A DNA stretch of 64,000 nt from Chitinophaga sp. 180180018-3 (GTDB lineage Bacteria; Bacteroidota; Bacteroidia; Chitinophagales; Chitinophagaceae): positions 6,874,001-6,938,000 of the forward strand of contig NZ_CP140772.1 in NCBI RefSeq assembly GCF_037893185.1, written 5' to 3'. A program made the position numbers and the translations under genes. The notes under the pieces were generated by a model. It saw only the letters and a program-made list of their open reading frames with translations. It had not been told where the DNA came from and ran no database searches. Every line of letters starts with the position of its first letter. Position 1 is the stretch's first letter. Below are positions 1 through 64,000 of the stretch, piece by piece.

Positions 1-451
1 TAAATTTAAGCAATCCATTAGGAGCCTGTACTTCGGCCACCTCGCCTACCTGCTTGCCTAGCAAACCTTTTCCTATCGGAGAAGTAATGGATATTTTACC
101 TGCCTTCAGATCAGCCTCTGTTTCAGAAACAACCTGGTAAGTAACAGTCTTCTTATTAGCCATATTCGTAATGGTTACCTTACAGAGGATGGATACTTTT
201 GAAGTATCTATAGCATTGGCGCTAACAATACGGGATGTAGCTATCGCCGTTTCAAGTGTGGCAATCTTAGCTTCATGTATACCCTGGGCTTCCTTGGCGG
301 CATCATATTCGGCATTTTCCTTCAAGTCACCCTTCTCCCTGGCTTCTGAAATAGCACGTGCAATTTCAGCCCTTCCCTTTGTTTTAAGGATGGTCAGCTC
401 ATTCATCATTTGGTCGAGGGTTTCTTTCGTTATATAATTTATGCCAGACAT
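1..451 (-). CDS. greA: Transcription elongation factor GreA (partial, C-terminus outside window)
   Basis: GreA rescues backtracked RNA polymerase by stimulating cleavage of the nascent RNA through the secondary channel. The first 150 codons are present, beginning MSGINYITKETL at 451. They contain the N-terminal coiled coil with the signature acidic tip (EKGDLKENAEYDAAKE, about residues 39-54) and then the FKBP-like C-terminal domain, ending at APNGLLKF at the window edge. The frame is open throughout. A weak Shine-Dalgarno-like AGG precedes the ATG. A terminator-like hairpin lies between the predicted promoter and the start codon. The remaining few C-terminal residues lie before position 1. 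Confidence 0.95.
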   Translation of the reverse strand, partial: MSGINYITKETLDQMMNELTILKTKGRAEIARAISEAREKGDLKENAEYDAAKEAQGIHEAKIATLETAIATSRIVSANAIDTSKVSILCKVTITNMANKKTVTYQVVSETEADLKAGKISITSPIGKGLLGKQVGEVAEVQAPNGLLKF

Positions 452-477
452 AACCTGCTGTGTTTTTTTGGTTACAG

Positions 478-515
478 AAAAAAAAATCAACGCCTCCATT
501 TGCACAGAAGCGTTG
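478..515 (-). promoter_or_regulatory. Terminator-like hairpin in the greA leader (possible attenuator)
   Basis: On the minus strand an 8-bp stem (AACGCTTC pairing with GAGGCGTT, one G-U pair) is followed two bases later by nine consecutive T residues (486-478). It sits downstream of a TATATTTG promoter element (539-532) and about 27 nt upstream of the greA ATG, so it would act inside the leader. The segment after it could pair alternatively (CTGTAACC with ACAG and GGTT), but this is speculative. E. coli greA also has a terminator in its leader that yields the GraL RNAs. Whether the two are related is unknown. Confidence 0.55.
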
Positions 516-531
516 TTTACTGGTGTTATTG

Positions 532-539
532 CAAATATA
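532..539 (-). promoter_or_regulatory. Predicted greA promoter, Bacteroidota -7 element
   Basis: The minus strand reads TATATTTG, a match to TAnnTTTG. No convincing -33 TTTG is seen at the usual spacing. The predicted leader to the ATG at 451 is about 75 nt and includes the attenuator-like hairpin. Confidence 0.5.
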
Positions 540-556
540 AACAAAATTCTATAAAG

Positions 557-621
557 AAAAAAGGATCTTGTTCCAGAATAAAACAACTTGATAATCAAGT
601 GTTTACTCTGGAACAAGATCC
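557..621 (-). terminator. Intrinsic terminator after the hydroxyacid dehydrogenase gene
   Basis: A perfect 15-bp inverted repeat (563-577 with 607-621, arm GGATCTTGTTCCAGA) begins 12 bases past the dehydrogenase stop and is followed on the minus strand by a run of six T (562-557). The loop holds a second palindrome, ACTTGAT/ATCAAGT (587-600), so the folded RNA would be a nested double hairpin. Confidence 0.8.
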
Positions 622-633
622 CTTCAGGATCTT

Positions 634-1563
634 TTAAAGAATATTTAGTTTCTCCAGCACAATTCTCGCCATTTTAATACTGGCCTCATGCGAATAGCCT
701 GCAATATGTGGAGTTACCACTACATTGGAAGCCTTCAGCAACCAGTCCAGCTGTTCCTTCTCTTCTTCGTTATAAGTGCTCAGCTTTTCATTTTCGAGCA
801 CATCCAGACAGGCACCGGATAATTTTCCGGCCTGAAGCGCAGCAATGAGATCGCGGTTATTTACCAGCTTTCCCCTGGCCGTGTTCATGAACCACACTGG
901 TTTGGCAAAAGAAGCGAAGAAGGCCGTATTGCCCAGGTGTTTTGTTTCTGTTGTTAACGGAAGATGTAAACTCACGACATCTGCTTCCCTGAAAATCTCT
1001 TCCAGGGTCGACTCTTTCACATTTCCTGAGCCATATCCCTTCTTGTACTTATCGTACGCCAGTATTTTTACATCAAAGCCCTGCAGCTTATGAGCAAAGG
1101 TACTCCCGGTGTTACCATATCCTATAATCCCCACTGTTCTGCCATTCAACTCAAAACCCCGGTTACCGTCACGCTCCCAGATCCCCTGCCTCAATTCCAG
1201 ATTGCTCTTCAATGTATTGTTAAGCAGGCACAGCAGCATACCTACTGCCTGCTCCCCAACAGCATCCCGGTTTCCTTCAGGACTGCTTACGCAATGGATC
1301 CCTCTGCTTTCAGCATAGGGTACATCTATCAGCTCCATACCGGAGCCCAAACGACCTATCCATTGCAGCTGGCGGGCATTGTCGATAATGTGCCTGTCGA
1401 CATGAATGCGGGTGGTAACAATCAACCCTACGCAATCCGCGATCAGACGGTATACTTCGTCGTAACTGATCGATGGCTGGTAGATCACTTCAAATCCTTT
1501 GGTCTCCAGCTGTTCAACAAGATACGGATGTGTTTTTGCCGTAATTAATACTTTCCTGCTCAT
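634..1563 (-). CDS. D-isomer-specific 2-hydroxyacid dehydrogenase family protein
   Basis: A 309-residue NAD-dependent oxidoreductase of the 2-hydroxyacid dehydrogenase / phosphoglycerate dehydrogenase superfamily. The family reduces 2-keto acids or oxidises the corresponding D-2-hydroxy acids. The Rossmann motif VGIIGYGNTGS is near residue 143. The catalytic trio is visible as Arg in NTARGKLV, Glu in DVLENEK and His in VVTPHIAGYS. It lacks the C-terminal ACT domain of long SerA forms, so 3-phosphoglycerate is only one possible substrate. The ATG overlaps the rsmA stop in an ATGA arrangement, which implies translational coupling to rsmA. It ends at a strong terminator. Confidence 0.88.
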   Translation of the reverse strand: MSRKVLITAKTHPYLVEQLETKGFEVIYQPSISYDEVYRLIADCVGLIVTTRIHVDRHIIDNARQLQWIGRLGSGMELIDVPYAESRGIHCVSSPEGNRDAVGEQAVGMLLCLLNNTLKSNLELRQGIWERDGNRGFELNGRTVGIIGYGNTGSTFAHKLQGFDVKILAYDKYKKGYGSGNVKESTLEEIFREADVVSLHLPLTTETKHLGNTAFFASFAKPVWFMNTARGKLVNNRDLIAALQAGKLSGACLDVLENEKLSTYNEEEKEQLDWLLKASNVVVTPHIAGYSHEASIKMARIVLEKLNIL

Positions 1564-2315
1564 ATCATCTTATGGGATAAAGCTGCAAAATCAGCCACGC
1601 TCAATTCTTCTGCTCGTTTTGAAAAAATAGGATCCTGTGCCAGCAGTTCCTTATTGAACATTGTTTTCAGTGGATTACGCAATTGCTTGCGCCGTTGCCC
1701 GAAAGCAGTTTTTACCAATACAAAAAATTTTCGCTCGGAAGCAATGTCCGCAGGCTGTTCCAGCTTCGTCAGGCGGATAACCGCCGATTTCACCTTCGGT
1801 GGCGGATTAAAGCAGTTCTCATGTACTTCAAACAGGTACTCGATCCGGTAAAATGCCTGTAACAGCACGCTCAGAATACCATATTCCTTATTTCCGTGCG
1901 GAGCAGCAATCCGTTGTGCCACTTCTTTCTGGAACATGCCTACCACCACACCCACATGTTCCCGCCATTCCAGCAGTTTGAACATGATCTGGGTGGATAT
2001 ATTGTAAGGGAAATTACCGATCATACGGAATGGCCCTTCAAAAGGCAAGGCCGCATCCAGTATGCTTTCGTTGATCAATTTTCCTTTAATAGCCGGGTAG
2101 GTTTTCTCGAGGAACTGCACTTTTTCAGTGTCCAGTTCAATCGCTTTGAAGTGTATGCCGGGTAACTGCAACAGGTATTTGGTAATGGCTCCCCCTCCGG
2201 GACCCACCTCCAGCACCTGCTGGCCTTCCATTACAGGTAGCGATTCCACGATTTTCCTCGAGATATTCTCGTCAGTGAGGAAATGCTGACCGAGTGATTT
2301 CTTTAGTGTATACAT
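1560..2315 (-). CDS. rsmA: 16S rRNA (adenine1518/1519-N6)-dimethyltransferase RsmA/KsgA
   Basis: RsmA dimethylates the two adjacent adenosines in the 3'-terminal helix 45 loop of 16S rRNA during 30S maturation, using SAM. The 251-residue protein starts MYTLKKSLGQHF. SAM-binding motif I is EVGPGGGAITKYL and the catalytic motif is GNFPYNIS (the N-[LF]-P-Y class). A slightly longer frame begins at 2327, but its ATG would lie within the -7 promoter element, and family N-termini fit the ATG at 2315. Downstream, the stop overlaps the hydroxyacid dehydrogenase start. It is divergent from pdxA, unlike in enterobacteria, where pdxA and rsmA are co-directional. Confidence 0.95.
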   Translation of the reverse strand: MYTLKKSLGQHFLTDENISRKIVESLPVMEGQQVLEVGPGGGAITKYLLQLPGIHFKAIELDTEKVQFLEKTYPAIKGKLINESILDAALPFEGPFRMIGNFPYNISTQIMFKLLEWREHVGVVVGMFQKEVAQRIAAPHGNKEYGILSVLLQAFYRIEYLFEVHENCFNPPPKVKSAVIRLTKLEQPADIASERKFFVLVKTAFGQRRKQLRNPLKTMFNKELLAQDPIFSKRAEELSVADFAALSHKMI

Positions 2316-2323
2316 TTCGCAGC

Positions 2324-2427
2324 GCAAATATAAAGCATTTAGCGGTTCTGTACCCCGCAGACACCTAATCCCTCCCCGGGGCGCAAATCCTTACCCGAAA
2401 CAAAACCGTTAAATGCTTTATATTTGC
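2324..2427. promoter_or_regulatory. Divergent rsmA/pdxA promoters inside a 24-bp inverted repeat
   Basis: Arms 2324-2347 and 2404-2427 are inverted copies with a single mismatch in 24 bases. Each arm carries TATATTTG, a TAnnTTTG -7 element, pointing outward: on minus at 2332-2325 for rsmA and on plus at 2419-2426 for pdxA. The rsmA ATG follows its element after only 9 nt, and the pdxA ATG follows after 22 nt. The conserved block extends about 14 bases upstream of each -7 element, more than a promoter hexamer alone would need, so a shared regulator site or promoter duplication is possible. Confidence 0.7.
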
Positions 2428-2448
2428 CTTTCATTGAGGCAACATAGC

Positions 2449-3510
2449 ATGAGTACTACCCAGATCAACAAACCGGTAATAGGCATCACTGTCGGTGATA
2501 TCAACAGCATTGGCGCGGAAATCATCATCAAAACGTTCCTGGACACACGTATGATGGAGTTCTGTACGCCGGTGATCTTTGCATCCAACAAAACCATCAA
2601 CTTCTACCGGAAGCTGATGAACGAAAACAACTTCAACTATCAGAGTATCAAAGATTTCACCCGTTTGAACCACAAACAGGTGAACGTTTATAACTGCTGG
2701 GAGGAAGAAGTACAGATCACCCCGGGAGTATTAAATGAAACCGGTGGGAAATATGCGGCCAAAGCCCTGGAGGTAGCTATTAAATGTCTGAAAGACGGCT
2801 ATATCAGCGGCCTTGTTACTGCCCCGATCCACAAGAATAATATTCAAAGTGCCAGTTTCAACTATACCGGACATACCCCCTATCTCCGCGATTCCTTTAA
2901 CGCAAAGGATGTGCTGATGTTCATGACTGCCGATAACATGCGCGTAGGCCTGCTGACCGAACATGTGCCTGTTGCTGAAGTTGCAAAATATGTTACCAAG
3001 GAGAATATACTGGGTAAGCTTCAGTTGATGAAAGACAGCCTCGTAAAAGATTTTGGTATCGACCAGCCACGGATCGCGGTATTGGGACTGAACCCCCATG
3101 CCGGCGACGATGGGCTGATCGGCCGTGAAGAAATAGATCAGATCATTCCCGCCATCAGGCACGCCAAAGGTAACGGTATCCTGTGTTTCGGCCCCTATAG
3201 TGCCGACGCATTCTTTGCCCGCGAAATGTACAAACAGTTCGATGGCGTACTGGCCATGTACCACGATCAGGGCCTGATCCCGTTCAAATCCCTCGCTGCC
3301 GGCAATGGTATTAACTATACCGCGGGCCTGGGCATCGTACGTACCTCTCCGGACCATGGCACAGCCTTCGATATCGCCGGCAGAAACATCGCCGATCCCG
3401 ATTCGTTCAGACAAGCAATCTTCACCTGTCTTGATATCCTCGGAAAAAGAGAACAATATGCTCAAAACACCAGGAACCCGCTGAAAAAGACGGAACTGGC
3501 ATCAGAATAA
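2449..3510 (+). CDS. pdxA: 4-hydroxythreonine-4-phosphate dehydrogenase PdxA
   Basis: PdxA oxidises 4-phosphohydroxy-L-threonine with NAD(P)+ in the DXP-dependent route to pyridoxal phosphate. The 353-residue product begins MSTTQINKPVIGITVGD. The divalent-metal histidines are in GHTPYLRD, LNPHAGDDG and MYHDQGLIP. The GINYTAGLGIVRTSPDHGTA region is also typical. An upstream in-frame ATG at 2413 falls inside the promoter -7 arm, so the start at 2449 is preferred. The gene ends at a large bidirectional terminator shared with the convergent regulator gene. Confidence 0.95.
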   Translation: MSTTQINKPVIGITVGDINSIGAEIIIKTFLDTRMMEFCTPVIFASNKTINFYRKLMNENNFNYQSIKDFTRLNHKQVNVYNCWEEEVQITPGVLNETGGKYAAKALEVAIKCLKDGYISGLVTAPIHKNNIQSASFNYTGHTPYLRDSFNAKDVLMFMTADNMRVGLLTEHVPVAEVAKYVTKENILGKLQLMKDSLVKDFGIDQPRIAVLGLNPHAGDDGLIGREEIDQIIPAIRHAKGNGILCFGPYSADAFFAREMYKQFDGVLAMYHDQGLIPFKSLAAGNGINYTAGLGIVRTSPDHGTAFDIAGRNIADPDSFRQAIFTCLDILGKREQYAQNTRNPLKKTELASE

Positions 3511-3516
3511 GAAACT

Positions 3517-3590
3517 GCAATAAGCCTTCAATAAAAAAATGCAGCGGGGAGATTACTTCCCGCTGCATTTTTTTATTGAAGGCTTATTGC
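3517..3590. terminator. Bidirectional terminator between pdxA and the winged-helix gene
   Basis: A perfect 32-bp inverted repeat (3517-3548 with 3559-3590) has a 10-nt loop. The GC-rich inner stem GCAGCGGG is flanked by seven T on the plus side and seven A on the other, so it can terminate both converging transcripts. The outer arm reaches within six bases of the convergent gene's stop. Confidence 0.88.
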
Positions 3591-3596
3591 TAAAGA

Positions 3597-3902
3597 TTAT
3601 TCCTTACGCTTTGCACCTGCATTTAAGTACGACTGAATTGATGCTACATAATTCTCGAAAGCTTTTTTGCCAACTACTGTCAGCTTGCAAATGGTCTGAG
3701 GATAATTCTCCCGGAACTGCTTTATCACAGTGATATAACCAGCATCCCGCAACTTATTGATCTGCACACTGAGGTTTCCCGCTGTGGCATTGGTTTTTTC
3801 TTTCAGCTGCGTAAATTCTGCCTCCTGTTCGCTGATCAGTAACGACATAATCGCCAGCCGTAACTGTGAATGTAATACCGGGTCCAGATCCTTAAAATCC
3901 AT
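3597..3902 (-). CDS. Small winged-helix transcriptional regulator (MarR/ArsR-like, HTH_34 type)
   Basis: A 101-residue protein made almost entirely of one winged-helix DNA-binding domain. A first helix block (LHSQLRLAIMSLL) is followed by the HTH (FTQLKEKTNATAGNLSVQIN) and the recognition helix and wing (KLRDAGYITVIKQF). The C-terminus is a short helix that probably mediates dimerisation. No ligand-binding or metal-binding cluster is visible. It lies 87 nt downstream of the TPR-like gene in the same direction, so it may be read from the TonB receptor operon. The DNA target is unknown. Confidence 0.8.
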   Translation of the reverse strand: MDFKDLDPVLHSQLRLAIMSLLISEQEAEFTQLKEKTNATAGNLSVQINKLRDAGYITVIKQFRENYPQTICKLTVVGKKAFENYVASIQSYLNAGAKRKE

Positions 3903-3989
3903 GTGCGTGCTTTTCTCTTATTAAACTTCAGATATCAAATGAGTTCGGAAGAACAAAATAAATAAATATCTGAATAATTGGATTCCTAT

Positions 3990-4640
3990 TTACTTCTGGC
4001 TTTGCTCCAGCAGCTTCTTTGTATAAAATTCACCCCAGTGAGGCGCGATGTTACTCTCTGGTTTAAAAGCTGCAAACTTCGCGAGTGCAGTTTCCAGTGT
4101 GGTTTTAGCCTTTGATTTACTTCCACCCCACTGCTCCGGAGTAAACAGCAGCGATTGGCCCTGCAGCATGTAAATACGGGGGTTTTCCGGATTGTATTCC
4201 TTCGCTATTTCCAGCTGTTTCGCTGCTTCCGGACCATACTTCATCCCTCTGGACTGTGGATCTACGGTGAGCCTGGCGGTAGCCACCAATGAACGAATGC
4301 AGGCGATCTCTGAATTTTTCGGGCTCAGGGCTTCTGCTTTATCCAGGTTAGCTTCTGCCCGATCGGCCAGTGGGTCTAACTGGCTTTTGTCTTTCAACGT
4401 AAATGCCTGCATTACTTCCATGTAAGCTGCATAATAATACGGCAGCCACTGAGTTTTCTCTGCATCAGCAATCCGTTCGAAAGTATTACCCTTCTGCTGA
4501 AGATTCTCCGGCGTAAATGTACCGGAGCTGTCCAGATCACTTGTTTGTTTGGTCATGGCCTCCTGGTACTGGGCGCTTTGGGCCATCGACATTGTAACCG
4601 CGCCACCGGTAAATAAAATAGCTAAAATGATACGTTTCAT
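3990..4640 (-). CDS. Secreted TPR-like protein of unknown function
   Basis: A 216-residue protein with an N-terminal signal peptide (MKRIILAILFTGGAVTMSMA, cleaved before QS). The mature part is alpha-helical with TPR-like spacing: LDKAEALSPKNSEIACIRSL, then AKQLEIAKEYNPENPRIYML, each ending in an acidic, Asn/Pro-containing turn. It starts 11 nt after the TonB receptor stop and is surely co-transcribed with it. That suggests a periplasmic partner of the receptor, but no ligand can be named. Confidence 0.75.
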   Translation of the reverse strand: MKRIILAILFTGGAVTMSMAQSAQYQEAMTKQTSDLDSSGTFTPENLQQKGNTFERIADAEKTQWLPYYYAAYMEVMQAFTLKDKSQLDPLADRAEANLDKAEALSPKNSEIACIRSLVATARLTVDPQSRGMKYGPEAAKQLEIAKEYNPENPRIYMLQGQSLLFTPEQWGGSKSKAKTTLETALAKFAAFKPESNIAPHWGEFYTKKLLEQSQK

Positions 4641-4651
4641 ATGTGTTGCAA

Positions 4652-6808
4652 TTAGAGGTTATTAATAACATCCTGTCTTCTGTCTATGCCAAAATTCATA
4701 AACATTCCCAGGTAAATAAATCGTGGTACATTGGGAGTAATCTCATCCCGGCGCAGGCCATCGGTTGAGTAATGATATCCGAACACCTGCTTATTATCCA
4801 GCACATTGCTTACCGACAACACAAAAATGGTAAATGCCTTCCGGATATTGGTCAGATAGCTGGCGCTTACGCCTACCGAATTATAGCTTATAGTTCGGTC
4901 AGACATGAATTTATCCACCGGCTGATTCGGATTATAGTAAGGACGGCCCGTTGCAAAGGTGTACGTCAATCCCAGGTTTGTGCTGAGCTTAGGCAGAAAG
5001 TGCTTATACACGAGGCTGGCCGTATGATTGGCTGCAAAATCAGGTTGCACCCGGTAAGGGTAATTCAGGTAATCGCGCTTGGTATCAAGATAAGAGTAAG
5101 AGATCCAGTAATCCACATTCTTGAAAGTTTTACGGTCGCGCCAGAAAACTTCCACTCCCTGAGCGTACCCGCTTCCATTGTTATTATATCCCGGCACTGT
5201 TTTAACCAGGTCACTGTACTTCTTATAAAACAACTCTGTCCGGAAAGTATAATCGCTGGCTACGCGCTGAAAACTCGCTATATAATGGGTGGCTTTCATA
5301 TAGCCCAGCCAGCGGTCGAATCGGAGATACTGCGGCTCCGGTTTCTGATAATAATCGCCATAGGCCACGGAGAACTGACTGTAATTATCCACTTTATACG
5401 CCAGCGAAACGCGGGGAGCAAAATCCATTTTGCCTAATACAGAACTGTACTCCGCACGTCCGCCGACCCGGCCTACAAAGCTCGGAGTAAAGTAAACGTC
5501 CCCTTCGGCAAAAGCGGCGGTATAATTATCAACGTAACCAGCCCTATTACCGTTAAAGGCCGACTGCTCAACGGCGTATTGGTATTCCCCTCCGAAACGG
5601 ATAACAGAAAAACGGCCGAGGTTTTTATACAGCATCAGCTTCGACTGGCTCAGGTCCGACCGTACCCTGATACGGTTGGGAACAGGATCTTTAGGCATCG
5701 TATCTGTCCGGATATTATCGGTATTACTGCTAAAGGAAATGCCCGCATATACGTGCCAGTTGTTACCGATATTCTCCCGGTAAGTCATATTCGTATATAC
5801 GTTATTGTTACGAAGCTGAAACGACTCCTTAGCCCCTGGATATTCATAACTGTCTGTATTAAATCCCATATTCGACCAGTTGGCATAACCATAAAATTTA
5901 AGCATTCCGGTAGCAGATGTTTTCCGGCGGAAATTCGCAGACGTCCCAATCACTTCAGGACCCAGGTTAGGTATCTGCTTAGGTTTCACCACATTAAAAT
6001 AAGGCGCCAGATTAGTGTAATCAGCCTCTACGCCATAGGAAGTTTTTTTGTCTTTCGACAAATTATCGATCCCGGCATTGGCACCAATCACAGATACACC
6101 CACGGACGAAGACGAACGCTCCGGCAGATCAGTGGATTCGAGGATCAACGCAGATGAAAGGCCTTGCCCGTATTGCGCGGAATAACCACCGCTGCTAAAA
6201 GTGGTGCCTTTAAAAAGAAATGGCGAAAAACGTCCGCGGCCCGGAATATCCGGCAAACTACTATAGAAAGGATTCCTAACTAACATACCATCTATCAGCG
6301 TTTGAGTTTCATACCCGGTTCCTCCACGTACAAAAAGACCTTCACGGTCGTTTGTTTGTTGCGTACCCGGTAATGTCTTAATTGCGTTCACTATATCAGC
6401 TCCCGCACCAGCTGTAGTAACAATATCCAGCGGTTTCAGTACGGTTCCTTTCTTATCATCACTCGCCTCAAAACTGCCGGCGGAAATGGTTACCACCCGC
6501 AAGGCATTCACTGCATTCTTCAGAATAATATTGAGCTGCTGATCAGTATCTGTGTTTACCTTCAGCTCCAGCGGCTGGTAACCTGTCAGGGTTGCTGCCA
6601 GTACCTGCTCTCCTTTGGTTGAAGTAGTGAACGTAAAAGCGCCATCCGCTCCGGAAGTTGCGCCATCATAGGTACCCTTCACCGCCACGTTTACGCCGGG
6701 CAACGGATTCTTCCTGCTATCCGTCACCCTGCCGCTGATCTTATGCTGCGCGGCAGCGAACAGTGGCATGCCCAGGATGAAGTATAGATAAAGGTTGATT
6801 TTAAACAT
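4652..6808 (-). CDS. TonB-dependent outer membrane receptor with carboxypeptidase-regulatory-like N-terminus
   Basis: A 718-residue outer membrane receptor that would import a substrate using TonB energy. A signal peptide ending FAAAQ is followed by an Ig-like CarboxypepD_reg domain (about residues 23-105, ISGRVTDSRKNPLPGVNV). The plug domain (about 120-230) contains LPGTQQTNDREGLFVRGG and LIDGMLV, and a beta-barrel runs to the C-terminus. No SusD-type lipoprotein is adjacent, so this is not a classic glycan SusCD pair, and the size fits siderophore, vitamin or peptide receptors. The following TPR-like gene is 11 nt away. Confidence 0.88.
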   Translation of the reverse strand: MFKINLYLYFILGMPLFAAAQHKISGRVTDSRKNPLPGVNVAVKGTYDGATSGADGAFTFTTSTKGEQVLAATLTGYQPLELKVNTDTDQQLNIILKNAVNALRVVTISAGSFEASDDKKGTVLKPLDIVTTAGAGADIVNAIKTLPGTQQTNDREGLFVRGGTGYETQTLIDGMLVRNPFYSSLPDIPGRGRFSPFLFKGTTFSSGGYSAQYGQGLSSALILESTDLPERSSSSVGVSVIGANAGIDNLSKDKKTSYGVEADYTNLAPYFNVVKPKQIPNLGPEVIGTSANFRRKTSATGMLKFYGYANWSNMGFNTDSYEYPGAKESFQLRNNNVYTNMTYRENIGNNWHVYAGISFSSNTDNIRTDTMPKDPVPNRIRVRSDLSQSKLMLYKNLGRFSVIRFGGEYQYAVEQSAFNGNRAGYVDNYTAAFAEGDVYFTPSFVGRVGGRAEYSSVLGKMDFAPRVSLAYKVDNYSQFSVAYGDYYQKPEPQYLRFDRWLGYMKATHYIASFQRVASDYTFRTELFYKKYSDLVKTVPGYNNNGSGYAQGVEVFWRDRKTFKNVDYWISYSYLDTKRDYLNYPYRVQPDFAANHTASLVYKHFLPKLSTNLGLTYTFATGRPYYNPNQPVDKFMSDRTISYNSVGVSASYLTNIRKAFTIFVLSVSNVLDNKQVFGYHYSTDGLRRDEITPNVPRFIYLGMFMNFGIDRRQDVINNL

Positions 6809-6829
6809 ATCCAGGGATTAATTTCCATG

Positions 6830-6861
6830 CAAACATAAACTAGTTTATATTATAAACCAAA
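6830..6861 (-). promoter_or_regulatory. Promoter of the TonB receptor operon
   Basis: On the minus strand TTTG (6861-6858) and TATGTTTG (6837-6830) are separated by 20 nt, matching the Bacteroidota -33 TTTG / -7 TAnnTTTG pattern. The -7 element ends about 21 nt before the receptor ATG. Confidence 0.7.
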
Positions 6862-6870
6862 TATTTAAAA

Positions 6871-6966
6871 ATTAAGAAGGAGAAGGAAGAATTAAGGAGA
6901 AAAGCGAAGATAGCAGCGAATTTGATCTCCGCTTTTCTCCTTAATTCTTCCTTCTCTATTCTTAAT
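6871..6966. repeat. Long palindrome, GAATTAAG family (copy 1), probable bidirectional terminator
   Basis: Left arm 6871-6906 and right arm 6930-6966 are inverted copies with one short indel. The right arm ends on the base next to the TAA of the giant gene (6967-6969). Arms contain tandem ATTAAG / GAATTAAGG units, as in the copies at 28.2, 32.8 and 43.3 kb. The loop (AGCGAAGATAGCAGCG) resembles the inner arm of the 43.3-kb copy. Its position after a very long gene and before the divergent-side receptor promoter fits a terminator. Confidence 0.75.
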
Positions 6967-9900
6967 TTATCTCAGCAGTTCAATCCATCCTTTATAATCT
7001 CTTTCACCATTTGGTGTTCTCAGCTTCAGGATATAATAGTAGGTACCCTCATTCAGGCTATTTCCATCCCAGGTGTTCTGATAGTCCTTAGACTGATACA
7101 CCATATTGCCCCACCGGTTATAGATGAACAAAGACGAATTAGGATAGCGTGAAAGACCAGTAATAATGAACTTATCATTTTTGCCATCCCCGTTTGGTGT
7201 AATCACGTTGGGTATGAATATATCATCACCCGTAACCGTTACCGCCGTAGTGGTTGCCCGGTTATTGGTCAAATTCGGATCAGGCAATGCTGCGCTGGCA
7301 ACAGCGCTGTTTACCACTGTACCGATGTTGGTAACCCTGGTGGTAAATTTAAGTGTAGCCGTTTGTGTTAGTTGCAGACTATCGAGCGTCCATACAATTA
7401 TTCTGGTACCAGGGTTATAGCTCACGGAACCCATACTTGCATTGAAGCCTCCTGTAACTTCGAGATTATTCGCCAGCGTATCGACTACCATTATGCCGGG
7501 TGCAGTAAATGGTCCGGCATTGTTCAATGTAAGTAAGAAATCAGCCAATCCGCCTACCTGTAGCGGCCCTGCGTTGCTCAGTACTTTCTGCAGCTGCAGA
7601 TCCGCCATCGGCTTAAGACTCACGTCCGTTATTACTACAGGAGTTGTATTGTTACTGGTATTGGCATCTGTAGTTCCACCCGGCGGTGTAATAGTAGCAG
7701 TATTACGCAGCTGTTGCAGACTGTTTACTTTACCGGTTATAGCCAGTTGCAGGGAAGCACCCGATGGGAAACTGCCAATAGTTACCTTCAATACATTGCC
7801 GGTTATACCCATCTGCAGTCCGCCTGCACCTCCATTGGCCGCCAGTACCTGCACGTAGGCTCCTTCAATATTAACAGGCAGTATATCCGTGATCACTGCG
7901 CCATCACCTGCAGAAGGACCTGCATTGGATGCGGTGATCACATAGGTCACTGAGTCGTTATTGAATACACTTGCCGGGCCCGACTTAGCCACCGACAGGT
8001 CAAGAAACTTCATGGCTGTCATAACCCGGGTGGTTACTGTAGATGATACCGTGTTATTATTAGCATCTGTGGCAGCGGCTGTGTTGGTAATAACGCCACT
8101 GAATTCCGGTTTAATTCTTCCTTTCAATACTACCACAATAGCATTGCCCGCACCAGCGCCGATATCTCCGGTCAACTGTACATTACCGGTACCACTATTA
8201 ATGCTGGTATGGGCTTTTCCGGAAGCGGCAGCCGTCCAGCTGACGCCTGTCAACGTATCACTTACTATATCCCTTATCATCACACCGTTTGCATCAGAAG
8301 GTCCGTTATTTGACACTACAATGGTGTAACGCAGGCTATCCCCTCCATTAGCGATTGTCTGCGCCACCTTCTCAATATTCAGGCGTGAGCTTTGCCTGAT
8401 AACAGTAGTTTTGGATGCTGTTACAGCAGTCCCATCTGCCTTCTTCAATACTGCGTTATTGGTCAGCTGACCAGCAGCAGCACTGGATGGGATGATTCCA
8501 TTCACGATGATCTGTATATCGTTGCCTGAGCCTGCCGGAATATCTCCTGCAACAGTGATATTTCCATTGTTGCCTGCGGCCGGGCCGCTGATCACCGCAC
8601 TGCCGGAAGCGGTGGCCGTCCAGCTGATATTGGTGATCCCTGCAGGTACTATATCCGTTAACGTTATACCTTTTGCATCTGACGGGCCCTGGTTGTTGGC
8701 CGATATCACATAGGCAATAGCATCGCCGGCATTCACTGTATCAGGACCTGTTTTTTGAATGACCAGCAGTGTGTTATTTATAACTGTTGTTGTTACGGAA
8801 GACGTATATGCGGCACCGTTATCATCTGTTGCCTGGGCCGTATTGATCATGTTACCAATATAGCCAGGCGCAATCACTCCATTGATCAGCACCTGTACAC
8901 CATTGCCTGCACCGGCCGGAATAGCTGCATGGAAGGAAATCTGATTACCTGTACCGGTTACAGCTGTGCCGGGAGCAAGTACGGCATTGCCAGATGGTAT
9001 CAGTTTCCAGGTCACCTGTTGTACTTGCGGCGGCACTACATCCATGATGCTGCCATTGCGCAGATCAGACGGGCCGGTATTCTCAATGTTGATTACATAA
9101 ACGATCTCATCGCCCGCATTTGCAATGCGCGGGCCTGATTTGGCAAACTGAATACCTGGTTTATTAACAACCTGCGTAATCACAGAATCTCCGGTTACGA
9201 TGGTGTTGTGGTTCTTTACAACAGCACTGTTGGAGATAAGTCCGGTTACTCCTGCCGGTACCAATCCGGTAATATTTACCAGGATGCTGTGATCCGGGCC
9301 GGCTGGCAATCCTGCAGTTACTATCACATTATTTCCACTTCCACTCGCACCACTATAAATCTGTGTTCCTGCCGGTGTTACATTCCAGTTAACATTGGTG
9401 ATGGTTGCCGGCACCATATCGCTGACTACAATTGTATCTGCATCAGACGGACCATCATTGGTTACCTGCAATGTATAATGGATGATATTGCCGGCGGCAA
9501 TGGTATCCGGCCCCGACTTGCTGATATGTAATGCCGACTGCCAGGTTACGGTGGTGATCACCGGCGTTGATACAGTAGTAGTACCATTGTAGGCAAAGGA
9601 AGCGGTATTCGTAATATTTCCGGAGAAAGAAGACTGAATGGTACCACTAACGGTAACGAGTATACTATTAGCTGCCCCGGCTGGTATGTTTGCTGTGAGG
9701 TTTACATTTCCGGCGCTGTCTTTAATATTACCTCCCTGTATGGAGGCATTTCCTGTGCTGGTAGCAGACCATACCGGTTTCTGCAACATGGCCGGTAACA
9801 GGTCGGCAATCACTACTCCTGCGGCATCGGAAGGGCCTTCGTTATTCAACGTAATACTGTAGGTAATGGTGCTTCCTGCCACGGCTGTAGTCGGTCCGGA

Positions 9901-12900
9901 TTTGACGATGCCCAACCCTGGTTTGGCATACACCTGTGTTACCACCTTATTGGAAATATAAGTATTGCCGCCGGCTGTTGCAGTGGCCTGATTATTCACC
10001 GGTCCGGTAAAGTCAGGTTTCAGTGTGCCTGTGATGATTACATGTACTACATTGACGATACCAGCCGGAATACTGGCTGTAAATGCCACGTTGCCGGTTT
10101 GCTGCTGCAGATTACCACCGTTCACGGCTGCCGTACCTCCGGCAACGGCCGACCAGGTTACATTACTGAGCATAGCAGGCAACGCATCCGCCACATTGAC
10201 GTTAACAGCATCAGATGGCCCGTCGTTATATACATCTACTGTATAGGTAATTGTACTACCCGCTGCAGCGCTGTCCGGTGCTGCTTTCAGTAAGCGTATA
10301 CCCGTTTGCGTTACAAGAGCAGTAGTCACCGTATCACTCATTGCCGGTCCGGTTACCGGCGCTACTGTGGCTACATTCACCAGATTCCCGGTTGCCGCAG
10401 CATCGATAGTGCCGCTGATATTCACTACTATATTATTGCCGGCACCTGCCGGGATGTTTGCTTTGAAGCTTACATTACCCGCCTTGTTGCTGATATTACC
10501 ACCACTTATCGTTGCCTTACCATTAGCACTGGCAGACCAGATTATATTATGCAGGCCGGCCGGCAACAGATCGCTGATAGTGACACCTGTAGCGGAAGAC
10601 AACCCATTATTTCCAACGATGACGGCATAGGATATCTGTTTTCCCGCAGCAGCTGCAGCCGGGCCTGACTTACGGATAGTAAGTCCCGGCTGATTCTGTA
10701 CCAAAGTACTCACCTCATTACTTCTCACACCGCCTGCCACAGCGGTATTCACCAGGGAGCCTTCAAATCCGGGATCTGTTCTGGCGCCTATCCTTACTGT
10801 TACCAGCCCTCCTACGGGGATATCCGCATTCAGCTTCACCACATTGCCGCTGCCGGATGCCGGCCCGTTAATAGTAACATTGGTACCGGTGGCGCTCCAG
10901 GTTACATTGGTCAGTGCAGCAGCAAGGGTATCAGCTATTGCTACGCCTGCAGCCGCCGACGGGCCATTGTTTCTTATCTCCAGCAGATAACTCATCGTAT
11001 CCCCTGCTATCGCATTAGCCGGCCCCGATTTCACAATCAATATGCCCGGAGATGCGGTCACATTGGTGTTTACCGTCACTGTTGCCGGAAGCGGATCTAT
11101 CACGCCCGGCGCCGGTTGTGCAGTGGCGGTATTAACGATCACACCGGTAAACGCCGGATCTACCACACCGTTCACGGTGATAGTTACCAGTCCGGTACCC
11201 GCGGGAATATTCGCTGTCAGATTGATCGTATTTGTATTGCCATTCGCCGGTGTTACGGTAGCACCGCCAGATACAGCAATGGTCCAGTTTATCGCTTTAA
11301 TGGCTGCCGGCACTGCATCGGAGATAGTTGCACCGGTAGCATCTGCCGGACCAGCATTCCTTACCGCTATCACATAAGTGATCTTCTCACCTGCAGCCAT
11401 AGTGGCAGGAGCTGTTTTGTTAATGCGGAGGTCTACTGATTTATTTACCGACGTTACCACCGTGCTGGTTTTGATATTGCCAGCAGCTGCAGTTACCGTA
11501 TTCACAATCGTGTTCGGCGCCAACGGATCTACTACACCTTTTACCCTGATAGTAACAGTACCACTGTTATTCGTACCGCCGATTTTCGCATTAAAGGCAA
11601 TGTTATTGCCAGTACCACCAGTAGTGCTTACCGTTGCATTACCGGTAGCTGTTGCAGTCCATACCACGCTAGTAACAGCAGTTGGTACATCATCTGTTAT
11701 CACCACCGGATTTGCATCAGAAATACCGGTATTGTCCACAACAATGGTGTAACTGATAGTGTCTCCAACATTAACGGTAGCAGGGCCCGATTTGGACACC
11801 TGCAATCCCAGATCAGTGGTGATGGCAGTGCTGATGCTACTGGTATTATTTGCCGGCACGGTTTCCGTTACGTCAGGAGGCGTAGTAACAGTGGCAGTAT
11901 TATTCATCGCGCCGGTAGCCGATGGATCTACTGCTCCGTTGATAGTAACAATGATGCTGTTGCCTGCACCTGCTGCTATATCGCCAGTCAATGTGATACT
12001 GTTGCCATTTACAACGGGTGCGCTGTTGTTGGCATTACCGGAGGTAGTAACGGATACACTATGTATGGTCACAAAATTTGGAACCATATCAGCGATGGTT
12101 GCTCCTGTAACATTTGAAATACCGCGGTTAGTAATCTCCAGCTGATAGGTCAATGTCTGTCCGGCCGCAATATTTGCAGGTCCTGATTTTATGATCACCA
12201 GATCGGCTTGCTTATGCACACTGGTAATAACGGAAGAAGTCACCGGTTGCGGATTTTCAAAATCAGCAGGCGGCGTTGCTGTCACGTTATTCGTGATACC
12301 GGAGTTATTCGTTGTGGATGGATCAATCGCCCCATTAACCGTGATCGTGATACCGCTCACGCCATCAGCAGGCAGATTAGCAGACAGGTTTACATTGCCG
12401 CTTCCTGAGCCCGCGCTTACCGTAGCTGTCCCCGTAGTAGTAGCCGTCCACACAGGATGTAATATCGCTGCAGGAATAAAGTCTGTTACAAGCACGCCTT
12501 TCGCATTAGACGGCCCTATGTTGTTCACAGTGATCGTATAGGTGATATTTTCTCCGGCAATGGCAGTACCCGGCCCACTCTTCACCACTCTCAGATTTGC
12601 GCGGCGTTTCACCACTGTGTTCACACTGGCACTTACCGGCTGTTGGCCGGTAATAGCTGCCGTAGCTGTATTGGCCAGGTTTGTACCGGTGAAATCAGGA
12701 TTCAGTGTGCCCTTCACCGTTATATCGATACCGTATCCCTGTCCGGCAGGCAGGTTGCAGTTCACACTTATATTTCCATTACCGCTGCCAACATCTACGG
12801 TAGCACCGCTACCGGTAGCCACGGCAGTCCATGCAGGGTTGAGTATAGCCGGATCAATCAGATCTGTAATATGCACATTCCTTGCATCGGAAGGCCCGTT

Positions 12901-15900
12901 ATTCTCCAGATGAATGGTATACGTAACCTGTTCCCCGGCAAACAATGCTCCCGGCCCGTTCTTGCTCAATTGCAGCAGCGATTGGCTCATCACCTGGATG
13001 GTTGCAGTGTCGCGCACTCCATTGGGCTGATCAGCGGAAGATGCTACTGCAATATTTCTCAACGACGTTCCGGTGAATGACGGATCAATAGTTCCCTGTA
13101 CCGTTATCAGCACTGAATTGGCTCCGGCCGGGATATTCGCTCCAAGGGCTATCTGATTGCCCGTACCAGAGGCCCCACTGGTAACAGTGGCACTACCGGA
13201 AGCTACGGCTGTCCAGCTCACATTTCTAATGTTGGCAGCAACGGTATCAGCAAAATTAACTCCGGTAGCATCAGACGGGCCATTGTTCCCCAAGCGGATG
13301 GAGTAAATCACTGTTTCCCCTGCCGCTGCTTTTGCAGGAGCAGATTTCGCTACTGTCAGCATTGTTCTCCGCACTACCTGTGTGCTGGTATTATTGGAAG
13401 GTACCGCCGGATGACCGGCAGGAGTAGCCAGCGCTATATTATTCACTGTTCCCGTAAAGGACGGAGCTGTTGTACCTGTAATAGTGATCGTAATATTATT
13501 GCCAGCCCCTGCCGGGATACTACCGGTTACCGTGATGTTGTTGCTCCCGCTGCCGGATCCACTCTGCACACCGGCGGTGCCCGCCGCTGTAGCAGTCCAG
13601 CTTACATTTCTGATCACTGCCGGCAATGCATCCGTGATGGTTACAGCCGGAGCATCGGACGGTCCGATGTTGGTAGCTACAATGGTATAGGTGACTGGCC
13701 CACCTGCAAACACCGTATCCGGCGCAGTTTTCACTATCTGGATGCCCGGCGCATTCATCACATTAGTGACAACAGTATCGCTCCTGGCCGTGTCTTTCTT
13801 ATTCACCACTGCGGATGTTGTATTCAACAGCTGACCGGTAAAGTCAGCGGCAATTTTACCTGTAACGTTGATAAAGACGTGATTAGCAGTGCCTGCATTC
13901 AGGTCTGAATGTACGACGATGTCGTTTCCTGTACCAGTAACACCGCTGAGTATTCCACCACCTCCGGTAACTGATGCCGTCCATGTTACGTTAGACACCT
14001 GCGGCGGTACGATATCCTGTATCAGCACATCCTTCGCATTAGATTTTCCATAGTTGGTTACAACCAATGTATAGCTGATATTTTCTCCTGCTCTGGCCTG
14101 AGGCGGACCTGTTTTGCTGATACTGATAGCTGGTGAATTAGTAATCACAGCCGATGTGGATGATGTTACCGGAGCAGTTCCGCTGATGCCAGCAGATGCT
14201 GTATTAGTCAGTGTTCCGGCGGCACCGGGATCCACGGTTCCGTCTATGGTAACAGTTACTATTCCGTTACCGGCCGGAATGTTGGCTGTAGCAGCCAGCA
14301 TATTGCCATTACCAGCAGCACCCGCAGTAACAGTGGCACCACCGGTTCCCGCAGCTGTCCAGCTGGCTGCTTTCACAATAACATTCAATGTATCCGTGAT
14401 ATTCACGCCTACTGCATCAGACGGGCCTGTATTGGTTACCTGCAATACATAATGGATACGATCGCCGGCTTCAACAGTAGCCGGACCGGATTTAACAATC
14501 TGCAATGCCGATTTGCTGGCAACATACGTCACTACAGTATCAGATGGTTGTGGCGTGCCGCCATTCACTGTTCCTGTTGCGAAGTTCGACAGGCTTCCTG
14601 TGAATGATGCAGGTACTGTTCCCTGGATGTTAATCACGATATACGCCTGCTTACCAGCGGGGATATTACCTGTTACATTCACCGTATTGCTGCTTCCTGT
14701 AGCGCCGCTGCTAATAGTAGCACCATTGGCCGCAGAGGCAGTCCAGCTGACGTTGGTTAATGTTGCAGGCACCATATCCTGTATACTCACATTTGTTGCA
14801 TCAGATAATCCATTGTTTTCTACGGTTACACTATATGCGACCGGCTGGCCGGCAACTGCTGTATCTTTACCTGTCTTGCTAATACTCAATACCGGTTTAT
14901 TAACAATATTTGTAGTCACTACATTAGAACTGGTAACAGTGCCCCCGGCAGTGGTGATAACTGCCTGGTTATTTACTTTACCAGCAAATGCCGGATCAAT
15001 TTTTCCCAGTATAAATACATCTACTGAATTAGCATCTCCTACCGGCACGTTCACGATTACCTGTGCTATACCATTCACTACCTGACGGGAAACCACACTG
15101 GCACTTCCATGCGGTATTGCGGATACGCCCGGATTCAATATTGCCGCCGGTATTGTATCTGTAAATACAGCATTCACGGCATCCGACGGACCATTATTGA
15201 CGATCTTAACCAGGTACAACAGGGTACCACCAGCTGTGCCGGTAGCCGGACCGGTTTTAACCAGCGACAGGTCCGGGTTGTTGTTGATCTTCGTAATTAC
15301 CTCATTAGAACTCACAGGCGGCTGACCATTTACAGCTATCGTAGCTTCGTTGTGAAGGGTTCCTGATGCCGACGGACTCAGTGTTCCCTGTATCGTAATA
15401 GTTACCCCATTTGCAGCACCAGCCGGGATATTTGCATTTACAGAAATCGTATTCCCGTTACCGTTAGCACCGCTATTAATAGTAGCAACTCCCGTAGCTA
15501 CAGCATTCCAGGTTACTCCGGTAAGCATATTAGCTACTACATCCGAAATAACAGCACCCACCGCATCCGAAAGTCCCGTATTGGTAACTGAAATAGTATA
15601 GGTTACCGGCGTACCTGCATCTGCAGATGCAGGGCCCGACTTCACAACCTGTAATACAGGTTTGTTATCTATAATGGTTTTATTGAAAGCTGTTACAGTT
15701 GTATCTCCCGGTATTCCTGCTGTTGCAGTATTCAACAGTGTATCCGTAGCAGATGAAAGCACTATGCCATTCACCTGTAAGGTTACAATATTCGCTGCGC
15801 CAACGGGTATATTTACCGCAGTGCTGATATTATTGCCACTGCCATTCGCTGGTGCGCCCGCAGCTACAGTGGCGGTGCCGCCAGTTGCTACCGACCAGGT

Positions 15901-18900
15901 AACTCCTTTAATATTGGCTGGTACTACATCTTTCAACTGTACGCCAACAGCATTGGAAGGACCGGCATTTGTTAGTTTGATCAGATAACTGATGGAGGCA
16001 CCTGCAGTTACATGCCCGCTGGCGGGCCCCTGCTTAACAAGCGTCAGTCCTGTAGTATTCGCCAACACGGTATTTATCGTATTGGAATTCACCGGTGTTC
16101 CTCCCGGAGACGTAATACTGGCGGTATTTGTGAGGATGCCGGTAGCACCCGGATTGATAGTACCTGTAATGGTTACTGTAATGGTATTACCTGCTCCTGC
16201 AGGCAATGTAGCATTGAAGCTCACATTTCCGCTGCCATTCATCTGGCTGGCAGCAGCACTGCCTGCGGCTGTCACAGTCCAGGTTGGGTTATTAACTGCC
16301 GCGGACAGCACATCGGCCACAACAGCATTTGTTACATCAGACGGACCGTTATTTACCAGCTGTAACTGATAGGTAATGGCAGTACCGGCAATAGCATCTG
16401 AAGGCCCTGTTTTGTTGATGCTCAAACTGTATTTAGGGCTGTATGTATCGGTATCTGTTGCATTGTTGCCAACAGGATTAATATTATTATAGCCAGATGG
16501 TATATCAACGGTAGCTGTATTGGTCAAAGGGCCGGTGTATCCCCCCGGTATGCCTATCGTTAACGTATATACGATCTGTCCGCCGGCCGGTATGTTGATT
16601 ACCTGGTTAACGGGCCCGGTTCCTGAATCTTTAGGCAGGCTTCCAGCTGGTGCAACAGCGGTCCATGATGCAGTAGTGATCCCCGCTGGCAACGGGTCCC
16701 TGAAGGTTGCACCAGTAAGCGCAGAAGGTCCTTTATTTACAATTGTAATGGTATAGGTTGTACTGGTTCCCGGCGTATATACGTCGGTGTTATCTGTTTT
16801 TGTGACCACTACTTCTACTGATCTGGTCACCGGTGTTACAATAGTTGCGGTAGCCGTCGTGGAATCTGGTATGGTAGCAGGCGGCACGGCAGTAGCCGTA
16901 TTCGTCAGACTGTTACCTGCGAACTGCGGTGTTACATGCCCGGCGATGGTAAGGGTCACCTTATTCCCGGGAGCAAGCTGCACGCCCGTCCAGGCGCCGG
17001 TTACGCTTGTATAGCTGCCGGCAGATGCAGTATACGTATCTGCTATAAAACCATTCGGCAGGGTATCCGTTACTGTAAACACTTCTCCGGATTGGATCGT
17101 AGAAGGTCCGTTATTGGTAATGGTAAGCGTGTAGGTAAGCGGCGCGCCTGCTGTTGCAGTAGCCGGGTTGGCTGTTTTACTGATACTCAGGTTTGTATGC
17201 CCGGGTTTAACAATAATGTACACCGTTGCCTGTGAGCAGGCCCCCTGGTTATCACACACCTGGTATATATACGAATCTGTTCCGGTAAAGCCTGGATTGG
17301 GTGTATAGGTAAATGTTCCATCTGCGCGCTGCACCACGGTACCTGATGTTGGCTGCGCTATGAGCGTAGGGGAAACAGTAATAGGCTGCTTTTCCGGATC
17401 ACTGTCGTTTGTCAGCACATTACCACTCGCCGCCACATCCCTGATGGTATACACCGTATCATTTACCGCCACCGGTGGATTATTGGGCACGGTGCCGGTT
17501 ACACTGGATGTGTTGTTACCAGGCACCGGGTCAGGAACATCTACAGGCGGTGTAACAGTGGCAGTGTTGCTGATCACCGCTCCTCCTACTGCTGACGATG
17601 CAACGGTACCCGTTACCGTGATCACTATCTTATTCCCCGCAGCAAACGGTAAATCACCACTTGCAGTGATAGAAGATCCCGTACCCGCCGTTGGCCGTAA
17701 TGCCACATTCGTACCTGTTACTACCGACGACCAGCTGGCATTGCTCATTCCCGCAGGTAATGCGTCCTGCAGGGTGAATCCATAAGCATTTGAAGGCCCG
17801 AGATTATCAACGGTAATGGTATAAGTCAGCGGTCCGTTTGTTTTGTAGTTGTTGCCCGCATCCGACTTGATGATCCTGAGATCTGCCTGCCGGGTATAAT
17901 TCAATACCAGTGTATCAATGCGTGGCGGGCAATTGCCGTTACTGATGGTCCATGTCAGCGTAGCGCTGGTATTAGGCTGCAAGGTGGCTGTGGTAGACGG
18001 ACTGGAAGGACTGGCAATAGTTGCTGTGCCTCCGATAACTGCCCAGGTTCCGCGCCCATTCACGGGTGTATTCCCGTCGATAACAAAAGTACCGTTGTTA
18101 TATTTAGTTTGGTCAGGACCGGCATTGGGCACATCAGGGCTCGCATATACCTGTATCTGCACCGTATCGGCAGAAGGCGGGCAGTTGCCGCTGCTGATGG
18201 TCCAGGCCAGGGAATAGATTCCCGGAGCGAGGTTCTGTATGGTTGTACCCGGAACATTTACATTCCCGAATGTCAGCTGAGATGGGCCCGAGATCTGCTT
18301 CCATACACCGGTGCCTGACGTAGCAGTATTTCCACCCAATGTGGTAGTGGTGACGTTACAAAGCTGCTGACCGGGGCCTGCATTCGCCGTAGTGGGCAAC
18401 GGATTCACTACTATCTGCACCGTATCCCTAGATGGTGGGCAGCTGCCATTACGAATCGTCCATACAAAATTATAGGTACCTGTAGTAAGGCCACTCAGGC
18501 CGGAAGCAGATAAGGTAGTATCAGCAAATACTGCATTGTTAGGACCACTTACCTGTTGCCACACACCGGTACCCACAGTGGGTGTATTCCCGCTGAGCGT
18601 AGTAGTTGCAACGTTGCACAATTGCTGATCCGGGCCTGCATTAGCAACTGTTGGTGTAGCGCTGACGTTAATGTGCATTGTATCTATTGCAGTGCCGCAG
18701 CCGCCGCTGCTGATAGTCCACACAAAAGTATAAGAACCGGGTACCAGATTGGTGATACCTGTTGTAGCAAGATTTATATTATTGATGACAGCCGTATTCG
18801 GTCCACCGGAGAGCTGACTCCAGGTACCCGTACCCTGTGTTGGTGCGGTAGCGCCCATGGTGGTAGTGGTTACACCGCATAGCTGCTGGTTCGGTCCGGC

Positions 18901-21084
18901 CTTGGCAGGCGAAATTCCCGGGCTGACAAATGTTGTATCCCTCATGATGTTGTTACAACCGCCCCCGGAAGGAGGGGCATCACATTCATGTTGCGGGTCA
19001 GTAGGTACGGCAATCGTAGGGTCAGAGGCATCTACATCCAGGTCGGTGGCGGAGCGTAACAGGCTTGCCTGAGCGATGGCCAGGGTTGCGGGCGCCGGCG
19101 ATGTAACAGTTACATTGAAAATATATTGCGCAGTAGCACCTGCTGTAAGCGTTACGGAATCCACATACCCGGTGGTCGCAACGGAGCTGCCCGTGCCGAA
19201 ATAGCCGCCACCGGAAGTGATGGTTCTACTGGCCAGCGCAATCGTATTCAGGGCGGTGGGAACACTGAAATTGAAACGACCGTTCACTGCGGAATCCGGA
19301 CCGTTGTTACGGATGTTCACCTGCACCTGGTACGGCACATTCAAACATCCCTGCTTTCCGGGCGGCATCACCATGGAAACCACCTGCAAATCCATGATAC
19401 GCCGCGTATCTACCACGTCACTGGCCGTATTATTGGCCGTATTGGCGTCAAATTCATTGGCAACAGTAGCCGTATTGGTAATGCTGTCCGGTGCATTAAC
19501 AGCTACCGCAACAGGGATGGTAATCGGAGGATACGTGGCTCCGGGCGCCAATACATCACTTCTGGTGGCGGTAATATTATTTCCGCTTTTGGAGAAAGTC
19601 CAGCCGGATCCCGAAGGGGTTCCGGCGGTCATCCCCGCCGGTACAATATCCTTTACAGTTACTGTGCTAAGCGCTGGTTTTGCATCAACACCAACGTTAT
19701 TAACTGTCAATGTATAAGAGCCGCTGAGGCCTTTCCTCAGGGTACCGGCATGTGTTTTAGTGATCGCCAGGTCTGGAGCAATGATCTGGGTGCTAACCGT
19801 GGAAGTATCGTTGGTGGGGTCCCCGTCGCTGATGCCTGTTGCAGCGGGGCTTACATAAGCAGTATTGGAGAGTATACCATTGGCCGGTTTTCCCGTAACG
19901 GTTCCTGTCACAGTAAAGGTAGAAATACTGTTGGCCTGCATGGCCAGTGTTGCATTCGATAAACTGGTGCTGGTATACCCGGTTGCAGTATTGCCCGCGG
20001 TGCCACTGAAAGCCACATTAGTGATGTTAAATCCATTACCCGGTGTAAATATATCCGTAAGAGGCAGGTTGCTCACCGCTGCACTTGTCTCGTTATATAC
20101 ATTCACGGTATACACCAGTTGGTCGCCCACTTTCGCTACCGGTTTATTTACCAGTTTCTGGGTTCTGATATTACCGGGAGTAGTGATAATAAGGTTCCGT
20201 ACTTCATGCTTATTAACTGCTCCGCCTGTGGATGCAGCAAAACCCAGCTTCATCCGGGTGGGGGCTACAGCCGTGATATTCACCGGCCCGAACAGTGTGG
20301 TTAATGTTCCTCCCGGTGTTGTGGTTGATTTAACTGTCAATATAAACTGGCCGGGAGCACTGGTATTGGGAACAAGCACCACCTGTACCCGTCTGTAAAA
20401 CTGCGTTGGTGTTGGCCGGGTGGGCGTCAGCAACGGATAATCCAGCGACTGACCAACATTTACTCCCTGGATGTATGCATAAGTAGGAGCAGGCCCCCTG
20501 GCAGAAATATAATCCCTGTAAAGCGTACCGCAATTGGTGCTTTGTCCGCCCACCTTTCCTTCACTACAATTGGCGAAGTTTCCATACTCATCTATCCCCA
20601 CACCTACATATCCTCCGGCCAGACCAGTATTCCCCGTGGTTGTGGATTGTGCATACCCCAGGCTTCCTCCTCTGGAACCCAGACTGAAAGTAGCTGCGGT
20701 GATATTATCATTGAACAGAAATACAGAAAAACCGTCACCTCCATCGAAGCTCGGATTCGGATTAGTTACTCTCCAGGACACATATTCAAAATCCATAAGG
20801 ACTCCTAATGTTGATGGGAATCCCTGATTAACAAAACCGTATCCTACCTGATTATTGACATCTTCTGTTAATCGCAGCCACCCCTGGCCTGCCGGATCAA
20901 TAGTACCGGAAGTCAGCTTGGCAGCTCCTCCCAGGGTTACATTTCCTGCCGAATTACTTTTAAAATCCTGCGTTATAGTAAACTGGGCTTGTGCACTAAA
21001 CGCCAGCAAACAGCTACAAATAATGAAAGTCAACCTGAACGAACACTTCACGGTAGAGGTAGCGGAGAGTATAGATACACCCAT
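6967..21084 (-). CDS. Giant DUF11-repeat surface protein with T9SS type-B sorting domain
   Basis: A 4,705-residue secreted protein, one uninterrupted frame of 14.1 kb. In order: a signal peptide (hydrophobic core LTFIICSCLLAFS, cleaved after AQA); a legume-lectin-like domain (about 35-300, with DFEYVSWRV and FDGGDGFSVFLF); three divergent DUF11-like domains; four PKD/Ig-like repeats (about 715-1060, each beginning xAGPxQ); a further DUF11 repeat; a cadherin-like tandem module (about 1193-1290, NPPVAVNDTV); then about 26 consecutive DUF11 repeats averaging roughly 128 residues with the hallmark NNGPSDA; and a gliding-motility-type C-terminal domain (last ~88 residues, FIPNVITPNGDGKNDKF ... GTYYYILKL). 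The C-terminal domain implies export by the type IX system and surface attachment or release. A role as a long adhesin or stalk is inferred. It is flanked by the ATP synthase terminator and a long palindrome, so it is probably monocistronic. Confidence 0.9.
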   Translation of the reverse strand: MGVSILSATSTVKCSFRLTFIICSCLLAFSAQAQFTITQDFKSNSAGNVTLGGAAKLTSGTIDPAGQGWLRLTEDVNNQVGYGFVNQGFPSTLGVLMDFEYVSWRVTNPNPSFDGGDGFSVFLFNDNITAATFSLGSRGGSLGYAQSTTTGNTGLAGGYVGVGIDEYGNFANCSEGKVGGQSTNCGTLYRDYISARGPAPTYAYIQGVNVGQSLDYPLLTPTRPTPTQFYRRVQVVLVPNTSAPGQFILTVKSTTTPGGTLTTLFGPVNITAVAPTRMKLGFAASTGGAVNKHEVRNLIITTPGNIRTQKLVNKPVAKVGDQLVYTVNVYNETSAAVSNLPLTDIFTPGNGFNITNVAFSGTAGNTATGYTSTSLSNATLAMQANSISTFTVTGTVTGKPANGILSNTAYVSPAATGISDGDPTNDTSTVSTQIIAPDLAITKTHAGTLRKGLSGSYTLTVNNVGVDAKPALSTVTVKDIVPAGMTAGTPSGSGWTFSKSGNNITATRSDVLAPGATYPPITIPVAVAVNAPDSITNTATVANEFDANTANNTASDVVDTRRIMDLQVVSMVMPPGKQGCLNVPYQVQVNIRNNGPDSAVNGRFNFSVPTALNTIALASRTITSGGGYFGTGSSVATTGYVDSVTLTAGATAQYIFNVTVTSPAPATLAIAQASLLRSATDLDVDASDPTIAVPTDPQHECDAPPSGGGCNNIMRDTTFVSPGISPAKAGPNQQLCGVTTTTMGATAPTQGTGTWSQLSGGPNTAVINNINLATTGITNLVPGSYTFVWTISSGGCGTAIDTMHINVSATPTVANAGPDQQLCNVATTTLSGNTPTVGTGVWQQVSGPNNAVFADTTLSASGLSGLTTGTYNFVWTIRNGSCPPSRDTVQIVVNPLPTTANAGPGQQLCNVTTTTLGGNTATSGTGVWKQISGPSQLTFGNVNVPGTTIQNLAPGIYSLAWTISSGNCPPSADTVQIQVYASPDVPNAGPDQTKYNNGTFVIDGNTPVNGRGTWAVIGGTATIASPSSPSTTATLQPNTSATLTWTISNGNCPPRIDTLVLNYTRQADLRIIKSDAGNNYKTNGPLTYTITVDNLGPSNAYGFTLQDALPAGMSNASWSSVVTGTNVALRPTAGTGSSITASGDLPFAAGNKIVITVTGTVASSAVGGAVISNTATVTPPVDVPDPVPGNNTSSVTGTVPNNPPVAVNDTVYTIRDVAASGNVLTNDSDPEKQPITVSPTLIAQPTSGTVVQRADGTFTYTPNPGFTGTDSYIYQVCDNQGACSQATVYIIVKPGHTNLSISKTANPATATAGAPLTYTLTITNNGPSTIQSGEVFTVTDTLPNGFIADTYTASAGSYTSVTGAWTGVQLAPGNKVTLTIAGHVTPQFAGNSLTNTATAVPPATIPDSTTATATIVTPVTRSVEVVVTKTDNTDVYTPGTSTTYTITIVNKGPSALTGATFRDPLPAGITTASWTAVAPAGSLPKDSGTGPVNQVINIPAGGQIVYTLTIGIPGGYTGPLTNTATVDIPSGYNNINPVGNNATDTDTYSPKYSLSINKTGPSDAIAGTAITYQLQLVNNGPSDVTNAVVADVLSAAVNNPTWTVTAAGSAAASQMNGSGNVSFNATLPAGAGNTITVTITGTINPGATGILTNTASITSPGGTPVNSNTINTVLANTTGLTLVKQGPASGHVTAGASISYLIKLTNAGPSNAVGVQLKDVVPANIKGVTWSVATGGTATVAAGAPANGSGNNISTAVNIPVGAANIVTLQVNGIVLSSATDTLLNTATAGIPGDTTVTAFNKTIIDNKPVLQVVKSGPASADAGTPVTYTISVTNTGLSDAVGAVISDVVANMLTGVTWNAVATGVATINSGANGNGNTISVNANIPAGAANGVTITIQGTLSPSASGTLHNEATIAVNGQPPVSSNEVITKINNNPDLSLVKTGPATGTAGGTLLYLVKIVNNGPSDAVNAVFTDTIPAAILNPGVSAIPHGSASVVSRQVVNGIAQVIVNVPVGDANSVDVFILGKIDPAFAGKVNNQAVITTAGGTVTSSNVVTTNIVNKPVLSISKTGKDTAVAGQPVAYSVTVENNGLSDATNVSIQDMVPATLTNVSWTASAANGATISSGATGSSNTVNVTGNIPAGKQAYIVINIQGTVPASFTGSLSNFATGTVNGGTPQPSDTVVTYVASKSALQIVKSGPATVEAGDRIHYVLQVTNTGPSDAVGVNITDTLNVIVKAASWTAAGTGGATVTAGAAGNGNMLAATANIPAGNGIVTVTIDGTVDPGAAGTLTNTASAGISGTAPVTSSTSAVITNSPAISISKTGPPQARAGENISYTLVVTNYGKSNAKDVLIQDIVPPQVSNVTWTASVTGGGGILSGVTGTGNDIVVHSDLNAGTANHVFINVTGKIAADFTGQLLNTTSAVVNKKDTARSDTVVTNVMNAPGIQIVKTAPDTVFAGGPVTYTIVATNIGPSDAPAVTITDALPAVIRNVSWTATAAGTAGVQSGSGSGSNNITVTGSIPAGAGNNITITITGTTAPSFTGTVNNIALATPAGHPAVPSNNTSTQVVRRTMLTVAKSAPAKAAAGETVIYSIRLGNNGPSDATGVNFADTVAANIRNVSWTAVASGSATVTSGASGTGNQIALGANIPAGANSVLITVQGTIDPSFTGTSLRNIAVASSADQPNGVRDTATIQVMSQSLLQLSKNGPGALFAGEQVTYTIHLENNGPSDARNVHITDLIDPAILNPAWTAVATGSGATVDVGSGNGNISVNCNLPAGQGYGIDITVKGTLNPDFTGTNLANTATAAITGQQPVSASVNTVVKRRANLRVVKSGPGTAIAGENITYTITVNNIGPSNAKGVLVTDFIPAAILHPVWTATTTGTATVSAGSGSGNVNLSANLPADGVSGITITVNGAIDPSTTNNSGITNNVTATPPADFENPQPVTSSVITSVHKQADLVIIKSGPANIAAGQTLTYQLEITNRGISNVTGATIADMVPNFVTIHSVSVTTSGNANNSAPVVNGNSITLTGDIAAGAGNSIIVTINGAVDPSATGAMNNTATVTTPPDVTETVPANNTSSISTAITTDLGLQVSKSGPATVNVGDTISYTIVVDNTGISDANPVVITDDVPTAVTSVVWTATATGNATVSTTGGTGNNIAFNAKIGGTNNSGTVTIRVKGVVDPLAPNTIVNTVTAAAGNIKTSTVVTSVNKSVDLRINKTAPATMAAGEKITYVIAVRNAGPADATGATISDAVPAAIKAINWTIAVSGGATVTPANGNTNTINLTANIPAGTGLVTITVNGVVDPAFTGVIVNTATAQPAPGVIDPLPATVTVNTNVTASPGILIVKSGPANAIAGDTMSYLLEIRNNGPSAAAGVAIADTLAAALTNVTWSATGTNVTINGPASGSGNVVKLNADIPVGGLVTVRIGARTDPGFEGSLVNTAVAGGVRSNEVSTLVQNQPGLTIRKSGPAAAAAGKQISYAVIVGNNGLSSATGVTISDLLPAGLHNIIWSASANGKATISGGNISNKAGNVSFKANIPAGAGNNIVVNISGTIDAAATGNLVNVATVAPVTGPAMSDTVTTALVTQTGIRLLKAAPDSAAAGSTITYTVDVYNDGPSDAVNVNVADALPAMLSNVTWSAVAGGTAAVNGGNLQQQTGNVAFTASIPAGIVNVVHVIITGTLKPDFTGPVNNQATATAGGNTYISNKVVTQVYAKPGLGIVKSGPTTAVAGSTITYSITLNNEGPSDAAGVVIADLLPAMLQKPVWSATSTGNASIQGGNIKDSAGNVNLTANIPAGAANSILVTVSGTIQSSFSGNITNTASFAYNGTTTVSTPVITTVTWQSALHISKSGPDTIAAGNIIHYTLQVTNDGPSDADTIVVSDMVPATITNVNWNVTPAGTQIYSGASGSGNNVIVTAGLPAGPDHSILVNITGLVPAGVTGLISNSAVVKNHNTIVTGDSVITQVVNKPGIQFAKSGPRIANAGDEIVYVINIENTGPSDLRNGSIMDVVPPQVQQVTWKLIPSGNAVLAPGTAVTGTGNQISFHAAIPAGAGNGVQVLINGVIAPGYIGNMINTAQATDDNGAAYTSSVTTTVINNTLLVIQKTGPDTVNAGDAIAYVISANNQGPSDAKGITLTDIVPAGITNISWTATASGSAVISGPAAGNNGNITVAGDIPAGSGNDIQIIVNGIIPSSAAAGQLTNNAVLKKADGTAVTASKTTVIRQSSRLNIEKVAQTIANGGDSLRYTIVVSNNGPSDANGVMIRDIVSDTLTGVSWTAAASGKAHTSINSGTGNVQLTGDIGAGAGNAIVVVLKGRIKPEFSGVITNTAAATDANNNTVSSTVTTRVMTAMKFLDLSVAKSGPASVFNNDSVTYVITASNAGPSAGDGAVITDILPVNIEGAYVQVLAANGGAGGLQMGITGNVLKVTIGSFPSGASLQLAITGKVNSLQQLRNTATITPPGGTTDANTSNNTTPVVITDVSLKPMADLQLQKVLSNAGPLQVGGLADFLLTLNNAGPFTAPGIMVVDTLANNLEVTGGFNASMGSVSYNPGTRIIVWTLDSLQLTQTATLKFTTRVTNIGTVVNSAVASAALPDPNLTNNRATTTAVTVTGDDIFIPNVITPNGDGKNDKFIITGLSRYPNSSLFIYNRWGNMVYQSKDYQNTWDGNSLNEGTYYYILKLRTPNGERDYKGWIELLR
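7233..17210 (-). repeat. Tandem DUF11-encoding repeat array (~26 units, ~128 codons each)
   Basis: Within the giant gene, 26 consecutive units begin with a pattern like L.I.KSGP..A.AG..I.Y.I.V.NNGPSDA and end with GT..P..TG.L.NTA. By eye the units are clearly homologous but divergent, and no two adjacent units are identical copies. The nucleotide period is about 380. Four further divergent DUF11-like units lie upstream, between about residues 305 and 1190. Confidence 0.85.
17895..18920 (-). repeat. Four PKD/Ig-like repeats within the giant gene
   Basis: Four units of about 85 codons share an AGPxQ start, a central GTGxW and an ending FVWTIxxGxCPPxxDTVQI. The first three also share QLCxVTTTT. 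The fourth unit is divergent (it lacks QLC), which marks the end of the array. Such repeats occur in Bacteroidota gliding-type surface proteins. Confidence 0.75.
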
Positions 21085-21113
21085 GCAAAAATGGTTTTAA
21101 CAGCAAATCAGAG

Positions 21114-21121
21114 CAAACTTA
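21114..21121 (-). promoter_or_regulatory. Possible -7 element of the giant gene promoter
   Basis: The minus strand reads TAAGTTTG (TAnnTTTG) about 30 nt before the ATG at 21084. No good -33 element is visible, so this is tentative. Confidence 0.35.
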
Positions 21122-21407
21122 TTTCGGACAAACAGCACAGGTCGGGGGCACACGACAACCAGGGAATACAGCAAAAACAAACACACAGCATCAAGAAAAC
21201 AAACGATCAACTAAAAAGCAGGAGGCTATGAACGGGATAATATAAATAGTTCTATGGTTGACCTAAAGTGGTTAACTGTAATTAGCTTTCCTAACAAATG
21301 TAAGGATGCTGAATAAATAAACAACGAAAAGAAAGAAAAAAAGTTCAGCAGATATACATAATAATTAAATATTATTTAAAAGAAGTATTTAAAAAAGATG
21401 TGATAAA

Positions 21408-21438
21408 AAAAGGTCTTACCGCAGTGGTAAGACCTTTT
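21408..21438 (-). terminator. Terminator after atpA
   Basis: A perfect 13-bp inverted repeat (AAAAGGTCTTACC, 21408-21420, with 21426-21438) has a 5-nt loop. It is followed on the minus strand by T-rich sequence and begins 24 bases past the atpA stop. It closes the atpBEFHA operon. Confidence 0.88.
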
Positions 21439-21462
21439 ATATTTTTCAGCAATTGTTATTGC

Positions 21463-23040
21463 TTATACGAATCTTGGTTTCAGTTCGTTGGCGAGTGTAA
21501 CCATTTTCTTGATACCATCTTCCGGCAGGTTACCTTTCTTGAATTCGGCAAGAACATCCGGTAAACGCACCTGCATTTCATTCAGGAAAGCTTCTTCGAA
21601 GGCTTTTACCTGTTTAACAGGAACATCACGGAGAAGGCCGTTAGTACCCAGGTAGATCATAGCCACCTGTTTTTCTACAGCATATGGAGTAAACTGCGCC
21701 TGTTTCAGGATTTCCACGTTACGGGCACCTTTGTCGATAACTGCTTTGGTAGCAGCATCCAGGTCACCACCGAATTTGGAGAAGGCCTCCATTTCGCGGT
21801 ATTGCGCCTGATCGAGCTTCAGGGTACCAGATACTTTCTTCATGGACTTGATCTGCGCGTTACCACCCACACGGCTTACAGAGATACCTACGTTGATCGC
21901 CGGACGAATACCTGCGTTGAACAGGTTACTTTCCAGGAAGATCTGACCATCAGTGATGGAGATTACGTTGGTAGGGATGTAAGCAGATACGTCACCAGCC
22001 TGTGTTTCGATGATAGGTAATGCAGTCAGGGATCCGCCGCCTTTTACCAGGTGTTTGATAGAATCCGGCAGGTCATTCATCTGCTTAGCGATTTCATCTT
22101 TGCTGATGATTTTCGCAGCGCGCTCGAGTAAGCGGCTATGCAGGTAGAATACGTCACCAGGATAAGCTTCACGTCCGGGAGGACGTTTCAGCAGCAGGGA
22201 TACCTCACGGTAAGCAACCGCCTGTTTAGACAGATCATCATAAACGATCAGTGCAGGGCGGCCTGAGTCGCGGAAGAACTCACCGATAGCAGCACCGGCA
22301 AACGGAGCGTAGAACTGCAGCGGAGCAGGATCAGCAGCGTTTGCAGCAACGATGGTAGTGTAAGCCATTGCACCTGCTTCCTGTAATGTTTTCATTACAC
22401 CAGCAACAGTAGAAGCTTTCTGACCAATCGCTACATAGATACAATATACTGGTTTACCAGCATCAAAGAATTCTTTCTGGTTGATGATAGTGTCGATACA
22501 GATAGCAGTTTTACCAGTCTGACGGTCACCAATCACCAGCTCACGCTGTCCACGGCCAATAGGAATCATCGCATCGATCGCCTTTACACCTGTTTGCATA
22601 GGCTCTTTTACAGGCTCACGATACAATACTCCCGGAGCTTTACGTTCCAGCGGCATTTCATAGAGTTCACCTTTGATGGGACCTTTACCATCTATCGGTT
22701 CACCCAGTGTATTCACCACACGTCCTACCAGACCTTCACCTACATTGATAGATGCGATCTTATTAGTACGGCGTACTTTATCACCTTCTTTAATACCTGT
22801 TGACTGACCCATCAAAACCACACCCACGTTATCTTCTTCCAGGTTCAGCGCAATTGCTTTAACGCCATTGCCAAATTCCACCAGCTCACCATAACGTACA
22901 TTACCTAAACCGTAAATACGGGCGATACCATCACCCACCTGCAATACGGTACCAACCTCTTCCAGGTCGGCAGAAGCATTGAAGTTGCTTAACTGCTGGC
23001 GTAATATCGCCGAAATTTCATCAGGTTTAATATCAACCAT
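21463..23040 (-). CDS. atpA: ATP synthase F1 subunit alpha
   Basis: Non-catalytic nucleotide-binding alpha subunit of the F1 hexamer. The 525-residue length is normal. The P-loop is [11 protein letters not shown] near residue 172, and [20 protein letters not shown] and the [15 protein letters not shown] region are typical of alpha rather than beta. It is the last gene of the atpB-E-F-H-A run and is followed directly by a terminator. atpG, which often follows atpA, is not here. Confidence 0.97.
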
Positions 23041-23120
23041 AATTATGATTTTAAAAAAAGTCGTTAGAAAATTAGTATAACGACAACAGCTTTGCGTGTA
23101 CGCAGCGGCTGCTGTATTGA

Positions 23121-23681
23121 TTAACGTAAATCAGATACGTAAATATTCTTGTTGAATTGCTGTTTAATGTCTTTCAGATCACGGAGTACAGAAGCATCAA
23201 ACAGGTTATCGTTGGATTCGAGTATAAAGCCACCGATCAGTTCAGAATTTACAGCTGTTTCCAGGCTAATCTGCTGCGTGGTTTCACCAGCGATCTTTGC
23301 CTTGATTACATCCAGCGTAGCAGCATCCAATGGTACCGCAGTGGTGATTTTCACCTGGCTGATATTCTTCAGTACCTGGTATTGACGTTTAAATTCAGTA
23401 GCAATTTCAGGCAACGCACTCTCACGGCCTTTGTTCACCAGCAGTGCGATAAAACTGGCAGTAGGAGCACTGATTCGTCCTTCCAGCACCGCGCTCAGTA
23501 TTTTTTGTTTTTTGTCCGCTTTGATGATCGGGCTTCTGAGCAAACTCACCACATCAGGGTTGCTTTTCATCACCTGTTGTAAAAACTGCATATCGGTATT
23601 CACCGCTTCCAGCTGGTTCAGTTCCTGAGCCAGGTCTACCAATGATTTTGCATACCGGGATGCTAAACGGGGATTTTGCAT
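23121..23681 (-). CDS. atpH: ATP synthase F1 subunit delta
   Basis: The 186-residue delta/OSCP subunit clamps the peripheral stalk to the top of F1. The N-terminal helical bundle begins [18 protein letters not shown], and the conserved C-terminal part reads [25 protein letters not shown]. It lies between atpF and atpA with gaps of 60 and 80 nt. Short A/T-rich spacers without promoter elements support a single transcript. Confidence 0.95.
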
Positions 23682-23741
23682 ATAGCTATTACCTTTTAAC
23701 TTCCTGCCTTCGTGTTGTCACGAACGCCGGAAGATAATTCC

Positions 23742-24236
23742 TTAATTTAATTTGATTTCTCCTGCCAGTTGTTTAACGTAACCTTCCTGTGCTGTTTTAT
23801 CAGCCAGCTCTCTTCTCAGTACTTTTTCAGCTACTTCGATTACAAGGTTACCTACCTGGTTTTTCACATCCGTTAATGCAGCCATCTTCTGGTTCTCGAT
23901 AGCAGTATACGCTTCACTGATGATCTTCTTAGCTTCAGCCTGTGCCTGTGTTTTGGCTTCGCTGATGATCTGATCTTTGGCGTCTTTTGCCTCTTTCAGG
24001 ATCTTGCTTCTTTCTGCTTTCGCCTCAGCCAATACATGCTCATGTTCAGCTTTCATCTGTGCCATCTCTTCTTTCACCCTTTCAGCAGTGGCAATAGAAT
24101 CAGCAATGGAGCCTTCCCTTTCTTTCAAAGTTGCAAGGATCGGCGTCCAGGCAAATTTTTTCAGGATCAGGAATACGATAACGAAAATTATGAATGAAAT
24201 AAGAAACAAGCCTAACGCGGGTTGTAACAGATCCAT
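23742..24236 (-). CDS. atpF: ATP synthase F0 subunit b
   Basis: The 164-residue peripheral-stalk subunit. An N-terminal membrane helix (LGLFLISFIIFVIVFLIL) is followed by a long charged coiled coil (about residues 35-150) rich in Ala, Glu and Lys, which dimerises and reaches F1. The length and layout are standard. It sits between atpE and atpH. Confidence 0.95.
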   Translation of the reverse strand: MDLLQPALGLFLISFIIFVIVFLILKKFAWTPILATLKEREGSIADSIATAERVKEEMAQMKAEHEHVLAEAKAERSKILKEAKDAKDQIISEAKTQAQAEAKKIISEAYTAIENQKMAALTDVKNQVGNLVIEVAEKVLRRELADKTAQEGYVKQLAGEIKLN

Positions 24237-24353
24237 ATATTTAAAATTTTACTATTTTTTATGTTGATTTGTTTGATTCTCAGGATGACGATTGCCATTG
24301 CAGGAATTACTGCATCCATTGCCCTGTGCGCCGGATGCAGTAATAAGTTTGGC

Positions 24354-24647
<294 letters not shown>

Positions 24648-24755
24648 TTAATGAGGTAGCTATGCTCCCTCCGTTTAGTTCTTATCCTTACTTTGGTTGT
24701 AGTGTTGGCAATCACCAACCGGCCTGCCACATTAAAGGCAAAGGCACGCTGACTC

Positions 24756-25943
24756 TTAGTGGTGTGCTCCGTGGCCTTCTTCGTGCGCCCCTTCCATAGC
24801 CTGACCAATAAATACTGCTGTCAGGTTAGCAAAGATAAACGCCTGGATAAATGCCACCAGCAATTCCAGCATCATCATTACAATGTTGAACAGAATCGTG
24901 ATCGGCAGGAAGCCGTAACCCGCTATCTTGTTCAATGATCCAAATATAAATACCAGAGATATGATACTCAGAATAATGATGTGACCTGCCAGGATATTGG
25001 CAAACAACCTGATCATCAGGGAAATAGGCTTGGTAAATACGCCTATCAGCTCCACCGGTGCCAGAATGAACTTCACTCCGAAAGGAACAGGGGGATTGAA
25101 GATGTGACCCCAGAAATGTTTGTTAGTGCTGAACATGATGGCGATGAAACTGATGATAGCCAGTGCCGAAGTCACCGCCAGGTTACCCGTTACGTTCGCA
25201 GAGCCAGGTAACAGCCCCAGCAGGTTGTTGATCAGGATAAAAAAGAAGATGGTTAATATAAAAGGAGTATACCTTTCAGCTTTCTTACCAGGAATATTAG
25301 GCTTTACTACCTCATCGCGCATGAATATAATCACCGGTTCCATCAGACTTTGGAAACCTTTAGGCGCTTTCTTTGCACCACGGGTTTTATAAGCTTTGGC
25401 AACATTCAGCATCAGGATGATCAGCAACAGCGCGCCAAGCATCATAGAAGCAATATTCTTGGTAATGGAAAAATCGTAAATCTGTTCACCGGTAGGGTTA
25501 TCATTCGCATCTACTGCGATAATCTTGCCATCGGTATACTTGGCTGGATCCAGCCCTTTTTCGTGCAGGTAATGCGCATTCACCAGGCGGTAACCGTCGT
25601 GGGCTTCATGACCATGATGGAACGCAGAAGATGAAAATACAGACGTACCACGCGCAGGGTTGTAGATGATCACAGGTAACGGCAAGGTCACATGTGTTTC
25701 GCCCATGCTGAAAAGATGCCAGTCATGTGCATCCTTAACGTGTCCCAGAATTACTTCCTTAGCATCGAATTTCTTAGCACCAGCCTCAGCTTCCTCTCCT
25801 GCAGCCTCACCACCATGCGCTTCAGTAGTTGCAGCGGCTTCATGATGCGCCTCCTGGGCGAAGGAAAAATTACCAAAACTGTGAAGGCCTAATACCATCA
25901 CAAGTGCTACCATTCTATGTTTGAACCAATTGAAAGAAATCAC
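24756..25943 (-). CDS. atpB: ATP synthase F0 subunit a
   Basis: The 395-residue membrane subunit forming the proton half-channels. The essential arginine is in ISLMIRLFANILAGH. The N-terminus carries a signal-like hydrophobic segment and then a His/Glu/Ala-rich stretch (HHEAAATTEAHGGEAAGEE, about residues 33-55), an extension seen in Bacteroidota subunit a. The C-terminus is also His-rich (EEGHGAHH). The frame opens with GTG at 25943. An in-frame ATG at 25913 (MVALVMVLGL) is an alternative start that would still keep the signal segment. It is the first gene of the operon. Confidence 0.93.
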   Translation of the reverse strand: MISFNWFKHRMVALVMVLGLHSFGNFSFAQEAHHEAAATTEAHGGEAAGEEAEAGAKKFDAKEVILGHVKDAHDWHLFSMGETHVTLPLPVIIYNPARGTSVFSSSAFHHGHEAHDGYRLVNAHYLHEKGLDPAKYTDGKIIAVDANDNPTGEQIYDFSITKNIASMMLGALLLIILMLNVAKAYKTRGAKKAPKGFQSLMEPVIIFMRDEVVKPNIPGKKAERYTPFILTIFFFILINNLLGLLPGSANVTGNLAVTSALAIISFIAIMFSTNKHFWGHIFNPPVPFGVKFILAPVELIGVFTKPISLMIRLFANILAGHIIILSIISLVFIFGSLNKIAGYGFLPITILFNIVMMMLELLVAFIQAFIFANLTAVFIGQAMEGAHEEGHGAHH

Positions 25944-25962
25944 CGTTTTCTGAAATTTTGCG

Positions 25963-25970
25963 CAAAGATA
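25963..25970 (-). promoter_or_regulatory. Predicted atp operon promoter, -7 element
   Basis: The minus strand reads TATCTTTG (TAnnTTTG), 19 nt before the GTG of atpB. TTTG occurs at 25988-25985, but the 14-nt spacing is shorter than usual. Confidence 0.5.
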
Positions 25971-26076
25971 CTCGTTTTTATTTTCAAAACTAGGCGACTA
26001 CGAAAAAAAAGAGCGATATATTGCAGGTATATTGAAAACCAGGCTATTGCAGTCAAAAAAACACCACTTTTTGGGG

Positions 26077-26105
26077 TAAAAAAAGACCATTGAAATCAAT
26101 GGTCT
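26077..26105 (-). terminator. Intrinsic terminator reading on the minus strand
   Basis: A perfect 10-bp stem AGACCATTGA/TCAATGGTCT (26084-26093 with 26096-26105) is followed on the minus strand by T7 (26083-26077). The nearest upstream coding stop is that of the ABC exporter, about 260 nt away. Confidence 0.75.
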
Positions 26106-26365
26106 GTGTCTGTGATTTATATTCAATTTTTTAAAATATTTATACTTTTTCTTCCTCTGGCTCTTCCTATAGTCCAATACGTACTTTTCAGAACAAATCC
26201 ATTATATGGCCGCGACCGGCTGAATAAATTCATTAAACAAAATCTATATACATCGTAACGCAACAACAGGCGGACAATTGCTACAAACTGACAGAACACC
26301 GAAAAAACGGAAAATTCCCCCTATTTAAATATATTATTGCTGCTTTGTTTGATAATCAGCAGGCC

Positions 26366-28126
26366 TTATACCCTGCTGTTGCTAAACTGCATACTATGCA
26401 GCTTGTAATAATAGCCTTCCAGTTTGAGTAACTCCTCATGGGTACCCATTTCCCTGATCTCTCCCTTTTCCAGCACGATAATTTTATCAGCCTTACTGAT
26501 GGTGGAAAGGCGATGAGCAATAATGATAGCAGTGCGGTCTGCGATTAGTTTGTCGATAGCCCGCTGTATCATCATTTCTGATTCTGTGTCTACGGAAGAT
26601 GTAGCTTCGTCAAGTACCAATATAGCCGGGTTATACAGCAGCGCCCTTACAAATGAGATCAGTTGCCGCTGCCCAAGGGATAAGGTGCTTCCTCTTTCCA
26701 TCACCAGGTAATTGTAACCACCCGGCAACTGCATAATAAAATCGTGTATCCCTATCAGTTTTGCAGCTTCTTCCACCTGTTCTTTCGTGATGTTCTTGTT
26801 ATGCAGGGTAATATTATCATAGATAGAACCCGCAAAAAGGAACACATCCTGCAACACCACGCCTATTTTGCTCCTCAATGCCTGCAGGGAATACGCCGGC
26901 AATTCAATTCCATCAATACGGATGCTTCCCTGCTGGATCTCGTATAGCCTGTTGAGAATACTGATGATGGTTGTCTTCCCCGAACCGGTATGCCCCACAA
27001 TAGCTACCGTATCACCTGGTTTGGCGTGGAAGCTGATATTTTTCAGTACATAACGTTCATCAACATAAGCAAAACTAACCTTGTCGAAGGTGATATCACC
27101 CTTCATATTTTCTGCCGTTTCATGGCCCCTGTCGGGGATATAATCCTGGTTATCCAGTATCTTGAAAACGCGCTCACTGGCGACCATGCCCATCTGCAGG
27201 GTATTAAACTTATCTGCCAGCATACGCAGCGGACGGAATAACATATTGAGGTACATGATGAACGCAATCATCACGCCCTGGGTAACTTCATAATTCAATA
27301 CTTTATTAGCTCCCCACCATACCATGAGCCCCAGTGAAATAGCCAGTATAATTTCCACTACCGGAAAAAATACCGAATACGCGAAAATGGCGTCGATATT
27401 GGCTTTGCGATGCTCTTTATTGATGTGTTTGAACCGTGCAAACTCTCTTTTTTCAGCAGTGAAAGCCTGTACTACTACCATTCCGGTAAGATGTTCCTGT
27501 ACAAAAGCATTCAACGCGGAAACCGCATTACGAACCCTGTAGAATGATTTGTTTACACTTTCCTTGAAAACGTAGGTAGCGAAAATCAGGATCGGGAAAG
27601 GCGACAGGCTGACCAGTGTCAGTCGCCAGTCTTCTATAAACATCACCACCAGTATCGCAATAATCATCAGCAGATCCGCCACAATAGAGATGATCCCTTC
27701 TGAAAAAACGTCATTGATTGCCTCAATATCGTTGATCGTACGTGTAGTGAGTGTACCTATCGGGGTTTTGTCGAAAAAGGCCAGGTTGAGATGCACAATC
27801 TTCTTATACACAGTTACCCTCAGATCTTTTACTACTGATTGTCCAAGCCAGTTGGTCAGGTAGGAAAAATAGAACCGTACCACTGTTTCCAGCAACAGCA
27901 ATCCTATCTGTATCACCGTCACCAATACCAACATCTGCATCAGCTGCCCGGCAATATATTTATCAACAGTCACCTGTATCAGGTAAGGCCTCAACGGGGA
28001 AATAGCCGCCAATACCACCGTCAGGATCATTGAAATGTAAAAAGACCTTTTGTATGGAGCTGCAAACGAGAAGATCCGTCGTAACAAACTAAAATCAAAT
28101 ACTTTCTTTACCGCAAGATTTTCCAA
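26366..28126 (-). CDS. ABC exporter, fused permease and ATPase (MsbA/LmrA-type)
   Basis: A 586-residue half-transporter of the inner membrane that would work as a homodimer. Six membrane helices (about residues 25-320) precede one nucleotide-binding domain. Walker A is GHTGSGKTT, the Q-loop is in VVLQDVFLF, the signature is LSLGQRQ, Walker B is ILVLDEAT and the switch histidine is in IIAHRLST. The substrate cannot be deduced; lipid or drug exporters share this plan. The open frame begins with TTG at 28126, and no in-frame ATG lies near the N-terminus, so the start is either TTG or uncertain. Its 5' end lies close to the palindrome at 28.2 kb. Confidence 0.9.
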   Translation of the reverse strand: MENLAVKKVFDFSLLRRIFSFAAPYKRSFYISMILTVVLAAISPLRPYLIQVTVDKYIAGQLMQMLVLVTVIQIGLLLLETVVRFYFSYLTNWLGQSVVKDLRVTVYKKIVHLNLAFFDKTPIGTLTTRTINDIEAINDVFSEGIISIVADLLMIIAILVVMFIEDWRLTLVSLSPFPILIFATYVFKESVNKSFYRVRNAVSALNAFVQEHLTGMVVVQAFTAEKREFARFKHINKEHRKANIDAIFAYSVFFPVVEIILAISLGLMVWWGANKVLNYEVTQGVMIAFIMYLNMLFRPLRMLADKFNTLQMGMVASERVFKILDNQDYIPDRGHETAENMKGDITFDKVSFAYVDERYVLKNISFHAKPGDTVAIVGHTGSGKTTIISILNRLYEIQQGSIRIDGIELPAYSLQALRSKIGVVLQDVFLFAGSIYDNITLHNKNITKEQVEEAAKLIGIHDFIMQLPGGYNYLVMERGSTLSLGQRQLISFVRALLYNPAILVLDEATSSVDTESEMMIQRAIDKLIADRTAIIIAHRLSTISKADKIIVLEKGEIREMGTHEELLKLEGYYYKLHSMQFSNSRV

Positions 28127-28151
28127 TGTGCCAGGTTTAGAACGAAATTAA

Positions 28152-28266
28152 GAAAGAAATAAGAATAGAGAATATAGAATTAAGAAATAGCGGGAAGACC
28201 TTAGCAGATAGTATTAATCGCTAAGGTCTTCCCGCTATTTCTTAATTCTTTCTATCTATTTCTTTC
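28152..28266. repeat. Long palindrome, GAATTAAG family (copy 2), probable terminator
   Basis: The inner arms 28176-28205 and 28220-28249 are a perfect 30-bp inverted repeat around a 14-nt loop. Imperfect outer arms (GAAAGAAATA-rich) extend the structure over the stop codon of the next gene (28256-28258). Arm and loop sequence (GAAGACCTTAGC ... ATCGCTAAGG) match the copy at 32.8 kb closely. Confidence 0.8.
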
Positions 28267-30454
28267 CGTCTTTCATTATCTGCTTATACGCTTTAATGAA
28301 AATCGCACCGAGGTTTTTATGAGGTGGCACGTAGTCACTGAACAGCTCGCGGTTGCGGGCATCGCCGGCAAACTTCTTAGCAAGCTGGGCCCACATATAT
28401 ACCCAGTCTACGTTCCTGCCAGCCCTTACCTGGTCTTCCAGACTGTGGATGATAGGTTCGTTCACAAAGCGGGTTCCTACCTGTTTGGAGGAAATGATAT
28501 GCGCTTCGGGCGATTTTTCCAGCACGGTAGCCAGGTTATGATATCCACCACAGGAGCCCAGCACTACGATCTTAGCAGAGCTTTGCAGGTTGTCGAGCGT
28601 GGTATTGATGTGATAACTGTGGCCGCGGTGAATGAAGATAGAAGGATGAATGTCGTGTTCATCGAGGTATTCAGACAGTTTGGAAATGGCTTCTTTATCA
28701 TCCGGTTCATCGATAGGCAGGTTCGCAAAAATAGTAGTAGGCTTGCCTTTCAATGACGAAATGGTGGCCCAGTATTTATTTTTGGTTACTCTCCAGTCGG
28801 CTGAAGGGAAGTTGGTCATAAAGCTGGCGAAAGATTCCTGCCCGTCTTTGTCCCCATAGAAAAACACCTGCTGATATACTCTGCCGCTATCGCTTTCCAG
28901 GGAATTGAATGATACAAAGTTGATAGGTGGCAGCTGCAATTTGCTGGCCATATCGGTAGCTTTAGACGAATCATTTTCATTCTTGGACTCCGTTTCGAAC
29001 AAACTGGTAAGCAGCTGGTAAATCACTTTGCCGCGTTTGTCGTTATGTTTATTTACATAGCCCAGGTTCTTGCGGACTTCCGAGCGCAGAAAATCCAGCA
29101 GTTTCTCATCGCGGATACTGCCAAAGGAATTCGCCACATCCACTGCATCTTCCAGATCCTCGGTTTTCTCCAGGTTCTGTACATATTTCTGCATAAGATA
29201 ATTGGAGTTCTCCGGCGCCATTGATTTCAGGAAGTTGTCGAGGGTATTGAACCCTGCAGCCATCGCAATAAATTTCTTGAACCGGTCGAAATTCACCAGC
29301 ATCAACAGGCTATCGCCACGCGGTGGTTTCATACGGGCCATCATCTGATCGTATAAACCCGCATTGTTATGGTTGGTATAACTGGAAGTATACAGCTCTT
29401 CCTGACCATTGACGATCAGGTAGTACAGTTCTTCCGGTGTAAAATTCTTTACTATGGCAAAACGAACATTAGCAGACTCTTCATGCAGGTCGTTTACCTC
29501 GCGGATATATAGCAGTGACTTGGCCTGCATATTTTCCATCATTGCTTTCAGTCCATATGGGTTCTGCCCTTCATTCTTCAGCTTCTGTAATGCAATGGTG
29601 GATTTTACCATTTGTTTATAGTACTGGTAGTCGTTATTTACGATGCCTTCCAGCTTCTCCACTGTAGTGGTGCCAGCCAGCAATTCGTCTATAAAAGGTA
29701 ATATCTTGGTGCTCTGGGGCGATTGTCCTATGCGTACGATCTGTTTTACAATCGGATCGGGATTACGCTTAATAGCATTGGCCATAGGGGTATAAGAGGT
29801 AGCGTAAGTAAGTACCTGGTTAGGATACTTACGGGCTACAGCGGCCACTATCGAATCAGTACCCGGATAATCCATGTAGTCGCTCAATTTGGGCATTACT
29901 GTTTCCAGGTTATTGAAGGCGTATTTGGTAAACACCAGACCTTTCGCTTCTTTATAGCCAGGATTGTCGTGAAAAGCTTCTATTAGTTTCTCTGAGGCGT
30001 CGAATGAGAGGTGCTGGATATAGGGGATGATGCTCTGCCCTTTGATATCCGCATTCATCATATCACGAAAAGCACTTACTATAGCGGGTGCCTCCTCGGG
30101 ATCTATATTGTGGTGAGCCCGCTTCTGGTTATAATCTTTCAGCATCATATAGATGCCTGAAAGGTACTTTACCTTCAACCTGTGATCAAGTGCATCATTG
30201 TCTTCGATTTCCTGCTGCAACTTATCCACATCTTTGATCAAAGCATTTGTTACCTGCAGATTAGTTGTCTGATCGTCCGATACTTTTACAAAATTATCAG
30301 CCTTACCATCGAACTTGTCGGCAGCTGCCTGCTCCTTGTCGATGTTATCATGAAAACCCTGTCTTGTAATCGGAATCGGATGATGGCTGCTCTGTGCCTG
30401 GATTCCACCGGCTGCCAATACAGCCAGTGCGACAAAAAATAGAAATCTTCTCAT
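28256..30454 (-). CDS. Secreted protein of unknown function with a caspase-like C-terminal region
   Basis: A 732-residue protein with a signal peptide (MRRFLFFVALAVLAAGGIQA). The middle is alpha-helical and polar with no family recognised. The C-terminal 150 residues show alternating hydrophobic strands. One ends in IFIHRGHSYH (His609-His615) and another in IVVLGSCGGY (Cys635). A His followed by a strand-borne Ser/Ala-Cys-Gly is the arrangement of clan CD peptidases (caspase, gingipain, CHAT), so a secreted cysteine peptidase or an inactive relative is possible. The assignment rests only on these motifs. The gene stands alone between a palindrome and its own promoter. Confidence 0.6.
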   Translation of the reverse strand: MRRFLFFVALAVLAAGGIQAQSSHHPIPITRQGFHDNIDKEQAAADKFDGKADNFVKVSDDQTTNLQVTNALIKDVDKLQQEIEDNDALDHRLKVKYLSGIYMMLKDYNQKRAHHNIDPEEAPAIVSAFRDMMNADIKGQSIIPYIQHLSFDASEKLIEAFHDNPGYKEAKGLVFTKYAFNNLETVMPKLSDYMDYPGTDSIVAAVARKYPNQVLTYATSYTPMANAIKRNPDPIVKQIVRIGQSPQSTKILPFIDELLAGTTTVEKLEGIVNNDYQYYKQMVKSTIALQKLKNEGQNPYGLKAMMENMQAKSLLYIREVNDLHEESANVRFAIVKNFTPEELYYLIVNGQEELYTSSYTNHNNAGLYDQMMARMKPPRGDSLLMLVNFDRFKKFIAMAAGFNTLDNFLKSMAPENSNYLMQKYVQNLEKTEDLEDAVDVANSFGSIRDEKLLDFLRSEVRKNLGYVNKHNDKRGKVIYQLLTSLFETESKNENDSSKATDMASKLQLPPINFVSFNSLESDSGRVYQQVFFYGDKDGQESFASFMTNFPSADWRVTKNKYWATISSLKGKPTTIFANLPIDEPDDKEAISKLSEYLDEHDIHPSIFIHRGHSYHINTTLDNLQSSAKIVVLGSCGGYHNLATVLEKSPEAHIISSKQVGTRFVNEPIIHSLEDQVRAGRNVDWVYMWAQLAKKFAGDARNRELFSDYVPPHKNLGAIFIKAYKQIMKDGKK

Positions 30455-30486
30455 ACTAAAGTGATCTTTTCCCGGAGACCTGATAG

Positions 30487-30494
30487 CAAATTTA
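30487..30494 (-). promoter_or_regulatory. Predicted -7 element for the caspase-like gene
   Basis: The minus strand reads TAAATTTG, 32 nt before the ATG at 30454. No -33 element at normal spacing was seen. Confidence 0.4.
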
Positions 30495-30799
30495 CAACCA
30501 AAATACAGAGTTTGCCAGTGTTATATCTTTTTACATTAAATATCAATATAAAATACATACAAAATATACCATCTGTAATAAACAAGGCCATCCGCAGGCG
30601 AAATTCCCGTCAACAAGACAGTTCAAATGAGACACCATCAAATTCACTCTTCTTCATAGGTATATAAATTCAAAACAATTGCAATGTTCGGCTTGTTATG
30701 CATTTTAACGTACCTTGCTACAGACAGCGGAAAACCAGTCTGATAGCGAATTAACAATTTCATAATGTTAATTTTCCATTAATCACAAGGATGGCTTTA

Positions 30800-30807
30800 T
30801 AATTTTG
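30800..30807 (+). promoter_or_regulatory. Predicted -7 element for the two-component operon
   Basis: TAATTTTG fits TAnnTTTG and lies 26 nt before the response regulator ATG. The region at the -33 spacing is T-rich (ATTTTCC), only a weak match. Confidence 0.45.
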
Positions 30808-30833
30808 TCGCGTCTTTTTAAAAGCAAATTTTT

Positions 30834-31517
30834 ATGGTAGACCAAGCGGTAGCAGGAAAAATACTGGTAGTAGACGACGAACTGGATATTCTGGAGATTA
30901 TCAGCTACAATCTAAAATCAGCAGGTTATGATACAGTAACCGCGAAAGACGGCAGCGAGGCTATTCAGAAAGCTAAGATCTTCAGGCCTGACCTGATTAT
31001 GCTCGACATCATGATGCCGAACAAGAATGGGATCGATACCTGCCGTGAGATCAGGAAGATTCCTGAGTTTAAAGACACCATGGTATTGTTCCTGACCGCT
31101 CTGAACGACGAAAAATCAGAAGTAGACGGTTTGAATATGGGAGCCGATGATTACATCGCCAAACCCATCAAACCTAAATTACTGGTAAGCCGGATCAATG
31201 CGCTTTTCCGCAGGCTGCACAAACCTGAAGAAACAAGGGTTACCCTGGGTGATCTGATCATTGACCGGGAGAAATTTACGGTTACCTACAAAGGACAGGA
31301 AATTATCCTTGCCAAGAAAGAATTTGAATTACTGCAATTGCTGGCCTCCAAGCCAGGCCGTGTGTTCCTGCGCAATGAGATCCTGAACCAGGTATGGGGT
31401 ACGGAAGTAATCGTGGGCGACCGCACTATTGATGTACATATTCGTAAAATACGCCAGAAAATAGGTATCGACCTGATCACTACTGTGAAAGGTGTAGGAT
31501 ACAAGTTTGAAATGTAG
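30834..31517 (+). CDS. OmpR/PhoB-family response regulator
   Basis: A 227-residue cytoplasmic regulator. The receiver domain (about 7-125) has the acidic pair in VVDDELD, the phospho-acceptor Asp in LIMLDIMMP, the switch Thr in VLFLTALN and Lys in YIAKPIKP. The C-terminal winged helix (about 135-227) contains KEFELLQLLASKPGRVF and RTIDVHIRKIRQKIG, typical of PhoB/OmpR. A sensor kinase follows 159 nt downstream. Bacteroidota genomes usually annotate such pairs as PhoBR, and the phosphate-porin-type gene next door fits that, but no Pho box was identified. Confidence 0.92.
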   Translation: MVDQAVAGKILVVDDELDILEIISYNLKSAGYDTVTAKDGSEAIQKAKIFRPDLIMLDIMMPNKNGIDTCREIRKIPEFKDTMVLFLTALNDEKSEVDGLNMGADDYIAKPIKPKLLVSRINALFRRLHKPEETRVTLGDLIIDREKFTVTYKGQEIILAKKEFELLQLLASKPGRVFLRNEILNQVWGTEVIVGDRTIDVHIRKIRQKIGIDLITTVKGVGYKFEM

Positions 31518-31676
31518 TAGTTGCTCCTCAGGTAATACAATTGTAAGAAAACATTTTCCCGGAAACCATCTAAACTATCATGTGTGCGGCTATTATGGCC
31601 AAACGCTAATTCTGCAGTGTCAAGTAAAAAATTTAAAGTAATTTCCCATTATTACAATAATTACTCACTCTGGAGT

Positions 31677-32729
31677 ATGTTTAAAGCAAAAAATCTATCC
31701 CCCCAGAAACTGGCGGGATTTACAGCGCTGATTATTTCAGCGGTTATAGCCTTGGGAAGCCTGATAGTAGATGGTAACTGGAAAGTAATGCTCGGCGCAT
31801 TTGTGCTCACTTTTCTTGTATCTTATTACCTGTATCTCTATACCCTTCAGAAATTCATCTACCGGAAAATCAAACTGATTTACAAATTCATTTACCAGAC
31901 AAAGGCATCCAAGCGGGAAGAGTTTTTTCAGAAAAATATCCTTCCCCTGAAAACCATTGAGGAAGTAAGTGAAGATGTGGAAAAATGGGCCAGTCAGAAA
32001 AAAGAAGAGCTGGAAAACCTCCGCCGGAATGAAGAGTTCCGGAAAGAATTCCTGCTGAACCTTTCTCATGAGCTGAAAACGCCCATTTTTGCCGTTCAGG
32101 GGTATATTCATACATTATTAGATGGCGCATTGGAAGATCCGAACGTCAACAAGATGTTCCTGAAAAATGCTACCAAAAACATCGATCGTCTTTGCCGCCT
32201 GATCGACGATCTTGACGAGATCTCCAAACTGGAAAGCGGCGAGATGACAGTAAATGCGGAGGTATTCATCATCCAGGACCTCATCAAAGATGTATTCGAT
32301 ACCCTGTCGCTGAAAGCCAATTCCAAAGGCATCAAATTCAGTATCAAAAAAGGCTGCGAAGCACCGCAGCAGGTATATGCCGATAAAGAAAAGATCCGTC
32401 AGGTACTCATCAACCTGGTCGACAACTCCATCAAATACGGCAAACCCGACGGCCACACCATTGCCAGCATCTACAGTATGGATGGCAAAAAAGTGCTGGT
32501 TGAAATTTCCGACGACGGTATCGGCATGTCTGAAGAACATCTCCCACGCGTATTTGAACGCTTCTATCGTACCGACAGGGCCCGCAGCCGCGATATTGGC
32601 GGTACCGGTCTTGGCCTTGCAATTGTTAAGCATATCGTTGAAGCCCATGATCAAACCATCACTGTAAGGAGTAAACCTGAAATTGGCAGTACGTTTGGGT
32701 TTACGATGGAATCGGGCAAGGACAATTAG
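31677..32729 (+). CDS. Membrane sensor histidine kinase (PhoR-like)
   Basis: A 350-residue kinase starting MFKAKNLSPQK. The frame is open back to a GTG at 31584, but the ATG at 31677 puts the first membrane helix near the N-terminus. Two helices (LAGFTALIISAVIALGSL and LGAFVLTFLVSYYLYLY) are separated by only a few periplasmic residues, so sensing is probably within the membrane or through a partner. A short HAMP-like/coiled linker leads to HisKA with FLLNLSHELKTPIF (phospho-His). The ATPase part has the N-box DNSIKYG, the G1 box ISDDGIGMS and the G2 box GGTGLGLAIVKHIVE. It is the cognate partner of the upstream response regulator. Confidence 0.9.
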   Translation: MFKAKNLSPQKLAGFTALIISAVIALGSLIVDGNWKVMLGAFVLTFLVSYYLYLYTLQKFIYRKIKLIYKFIYQTKASKREEFFQKNILPLKTIEEVSEDVEKWASQKKEELENLRRNEEFRKEFLLNLSHELKTPIFAVQGYIHTLLDGALEDPNVNKMFLKNATKNIDRLCRLIDDLDEISKLESGEMTVNAEVFIIQDLIKDVFDTLSLKANSKGIKFSIKKGCEAPQQVYADKEKIRQVLINLVDNSIKYGKPDGHTIASIYSMDGKKVLVEISDDGIGMSEEHLPRVFERFYRTDRARSRDIGGTGLGLAIVKHIVEAHDQTITVRSKPEIGSTFGFTMESGKDN

Positions 32730-32730
32730 G

Positions 32731-32849
32731 GAGAATTAAGAATAGCGAATATAGAATTAAGAAATAACGAGAAGACCTTAGCGATTAATAATTATCCGCT
32801 AAGGTCTTCTCGTTATTTCTTAATTCTATATTCGCTATTCTTAATTCTC
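32731..32849. repeat. Perfect 53-bp palindrome, GAATTAAG family (copy 3), bidirectional terminator
   Basis: Arms 32731-32783 and 32797-32849 match at all 53 positions around a 13-nt loop (ATTAATAATTATC). The structure starts one base after the kinase stop (32727-32729) and its other end covers two bases of the porin TGA (32848-32850), so it fills the whole convergent intergenic space. The inner stem GAAGACCTTAGCG is shared with copy 2. Confidence 0.9.
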
Positions 32850-34173
32850 AAAACCGGTACTGCATTCTGCAGGTAAACACATTATCCTTCAGATCCTCTT
32901 TGTAGCCTTCCAGTTGTGTTTTTTCGTTTGTGACCCAGTCGTAATAGAACATGAATTTCAGATGTTCATTGGAGTAGTAGATGTAGCCTACTCCTAAGGT
33001 TTTGTAGCTGATATCGGCCGGGGTAAGACCAGAGCCTGGTTTGATATCTTTTCCGCTTACTTTTTTATTGGGATCGTACCAGTCGTATTTTACCACAACC
33101 TGGTGCTTATCGCTGCCCAGGTGCTGAAGAAAATACAGGTAGGCGCCATCGAAACTGCGGATGTAAAGCGGCGCCAGCTTACCATCGGGTCCCACCGGGA
33201 TAACGGCCGGCGTTTCGGTGGTGAGCGCAGTAGCTGTCTGGCTGCCAAAGATATATTCCGCCCTCAGCTGCGTACTGCCTTTCCCGGGACCATTAGAGAG
33301 CTTCCACTGAACGTCTGCACCAAAATAATGTCGGGGCGCTATTTTACCATTATTGGAAGCCGCGGAATCCACGACGAACACAGGTTGTCCGTTCACCGTT
33401 CCCATCTTGTTAATGACATTGGTAAACTGCTGCATACCACCATACAATACAGATACACCTCCCGAGATGACGCTCACCGTTCCTTTTATACGCAGGGGTT
33501 TAACGGCCACTCTGCCTATGATATCCTTATGACTGTCGAAATCGGTGGTAGCTGCCAGTCCCTGCCCGTTAAACGCTCCCAGATCGATCTTCAGGAAGCT
33601 TAACGGATGATCCTTACGCCGGGGTTCAAAAGAAACCATGGCGCCCAGGTCGCGCTCCGTTTTCATCAGTATCTGCGACATACGGCCCCGCTCAGGGGTT
33701 TCCCTGTCGGCCGAAGAAAGGTTTACTTCATACCCGAAAGGTCTTGCGAACATACCGCCGGCAAGCGAAAACAGGTTAAACTTCGTCTCAAAAAAACGTC
33801 CGTAAAAATCCCGGATAAACACTCCCCTTTCCGTACCATCAAACTGAAAGGCAAATTGTACAACAGGCATGTTGTTCTTATCGTAACGCTCATAATCCAC
33901 CCGGATACGGCCTCTTCGCAGGCTAAACCGGTTGTTTACTGCAGCGCCAAAGTCGCCCCCGGCATAACCTGCGGCCCCTTTCGATTCCGCCATCTGCCAT
34001 TGAGGTTGTATATACCCGCTGAAGCGGAGTGCATCGTATTTCTGATACATGGATATCATCCCTTTTCCCAGCTCAGTGGTTGTATCTATCATGTCCATCA
34101 GGAACTGCGCACGGGCCTCGAAAGTAAAACTCAGTAATAAAAAGATAATCGGAAAGATTCTGGCAATGCGCAT
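32848..34173 (-). CDS. Outer membrane porin, phosphate-selective OprO/OprP family
   Basis: A 441-residue beta-barrel protein. A signal peptide (IIFLLLSFTFEARAQ) is followed by a short helical segment and then barrel strands beginning LRFSGYIQPQWQMA. Phosphate_O/P-family features include RFSLRRGRIRVDYE and FIRDFYGRFF, with a C-terminal strand ending MQYRF (terminal Phe). It probably forms an anion-conducting pore. It converges on a PhoB/PhoR-type pair, which suggests but does not prove phosphate-controlled expression. Confidence 0.85.
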   Translation of the reverse strand: MRIARIFPIIFLLLSFTFEARAQFLMDMIDTTTELGKGMISMYQKYDALRFSGYIQPQWQMAESKGAAGYAGGDFGAAVNNRFSLRRGRIRVDYERYDKNNMPVVQFAFQFDGTERGVFIRDFYGRFFETKFNLFSLAGGMFARPFGYEVNLSSADRETPERGRMSQILMKTERDLGAMVSFEPRRKDHPLSFLKIDLGAFNGQGLAATTDFDSHKDIIGRVAVKPLRIKGTVSVISGGVSVLYGGMQQFTNVINKMGTVNGQPVFVVDSAASNNGKIAPRHYFGADVQWKLSNGPGKGSTQLRAEYIFGSQTATALTTETPAVIPVGPDGKLAPLYIRSFDGAYLYFLQHLGSDKHQVVVKYDWYDPNKKVSGKDIKPGSGLTPADISYKTLGVGYIYYSNEHLKFMFYYDWVTNEKTQLEGYKEDLKDNVFTCRMQYRF

Positions 34174-34190
34174 CAGCTTGAAAATTTGCG

Positions 34191-34198
34191 CAAAAGTA
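34191..34198 (-). promoter_or_regulatory. Predicted porin promoter, -7 element
   Basis: The minus strand reads TACTTTTG (TAnnTTTG), 17 nt before the porin ATG. The -33 partner is unclear. Confidence 0.45.
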
Positions 34199-34345
34199 TA
34201 TAATTAACAGTTACTTAACATGGGTAATCTCCCCAGGCTCATCCGGACTGGTTAATGAATTGTTAATCCAGATTCATTAGTGGACCCAATAGGCTCTCAG
34301 GTATCATTTTGATTATTTTAGGATCAGCTTCCAAAATATGCCACT

Positions 34346-35266
34346 ATGAAAACAGCTACATTAAACCATTGGGAGAGAAAACTTCAACAAGCCGTTTCAC
34401 TATCACACGATGATCCGTATGGAGAAATGAATCTCAAGACCATCGCCGAAATGTTAAATGAATCCCTGCACAACTTTTCTCACAAGTTCGTTGAATTTTA
34501 TGGAGAGCCTTACATGCAGTTTGTAAAGAGAAGGCGTTTGGAGGCCGGTGCCGGATTATTGCGGCATAGTGATTTCAGTATTGGTCTAATCAGCGATATG
34601 TGCGGTTACATGCCATCTGCATTCAGCAAAGCATTCCGCGCCCTTTATCATGAAGCGCCCGTCAGTTTTCGTAACCGCATCTATCTGCCCAACGAAATGT
34701 ACACACTGCAACGAGCCAAGGTGGCGTCTACGCCAGATGATGATCCGGAAAGTCTGATCTTCTCGGCCGACAGGACGGAAAGTGTAACGCTGCCCGACAG
34801 CATTCTGTATTACAATATTCTACCGCGTAATAATGATCCTATCAGAAGCATGGTTACCTACATGACCATGTATCAGCAACAGTTATATGCCATCAAGAGC
34901 TCACTGCAACTACCCGGAGCCATGATCATTACCGGCACGCTGGACGTAGTACCGGTTACGACTTATAACAAAATGATGATGTATGTGGGCATTCTTGTAC
35001 CTCGGATGAAGGCATACGATATGGCGCATCTTCAGATCAGCCTGCACTTCCAGGAACCGTTCAACCTTTTCACGAAACGCCTTCCCGGCGGCCCTTATAA
35101 GAAGCTGCCGGTGCCGATGGATTTTGCATCAGCAGGAGTACCGATGTATGAATTTATTAACCGCAGCTGTCGCGCCGGGTATTTTAAAATGAGTGGTAAC
35201 CATTTTTTCATTTCCCTTACGGGAGATAGGAACAGCGAGATATTTATTCCCTGGCAGCGGCGCTGA
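34346..35266 (+). CDS. AraC-family regulator with GyrI-like effector domain
   Basis: A 306-residue regulator with the HTH at the N-terminus (about 10-115), as in the Rob/SoxS-plus-GyrI layout. The first HTH is in NLKTIAEMLNESLHNFSHKF and the second in FSIGLISDMCGYMPSAFSKA. The remainder (about 150-306) looks like a GyrI/SRPBCC-type small-molecule binding domain with strands around MMMYVGILVP and the C-terminal FFISLTGDR. The inducer is unknown. It converges with the MBOAT operon (12-nt gap between stops), so any link to it is only positional. Confidence 0.8.
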   Translation: MKTATLNHWERKLQQAVSLSHDDPYGEMNLKTIAEMLNESLHNFSHKFVEFYGEPYMQFVKRRRLEAGAGLLRHSDFSIGLISDMCGYMPSAFSKAFRALYHEAPVSFRNRIYLPNEMYTLQRAKVASTPDDDPESLIFSADRTESVTLPDSILYYNILPRNNDPIRSMVTYMTMYQQQLYAIKSSLQLPGAMIITGTLDVVPVTTYNKMMMYVGILVPRMKAYDMAHLQISLHFQEPFNLFTKRLPGGPYKKLPVPMDFASAGVPMYEFINRSCRAGYFKMSGNHFFISLTGDRNSEIFIPWQRR

Positions 35267-35278
35267 TCACAATTTCCC

Positions 35279-36763
35279 CTAGAACTGGAAATAGATTGGG
35301 ATCATGGGCTGGGTGCTCTTCACCTGTACCAGCAGCCAGATAAACGCTAACATAATGGCAATACTACCGGCTACCGGTACGCGGCCCAGGAACCTTTCCA
35401 GCGAAAATTCCACTTTCGAGGGCAGGAAGTGTAATACAAAGCCCAGTATCATTACCCAGAATACAGCAGTATATCCTTTATAGAGCTCTCCTGCGATCTC
35501 CGGCTGGAAATCGTACGCTACCTGGTGAATCAGTGACCACGCATCATGGAAGGTAGCTGCTTTAAAGAATACCCAACAGAAACAAACAAAATGGAAAGTG
35601 ATGAGTATACCGAGTAGCTTGAATAAACCAGCCTGCCAGCCGGTGAATACTTTCTTCGTCCGTTTCAGGTAGTCGATCCGTACTTTATCCAAGGCCAGGG
35701 CAGTTCCGTGCATGGCTCCCCAGAAGATAAAGTTCCAGCTGGCGCCATGCCAGAAGCCTCCGATCAGCATCGTTAAGCCCAGGTTGATGTATTGCCTCAC
35801 TTTTCCCTTACGGTTACCGCCCAAAGGAATATAGAGGTAATCCCTCAACCAGCTGGACAATGAAATATGCCAGCGGCGCCAGAACTCTGTAATAGAGGAA
35901 CTCTGGTAGGGGGAATCGAAGTTAGGCGGGATCTTGAATCCTGTCCATCGTGCAATACCAAGTGCCATATCGGAATAACCGGAGAAATCGCAATAGATCA
36001 CCAACGCGTACCCATATACGCCCAGCAGGCATTCCAGCCCCGTGTGTTTACTCGGGTCATCGAAGATGTACTGCACAAAGTTCTGATAGATAAAATCCGA
36101 AATAACGATCTTCTTAAACAAGCCTCCCATGATCAGGTACATCCCCTTTCCGATATCTTCTGAATTGAGCCGGTAAGGCTGAGAGATCTGTGGGATAAAA
36201 TCAGCAGCACGTACGATGGGGCCCATCATCAGTTTCGGGAAAAACGACAGGAAGAACAGGTAGTCCATGAAATTGCTCACCGGTTTTATCTCTCTTCTGT
36301 AAACGTCTATGGTATAACTAAGGTTCTCAAATGTATAGAAGGAAATACCTATAGGAAGAATGAGTTTCAGCGTATTGATATGCCCTGCCGTAAGGTCATT
36401 GATAATACCAATGAAGAAGTTGGTGTACTTGAAATAAAACAGCAACCCTATATTAAGCAGGATACTCAGTATCAGCAGCGACTTTCTGGTCGACTTACTT
36501 GGGGTATTATAAATCCAGCGCGACAGATTAAAATCCACAATAGCCGACAGTATAACAAGGCCAACATAGTACCCGCAGGCCTTATAGAAAAAGTACAATG
36601 AAAAAACAGTATATACCCATACCCTGGCAGTTTTGTTCTTACTTGCCAGCAGGTAGCACATCATGAAGATGGCAAAGTAGTAAAAGAAAAAGCCACTGTT
36701 AAAAAGTACGGGGTCAGACTCATGATAGGTGAGTTCGTACAACAGCTTATTAATGTCGATCAT
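35279..36763 (-). CDS. MBOAT-family membrane O-acyltransferase (AlgI/PatA-like)
   Basis: A 494-residue polytopic membrane protein with about eleven hydrophobic segments. The catalytic His339 is in GGFWHGASWNF. SLSSWLRDYLYIPLGG and ITEFWRRWHIS are the family signatures. AlgI/PatA proteins pass acetyl groups across the inner membrane to periplasmic O-acetyltransferases acting on polysaccharide or peptidoglycan. It overlaps the upstream SGNH gene by 14 nt and is the last gene of a four-gene operon with two SGNH hydrolases and a glucosaminidase. Confidence 0.9.
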   Translation of the reverse strand: MIDINKLLYELTYHESDPVLFNSGFFFYYFAIFMMCYLLASKNKTARVWVYTVFSLYFFYKACGYYVGLVILSAIVDFNLSRWIYNTPSKSTRKSLLILSILLNIGLLFYFKYTNFFIGIINDLTAGHINTLKLILPIGISFYTFENLSYTIDVYRREIKPVSNFMDYLFFLSFFPKLMMGPIVRAADFIPQISQPYRLNSEDIGKGMYLIMGGLFKKIVISDFIYQNFVQYIFDDPSKHTGLECLLGVYGYALVIYCDFSGYSDMALGIARWTGFKIPPNFDSPYQSSSITEFWRRWHISLSSWLRDYLYIPLGGNRKGKVRQYINLGLTMLIGGFWHGASWNFIFWGAMHGTALALDKVRIDYLKRTKKVFTGWQAGLFKLLGILITFHFVCFCWVFFKAATFHDAWSLIHQVAYDFQPEIAGELYKGYTAVFWVMILGFVLHFLPSKVEFSLERFLGRVPVAGSIAIMLAFIWLLVQVKSTQPMIPIYFQF

Positions 36764-38030
36764 TGGAGCTTACTGAGTTTTTCTTTGTTTCCTGTAGATA
36801 ATGTGAATATGATTGCTGCAGCGCTTCAAACAATAACTGTCCCTGCAACTGATATCCTCTTGTGCTGAAATGAATATGGTCGGGCGCCCATGCTCCTGCG
36901 AATCTTTCTTTCTGCGCCTTATTTACTGCATTAAAATTCCAGCAGGCAAATCCGTACTGGCGTGCATATCCCATAATCTGCTGCGTTACCATGGAAATAT
37001 ACGGGTTAGGGTAATATGCAGTATGATAAATCGTTCTGTATTTTCGCTTGCCTATTTTTTTCCGGGTAGCAGTCCTCACCATTCTCATACAATCCGGAGG
37101 CGTAGTCAGTAATATACTTACGGTGGGATCCTGTTTCCGGATGAGCTGTACAGCCCTGTCTATCTCATCTCTGAAGGCCAGAGGGTCCATTCTGCCACCG
37201 TATGCTTCATTGGTTCCCAGGGAGATGATGACCAGCCTGGGTTTCATCGTAGCCATGCCTGCCAGCAGCACATTATCTGTTTCATTGTATTGCTGGTACA
37301 TAGCGCCATTGATACCTACGCTGTTGTATAAGATACCATTGCGGCCATTTTCCATAATAGCACCGTAGAAACGGAATTGTGCGCCGGTATTGCCTTCCCA
37401 TCTGGCCTGGAACCACTGTTGTGCCTGTGAATAATCGAGTGTGGCCATGCTGATAGTAGGCGAGCCCGGGAATGCTGCCGGTGTGATGGTTACATTGGCG
37501 TTGGGTGCTACTACCGTGGTGGTGGTATTACCAGCATCATAGAATAATTTCGCCCTGCGGAAGTTATTGTCCATAAAGCCATCCGGCTTGCCATTGAATG
37601 AGAGGGAGGGCGCATTGTTCTGAGAATAGATGGTGATGGCACCCGGCCCCAGCACATTGGATTTATTACGGTCTACTACCCTGTCGGAAGCCCATCTTAC
37701 GGTGCTGGACCAGCGATAGTCTTCCGGGCCGTTGGTACCGGCCAGGTTATATGGAAAAACAAAACCACGGCCAGCATAGCCGAATTGCTGCTGGAGCAGG
37801 GAGGCTGTCATCAGCGGGAAATAGCCTGCCTGTACATGTGAATCACCCAGGTGAAGGATGGAAACAACGCTGCTGTCGGCTCCTAAAAAGGCATGAAATA
37901 CATTATACAACGCAGTATCCTGCTGGATGCTGTTGATGTTTACCTGTTGCGCATAAGTTGTAAATCCGCCCAGCAGCAGTGCAAGCACTGCCAGCCAACG
38001 GCCTCTAAGGTTGTGCCAGCCTGTACTCAT
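36750..38030 (-). CDS. Secreted SGNH/GDSL-family esterase or O-acetyltransferase
   Basis: A 426-residue periplasmic protein with a signal peptide (LAVLALLLGGFTTYAQ). SGNH block I is LHLGDSHVQAG (Ser64), block III is ISLGTNEAYGG and block V is PDHIHFSTRG (Asp/His). A large insertion of strands (about 130-230) separates blocks I and III, resembling the carbohydrate-binding-like insert of Ape1-type esterases. It overlaps the preceding SGNH gene by 26 nt and the MBOAT gene by 14 nt. With the MBOAT partner it may transfer or remove acetyl groups on a cell-wall polymer. Confidence 0.82.
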   Translation of the reverse strand: MSTGWHNLRGRWLAVLALLLGGFTTYAQQVNINSIQQDTALYNVFHAFLGADSSVVSILHLGDSHVQAGYFPLMTASLLQQQFGYAGRGFVFPYNLAGTNGPEDYRWSSTVRWASDRVVDRNKSNVLGPGAITIYSQNNAPSLSFNGKPDGFMDNNFRRAKLFYDAGNTTTTVVAPNANVTITPAAFPGSPTISMATLDYSQAQQWFQARWEGNTGAQFRFYGAIMENGRNGILYNSVGINGAMYQQYNETDNVLLAGMATMKPRLVIISLGTNEAYGGRMDPLAFRDEIDRAVQLIRKQDPTVSILLTTPPDCMRMVRTATRKKIGKRKYRTIYHTAYYPNPYISMVTQQIMGYARQYGFACWNFNAVNKAQKERFAGAWAPDHIHFSTRGYQLQGQLLFEALQQSYSHYLQETKKNSVSSNDRH

Positions 38031-39408
38031 TCATAATAGCTTTATAAAGCAGCGCCCCTACTTTGGCTGCTCCTGTTCTGTTAAAGTGTGTGTAATCCTT
38101 GTTGGCCATCACCGTGTCTCCTTCAACCCACTTTACCATGGACCCTTCGCCGCCCATAGCAGCAAACAGGTTCCAGTAGGCAGTACCATGGCCTGCAGCC
38201 AGATCGTGCTGTACTTTGAGTAATGCTTCCACGCCCGGAGCAGTGATGTATTTGTCGGCCTTGCGGTACGACTTATCCGCTGTTCCCACGATCAGGAAGG
38301 AGGTTCCCGGCAGATCATTGCGCAGGGAATCCAGTACTTTTTTCATAGGGCGTTCGTACCAGCTGTAGTCTGTCAGTTCAGGCCTGAACAGCACATTGGC
38401 GCCATAGTGCATCACTACGAGGTCGTAAGGACGCTCCTGTTGCATACGCCGTATCATGTCGGCAGACAGGTGGCCCAGCTCTACACCGCTGATGCCTCTG
38501 AAAGAGTAGTTGTCTACATAAATTCCATTCCCGTTCTCAAAACAAACACCATAGAAAGGCATAGCGTTCCCGGAATACCTGATCATCAGCGAAGCCTGAC
38601 CTGTATCCTGCTGCAGATCCAGCCTGTTCACCTCGGCATTACCGGAAAGCGTATAGGCTTTATCGTTAACCGTAACGGCAGCATCGCTGGCAGGGCCATA
38701 AAGAATGGATATGTCCTGGAATTTATCGAGTAAAGGTTTTTTAACGGGAGAATATTTCACCCAGCTGCTGCCTCCCGGGTAAAACGTATGACCGGATAAT
38801 CCAAGTACTACGTTATCCGGAGGAGAGTTTTTATAATGATAATCTTTCCAGTCGGTAGAAAAGGTATGCGTGATGGTAGTCCGGAAAGAAGCCACCACAG
38901 AAGTTACCGGAACAAAGCCCACTCCTGCGCCGCCAAAATAATGCTGCAGGCTGTCGCGCAGATCGCCGGTGATGAGATCGCCTTCGATCATAGAATCACC
39001 AAAATAAGCGATGCGGACTTTGCGGCGTTTGCCGGCTTTCAGCTCCCTCAGGGCATTGAAGAATTGCTTCAACCCCGCCACCGTGTCGCCCGGAACAGGA
39101 GAAGCATATTCCATAATGCCGGAATATGACATAAAATCATGGGTGTGGTCAGGGTTGGGTAAATGGGGATTTCCGGCAACAGTAGTACTGTCTAAACCAG
39201 AAAGCTTACCGGAGTCCTGACCGGCTCCGGTAAGCTTTTTATTGTCCGGGGAAACAGATCCTGTTCTTAATTCAGAGAGCAGATCCAGTTTGCGGAATTG
39301 AAAGTCTTTATATGAAAGGCTGTAATCTAACTGCGACAGCCCTACTACACAGATTAAAGTTCCAAGAATAATATAGAACGGATAGGCAGACTTGTTTTTG
39401 CCGGACAT
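38005..39408 (-). CDS. Membrane-anchored SGNH/GDSL-family hydrolase
   Basis: A 467-residue protein anchored by one N-terminal helix (PFYIILGTLICVVGLSQL) with the rest in the periplasm. Block I is IAYFGDSMIEGD (Ser139), block III is VVMHYGANVLF and block V is NKDYTHFNRTG. It is related in plan to the next gene but clearly divergent, so this looks like an old duplication. The start is 23 nt after the glucosaminidase stop and the end overlaps the next SGNH gene. A role as the PatB-like transferase partner of the MBOAT protein, or as the opposing esterase, is inferred from context. Confidence 0.8.
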   Translation of the reverse strand: MSGKNKSAYPFYIILGTLICVVGLSQLDYSLSYKDFQFRKLDLLSELRTGSVSPDNKKLTGAGQDSGKLSGLDSTTVAGNPHLPNPDHTHDFMSYSGIMEYASPVPGDTVAGLKQFFNALRELKAGKRRKVRIAYFGDSMIEGDLITGDLRDSLQHYFGGAGVGFVPVTSVVASFRTTITHTFSTDWKDYHYKNSPPDNVVLGLSGHTFYPGGSSWVKYSPVKKPLLDKFQDISILYGPASDAAVTVNDKAYTLSGNAEVNRLDLQQDTGQASLMIRYSGNAMPFYGVCFENGNGIYVDNYSFRGISGVELGHLSADMIRRMQQERPYDLVVMHYGANVLFRPELTDYSWYERPMKKVLDSLRNDLPGTSFLIVGTADKSYRKADKYITAPGVEALLKVQHDLAAGHGTAYWNLFAAMGGEGSMVKWVEGDTVMANKDYTHFNRTGAAKVGALLYKAIMNEYRLAQP

Positions 39409-39431
39409 AGTTAATTGAATCAGTTAGCGTC

Positions 39432-40058
39432 TCACCGATCGCTTGCAGGCGGCGCACCTACGGTCAACCATTTTTCTGATTCCGTTGCCACGCTATCCAT
39501 ACTTGCGTCCAGCTTGTACAATTTGTAACGGTTAATAATATTTGTCACTCTATTGATCCATACATGACCAGCTGAGGAATAGCCGCTATGGTTCATCTTT
39601 TTGAGCCAAGCGCTGAATTCCGGGTTACCTTTCATCTGGCCGAACCATTTTTTACTGGTTAGTAGCTCCACAAAATGCTCATAGGAGGCTACATCGGATA
39701 CATATTGTTTATAAACGGAACGATGTCCGGATTTAGTCTGGGCCAGGTTATTTCTCCCTACGATCCCAAAATGGTTATGTAGCAGTTTCGCATTCCTGCT
39801 GGTGCCTGTACCTGATTCCAGCATGGCTATCCCGAGGATAACGCTTGCTGGTATACCAGTTTCCTGCATTAATTCTACGGATACTGGTTTAAATTTCTTC
39901 AGATAATTGTTTGTGGATTGTTGCGCAAACCCAACATTGCTGAGCATTAGCAATAGTAACACCGCACATAACCATACTGTCCTCTTGAAGAATAATGAAA
40001 TTCTCATGGTAGTATTTTTTGTTACAGGTGATAGTTTTCTCTTTGTTTTCAGCATCAT
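39432..40058 (-). CDS. Secreted glucosaminidase-domain peptidoglycan hydrolase
   Basis: A 208-residue protein of the FlgJ/LytG-type glucosaminidase family, which cleaves beta-1,4 bonds in peptidoglycan glycans. The hydrophobic segment VWLCAVLLLLMLSNVGFA is an export signal. The catalytic glutamate is in GIAMLESGTG, and HNHFGIVGRN and YVSDVASYEHFVELL are family blocks. Two starts are possible: 40058 (GAGG upstream, long n-region) or ATG at 40007 (MRISLFFKRT). It heads the operon with the two SGNH proteins and the MBOAT protein, which points to peptidoglycan as the shared target. Confidence 0.8.
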   Translation of the reverse strand: MMLKTKRKLSPVTKNTTMRISLFFKRTVWLCAVLLLLMLSNVGFAQQSTNNYLKKFKPVSVELMQETGIPASVILGIAMLESGTGTSRNAKLLHNHFGIVGRNNLAQTKSGHRSVYKQYVSDVASYEHFVELLTSKKWFGQMKGNPEFSAWLKKMNHSGYSSAGHVWINRVTNIINRYKLYKLDASMDSVATESEKWLTVGAPPASDR

Positions 40059-40189
40059 TTACTTGCCTCACATATCAACGATGATCACACCGCAATATTA
40101 CTTTAAAAATTTAAATAATACGTCGTTTCTCTCTTTTTATCTATCCTGTTAATCTCTTGTTAAAAAAAATTGTTCCTTATATTAGTGTC

Positions 40190-40230
40190 AATCCCCTTTG
40201 ATGCGGCAAACAGCCATACCAAAGGGGATT
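40190..40230 (+). terminator. Hairpin with T tract reading on the plus strand
   Basis: A perfect 11-bp stem (AATCCCCTTTG with CAAAGGGGATT) has a 19-nt loop and is followed by T5 counting the arm end. No plus-strand gene lies upstream. It could serve the minus-strand aspS gene only as a stem without a T tract. Confidence 0.4.
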
Positions 40231-40281
40231 TTTGATACAAAAGCCTCTTATTCAACAAAGATTATGCCGCGTTAGCGGGCA

Positions 40282-42048
40282 CTACCTTTTAACAGCAGCT
40301 TCTTTAACCAGCGCTATACGCAGCTCATCCAGCTGTGCCTGGTCCAGTTCACCCGGAGCATCCAGCATTACATCGCGGCCGGAATTGTTTTTCGGGAACG
40401 CGATAAAGTCACGGATACTTTCACTGCCACCAAACAGTGAGCAAAGGCGGTCGAATCCGAAAGCGATACCACCATGTGGCGGTGCGCCATATTCGAAGGC
40501 GCCCAGGAGGAAGCCAAACTTACGTTCTGCCTCTTCTCTGCTCATTCCCAGCGCTGAGAACATTTTCTGCTGCAAATCGCGTTGGAAGATACGGATGGAC
40601 CCTCCACCTACTTCTGTACCATTCAATACTATATCGTAGGCATTAGCCTTAATTTTAGCGTATTGTGAGATATCATCCATCAGGGCGATATGTTCCGGTT
40701 TTGGTGACGTGAACGGATGATGACGAGCTACCCAGCGATTTTCCTCTTCGGCATATTCAAATAACGGAAAGTCTATTACCCACAACGGTTTAAACTCGTT
40801 TTTGTTGCGTAAACCGAGGCGTTCTCCCATCTCAAGGCGGAGCTCGCTGGCAGCTTTCCTGGTACGCTCTTCTCTGCCGGCCAGTACCAGTATGAGGTCG
40901 CCCGGTTCAGCCTGACATTTTTGCACCCATAATTTTAACTGGGATTCATCGAAAAATTTATCCACAGAACTTTTCAGGGAACCGTCGGCGCCATATTTCA
41001 CATAAACGAGCCCGCTCATGCCAATCTGCGGCCGTTTTACCCATTCTGTGAGTTCATCCAGCTGTTTACGGGTATATTCTGCACAACCTTTGGCAGCAAT
41101 CGCCACTACCAGTTCTGCATCATCAAATACCTTAAATCCTTTGTTTTTAACGGTATCGTTCAGGTTTACCAGCTTCATTTCAAAGCGGATATCCGGTTTA
41201 TCGTTACCATAGTATTCCATGGCATCATCCCATGTCATACGAGGGAAGGGCTCATTGAATTCGATACCTTTTATTTCTTTGAAAATATATTTCAGCATAT
41301 TTTCGAAAGTATTCAGAATGTCTTCCTGCTCTACAAAGCTCATTTCACAGTCGATCTGTGTGAATTCCGGCTGGCGATCGGCCCGGAGATCTTCATCCCT
41401 GAAGCATTTTACGATCTGGTAGTAACGGTCGTAACCACTTACCATCAGCAGCTGCTTAAATGTTTGCGGCGACTGTGGCAGGCCGTAGAACTGATTGGGA
41501 TTCATGCGGCTGGGCACCACGAAATCGCGGGCACCTTCGGGGGTGGAGTTGATCAGGAACGGAGTTTCTATATCCAGGAAGCCGGCGGTGTGCAGGTAAT
41601 TCCTTGCAGCACGGCCTATGCGGTAGCGCAGTTCCAGGTTTTGCCTCACCACATTGCGGCGAAGATCCAGGAAACGGTACTTCATGCGCAGCTCATCACC
41701 TCCGTCGGTATCATCCAGCAGGGTGAAAGGCGGCGTTTTGGCAGCGTTCAGGATAGTGAAGTCGCTAACAGTGATTTCGATATCACCGGTAGGGATATTC
41801 TTATTTTTATTGGAGCGCTCAGTTACGGTACCTTTTACCTGGATAACGAATTCACGACCCAGGGGCTGGGCATCCAGCCTGGCATTCAGATTTTCACCAA
41901 ACAGCAGCTGTGTGATCCCGTAACGATCTCGCAGATCCACGAAATTGATGCTGCCAAACTTTCTTACTGTCTGTATCCATCCGGCCAGTGTTACTTCCTG
42001 ACCCACCTGTTCTATTCGTAATTCCCCGCAAGTGTGCGTCCTGTACAT
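40282..42048 (-). CDS. aspS: Aspartate--tRNA ligase
   Basis: Class IIb aminoacyl-tRNA synthetase charging tRNA-Asp, 588 residues (bacterial-type length, with the GAD insertion). The N-terminal OB fold binds the anticodon ([23 protein letters not shown]). Class II motif 2 is in [21 protein letters not shown] and motif 3 in [32 protein letters not shown] is the expected active-site segment. Whether it is discriminating or also charges tRNA-Asn was not decided. A TAnnTTTG element lies about 100 nt upstream. Confidence 0.97.
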
Positions 42049-42150
42049 GCGTAAATAATTGATTTAGTTAGTTTTATGGTTGAATTACGGGATAAGCTGT
42101 CTTCAATTGGCGACCACTATCCAGTTGTTCACTTACACCCATAAGGGGGG

Positions 42151-42158
42151 CAAAGATA
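42151..42158 (-). promoter_or_regulatory. Predicted aspS promoter, -7 element
   Basis: The minus strand reads TATCTTTG, giving a leader of about 95 nt before the aspS ATG. No -33 partner is obvious. Confidence 0.45.
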
Positions 42159-42192
42159 CGGTTTGGATCCTGCATTTTAAGCCCGCGGTGTG

Positions 42193-43227
42193 TTAAAAAT
42201 ATCTATACAGGCTGATCTCCCTCATCAGAGGCGCATTTGAAACAAACACATCCTTTAAATGTGCTGCCATGAAAGGGGCTAGCGAGCATCCCTTGGTTCC
42301 GAGGCCGTTAAATATACCGATGGCAGGGTATTCGGGATGGAAACCGGCAATCGGGCGCCGGTCGTTCCCCGAGGGGCGTACGGCAGCCAACTGGTCTGTC
42401 ACCTCAAACGGTACTTTGAGCAGCTGGCGAAGGTTCTTTTCCAGGGTTTCCCGTTGCCCGGCGGTGGGGTGATCATTTTCATAATCCCAGGCGAAAGAAG
42501 ACCCTGCCCAAAACAAATCTCCCTCCTGAGGAACGAGGGTTATTCCTTTTTTGATGATATCGGCTGTTTCCAGTCCGGGTACCTTCACTAATAGTACCTC
42601 TCCTTTATTAGGCAAAAATTTAACCGTCTTAAAATAAGGCAGCCCGGTAGTTGCTACGCCATCGCAGAAGATAATTTTTCCGGCTGCGATATCTTTATAA
42701 ACAATACCATCGGCAGTTATTTCCATATCATTTACATCAAAATGAGTTGTAACAAGAGCATCCAGAGATTCCAGATATTGGCGGTAAGCGGACAGTAACT
42801 GCCGGAGATTAACAGTAGCGCCTTTTACAATAGCGGCGCCATATGGCTGATCCAGATATGCTTCGTATTTCAATGCAGTGGGTAACTCCGTATATGCATT
42901 GCCGGTAGTTTTGTTAAGGAAAGCTTCTCTCATTTGGGCTGAAGGGAAAACGGTCCATAACTGACGCTCTGTAAAAACCGGCACCTGCAGCAAAGCCGAA
43001 AGCTGCAGATAGGTAGTTTTTGCAAACGGATAAATAGTATCGTACATCCAGGCTGGCTCAAACCGGCGACCGGATACCGGGTTAATAATTCCCGCGGCCA
43101 CCCTTGATGCACTGTTAGGTTTAGCGTCGTCTATAACGATTACTTTTTTCCCTGCCTCTAGTAAGAACCAGCTCAGCATGGTTCCCGCAATTCCCTGCCC
43201 TATGATAATGTAATCTGCTTTCCTCAT
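42193..43227 (-). CDS. FAD-dependent oxidoreductase of the DAO family
   Basis: A 344-residue flavoprotein. The dinucleotide-binding motif is IIGQGIAGTMLSWFL at residues 8-22, followed by VIVIDD. AAGIINPVSGRRF resembles the DAO/glycine-oxidase (ThiO, MnmC C-domain) group. The C-terminal flavin-contact segment is in GIFNGLGTKGCSLAPFMA. It could oxidise an amino acid or a modified base precursor; no substrate can be assigned. A -7 element lies only 5 nt before the ATG. The IS-interrupted palindrome lies just upstream. Confidence 0.8.
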   Translation of the reverse strand: MRKADYIIIGQGIAGTMLSWFLLEAGKKVIVIDDAKPNSASRVAAGIINPVSGRRFEPAWMYDTIYPFAKTTYLQLSALLQVPVFTERQLWTVFPSAQMREAFLNKTTGNAYTELPTALKYEAYLDQPYGAAIVKGATVNLRQLLSAYRQYLESLDALVTTHFDVNDMEITADGIVYKDIAAGKIIFCDGVATTGLPYFKTVKFLPNKGEVLLVKVPGLETADIIKKGITLVPQEGDLFWAGSSFAWDYENDHPTAGQRETLEKNLRQLLKVPFEVTDQLAAVRPSGNDRRPIAGFHPEYPAIGIFNGLGTKGCSLAPFMAAHLKDVFVSNAPLMREISLYRYF

Positions 43228-43232
43228 AATCC

Positions 43233-43240
43233 CAAAAATA
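43233..43240 (-). promoter_or_regulatory. Possible -7 element abutting the FAD oxidoreductase start
   Basis: The minus strand reads TATTTTTG and then five bases to ATG. If functional, the mRNA would be leaderless. TTTG at 43260-43257 is 16 nt upstream, a somewhat short spacing. Confidence 0.35.
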
Positions 43241-43267
43241 GGGATAATGCAAAATACAAAACTTTAA

Positions 43268-43318
43268 GAATTAAGAATATAGAATAGGGAATTAAGAATG
43301 AAAGCGAAGAATTTAGCG
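43268..43318. repeat. Left arm of an IS-split palindrome, GAATTAAG family (copy 4)
   Basis: This 51-nt arm is the inverted match of 44801-44851 with one mismatch. The two arms were presumably a single hairpin before the IS3 element inserted in the loop. The flanking loop remnant GATAGTATT matches the loop of copy 2. Confidence 0.85.
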
Positions 43319-43376
43319 GATAGTATTTGGAGTGAACCCAAAAGGTTAGACGTTTTTTAAAAATAAAGAGATTAAG

Positions 43377-44180
43377 TTAAATGGCCTGAGTTCGGTAATT
43401 TACAGGGCTCAGGCCATTTAATTTTAGTTTGATTCTATCGTTATTGTAGTAGCCAATATATTCTTCAATCTGCTGTTTTAAGACTGTAATAGAGTCAAAT
43501 TTTTCAAGATAGAACAACTCTGTTTTTAGGACACTAAAGAAACTCTCCATAGCAGCATTGTCCAAACAATTACCTTTTCCAGACATGCTCTGCTCGATAT
43601 TGCAGTCAATCAGCATCTTTTGATATTGTTTCATCTGGTATTGCCATCCCTGATCAGAGTGTAATATCAGTTTACTATCGGTAGGCAGCCTGGGGAGGGC
43701 ATTTTGAAGCATATCAATGATTGGCTGAAAGGTGGAGCGTTCCGATAGACTATAACTCACTATTTCCCCATTGTACAGATCCATTATAGGAGAAAGATAG
43801 AGCTTTTGATCTCCTACCACAAACATGGTTACATCTGTAACCCATTTTTGGCAGGGCTTCTCTGCTTTAAAATCCCTCTTTAGCAGATTGGGCGCGATTC
43901 TGCCCTGCTGCCCTTTATAAGATCTGTATTTTTTTACCCTGACCAGGCTTTTCAAATTACAGGCCCTCATCATTTTCAGTACTGTCTTGTGATTAATTTC
44001 CCTGCCTGATCGCCTCAATGCTGCTGTTATGCGTCTGTAGCCATATCTACCTTTATGCTGATGATAAAGCGCTGTTATTGCTCCTTTTAATATGGCATGT
44101 TTATCAGGTACTGACACTTGTTTGAGATAGTAATAATAAGTACTTCGAGCCATCCCTGCCACCTTCAGCAGTAACTCCAA
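43377..44180 (-). CDS. IS3-family transposase OrfB (DDE integrase core)
   Basis: A 267-residue catalytic part. An N-terminal HTH_21-like region (KGRYGYRRITAALRR) is followed by an rve-type integrase core. The catalytic triad is Asp in KWVTDVTMF, Asp in LHSDQGWQY and Glu in NAAMESFFSVLK. The first codon of this frame is TTG and there is no convincing ribosome site. The real product is expected to be OrfAB, made by -1 frameshifting within orfA. The frame is open back to the slippery site. Confidence 0.92.
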   Translation of the reverse strand: MELLLKVAGMARSTYYYYLKQVSVPDKHAILKGAITALYHQHKGRYGYRRITAALRRSGREINHKTVLKMMRACNLKSLVRVKKYRSYKGQQGRIAPNLLKRDFKAEKPCQKWVTDVTMFVVGDQKLYLSPIMDLYNGEIVSYSLSERSTFQPIIDMLQNALPRLPTDSKLILHSDQGWQYQMKQYQKMLIDCNIEQSMSGKGNCLDNAAMESFFSVLKTELFYLEKFDSITVLKQQIEEYIGYYNNDRIKLKLNGLSPVNYRTQAI

Positions 44181-44194
44181 TGAATAATGCGGCC

Positions 44195-44749
44195 TTAATT
44201 CTCTGATGGCTCTTGCCGCTTGTTTTGATCCTGAGCGGCTTTCTCTTCCTGAATTAAGGCATCCAACTTTTTTAGGTAGGCATTCTCCGCCCGCAAATAC
44301 AACAGCTCTGCCTCTAAAGCCGCTAGTTTGGCCTGTGTTGGATCTGTTACTGGTTTTTTACTCTTTTTCGATTTTTTTGTCATCGTCGAACTTTTTCGGC
44401 CTCTTGTCTCTTTTAACAACCCGGCAGCTCCCTCTCGTTCATACTTTTTAAGCCATCGACCAACTATATTATCCTGGGTAATACCAAAAATCATGGCTGT
44501 TTGCATTAAAGATAACCCCTTTTCAAACATATACTGGAGCACCTGGAATTTAAATGTTCCTGTATAATTACCTGGGCGCTGCTGTAATCCTGCTTGTCCA
44601 TGAAGCTTATAAAGATTGACCCAACGGTGAATTGTGGTATCGGTGCCTCCGATCTTGCGGGCAGCTGAGCTAAATGTGTCATGACCTGACAGTACGGACT
44701 TAACTGCTATTTGCTTTTGCGCTAAACTGTATTTGATTCGCTTATCCAT
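44195..44749 (-). CDS. IS3-family OrfA (helix-turn-helix protein)
   Basis: A 184-residue DNA-binding subunit with two HTH units (DTFSSAARKIGGTDTTIHRW and LSLMQTAMIFGITQDNIVGRW). A Lys-rich linker and a leucine-zipper-like coiled coil (LAALEAELLYLRAENAYLKKL) follow. This is the layout of the IS150 group. The frameshift heptamer is near the C-terminus. OrfA alone normally represses transposition, and OrfAB is the transposase. Confidence 0.9.
   Translation of the reverse strand: MDKRIKYSLAQKQIAVKSVLSGHDTFSSAARKIGGTDTTIHRWVNLYKLHGQAGLQQRPGNYTGTFKFQVLQYMFEKGLSLMQTAMIFGITQDNIVGRWLKKYEREGAAGLLKETRGRKSSTMTKKSKKSKKPVTDPTQAKLAALEAELLYLRAENAYLKKLDALIQEEKAAQDQNKRQEPSEN
44267..44273 (-). promoter_or_regulatory. 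Programmed -1 frameshift site of the IS3 element
   Basis: On the minus strand the orfA codons CTA AAA AAG present A AAA AAG in the correct phase (X XXY YYZ). After a -1 slip the frame reads without a stop into orfB, passing through IRELRPHYSLELLLK, the usual OrfAB junction. Confidence 0.85.
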
Positions 44750-44800
44750 AAAAATGCCCCCATAAAGTGTCTAACTTTTTGGGGGCACTTCAATTATAAT

Positions 44801-44851
44801 CGCTAAGTTCTTCGCTTTCATTCTTAATTCCCTATTCTATATTCTTAATTC
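44801..44851. repeat. Right arm of the IS-split palindrome (copy 4)
   Basis: This 51-nt arm is inverted relative to 43268-43318 with one mismatch. Its end covers two bases of the macroglobulin TGA stop (44850-44852), the same overlap as copy 3 has with the porin stop. Confidence 0.85.
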
Positions 44852-47800
44852 ATTCTGTAACTTTTACACTCAATCCACTGCTATGCGCTGAAAACTCAGG
44901 CGCATACATACATTGCGCAGTACTGATGCCATTAGAAAATTTTCCCTGATGCGTAACAAACAACGTATATTCGAATACGTGAGTGCCTTTGGGAAGATAG
45001 CTGAAGAAGAAATCAGTAGAGGCATCCCGGGTGCTTTCGTAATAGCTCATTCCATTCTGCCATTTAGCAGCGCTGATTACATTCACTGGTTCGAAGCAGG
45101 CTGCCCGCATGTCTTTCAGGTGGATGTATTCCATATCTCTGTCGGCTCTCATCACCACGCGTACTTTCACTTTATCTCCTACTTTCAGCTGGTTGCCTTC
45201 TTCGATTTTCGTCAGCACCGGTCCTTTATCGGTGTTCACTTCTTTGAACAGTTCCTTTTCCAGCACTAATGGTGTGGCGGCAGCCGTGATCTTATCCAGG
45301 TCCTGGAAATATTGCCAGTATACGGCCCCCCAGGAGGGTTGTCCTTTGCTGTCGTGTACTGTTACGGTAATATTGCCCATATCAGGTTTCACTGCTTTGG
45401 CATCGAATCTCTCTTTAAAATAACCAGTACCTGCTTCTGTAGCTGCAGGTTTCACTGCGGTACTGCCCAATTGGATATTCACTTCCGGTGCAGCGGCCAG
45501 CCAGTTACTTCCCTGCAACAGCATTGCGTAACAGGCATCGGCTGTGGCTTTGGTTGTATGCCAGTTATTGGTCTGTTTATTTTTCAGCAGCCAGGTTTTC
45601 ATATCGTTCACGGCGGCGGCATCATTACCTGCTACCTGAAATGCTTCGATCAGCAGGGCCTGTGTTTCGATTGGTGCGTTCCGCCAGCTATAACCGGCTG
45701 CTATATCTTTCCAATACATTCCCATTTCTTTGCTGTTCATCGCATTTTCTTTCAGCGATTTCAGTATAGCCTTTGGCGTTACCTGATCATTATTCCTGAA
45801 GAGCGATAAAGCAATCATTCCCTGTGCATACCTGCTTTGTTTCAGCCAGTATTTCTGCTGCTGTGCATAGAAATAATCGAACGACTTACGGAAGGCCGCC
45901 GGAACCGGACGTTTAAAAAAGCTGCGGGCATACAGATAGTGGATCTCTGTATCGGTGATATGTTCCCCTTTCAGATCTGCCTTTTGTTTGATCAGCTCAT
46001 GGTAATCCTTATCCAGTTGTATGTCGAGATACTCCATTGCTTTATTGGCAATGTCGCTGGCTCTGCTGTCTTCTTTACCAGTAAGCTGCTGTAAATGACC
46101 GAGGCCGGCCAGTATGTACTGTGTTACAAATCTATCGTCCCACATTCCTGTGAACCATGGGAAAGCACCATTGGGTGCCTGTTTGGCAGCCAGCTGATCC
46201 AACGCTGCTTTTCCTTCCTTTTGCATACGCTGCAGATCGAACAACAATGCAATATGCTTTTTCTGTTCTGTTTCATTCTTTGCCGCCATCACCCAGGGTG
46301 TTTCCTGCAACAGTACATTTTTCAGTTCCTGGTTTTTCTCCAGGTTACTCATCAGCGCTGCGGTATCTGCTGTTTTCCATTTCTCAAAAATGGCATTCAG
46401 CTTAGGCGTGGCGTTCGCGATGTGAGTAGCAAGGGTATTGGCATAATAGCGGTTGAATACCTGCTCTGCACATTCGTAGGGAAACTCCATCAGGTAAGGC
46501 AATGCCTGCACTGCATACCAGGCAGGATTGCTGGTGTATTCCACGGTAACGGCATGTTGTGAAAGGGTTTGATCGCCGCCACTCTGCAACAGCTTATTAA
46601 AGCTAAATTCATGCTTACCATCGCCTCTTACCGGCAGTGGCAGCGATTCTGTTACCAGCATACGATTGGTCAATACCGGCACCGCATTCTCTTCTCCATC
46701 GCTGAAGTTACCGGCCTGCGCCACCACTCTGTATACAAGCGCACTCTGGAAACCATGCGGGATCTGCAGCGGGAAAGTCACTACGGTACTCTGACCTGCT
46801 TTTGCGGTGAAGTGTTGTGTTGGGAATATATTCTGAAACCATCCATCAACAGGCTGCATGGTGGCTGCATCCAATAGCTCCAGGTGTGCCTGGCCTATCA
46901 GCATGGAATCCGAGAGGTTAGTTACTTTGGCGGTAAATTCCATTTTATCGCCTTCACGTACAAAGCGCGGCGCATTGGGCTGTATCATCAGCATTTTCTG
47001 CGTAACGATACTGTTTTTCACGAGGCCGAATGAAAGGTCCTTTGTATGTGCCAGTCCCTGGAAGTTCCATTTGGTAAGGGCTTCCGGTACGGTAAAGCCG
47101 AAACTGATGTTGCCATCTTTATCAGTACGCAGGTCCGGCAGGAAAAATGCTGTTTCCTGGAAGTTGGTACGGACAGGCATTTCGGCCGCAGGAGCTGGCG
47201 GGGCCTGGTTGGTACCTGCTGATTCCTTTACTTTGTTCTGTTCCTTATCATTTGCCGAGACATCCTGTTTCGCCACTGTTTCCATCATAGCAGCAGGTGC
47301 CGGCGCTGCTTCTACAGTTGCATAGGCGGCATTTTTGCTCAGCATTCGCCGTTGTATGCCCGGTGCACCAGCGCCATATGCCATTATTCTATGTTGGCTC
47401 CACATATTCCATCCAAAGAGATTCAGCTGATCATATGTCTTGTCTTTCTTAGGATAGTAGTTGCCATGATAAGGATTGTACAGCGTGTTGGAAACCTCTA
47501 TTTTAAAGTTAGCATTTCCTTCAAAGGCAGCAGCATTGGCGGCAAACGGGTTGATGCCTGGCAGATACCAATCGCCCGGACTGAAAGCATCGAGCGAAGC
47601 ATCATACATAGATGCCAGCATTTCCGCAGCTACCTTTTCCTGTTTATAACCTGAGATCTGTACCGTCCATTTTTCCTGCTCACCGGGCAACAGTTTATCA
47701 CGATGGGTGCCCAGTTTTACATCCAGGGCTTTATTATCCCAGGGAACGATGATGCTGGGATGTACCGTAAACAGGCGGTTGTCTTTTACAAAAACATACC

Positions 47801-50800
47801 CCAGCTCTATGTTACCACGATCATTTTCTGTAACCGGGAAATCCAGTTTTTTAACGCCCGATAGTTCCAGTGTTCTACGTATATCTTTGTCGGAGGTAAC
47901 GGTACGTTTCGATTCGATTATATGCAACCCGGTAACCGAAGTTCCCAGCAGCAATGCCGCTGTTTTCCCCGGTTCCACGCTGTGCTCAGGCTGATATGTC
48001 CATAAATAAGATGGCACCGACAATGTTTTCGCAGCCGGATCAACGATCTCGAAAGTTTTCCGCTGCACTACTGAATCGTTATGATTATCGATGGTGCTCA
48101 CTTCCATTTCATAAAATCCCGGAGCCAGCTTTTTGGTATCCAGTTTTATTCTACCCTCTTCAGTGGCAGCTACGGTTTCTTTCACCACCGCCTCTTTGCG
48201 TGGCCATGATTTCGGGTCATCTTCGTTTTTGTAGATGTCCAACGGAAAATCCTTTATGTAGCTGGATTCATCCATCACAAACTGATCTGGTTCATCCCAG
48301 TAACGATGGCGCAGCAGGCGTTTTGCCGGCTCCAGTGGTTTCAACTGCACCGTAAGCTGAGCCGGCTGAAATGCGCCATTCAGATTTGTGGACGATATCC
48401 TGATTTGGTCCAGATCTTTTTGTTCCAGGCGATCCGGAGCGGTGATACCGATTTCCATCGACTGGTAACCGGCATTCACGTATTGTTGTGAACTGCGGGT
48501 TTCTCCGTTCAGATCAGTAACATCCGCGAAAACCTCGTAGTTAAAGATCGGTTTTGTAGTCGGGCTTACAGACTTATCGGCCAGTGCCGGGAATTTGACA
48601 GTGAAAGCTCCGTTGGCATCCGTAGTAGTTTCTCCATGTGCAATTTCCCTTGAGCTGCCGCGTGGAATTATCTTCCAGTGAAACAGCCAGGGATAAGGAA
48701 AGCGTACATGGCGTACTACCCTCCAGGTTACCTTTGCCCCATCAATATTATTTCCGGCGTAAGCCAGCGCTTTTGCATGGGTAGTAACGGTATCGCCTAA
48801 ACGATAGTTACCCTTGATGGTATCGAATTGTACATAAAACTTCGGGCGTTTGTATTCTTCCACCTGGAAAGCACGATGAGCATTAGCACGGTTATCCTCC
48901 AGCGCAAAGCTGCCATTCATACGGCCTTCGGGTAATGTGAATTTACCGGAATAAGCGCCATAATCGTTGGTGGTAACTTTAATGGAATCTACCTTATCAC
49001 CATTGGCATCTGACAAGGTGAGGGTGGTGGTATAATTTGCAAGGATATCGCTCCGGGAAGCATTCGGTGCTTTTCTGATCACAATTCCTTTGAAATAAAC
49101 AGTCTGCCCAGGGCGATATATGCCTCTGTCGGTGAACAGAAAAGTTTCTATCTGTTCTTTCTCTGATAATTCTACGTTATAAAGCTGGTATTTGTATTCT
49201 GTCAGATACAATTCGTCTGCTGCTTTCTTCCAATGAAGACGCACGCTGTTCATATTTTTAGGAGTAGCAATGTTTACACTCCCATCTGCTCCTGTAACGC
49301 CGCTTTTATACAGGCTCCAGTTTTCCTGGTTATTCTTGTAATCATATTTCATTACATTGAGCGTTACCCCGGCCAACGGCTTTCCGGAAGTGCGATCCAA
49401 GGCATAATACAAATCGCCGTTGCTGATATAACTGATGGATGAAACCCATGTCAATTGTATAGCCAGCGGATTATTTTCTGTAGAAAAGGCAGGAGAAGAG
49501 CTTGCCAGCAATATATAATGCCCTACCGGCAGTGCGTCGATTTTAATTTCTGTATTGTGCTGTAAGTAATCGGCCGGATCCGGTAATGGCTGCTGCCAGT
49601 CTTTGACAGACTGACGGCCTGTTATCAGTTTCCAGTATTTCTGCTGACGATCGGAGTAGTCCGCCTGAGCCTTCTGCAATTGGGCAAGAAATTCCTCGTC
49701 CACTTTAATCACCCGCAGATACAGTTTATTGATATTTTTATAAGTAACCAATGTACGGAATGCCTGATCCGGCACATTCACTACTTCAGTGGTCAGCAAC
49801 AGGGCTTTTGTTTTCAATTGTTCCAGCATTCTTGCACACTCCACGCCGCCGGAAGAATTGGGCGCCAGTTCAACTGCCTGCTCGCAGAGTTCCTTCGCTT
49901 TTTTAAGCGCAGCAGCCCTGTTTTCCATCGTTTCATTGCCCTGATTTCCGGCTTGTACGTAGTGGGTAGCGAGCATACTCAATACAGCGGCCTGTCCTGG
50001 ATCACCGGCATTAGCCTGCCGGAGTTGTTCCAATGCGGCCACATAAAGTGCATCTTTATTCTCCATTACGCCGGCCTGGTATGCATATGCGATTCTTTCG
50101 AGATCTATATCCAGGAGGGCGGCTTTATCGCCGGTATGCAAACGTGTAAGCTCCTGCAGGATCAGCAGGGCCTGGAATTGCAATGATGCCGGATCGGACG
50201 AAGTAAAAGTATGACCGCCAAAGGTTGCAGCCGGCGCAAATACAGCAGGGTCGGTCAGTTCAAATTGATTGGCTGGTTTAGTGATAGTAGCCTCACCGGA
50301 TTTAAAGAAATCCAGGGCCCTGTGTGCGAGCAGATCGTACAGGGTAGGACGTAGTGTCCGGGTATTTCCCTTCACAATAATCGGATCGAACGATGTGAGC
50401 GCCGTTTTTTCCAGCGAGGTCCTGTCGGCCAACGATCCCATGTAGGCAGCCGAGATCTCATGAAATAACCTGTCGGCCCCCCACGTGGTAATATCGTTAC
50501 CGGTATCGTTTGCCAGTGTGGTGCGTCCGAGCAGCTGATAACGATTATTGAGATAATAATACCGGAGTACGTCTCCTTTAATACTTTGCAGGATCGCTTT
50601 CTGAGGACCGGCAGCAGCGGCAATTTCCCGGTTAAGCTGTTCGAGGTTCTGCAATGTGCTGCTGTCGTTGACTTCGTCGTTATACTTCATACGATAGATC
50701 AGCGCTTTGATCTGCTGCACAGTCATTTTTTCCTTCACAGCATGGCTATAGATGCCATTTACTATCTCCAGGGCTGATTTGGGCAGTCCCTTTTCTTCGA

Positions 50801-50900
50801 GGGCTGTCACCTGTTTCCATGAATTGTCGTAGTTAAACTGGGCCATCATCTTAGAGCTGCTAACAATTAAAACAAAGAATATTGCGGTGAATAAACGCAT
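44850..50900 (-). CDS. Bacterial alpha-2-macroglobulin family protein
   Basis: A 2,016-residue secreted or periplasmic protein with a signal peptide (MRLFTAIFFVLIVSSSKMMA). It has an N-terminal TPR-like region (about 30-400), MG domains including MG2 (GIYRPGQTVYFKG near 591), an Ala/Pro/Lys/Glu-rich linker at about 1200-1240 that could be the bait region, then the A2M domain (NFQETAFFLPDL) and the thioester domain with CAEQ (Cys1477). The intact C-x-E-Q implies a reactive thioester that traps attacking proteases covalently. No lipobox is present, so surface anchoring by lipidation is not indicated. No PBP1C gene, a common partner, is adjacent. Confidence 0.9.
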   Translation of the reverse strand: MRLFTAIFFVLIVSSSKMMAQFNYDNSWKQVTALEEKGLPKSALEIVNGIYSHAVKEKMTVQQIKALIYRMKYNDEVNDSSTLQNLEQLNREIAAAAGPQKAILQSIKGDVLRYYYLNNRYQLLGRTTLANDTGNDITTWGADRLFHEISAAYMGSLADRTSLEKTALTSFDPIIVKGNTRTLRPTLYDLLAHRALDFFKSGEATITKPANQFELTDPAVFAPAATFGGHTFTSSDPASLQFQALLILQELTRLHTGDKAALLDIDLERIAYAYQAGVMENKDALYVAALEQLRQANAGDPGQAAVLSMLATHYVQAGNQGNETMENRAAALKKAKELCEQAVELAPNSSGGVECARMLEQLKTKALLLTTEVVNVPDQAFRTLVTYKNINKLYLRVIKVDEEFLAQLQKAQADYSDRQQKYWKLITGRQSVKDWQQPLPDPADYLQHNTEIKIDALPVGHYILLASSSPAFSTENNPLAIQLTWVSSISYISNGDLYYALDRTSGKPLAGVTLNVMKYDYKNNQENWSLYKSGVTGADGSVNIATPKNMNSVRLHWKKAADELYLTEYKYQLYNVELSEKEQIETFLFTDRGIYRPGQTVYFKGIVIRKAPNASRSDILANYTTTLTLSDANGDKVDSIKVTTNDYGAYSGKFTLPEGRMNGSFALEDNRANAHRAFQVEEYKRPKFYVQFDTIKGNYRLGDTVTTHAKALAYAGNNIDGAKVTWRVVRHVRFPYPWLFHWKIIPRGSSREIAHGETTTDANGAFTVKFPALADKSVSPTTKPIFNYEVFADVTDLNGETRSSQQYVNAGYQSMEIGITAPDRLEQKDLDQIRISSTNLNGAFQPAQLTVQLKPLEPAKRLLRHRYWDEPDQFVMDESSYIKDFPLDIYKNEDDPKSWPRKEAVVKETVAATEEGRIKLDTKKLAPGFYEMEVSTIDNHNDSVVQRKTFEIVDPAAKTLSVPSYLWTYQPEHSVEPGKTAALLLGTSVTGLHIIESKRTVTSDKDIRRTLELSGVKKLDFPVTENDRGNIELGYVFVKDNRLFTVHPSIIVPWDNKALDVKLGTHRDKLLPGEQEKWTVQISGYKQEKVAAEMLASMYDASLDAFSPGDWYLPGINPFAANAAAFEGNANFKIEVSNTLYNPYHGNYYPKKDKTYDQLNLFGWNMWSQHRIMAYGAGAPGIQRRMLSKNAAYATVEAAPAPAAMMETVAKQDVSANDKEQNKVKESAGTNQAPPAPAAEMPVRTNFQETAFFLPDLRTDKDGNISFGFTVPEALTKWNFQGLAHTKDLSFGLVKNSIVTQKMLMIQPNAPRFVREGDKMEFTAKVTNLSDSMLIGQAHLELLDAATMQPVDGWFQNIFPTQHFTAKAGQSTVVTFPLQIPHGFQSALVYRVVAQAGNFSDGEENAVPVLTNRMLVTESLPLPVRGDGKHEFSFNKLLQSGGDQTLSQHAVTVEYTSNPAWYAVQALPYLMEFPYECAEQVFNRYYANTLATHIANATPKLNAIFEKWKTADTAALMSNLEKNQELKNVLLQETPWVMAAKNETEQKKHIALLFDLQRMQKEGKAALDQLAAKQAPNGAFPWFTGMWDDRFVTQYILAGLGHLQQLTGKEDSRASDIANKAMEYLDIQLDKDYHELIKQKADLKGEHITDTEIHYLYARSFFKRPVPAAFRKSFDYFYAQQQKYWLKQSRYAQGMIALSLFRNNDQVTPKAILKSLKENAMNSKEMGMYWKDIAAGYSWRNAPIETQALLIEAFQVAGNDAAAVNDMKTWLLKNKQTNNWHTTKATADACYAMLLQGSNWLAAAPEVNIQLGSTAVKPAATEAGTGYFKERFDAKAVKPDMGNITVTVHDSKGQPSWGAVYWQYFQDLDKITAAATPLVLEKELFKEVNTDKGPVLTKIEEGNQLKVGDKVKVRVVMRADRDMEYIHLKDMRAACFEPVNVISAAKWQNGMSYYESTRDASTDFFFSYLPKGTHVFEYTLFVTHQGKFSNGISTAQCMYAPEFSAHSSGLSVKVTE

Positions 50901-50970
50901 GGGTTCATGATTTACGGTAAGTTCCTTTTACAAAGGATGTGGATAACAATACAATTTCCATAAAAGGGGA

Positions 50971-51019
50971 ACAAAAAAGGTGAAAAGCTCGGAAAAAATT
51001 GCTCCTCACTTTTCACCTT
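50971..51019 (-). terminator. Terminator after sucD
   Basis: An 11-bp inverted repeat AAGGTGAAAAG (50977-50987 with 51009-51019) begins 20 bases past the sucD stop. It is followed on the minus strand by a T-rich tract. Confidence 0.85.
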
Positions 51020-51039
51020 ATATATTTTAGGCAGATGGA

Positions 51040-51927
51040 TTACGCCATTACTGTTGCTTTTGCCAATACTTCTGCCATGGTTTTACCGATGTTGGCAGGG
51101 CTTTCTACTACATGTACACCGCATTCCGCCATGATCTTCATTTTGGCAGCTGCAGTATCTTCTGCTCCACCGATGATGGCACCAGCGTGGCCCATACGGC
51201 GTCCGGGAGGGGCAGTCTGGCCGGCGATGAAACCAACTACGGGCTTAGTTCCATATTCTTTGATCCAGCGGGCAGCGTCAGCTTCCATGCTACCGCCGAT
51301 TTCACCAATCATGATGATACCTTCGGTTTCAGGATCGTTCATCAGCAGTTCTACTGCATCTTTGGTAGGGGTTCCGATGATCGGGTCGCCACCGATACCG
51401 ATAGCGGTGGAAACACCCAAACCAGCTTTTACAACCTGGTCAGCTGCTTCGTAGGTCAGTGTACCGGATTTAGATACGATACCAATTTTTCCTTTTTTGA
51501 AGATAAAGCCAGGCATGATACCTACTTTAGCTTCTTCAGCAGTAATAACACCCGGGCAGTTAGGTCCGATGAGGCGGGTATTGGTTCCCTGCAGGAAGTT
51601 TTTGGCTTTGATCATATCCTGAACAGGAATACCCTCTGTGATACATACCACCAGGGCAATACCGGCTTCGGTAGCTTCCATGATGGCATCCGCAGCAAAT
51701 GCAGGAGGTACAAAAATGATAGATACGTTTGCACCGGTTGCTTTTACAGCATCCGCCACGGTATTGAACACCGGGCGCTCGAGATGTGTAGTACCACCTT
51801 TTCCGGGGGTTACACCACCTACTACCTGGGTACCGTATTCAATCATTTGTGTAGCATGGAATGTACCTTCTGTACCGGTAAATCCCTGCACGATCACTTT
51901 GCTATCCTTATTAACTAAAACACTCAT
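51040..51927 (-). CDS. sucD: Succinate--CoA ligase subunit alpha
   Basis: The 295-residue alpha subunit of succinyl-CoA synthetase, which makes ATP or GTP from succinyl-CoA in the TCA cycle. The CoA-binding Rossmann domain begins [26 protein letters not shown] and the phospho-histidine segment [13 protein letters not shown] are diagnostic. The length is standard. sucC is not adjacent, so the beta subunit must be encoded elsewhere. The gene is monocistronic between its own promoter and terminator. Confidence 0.96.
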
Positions 51928-51976
51928 CGCGCTTGTTTTATTGGTTTAATATTATGTGTCTGATTCTTCTGGACGG

Positions 51977-52007
51977 CAAAAATAAGCCGATTTCCCTAAT
52001 TCTGCAA
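51977..52007 (-). promoter_or_regulatory. Predicted sucD promoter
   Basis: The minus strand has TTG (52007-52005), 20 nt, then TATTTTTG (51984-51977), fitting the Bacteroidota -33/-7 arrangement. The predicted leader is about 43 nt. Confidence 0.6.
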
Positions 52008-52141
52008 TTTAGTGCCTTTAAGATAAAGCTACCAATTAAGGGAAAAATAATTGCGCTGCATTGATTTAAATAATATTAAAAGCGAATGTATAATAAAATA
52101 GATTACAGTAAATAGTAAAATTTACAGGAAGATGTCTTTCT

Positions 52142-52190
52142 AAAAAAATAATCCCGGAAGCGGCTGGCCCTGGCCAGTTACCTCCGGGAT
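52142..52190 (-). terminator. Terminator after the MlaF-like gene
   Basis: A nested hairpin: outer stem ATCCCGGA/TCCGGGAT (52151-52190) and inner stem GCTGGCC/GGCCAG. On the minus strand it is followed by TTATTTTTTTA. It lies 21 bases past the stop. Confidence 0.88.
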
Positions 52191-52211
52191 GTTATAATTA
52201 TTTAATGATCC

Positions 52212-53027
52212 CTATTGCTTTCCCTGCTCTTTCTTCAGCTGTTCCTTCCATTTTCCGTCTTTGAACAATTCCAGCTGACGCATTTCCTTGGCTTCCCGCA
52301 GGAATTCGGAAGCAAAAATGAAGTCGTTTAGTTTCTGGTCATTACTGAATACGATTTCTTTATTGCTCCCCTCCCACTGTTTCTGACCCTGATACATGTA
52401 AACGATATGATCGCCGCTCTCCATTACGGTATTCATATCATGGGTATTGATAACGGTGGTGATATTATATTCTTTGGTTAATTCGGTAATGAGCTTATCG
52501 ATCAGGAGCGAGGTTTGAGGATCCAGACCGGAGTTAGGCTCATCGCAGAAAAGATATTTGGGATTGAGCACGATGGCCCTGGCAATACCTACTCTCTTTT
52601 TCATACCGCCGCTGATCTCTGCAGGAAATTTTTTAGCGGCCTCTTTCAGCTGTACCCTTTCCAGACATTCTGCTACCCTGGTCTTTTTTTCTTTCAGGGT
52701 ACCGGTGCCGAACATTTCCAGGGGAAACATCACATTTTGTTCTACGGTCATACTGTCGAACAATGCTGATCCCTGGAACAGCATACCTATTTCCTGGCGT
52801 ATTCCTTTTTTTTCCTTGTCATTCATCGCGGTGAAATCCTGCTTATCATACAGCACTCTCCCGGCATCCACTCCCATCAGGCCCACTATACATTTCATCA
52901 TCACTGTTTTACCACTACCACTGGATCCAATGATGAGGTTTACTTTACCGGACTCCATTACCGCCGATACTCCCTTCAATATTTCCTTATCCCCGAAGCT
53001 CTTTCTTATATCTTGCAGTTCAATCAT
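52212..53027 (-). CDS. ABC transporter ATP-binding protein, MlaF-like
   Basis: A 271-residue ATPase. Walker A is GSSGSGKTV, the signature is ISGGMKKRVGIARAI, Walker B is YLFCDEPNSGLDP and the H-loop is in VINTHDMNT. The EPNSGLDP and GGMKKRVG forms are typical of MlaF/Ttg2A ATPases that power phospholipid trafficking with MlaE. It follows the MlaE-like gene by 2 nt and ends at a terminator. An MCE-domain (MlaD) gene, expected as a third partner, does not follow. Confidence 0.9.
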   Translation of the reverse strand: MIELQDIRKSFGDKEILKGVSAVMESGKVNLIIGSSGSGKTVMMKCIVGLMGVDAGRVLYDKQDFTAMNDKEKKGIRQEIGMLFQGSALFDSMTVEQNVMFPLEMFGTGTLKEKKTRVAECLERVQLKEAAKKFPAEISGGMKKRVGIARAIVLNPKYLFCDEPNSGLDPQTSLLIDKLITELTKEYNITTVINTHDMNTVMESGDHIVYMYQGQKQWEGSNKEIVFSNDQKLNDFIFASEFLREAKEMRQLELFKDGKWKEQLKKEQGKQ

Positions 53028-53029
53028 GA

Positions 53030-53773
53030 TTACAGTAATATAGCCGTTAATGCATAGTCCATAAACAATATCAGCACGCAGCTTACCACTACAGCAGTAG
53101 TACTGGCCTTACCGATTTCCAATGCGCCACCGGTAACGTTGTAGCCATAGTAAGCTGATACACTGGCGATGATAAATCCGAATGTATAGGATTTCGCCAT
53201 CGCAAAAAATACGTTATACGCCTTAAACTCCTGTCGCAGTCCCTGCATGAATTGTTCCGCGGAAATAATACCGGATAAAACGCCGGCTTCTTTACCACCC
53301 CATACACCCAGGAAACCGGAAATGGCTACCAGAACAGGAATCATCAGTACGGCTGCCAATATCTTAGGCAAGATCAGGTAACCCTTTGTATTGATACCCA
53401 TGATTTCCAATGCATCAATCTGTTCGGATATACGCATGTTACCCAGTTCTGATGCTATTTTGGAACCGATCACCCCTGCCAGTACAATGCTGGTGAGGGT
53501 AGGTGCAAATTCGAGGATAATGGTATCTCTTACCACCTGGGCAATGGTACTCTTGGGTATGATAGGACTTACCAGCTGATATGCAGTTTGTAAGGTGGTT
53601 ACACCTCCCATGAACAGGGAAATGATGAACACTATCCCGAACGACCCTACGCCGATATCAACACATTGCTGCATAAACTGCTTCCAGTACATTTTCACGT
53701 TTTCCGGGCGGGAAAACATGTCCTTGAGCATGAGCAGGAAGTTTCCGAAATGATAGAAGAATTTGAACTCCAT
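53030..53773 (-). CDS. MlaE-family ABC transporter permease
   Basis: A 247-residue inner membrane permease of the MlaE/TrnG family with about five membrane segments. Conserved blocks include GVIGSKIASELGNMRISEQIDALEIM and a C-terminal VVSCVLILFMDYALTAIL. The family moves phospholipids between membranes with an MlaF ATPase, here encoded 2 nt downstream. The direction of lipid movement cannot be told from sequence. It is the first gene of a two-gene operon. Confidence 0.9.
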   Translation of the reverse strand: MEFKFFYHFGNFLLMLKDMFSRPENVKMYWKQFMQQCVDIGVGSFGIVFIISLFMGGVTTLQTAYQLVSPIIPKSTIAQVVRDTIILEFAPTLTSIVLAGVIGSKIASELGNMRISEQIDALEIMGINTKGYLILPKILAAVLMIPVLVAISGFLGVWGGKEAGVLSGIISAEQFMQGLRQEFKAYNVFFAMAKSYTFGFIIASVSAYYGYNVTGGALEIGKASTTAVVVSCVLILFMDYALTAILL

Positions 53774-53780
53774 AACTGGT

Positions 53781-53788
53781 CAAAGATA
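53781..53788 (-). promoter_or_regulatory. Predicted mlaEF promoter, -7 element
   Basis: The minus strand reads TATCTTTG, 7 nt before the permease ATG, so the transcript would have almost no leader. Confidence 0.4.
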
Positions 53789-53835
53789 GGAAGGATTTTG
53801 TCAATCGTACCTTAATTTAAGATTTAATACAGGGC

Positions 53836-54867
53836 TTAGCGCAAACTGCTGACCAATAAACGCTTTAAACTACGCTCTATTATCTCACCCATTGTTTTAC
53901 AGCGGGAGAACACTGCATCATGATAATATTCGGCCAGCTCATCTCCCAGCTGCTGGATCTTTTCAGGGAATGAAACCCGGTCGGTCATAATCACATCGCG
54001 CAGATCTTTAATCCGATGCCGGTGTGCCTTGATACGGCGGGCGATTACCGCTCTTTCTTCCTGTTGATATTGCTTGACTACCTCAGCATTCAGGTGCTTG
54101 ATGGCCAGTTCCACGAATACCCGGTTCTCTTTGAAATACTGGGGCATATAAAGCGTACGTCTGCCTTCATAGAATTGCTGATCAAAGTCGATCGCACGGA
54201 TACGGAATTGCACGTCATCAAAGTCGGGGGTGATATCGAAAACAAAGTTGTAAGAACGCATATCTCCCAGCAACCGTACAAAGCAGCGTTCATTGAACTT
54301 TACAAATTCCTTTGCGATACGTTTGGGATTGAACTCCGGCCTGTTCAGGTAATGCTGTATGAACTGATCACCGGGCACGCCGGCAATATGTTCTTCTACC
54401 AGTGTGTTTCCATCCACCAGAAAGTTCATCCAGTAAGGCGAAAGGATATGCTCGAGTTCCAATCCATATATCCGGGAAGCGTCAGCAATCTTGATATAAA
54501 AATAATCGTATACCTCGTTGTAATTATTGACGATTTTGATACGGAAAGGATGTGAGTTACCAAAGGTGCAGTAATCTATCCGCTCGATATGCAGATGTTC
54601 TTCGGCCGTCTGATCACCACCTGCTTTCAGAATGGAGTAGATACGCTTTAGCCCGGCGTGTATAGAGCCCACCATGCTCTGGGGATAAAACACGGTTTCC
54701 CATAAAGTATCTTTTCCTTCTTTGTCGTATACCGAAATAGACTGATCATAATACTTCAGCTCTTCGTAAGACAATGGCAATTTTATTTCCCGCTCATACA
54801 ATTTAAGATAGTTACGGAAAGCAGTATTGATAGGGAAAAAGATCTTTTTGCGCGAGATGGTTTGCAT
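53836..54867 (-). CDS. Protein-kinase-fold protein of unknown function
   Basis: A 343-residue cytoplasmic protein starting MQTISRKKIFF. A longer frame starts at 54894, but the internal ATG gives a compact N-terminus. No named family was recognised. Kinase-like signatures appear in order: Lys126 in YFYIKIADAS followed by LELEHIL (beta3 Lys and helix-C Glu), a hinge-like VEEHIAGVPGDQF, a catalytic-loop-like LLGDMRSYNFVFD (Asp202, Asn207) and a metal-binding AIDFDQQF (Asp227). These match HipA, APH and lipid-kinase-like folds. The C-terminus is a helical, Arg/Lys-rich region. The substrate is unknown. Confidence 0.6.
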   Translation of the reverse strand: MQTISRKKIFFPINTAFRNYLKLYEREIKLPLSYEELKYYDQSISVYDKEGKDTLWETVFYPQSMVGSIHAGLKRIYSILKAGGDQTAEEHLHIERIDYCTFGNSHPFRIKIVNNYNEVYDYFYIKIADASRIYGLELEHILSPYWMNFLVDGNTLVEEHIAGVPGDQFIQHYLNRPEFNPKRIAKEFVKFNERCFVRLLGDMRSYNFVFDITPDFDDVQFRIRAIDFDQQFYEGRRTLYMPQYFKENRVFVELAIKHLNAEVVKQYQQEERAVIARRIKAHRHRIKDLRDVIMTDRVSFPEKIQQLGDELAEYYHDAVFSRCKTMGEIIERSLKRLLVSSLR

Positions 54868-54906
54868 AGGATAAAAATAAGGAAAAAGCAGCAAGCAAAC
54901 ATCCCT

Positions 54907-54940
54907 AAAACAAACAACCGGAGCGATATGCCCCGGTTGT
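54907..54940 (-). terminator. Terminator after maeB
   Basis: An 8-bp perfect stem ACAACCGG/CCGGTTGT (54914-54921 with 54933-54940) is followed on the minus strand by TTGTTTT. It lies about 20 bases past the maeB stop. Confidence 0.8.
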
Positions 54941-54960
54941 TACCTGTTTTTATAATTTGT

Positions 54961-57279
54961 TTATGCTTTCTTCTTTTTTCCTTTCGCGTTCTTTACTTCC
55001 GCATCACGGCAGCATTTTTCCTGCGCATCTACTACTGCAATATTTACCATGTTCACGATCTGCCGCACCGTACTGCCCAGCTGAAGAATGTGCACCGGTT
55101 TTTTCATACCCAGCAGGATAGGTCCGATGGCATCGAAACCTGCCACTTCCTGCAACAGGTTATAAGCAATATTACCGGCTGCGAGGTTCGGGAAGATCAG
55201 TGTATTTACTTCTTCTTCCAGTAATTCGGTAAACGGATAATTGTCTTTCAGTATTTCTTTATTAAACGCCATGGCAGCCTGGATCTCACCATCTACTATT
55301 AATGACGGGTCGCGGAGTTTCACCAGTTCCCTGGCTTTACTCATGGTTTGAGCTTCAGGCGTTGGGCTGCTGCCGAAATTAGAGTACGACAGCATAGCGA
55401 TACGGGGCGTAATGTTGAAGTTTTTTACTTCTTTGGCAACCATCATGGTGATGTCCGCCAGCTCTTCTGCCGTTGGATTGAAGTTTACCGTGGTATCGGC
55501 CAGGAACAACGGTCCGCGTTTGGTTTGAATGATATACATACCGGCAACGCGTTTAGCACCATCTTCCATACCGATCACCTGCAATGCCGGGCGGATGGTA
55601 TCAGGATATTTACGGGTCAGACCGGAGATCAATGCATCTGCCTGACCGGTTTCCACCATCATACAACCAAAGTAGTTACGTTCGCGCATGATCTTACGTG
55701 CTTCATACTGGTTCAGACCTTTACGCTGGCGTTTCTGGAAGAACAGGTCTCCGAACTGATGGCGGGTTTCCTTCATATCCTCGCTCTTGGGATCGATGAT
55801 CACTGCATCTTCTATCTCAATCGCATTTTCTTTCATCAGTTCTCTGATACGGGCTTCGTTACCCAGCAAAATCGGATAGGCAATTCCCTCATCGTTTACC
55901 ACCTGAGCAGCCTTCAGTACCTTGAGATTATCTGCTTCTGCAAATACAACTTTTCTCGGATCGCGGCGGGCTTTGATACCGATTACCCTGAAGAGCTGGT
56001 TATCCAGGCCCAGCCGGTGGTTCAGCTCATTGCGGTATGCCTCCCAGTCGGTGATCGGATTATGTGCCACCCCACTGTCCATTGCCGCTTTGGCTACTGC
56101 CGGAGCAATAGTGCTCAGCAGTCGCGGATCCAGCGGTTTTGGAATGATATATTTAGGTCCGAAGAAAATGCTTTTTTCGTTGTAGGCGAGGTTCACGATA
56201 TCCGGTACCGGCGATTTTGCCATATCAGCCAGGGCTCTAACAGCAGCCAGTTTCATTTCATCATTGATCTGGGTGGCCCTTACATCCAACGCACCGCGGA
56301 AGATATACGGGAAGCCCAATACATTGTTCACCTGGTTAGGATAATCGGAACGGCCAGTTGCCATAATGATATCCGGACGGGCGGCAATGGCCACGTCATA
56401 AGCGATTTCCGGATCAGGGTTAGCCATGGCAAACACAATCGGGTTTTTCGCCATGCTCTTGATCATTTCCGCTGTTACCACATTGCCTACTGACAATCCG
56501 AGGAATACATCAGCACCTTTCATGGCTTCTGCCAAAGTGGTGATCTTCGAATCGGTAACAAACTGTTTATGCCTGTCGGACAGGTTTTTACGGGACTTAT
56601 TCAGCACGCCGTCTTTATCAAACATAATAAAGTTCTCCGGCTTGGCTCCCAAGGCCACATACAGTTTCACACAGGCCATGGCGGCTGCACCGGCACCGTT
56701 CACCACTATCTTTACCTTCTCTACTTTTTTCTTTACCAGTTCCAGTGCATTCAGTAAGGCAGCAGACGAAATGATGGCCGTTCCGTGCTGGTCGTCATGC
56801 ATGATCGGTATTTTCAGCTCCTTCCTCAGCCGGTCTTCTATTTCAAAGCACTCCGGGCTTTTAATATCTTCCAGGTTAATACCTCCGAAAGTTGGCTCCA
56901 GCGCTTTTACCGCCGCTACAAAGGTATCCGGATCTTTTGCATCCAGTTCAATATCAAACACATCAATATCAGCAAATATCTTGAATAATACCGCTTTACC
57001 TTCCATTACGGGCTTACCCGCTTCCGGGCCAATATCTCCGAGCCCGAGTACGGCGGTACCATTGCTGATTACGCCTACCAGGTTGCCTTTGGCTGTATAT
57101 TTATAAACGTTTTCTACATCTCTGTGAATTTCTTTGCAAGGCTCAGCTACTCCGGGAGAGTAGGCCAGTGAGAGATCCCATTGTGATTTAGTGTCTTTCG
57201 TAGGTATGACTTCTATTTTACCCGGCCTTCCCAATGCGTGATAATCCAGCGCATCCTGCTTATTCAGTTTCTTTGCCAT
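54961..57279 (-). CDS. maeB: NADP-dependent malic enzyme with phosphotransacetylase-like C-terminus (MaeB type)
   Basis: A 772-residue two-part enzyme that decarboxylates malate to pyruvate. The malic enzyme portion (about 1-425) shows SLAYSPGVAEPCKEI, the metal/Lys segment MHDDQHGTAI and the dinucleotide fold VVNGAGAAAMACVKL. The C-terminal half (about 430-760) resembles phosphate acetyltransferase (GNEARIRELM, LISGLTRKYPDTIRPALQ) but in MaeB proteins acts in regulation by acyl-CoA. The length is normal. The protein ends in a Lys-rich tail. It is flanked by a terminator and a divergent DUF4293 gene. Confidence 0.94.
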   Translation of the reverse strand: MAKKLNKQDALDYHALGRPGKIEVIPTKDTKSQWDLSLAYSPGVAEPCKEIHRDVENVYKYTAKGNLVGVISNGTAVLGLGDIGPEAGKPVMEGKAVLFKIFADIDVFDIELDAKDPDTFVAAVKALEPTFGGINLEDIKSPECFEIEDRLRKELKIPIMHDDQHGTAIISSAALLNALELVKKKVEKVKIVVNGAGAAAMACVKLYVALGAKPENFIMFDKDGVLNKSRKNLSDRHKQFVTDSKITTLAEAMKGADVFLGLSVGNVVTAEMIKSMAKNPIVFAMANPDPEIAYDVAIAARPDIIMATGRSDYPNQVNNVLGFPYIFRGALDVRATQINDEMKLAAVRALADMAKSPVPDIVNLAYNEKSIFFGPKYIIPKPLDPRLLSTIAPAVAKAAMDSGVAHNPITDWEAYRNELNHRLGLDNQLFRVIGIKARRDPRKVVFAEADNLKVLKAAQVVNDEGIAYPILLGNEARIRELMKENAIEIEDAVIIDPKSEDMKETRHQFGDLFFQKRQRKGLNQYEARKIMRERNYFGCMMVETGQADALISGLTRKYPDTIRPALQVIGMEDGAKRVAGMYIIQTKRGPLFLADTTVNFNPTAEELADITMMVAKEVKNFNITPRIAMLSYSNFGSSPTPEAQTMSKARELVKLRDPSLIVDGEIQAAMAFNKEILKDNYPFTELLEEEVNTLIFPNLAAGNIAYNLLQEVAGFDAIGPILLGMKKPVHILQLGSTVRQIVNMVNIAVVDAQEKCCRDAEVKNAKGKKKKA

Positions 57280-57424
57280 ATAAATATAAGATTGTTATTG
57301 GGCGTGCAATATACGAAGTATTGCATTACGCCCATCCACCCAAATAGTGTGACGCCCCTGCTTAATTAAGTCTGTCTACCATTAAAATTACTTACTTTTA
57401 CAGCGTTAAACATTTGCAAATATC

Positions 57425-57862
57425 ATGATACAACGCATCCAGAGCCTCTATCTGTTATTGGCAGCAGCTGCCGCCGCTGCTGCTTTATCTTTCAACCTGT
57501 GGAAAGCAACACTGACCAATAATTCGGTGACTTACGTAAACGCCTCCAGCAATTACCTCCTGTTTGTGCTGTATGTTGTTGTAATATTGCTGTCTGTCGT
57601 ATCGATTTTTCTTTTTAAGAAACGTAAGTTGCAATTCAGGTTAACTGTTTTTGGTATTCTTTTCGGACTGGGTGCGCTGGGTTACCAATATTATGTGGTG
57701 CAACAAACAGCCAACAGGCTTAGCTCCGGCACATCTATCGCTACGGCCTCTTATCTGCCGGCATCCTTTCTGCCTATTGTGGTGATCATCTTCCTTTTCC
57801 TTGCTGCAAGGGGTATTTATAAGGATGAGAAACTGATTAAATCATTGGATCGGCTAAGGTAG
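57425..57862 (+). CDS. DUF4293-family integral membrane protein
   Basis: A 145-residue small membrane protein with four predicted helices: an Ala-rich first helix (LLLAAAAAAAALSFNLW), then YLLFVLYVVVILLSVVSIFLF, LTVFGILFGLGALGYQYYV, and a last helix (FLPIVVIIFLFLAARGIY). The MIQRIQSLYLLLA start and the final KDEKLIKSLDRLR are typical of the Bacteroidota-specific DUF4293 family. Its function is unknown. It converges with uvrA on a shared terminator. Confidence 0.85.
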   Translation: MIQRIQSLYLLLAAAAAAAALSFNLWKATLTNNSVTYVNASSNYLLFVLYVVVILLSVVSIFLFKKRKLQFRLTVFGILFGLGALGYQYYVVQQTANRLSSGTSIATASYLPASFLPIVVIIFLFLAARGIYKDEKLIKSLDRLR

Positions 57863-57869
57863 AGCCTTT

Positions 57870-57953
57870 AGTCTTTAGCTTTTAGCCTTTAAAAAAATGC
57901 AGCGAAGATCATAATGTTGTGATCTTCGCTGCATTTTTATTTTTCTAAAGACT
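57870..57953. terminator. Bidirectional terminator between the DUF4293 gene and uvrA
   Basis: A perfect 19-bp stem (57893-57911 with 57920-57938, AAAAATGCAGCGAAGATCA) has an 8-nt loop and T-rich flanks both ways. A second, outer pairing AGTCTTTAG/CTAAAGACT (57870-57878 with 57945-57953) overlaps the uvrA TAG, giving a two-tier structure. Confidence 0.88.
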
Positions 57954-60765
57954 ATTTCAAAAACTGCCCTGTCTGACTATTTTTCACTTTCTTCATTCCT
58001 TCGGGAACACCGGCGTAGAGCAGGTTTCCACCGCCAGCACCGCCTTCAGGACCAAGATCTATGACCCAGTCGGCGCTTTTAATCACATCCAGGTTGTGTT
58101 CTATTACCAACACCGTATGACCCTGTTCAATCAGTGCGTTAAAGGAGTCGAGCAGTTTGCGGATATCATGAAAGTGCAAACCAGTGGTAGGTTCGTCAAA
58201 AATAAAGAGGATATGCCCCTGGGCTTTACCCTTTCCCAGGAAGGAAGCCAGCTTCACACGCTGGGCCTCTCCACCACTCAGCGTATCGCTGCTCTGGCCA
58301 AGCTCTACATATCCCAGTCCCACACTACTCAGTGGGCGGATCCTGTTACAAACGTCTTTTTCGTCTTTAAAGAATTCCAACGCTTCATCTACGCCCAGTT
58401 CCAGCACTTCGTATATATTCTTGCCCTTATAGGTTACCTCGAGTACTTCATCTTTAAACCTTTTGCCTCCACAGCTTTCGCAGGTAAGATGCACATCGGC
58501 GAGGAACTGCATTTCCACGATCACTTCCCCTTCTCCTTTACAGGAATCGCAGCGCCCGCCGTCGACGTTGAAGGAAAAATGCTTGGGCTGAAAGCCACGC
58601 ATTTTACTCAGGGGCTGGCGGGCAAAAAGATCGCGGATCTCGTCGTATGCCTTGATATAGGTAACAGGATTGGAGCGTGACGATTTACCGATAGGATTCT
58701 GATCGATCATCTCTATCTGGGTGATATCATCTACAGCGCCGGTTATTGCCTTATGATTACCTACTCTTTCTGCAAATTCTCCTTTCAGCTTCATCAGGGC
58801 AGGATACAGGATCTGTTTAACGAGGGTGGTTTTCCCGGAGCCGCTCACGCCGCTGATTACCGTGAACACCTGCAGCGGAAAGTCGACGGTAATATCTTTC
58901 AGGTTGTGCTGGCGGGCGCCTTCCACGGTAATGGCTTTTTTCCATTTACGAACCTTTGCAGGTGGTTCGATACCCAAACGACCACTGAGATATTTACCGG
59001 TAAGACTTTTCCCGTCTTCCAGGATCTGCGGGTAAGTACCGGCGAAAATCACTTCTCCGCCCAGATGGCTGGCCAGCGGCCCCATATCGATGATATAGTC
59101 TGCTTCTTCCATCATCATTTCATCGTGTTCCACCACCACTACGGTATTACCCAGATCTCTCAATTCCTTCAACACGTTAATAAGCCGGTGAGTATCCCGG
59201 GCGTGCAGTCCTATACTGGGTTCGTCGAGAATATACAGGGAATTCGTCAGGTTGCTGCCGAGGGTGCGGGTCAGTTGTATACGCTGGCTTTCCCCACCAC
59301 TCAGCGTGTTAGCCACGCGGTTGAGGGTCAGGTAACCCAGACCTACATCCAGCAAGGTTTTCAGACGGTGATTGATTTCAATGAGAATGCGTTTACCTAT
59401 CTGTTGTTCGTATTCATTCAGTTGCAGTTCATCGAACCATTTCCTCAGGTCGGATACCGGCATGTCTACCAGTTCGGCGATATTGCGATTGCCGACCTTT
59501 ATGTACAAGGCTTCTTTACGCAGACGGCCACCACCACAATCGGGACAAACCGTACGGCCCCGGTAACGGGCCTGCAGCACGCGGTACTGTACCTTGTAGA
59601 GGTTCTGTTCCACCATTTTGAAGAATTCGTTCAGCCCATAGAAGTGTTCGTTGCCGGTCCAGAGCAGTTTCACCTGTTCGTCTGTCAGCTCAGCAATGGG
59701 TTTATGTATAGGGAATCCAAACTTACGGGCCGATTTAATCAGCGCTTCCTTGTATTCGCCCATCTTCTCTCCTCTCCAGGGTGCCACCGCGCCTTCAAAT
59801 ACGCTCAGGCGTTTATCGGGGATTACCAGGTCGGCATCTATTCCCAATACCTGGCCGAAACCCTCACAGGTTGGGCAGGCTCCGTAAGGATTATTGAACG
59901 AGAACAGGTTGGGCACCGGCTCCTCGAACTGGATACCGTCGAGCTCAAACCGGTTGGCGAAATGCTCCATCTTTTTACCGTCTACCTCCAGGTAACAATC
60001 CCCTTCACTCTCATAAAAAGCAGTTTGCACGCTATCGGCTATACGATGTTTGTCGTCTTCCTCAAACTCCTTCACTACCAGGCGGTCTATCAATACCCAG
60101 GCATCAGCCGGTACTGTTACTTTTTTCTGTTCCAGCAGTTCCTCTATGCGCAGCAATGTGGCACTACCGGGATCGTATAAACGGGAAAAGCCTTTCTGTA
60201 ACAGGATGTTCAGTTCCTCCTTTGCATCCCTTTTGGCATGCCGGCGGAAAGGCACCAGCATCAGTACTTTGCTCCCATGTTTCAGCCGGACGATGAAATC
60301 CACCACGTCGCTGACCTCATGTTTTTTAACCTGTTGTCCGGAGATGGGAGAATAGGTTTTCCCCACCCGCCCGTACAGCAGCCGGAGGTAATCGTATATT
60401 TCCGTCATCGACCCCACGGTGGAGCGGGGAGTACGGGTGATCACTTTCTGCTCGATAGCGATAGCCGGACAAATGCCTTTGATATAATCCACATCCGGTT
60501 TATTCATCCTCATCAGGAATTGCCGGGCGTAGGAGCTGAGGCTTTCAGCATAACGCCGTTGTCCTTCGGCATAAAGGGTGTCCATCGTCAGGGAAGATTT
60601 CCCCGAACCAGACACACCGGTAACCACTACAAGCTTGCTGCGAGGGATAGATACACTTACGTTCTTAAGATTATGTACCCTGGCGCCTTTTATGAAAATA
60701 TGGTCCTGTGGGCTAACTTCCTGAGGATCAATTATGCTGGTTTGTTTCTTTACTTTTGTTGCCAT
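57952..60765 (-). CDS. uvrA: Excinuclease ABC subunit UvrA
   Basis: A 937-residue DNA-damage sensor of nucleotide excision repair. There are two ABC ATPase units: Walker [11 protein letters not shown] with signature [11 protein letters not shown], and [10 protein letters not shown] with [11 protein letters not shown]. Zinc-module cysteines appear as CPTCEGFG / CPDCGGG and CDSCKGEG / [22 protein letters not shown] and NPYGACPTC are typical. The length is complete. A -7 element ends 7 nt before the ATG, so the mRNA may be leaderless. No LexA-type operator was identified. Confidence 0.96.
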
Positions 60766-60772
60766 GACGGAA

Positions 60773-60780
60773 CAAATTTA
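60773..60780 (-). promoter_or_regulatory. Predicted uvrA promoter, -7 element
   Basis: The minus strand reads TAAATTTG and is separated from the ATG by only 7 nt (TTCCGTC). No -33 match is seen at standard spacing. Confidence 0.45.
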
Positions 60781-60898
60781 AGGGAAAAGATGTTAGATCG
60801 GGAGCCTGGTTTTTATAGGTGTTAGGAGTACGCTAAAAGCTAATATTGGTGGGGCGAAGTGCTTATTTTTTATTATTTTTTTTATTGAACTATTCTGT

Positions 60899-60906
60899 TA
60901 TATTTG
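60899..60906 (+). promoter_or_regulatory. Predicted ECF sigma gene promoter, -7 element
   Basis: TATATTTG matches the consensus and would give a leader of about 145 nt before the ATG at 61057. The upstream region is T-rich without a clear TTTG at -33. Confidence 0.45.
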
Positions 60907-61056
60907 CATAGAGACCAGATCTATCTCGCTGGGTATCCCTTAAATTTTCTTTTAACTAAAACTGTTCAGTATCGCATAAACTTTACTTAATCAAAACAAC
61001 CGAACTGGCTGTAAAGTCTGTAATTTATTTACTAACCCGCCTAGTTGTAGAAGTTT

Positions 61057-61638
61057 ATGCAAGTAATGTACAAATTGTGCGATGAGCAGTTGATTACTCT
61101 CTTTAAAAAGGGACATTCTTCCGCATTAGAAGAGTTGGTACACCGTCATAAAGACAAGGTGTTCACTTCCATCCTTTTACTGGTAAAGGATCCTTTCCTC
61201 GCTGAAGATATATTTCAGGATACCTTTATCAAAATCATTGACACGATCAGGGCAGAACGCTATACCGAGAAAGGAAAATTTTTACCCTGGGCAATGCGTA
61301 TTGCCCACAACCTGTGCGTAGATCATTTCAGGAAAATCAAACGTACGCCAATGATCAGGACAGGTGATGATAAGGATATTTTTGATGTACTTGGTTTCAG
61401 CGACAGTTGTGCCGAGGAGAAGCTGATCACACGTCAGAGCCACGACCGGGTCCGCAGAATGCTGGACATGTTACCGGAAGAGCAACGGGAAGTAATCATA
61501 TTGCGACATTATGCTGAACTCAGCTTTAAAGAAATTGCAGACCTCACACAAGTGAGTATCAACACCGCACTGGGTCGGATGCGTTATGGTCTGATCAATC
61601 TCCGGAAAATGATGACGGAGAAACAAATCTGTCTATGA
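61057..61638 (+). CDS. ECF-type RNA polymerase sigma factor
   Basis: A 193-residue sigma-70-family factor of group 4. Region 2 runs from about 22 to 92 (DPFLAEDIFQDTFIKIIDTI and PWAMRIAHNLCVDHFRK). Region 4 is at about 130-185, with LPEEQREVIILRHYAELSFKE... and the HTH IADLTQVSINTALGRMRYG. The start could also be the ATG at 61066 (MYKLCDEQ). No anti-sigma or FecR-like gene follows, so regulation is not evident from context. A hairpin lies downstream. Confidence 0.92.
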   Translation: MQVMYKLCDEQLITLFKKGHSSALEELVHRHKDKVFTSILLLVKDPFLAEDIFQDTFIKIIDTIRAERYTEKGKFLPWAMRIAHNLCVDHFRKIKRTPMIRTGDDKDIFDVLGFSDSCAEEKLITRQSHDRVRRMLDMLPEEQREVIILRHYAELSFKEIADLTQVSINTALGRMRYGLINLRKMMTEKQICL

Positions 61639-61665
61639 TGAACCCTTTTTTTTGCTTGCCAGCAA

Positions 61666-61696
61666 CGAGCGGCCGGATGTAATGTCCGACCGCTCG
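61666..61696 (+). terminator. Hairpin downstream of the sigma factor gene
   Basis: A 12-bp stem CGAGCGGcCGGA / TCCGaCCGCTCG with one mismatch and a 7-nt loop. It is followed by CTATTTT on the plus strand and lies between convergent genes. The T tract is weak. Confidence 0.6.
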
Positions 61697-61717
61697 CTAT
61701 TTTAGGGCAATGCCTAA

Positions 61718-62920
61718 TTACCGTGTACTTTCGAAGATCATCGCAGCTCCCTGGCCAACCCCAATACACATCGAAGCCAGGCCATACCTGGCACCAGGCC
61801 GGCGCTTCATTTCATGCAACAGGGTGGTGATGATACGGGCGCCGCTGCAGCCTAAAGGGTGTCCTATCGCAATAGCTCCTCCGTTTACATTTACTATATC
61901 AGGGTTTAGTTCCAGGTCGCGGATGCAGGCAAGCGACTGGGCAGCGAAGGCTTCATTCAGTTCCGCAAGGTGCAGCTGATCAACCGAGATTCCGGCCCGC
62001 AGCAGTGCTTTGCGTGTAGCCGGCACCGGGCCAATTCCCATTACCGAAGGATCTACCCCGGCTATAGCCATGCTTTTTACCATAGCCAGTGGCTGAAGAT
62101 TGAATTGCTTTAATGCTTTTGCAGAAACCACCAGGAGCACGGCTGCTCCATCGTTGATCCCTGAGGAGTTACCAGCAGTGACAGAACCATTTTTCGAGAA
62201 AGCCGGCCGGAGTGCAGCCAGTTTTTCCAGTGATGTATCCCGGGGCTGCTCGTCTTTAGCAAAAATTACCGGCTCATTTTTATTCGAAGGCACTTCTACC
62301 GGCACAATTTCATCCTTCCATTTGCCGGCGTCCAGGGCTGCTTTGTAGAGCGTCTGGCTGCGCAAAGCGAAAACGTCCTGGTCTTCCCGGCTTATGCTCC
62401 ACTGCGTGGCTACATTTTCGGCAGTTTCGCCCATGGAATATGGATGGTACATATCGGCCAGCCTGGGATTCGTGAACCTCCAGCCGATAGTGGTGTCATA
62501 TATCTCAGGCTTACGGCTGAAGGCACTATCGGCCTTGGCCATGACAAACGGAGCGCGGGTCATACTTTCCACTCCGCCGGCGAGGTATACATCTCCTTCC
62601 TCACACATGACCGCCCTGGCAGCATCCATCACCGCCTGCATACCGGATGCGCATAAACGATTCACTGTACTCCCGCCCACCGTTACCGGCAACCCCGCCA
62701 GCAACGCCGCCATGCGGGCTACATTCCGGTTATCTTCACCAGCCTGATTAGCAGCACCGGCAATCACATCTTCAATTACTGCAGGGGGTAATGTTTCATT
62801 TCTTCCAATCAACGCCCGGATTACATGAGCAAGCAGATCATCCGGCCTGACGATGGCGAGTGTACCACCATACCGGCCGATCGGGGTGCGTACAGCGTCT
62901 ACGATATATGCGACTTCCAT
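61718..62920 (-). CDS. Acetyl-CoA acetyltransferase family thiolase (possibly 3-oxoadipyl-CoA thiolase)
   Basis: A 400-residue thiolase cleaving or condensing 3-oxoacyl-CoA. The nucleophilic Cys is in [11 protein letters not shown], the catalytic His in [16 protein letters not shown] and the second Cys in [23 protein letters not shown] and [10 protein letters not shown] are conserved. The N-terminus [18 protein letters not shown] resembles PcaF/PaaJ-type thiolases, but no aromatic-degradation genes are nearby, so general fatty acid or acetoacetyl-CoA metabolism is equally possible. Confidence 0.9.
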
Positions 62921-63130
62921 GAATGTTTTGGTTTATATGCAATATAAAATACATCCCGGCAATTCGGGCAATAAAATCTGGTGATGTACGCATGGCAGAA
63001 AATTCCCGGGCAGTATCACATCTTCCTAAATTACATTATATAAAATATCTATTTAGATAATATCATATTATGTAAGCTTTCACTAACCATACTTTTTCGA
63101 GGACATTCTGTCAGTACACCAAATATTACG

Positions 63131-63138
63131 TATCTTTG
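63131..63138 (+). promoter_or_regulatory. Predicted rlmN promoter, -7 element
   Basis: TATCTTTG (TAnnTTTG) gives a leader of about 50 nt that contains a small hairpin CTGCC/GGCAG (63153-63166). Confidence 0.5.
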
Positions 63139-63191
63139 CCGCTACTTTCCGACTGCCGTAAGGCAGCCATTTGCTCATTTAATGGTCAATA

Positions 63192-64000
63192 ATGAAGTCT
63201 GACAATAAAAATATCCGGCATTTAAGTTTACCGGCTTTACAGGAATATTTCGGATCAATAGGCGAAAAGCCTTTCCGCGCGAAACAGGTGTATGAATGGA
63301 TATGGCTCCGTCATGCTGATAGTTTCGAGGCAATGACCAATCTCTCCAAGGATCTGCGGCAGAAATTAGCTGAACATTTTACCATTCCGGCCGTAAAAGT
63401 AGATACCATACAGCAAAGCAATGATGGCACTATCAAGAGCCGTTTCCGCCTGCATGACAATCATCTGGTGGAAGGGGTACTGATTCCCACTGACACCCGG
63501 CAGACAGCCTGTGTTTCGTCACAGGTAGGTTGCAGCCTGAGCTGTAAATTTTGCGCCACCGGGTTTATGGACCGCAAGCGGAACCTCGAATATGACGAGA
63601 TCTATGATGAGGTTGCCCTGATTAATCAGCAGGCACTGGAAACCTATGGAAAAAAATTGAGTAACATCGTATTCATGGGAATGGGAGAGCCTTTGCTGAA
63701 TTACAAAAATGTACTGAAAGCTATAGAACGGATCACTGCTGAAGACGGGCTGGGCATGTCGCCCAAGCGCATTACCGTTTCCACGGCAGGAGTAGCCAAG
63801 ATGATCCGCCAGCTGGGGGATGACAAGGTCCGTTTCAACCTGGCCCTTTCCCTGCACGCTGCCAATGATAAAAAACGCAGTGAGATCATGCCCATCAACG
63901 ACTCCAATAATCTGAAGGAGTTGATTGCAGCGCTGAATCATTTCTATAAAGAAACAGGCAACGATATTTCCTTTGAATACATTCTCTTCAAGGATTTTAA
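63192..64000 (+). CDS. rlmN: 23S rRNA (adenine2503-C2)-methyltransferase RlmN (partial, runs off window)
   Basis: A radical SAM enzyme that methylates A2503 of 23S rRNA and A37 of some tRNAs. The first 269 codons are present, starting MKSDNKNIRHLSLPALQ, open to the window edge. The N-terminal HTH-like accessory domain (KPFRAKQVYEWIWLRHADSF) precedes the 4Fe-4S motif C-x3-C-x2-C in GCSLSCKFCATG. FMGMGEPLLNY and FNLALSLHAAND are further RlmN signatures. The catalytic C-terminal cysteine would lie beyond 64000. Confidence 0.95.
   Translation, partial: MKSDNKNIRHLSLPALQEYFGSIGEKPFRAKQVYEWIWLRHADSFEAMTNLSKDLRQKLAEHFTIPAVKVDTIQQSNDGTIKSRFRLHDNHLVEGVLIPTDTRQTACVSSQVGCSLSCKFCATGFMDRKRNLEYDEIYDEVALINQQALETYGKKLSNIVFMGMGEPLLNYKNVLKAIERITAEDGLGMSPKRITVSTAGVAKMIRQLGDDKVRFNLALSLHAANDKKRSEIMPINDSNNLKELIAALNHFYKETGNDISFEYILFKDF

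Follow-up and report, generated by a model that had tools for sequence, protein, structure and literature searches.

Several insertion sequences (ISs) are known to insert in palindromic DNA. The IS3-family elements IS1397, ISKpn1 and ISPsy8 insert in REPs, and for IS1397 and ISKpn1 experimental REP targeting has been reported (PMC1525189). In Pseudomonas syringae, all five copies of ISPsy8 (5/5) have entered a REP hairpin at its symmetry axis and are flanked by a 3-bp duplication (PMC1525189). IS1272 and TnSha1, of the IS1182 family, target staphylococcal hairpins, some of them terminators, whose sequences are little conserved; the stem is cut bluntly, part of the hairpin is deleted and no duplication is made (PMC4923244). 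REPs and REPINs that occur together with a RAYT (IS200-like) form sets of hundreds of extragenic palindromes per genome. The transposase of IS1272 and TnSha1 belongs to a family different from IS3, and IS1397 is IS150-like. Our literature search, with most subscription journals outside its reach, did not find general hairpin or terminator targeting stated for the IS150 group, and the available part of PMC6211511 holds no statement that we recognised of such targeting for the group as a whole. REP targeting by IS3 elements is thus already known, and what the locus described here would add, judged from sequence comparisons, is the use of hairpins of many sequences and of a long Chitinophaga repeat.

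The window (the whole stretch of 64,000 nucleotides of Chitinophaga sp. 180180018-3 DNA that we analysed) contains an IS3-family insertion sequence of the IS150 group on the minus strand (43328..44792, 1,465 bp). OrfA, the helix-turn-helix half of the transposase pair (44195..44749, minus strand), matches the Pfam families HTH_28 and HTH_Tnp_1, and OrfB, the DDE transposase, matches rve, rve_2 and HTH_21 (43377..44180, minus strand), with an open frame of 326 aa that reaches further upstream than this domain span. The two frames overlap, and the overlap contains an A6G heptamer (44267..44273, minus strand, located from the sequence and the frames), a probable -1 frameshift site with the role that a slippery site has in the IS3 family. 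The element is bounded by TG...CA terminal inverted repeats, with the outermost bases TGGAGTGAACCC and TGAAGTGCCCCC at 43328 and 44792, and by a 3-bp target duplication, ATT (43325-43327 and 44793-44795). The earlier note had recognised the IS and placed its terminal repeats at 43331 and 44789; the element is indeed present, and its true ends lie three bases further outward on each side. The rve OrfB with an HTH OrfA, the overlap with its A6G heptamer, the TG...CA ends and duplications of 3, 3, 3, 3 and 4 bp at the copies in this genome are all as in the IS150 group. A strong hairpin carried by the IS spans the OrfB stop (43377..43421, minus strand; 14-bp outer stem, from an inverted-repeat search and folding) and is a possible terminator; the RNA of 43328-43440 on the minus strand folds with -24.8 kcal/mol (z -4.3). 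Rfam families gave no match in the 64-kb window at gathering thresholds.

The IS splits a long palindrome. Comparison of the flanks confirmed that the left arm (43268..43318) and the right arm (44801..44851) are inverted copies of 51 bp with one mismatch that lie outside the IS, as had been claimed before, and an inverted-repeat scan extends the pairing to 60 bp at 92%. Between the arms and the IS are a left loop remnant (43319..43327), of which the last three bases are the ATT duplication, and, on the right, the second ATT followed by the right loop remnant (together 44793..44800), both assigned by flank comparison. The likeness of these remnants to the loop of the palindrome at 28176-28249, which the earlier note had pointed out, is also seen when the two are compared by eye. 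The right arm ends on the stop codon of an alpha-2-macroglobulin gene (44850..50900, minus strand; MG2, A2M and bMG10 domains), which has its 3' end against the palindrome and a TGA that includes the two final bases of the arm. The earlier note suggested that the insertion may have altered termination behind this gene; since the IS transposase runs in the same direction as the macroglobulin gene and ends in the strong hairpin of the IS, the loss of termination may be small.

The genome (one contig, 8.13 Mb) holds five near-full copies of the IS (99-100%). A search for further copies and their flanks, as proposed earlier, placed all five inside the loop of a long palindrome (5/5) and none in a non-palindromic site. 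The arm stretches measure 51, 29, 57, 50 and 45 bp and differ in sequence from copy to copy; the duplications are ATT, ACC, ATT, ATA and ATTA (the last of four bases), and the hairpin centre lies 0 to 6 bases from the duplication. Loops of the palindrome family described below make up less than 0.1% of the genome (extrapolated from ~300 copies and a loop of median length 18), which excludes chance as the reason for five copies out of five in such a loop. The proposed order of events, in which a hairpin existed first and the IS then landed in its tip, is supported by the position of all five copies in loops, by their differing arms and by the presence of empty palindromes.

These five sites resemble those of the REP-targeting elements in that each copy occupies the loop or axis of an extragenic palindrome (5/5). 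Like ISPsy8, the window IS is an IS3-family element with a 3-bp duplication that inserts at the hairpin axis; the host phylum and the target repeat are different, and ISPsy8 has been described as REP-specific and not as hairpin-general. The likeness to IS1397 and ISKpn1, which use enterobacterial REP/PU repeats, again lies in the IS3 family and the insertion in palindromic repeats. Unlike their reported target, a single short REP family, the Chitinophaga repeat has arms of up to 57 bp and occurs in another phylum, and the relatives of the window IS use hairpins of many sequences. With IS1272 and TnSha1 the element shares hairpins as targets, but it hits the loop, and duplications of 3-4 bp are found at 5/5 own copies in place of a deleted part of the hairpin. 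Beyond the five IS copies the genome has no rve matches, and therefore offers no control elements of its own. A lone stretch of 38 bp matches the right end of the IS (89%) with the rest of the element absent (genome 4974187-4974224; L011 1501-1538), and is itself palindromic: AGTGCCCCCAA ... TTGGGGGCACT.

The palindromes that carry the IS belong to a repeat family. A sample of 1.264 Mb, made up of the window and sixty stretches of 20 kb, contained 80 palindromes with a score of at least 16, of which 47 are in the family by our motif rule; extrapolation gives a family of ~300 per genome, with arms of median length 42 and loops of median length 18. Exact matches to the motif GCGAAGA(6-36)TCTTCGC are found at 85 places in the genome, and matches to a reversed-pattern control at none. 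Three empty members in the window were folded: 32731..32849, with perfect inner arms of 53 bp and a 13-base loop between convergent ORFs; 28176..28249, with perfect arms of 30 bp and a 14-base loop; and 6880..6956, with arms of 32 bp. For 45 members of the family both neighbouring ORFs are available (from our own simple caller): 20 members are in convergent gaps, 23 in tandem gaps and two in divergent gaps. Convergent gaps are over-represented (p = 0.00015), and palindromes are scarcer in divergent gaps than the 25% expected from intergenic bases (p = 0.0003). Most are found at the 3' ends of genes, and in this they resemble 3'-end hairpins. The arms vary between repeats but remain self-complementary, with 18/47 perfect and a mean of about 0.9 mismatches in the scored arm (for example 32731-32849), and this near-perfect self-complementarity of differing arms requires some mechanism by which the two arms of a repeat stay matched. 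Across the genus the motif is patchy: it occurs in 41/60 genomes, with 318 matches in one and 0-3 in many, and because the reversed motif reaches up to 26 in some of these genomes, the low counts are perhaps due to chance. Palindromes outside the family are also present, among them one with 35-bp arms of another sequence type between convergent ORFs in the window (3517-3590) and further ones in the 1.264-Mb sample.

The number of these extragenic palindromes, hundreds per genome, is reminiscent of REPs and REPINs with their RAYT, although the Chitinophaga arms are much longer than those of typical REPs. An origin as RAYT-driven REPs was rejected: the REP-associated Y1 transposase (PF01797) has no match in this genome, whereas five of 14 control genomes were positive. 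Other intergenic hairpins with a stem of at least 8 number about 1460 in the same genome (extrapolated). If all hairpins were equal targets, finding 5/5 copies in family palindromes would have p = 8e-5, and hence the window IS favours long stems or the stem sequence of this family.

To compare sites beyond this genome, we joined the flanks of related elements and scored stems around the duplication, with a threshold of at least 8 pairs centred within 7 bases. The relatives were the best 80 of 398; 23 were dropped for want of a flank or of recognisable ends and one (L078) for wrong ends, which left 56 readable relatives with 56-75% OrfB identity and, with the five own copies, 61 loci. Their hosts are Bacteroidota, Pseudomonadota and, in metagenome bins, Bacillota. 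Of these 56 relatives from the best 80 of 398, 34 reached the stem threshold; when the flanks of all 61 loci, with our own palindromes among them, were cross-paired as a null, 6.9% of the 3660 pairs did so. The 48 bases at the site fold, as DNA, with a median energy of -9.7 kcal/mol, compared with -3.5 and -3.9 kcal/mol for the two flanks (p = 2e-10); the energy at the site was also below that of the cross-pairs (p = 1e-17), and in 40/56 relatives it was below the energies of both flanks. Exact duplications of 3-5 bp are present at 47/61 loci and absent at 14/61. The 22 of these 56 relatives that stayed below the threshold include, by eye, some short terminators or imperfect hairpins and several imperfect Pseudomonas REPs; a central hairpin was unconvincing in L074, L084, L090, L092, L094, L133 and L142. 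In one of the dropped relatives (L091, from an Eubacteriales bin), long inverted arms flank the IS.

Three more Chitinophaga copies are centred on hairpins of other sequences (3/9 loci scorable; one locus had no ends found and five lacked a flank). In one Flavobacterium, two multi-copy elements have terminator-like hairpins at 3/3 and 4/4 copies by eye, the three copies of the first being counted among the 56 relatives as well. By contrast, distant rve elements in other genomes had a central stem of at least 8 in none of 12 scored copies (0/12); L196, L203 and L209 have undefined ends and were left unscored.

On the basis of these sequence comparisons, the window IS, a member of the IS150 group, probably inserts by choice in hairpin loops, where most of its readable relatives also sit, and would be guided there by shape and not by sequence. 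The hairpins used in this Chitinophaga are those of the long ~300-copy palindromic family, mostly at gene 3' ends. What the transposase complex recognises may be the shape of a hairpin or cruciform, or the two-fold symmetry of that shape, instead of a sequence, with recognition of the extruded hairpin as the step that we prefer, and the element would gain a safe landing site between genes.

An unlikely though serious alternative is that the transposase reads its palindromic target as sequence, in the manner of common dimeric DNA-binding proteins, for which no extruded hairpin is needed. GCGAAGA is common to all five own stems, so sequence recognition would be compatible with the own copies alone, and the terminators among the targets have an A-tract and GC-rich features in common. 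Among the relatives from the best 80 of 398, however, no common stem sequence was seen, the stems of our genome are unlike all others, and the pair of A- and T-tracts is missing in 7/34 hairpin sites, L136 and L138 among them; the duplicated bases have no consensus by eye. The lack of a shared stem sequence across the clade favours recognition of shape or of two-fold symmetry.

Slightly less probable still is that the element is drawn to a paused polymerase or an RNA hairpin at terminators. A left A-tract and a right T-tract, as in intrinsic terminators, accompany 27/34 hairpin sites (best 80 of 398), the own palindromes lie at gene 3' ends, with 2/45 in divergent gaps, and a distant IS3 element sits 24.5-30 bases beside terminator hairpins in five of six copies. 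Insertion nevertheless takes place at the stem-loop axis and not in the U-tract, where polymerase pauses, and a plain T-tract after the stem is absent in the long Chitinophaga palindromes and in REPs. It is very improbable that insertion is random and harmless copies in gene-free 3' regions persist: the window site and the family palindromes are intergenic and near gene ends, but adjacent intergenic bases would be equally harmless, yet at 33 of the 34 hairpin sites the centre is no more than 3 bases away from the duplication, and off-centre 5-base bins from 5 to 40 bases are nearly empty (0-2/56 reaching 8 in each; best 80 of 398). A reading of the arms as long terminal parts of the mobile element, which their symmetry about the IS might suggest, deserves almost no credence and was rejected, since the arms of the five copies differ and enclose the duplication, and empty family palindromes are common, so that they are foreign to the IS, as had been surmised.

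The same locus was compared in sister species through the neighbouring FAD-dependent oxidoreductase, found at E 1e-80 or better in 14/25 genomes including our own. In eight of the 13 sister species the end of the macroglobulin gene lies upstream of the oxidoreductase, and five have another neighbour. None of the eight has a long palindrome in this gap, an empty hairpin with 51-bp arms included. A short, ordinary terminator-like hairpin is present in six (L171, L172, L173, L179, L180 and L182; three found by script, three by eye) and no hairpin in two (L177 and L178). The IS is absent from all 13 sister loci, and a match to its transposase with an E-value of 1e-60 or better is present in 6/60 genomes of the genus, our own included. 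A search for an empty orthologous site with the right flank of another locus (L147) returned, in genomes other than that of L147 itself, short and weak matches only.

In a quick tree, the window transposase pairs with that of another Chitinophaga (L063; support 98*) and belongs to a group of 75 rows, supported at 97*, that also contains ISKpn1, IS150, ISPsy9 and ISEnfa3; the five distant rve elements and a Priestia element lie outside this group. The long rows of ISKpn38, ISAtu3, ISBmu11 and ISLla3 are inside it with unsure placement, and the plasmid copies L216, L217 and L218 were used for the tree only.

In Pseudomonas sp. KUIN-1, an ISPsy9-like element has REP-like repeats at 4/4 copies by eye; the stems score only 5-6, which by that score is no better than controls, and the folding energies are lower (-7.5 to -11.5 vs 0 to -4.1). 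A 60%-identical ISPsy8-like element of the same strain occupies REP-like sites in 5/6 copies read by eye. Where IS150 lies close to hok genes in Escherichia coli, its flanks contain inverted stretches, such as AGCCCCAGG and CCTGGGGCT at hokE (by eye, unjoined flanks). Eight plasmid copies were inspected by eye: the flanks of ISEnfa3 (L163), the Priestia element (L167) and ISLla3 (L168) are hairpin-like, the two IS150/ISKpn8 copies (L164 and L166) lie in similar DNA, with a hok gene beside L166, and no clear hairpin was seen at ISPsy9 (L162), ISKpn1 (L165) and ISAtu3 (L169).

We tentatively extend the preference for hairpin loops to the group as a whole, a proposal on which we are almost evenly divided: shape-guided integration may be basal to a large IS150-like transposase clade in at least three phyla, whose members would read extruded hairpins of any sequence and insert in the loop, with intrinsic terminators and REPs as general safe harbours and host repeats with long, perfect arms as sinks that attract the element. 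The few isolated cases of REP targeting would fall under one rule that can be tested for a large group of ISs, namely targeting by DNA shape at hairpin loops, and the long Chitinophaga palindromic repeat family would join the known IS targets. If true, this would explain where such elements land across bacteria, help to study how cruciforms or hairpins are extruded in living cells, and offer an integrase that is independent of sequence yet precise in position.

A different IS3-family element was observed in one Formosa genome (L229-L234). Five of its six copies lie 24.5-30 bases beside an intact terminator hairpin with a stem score of 13-15, and this element perhaps represents a second kind of terminator-linked targeting.
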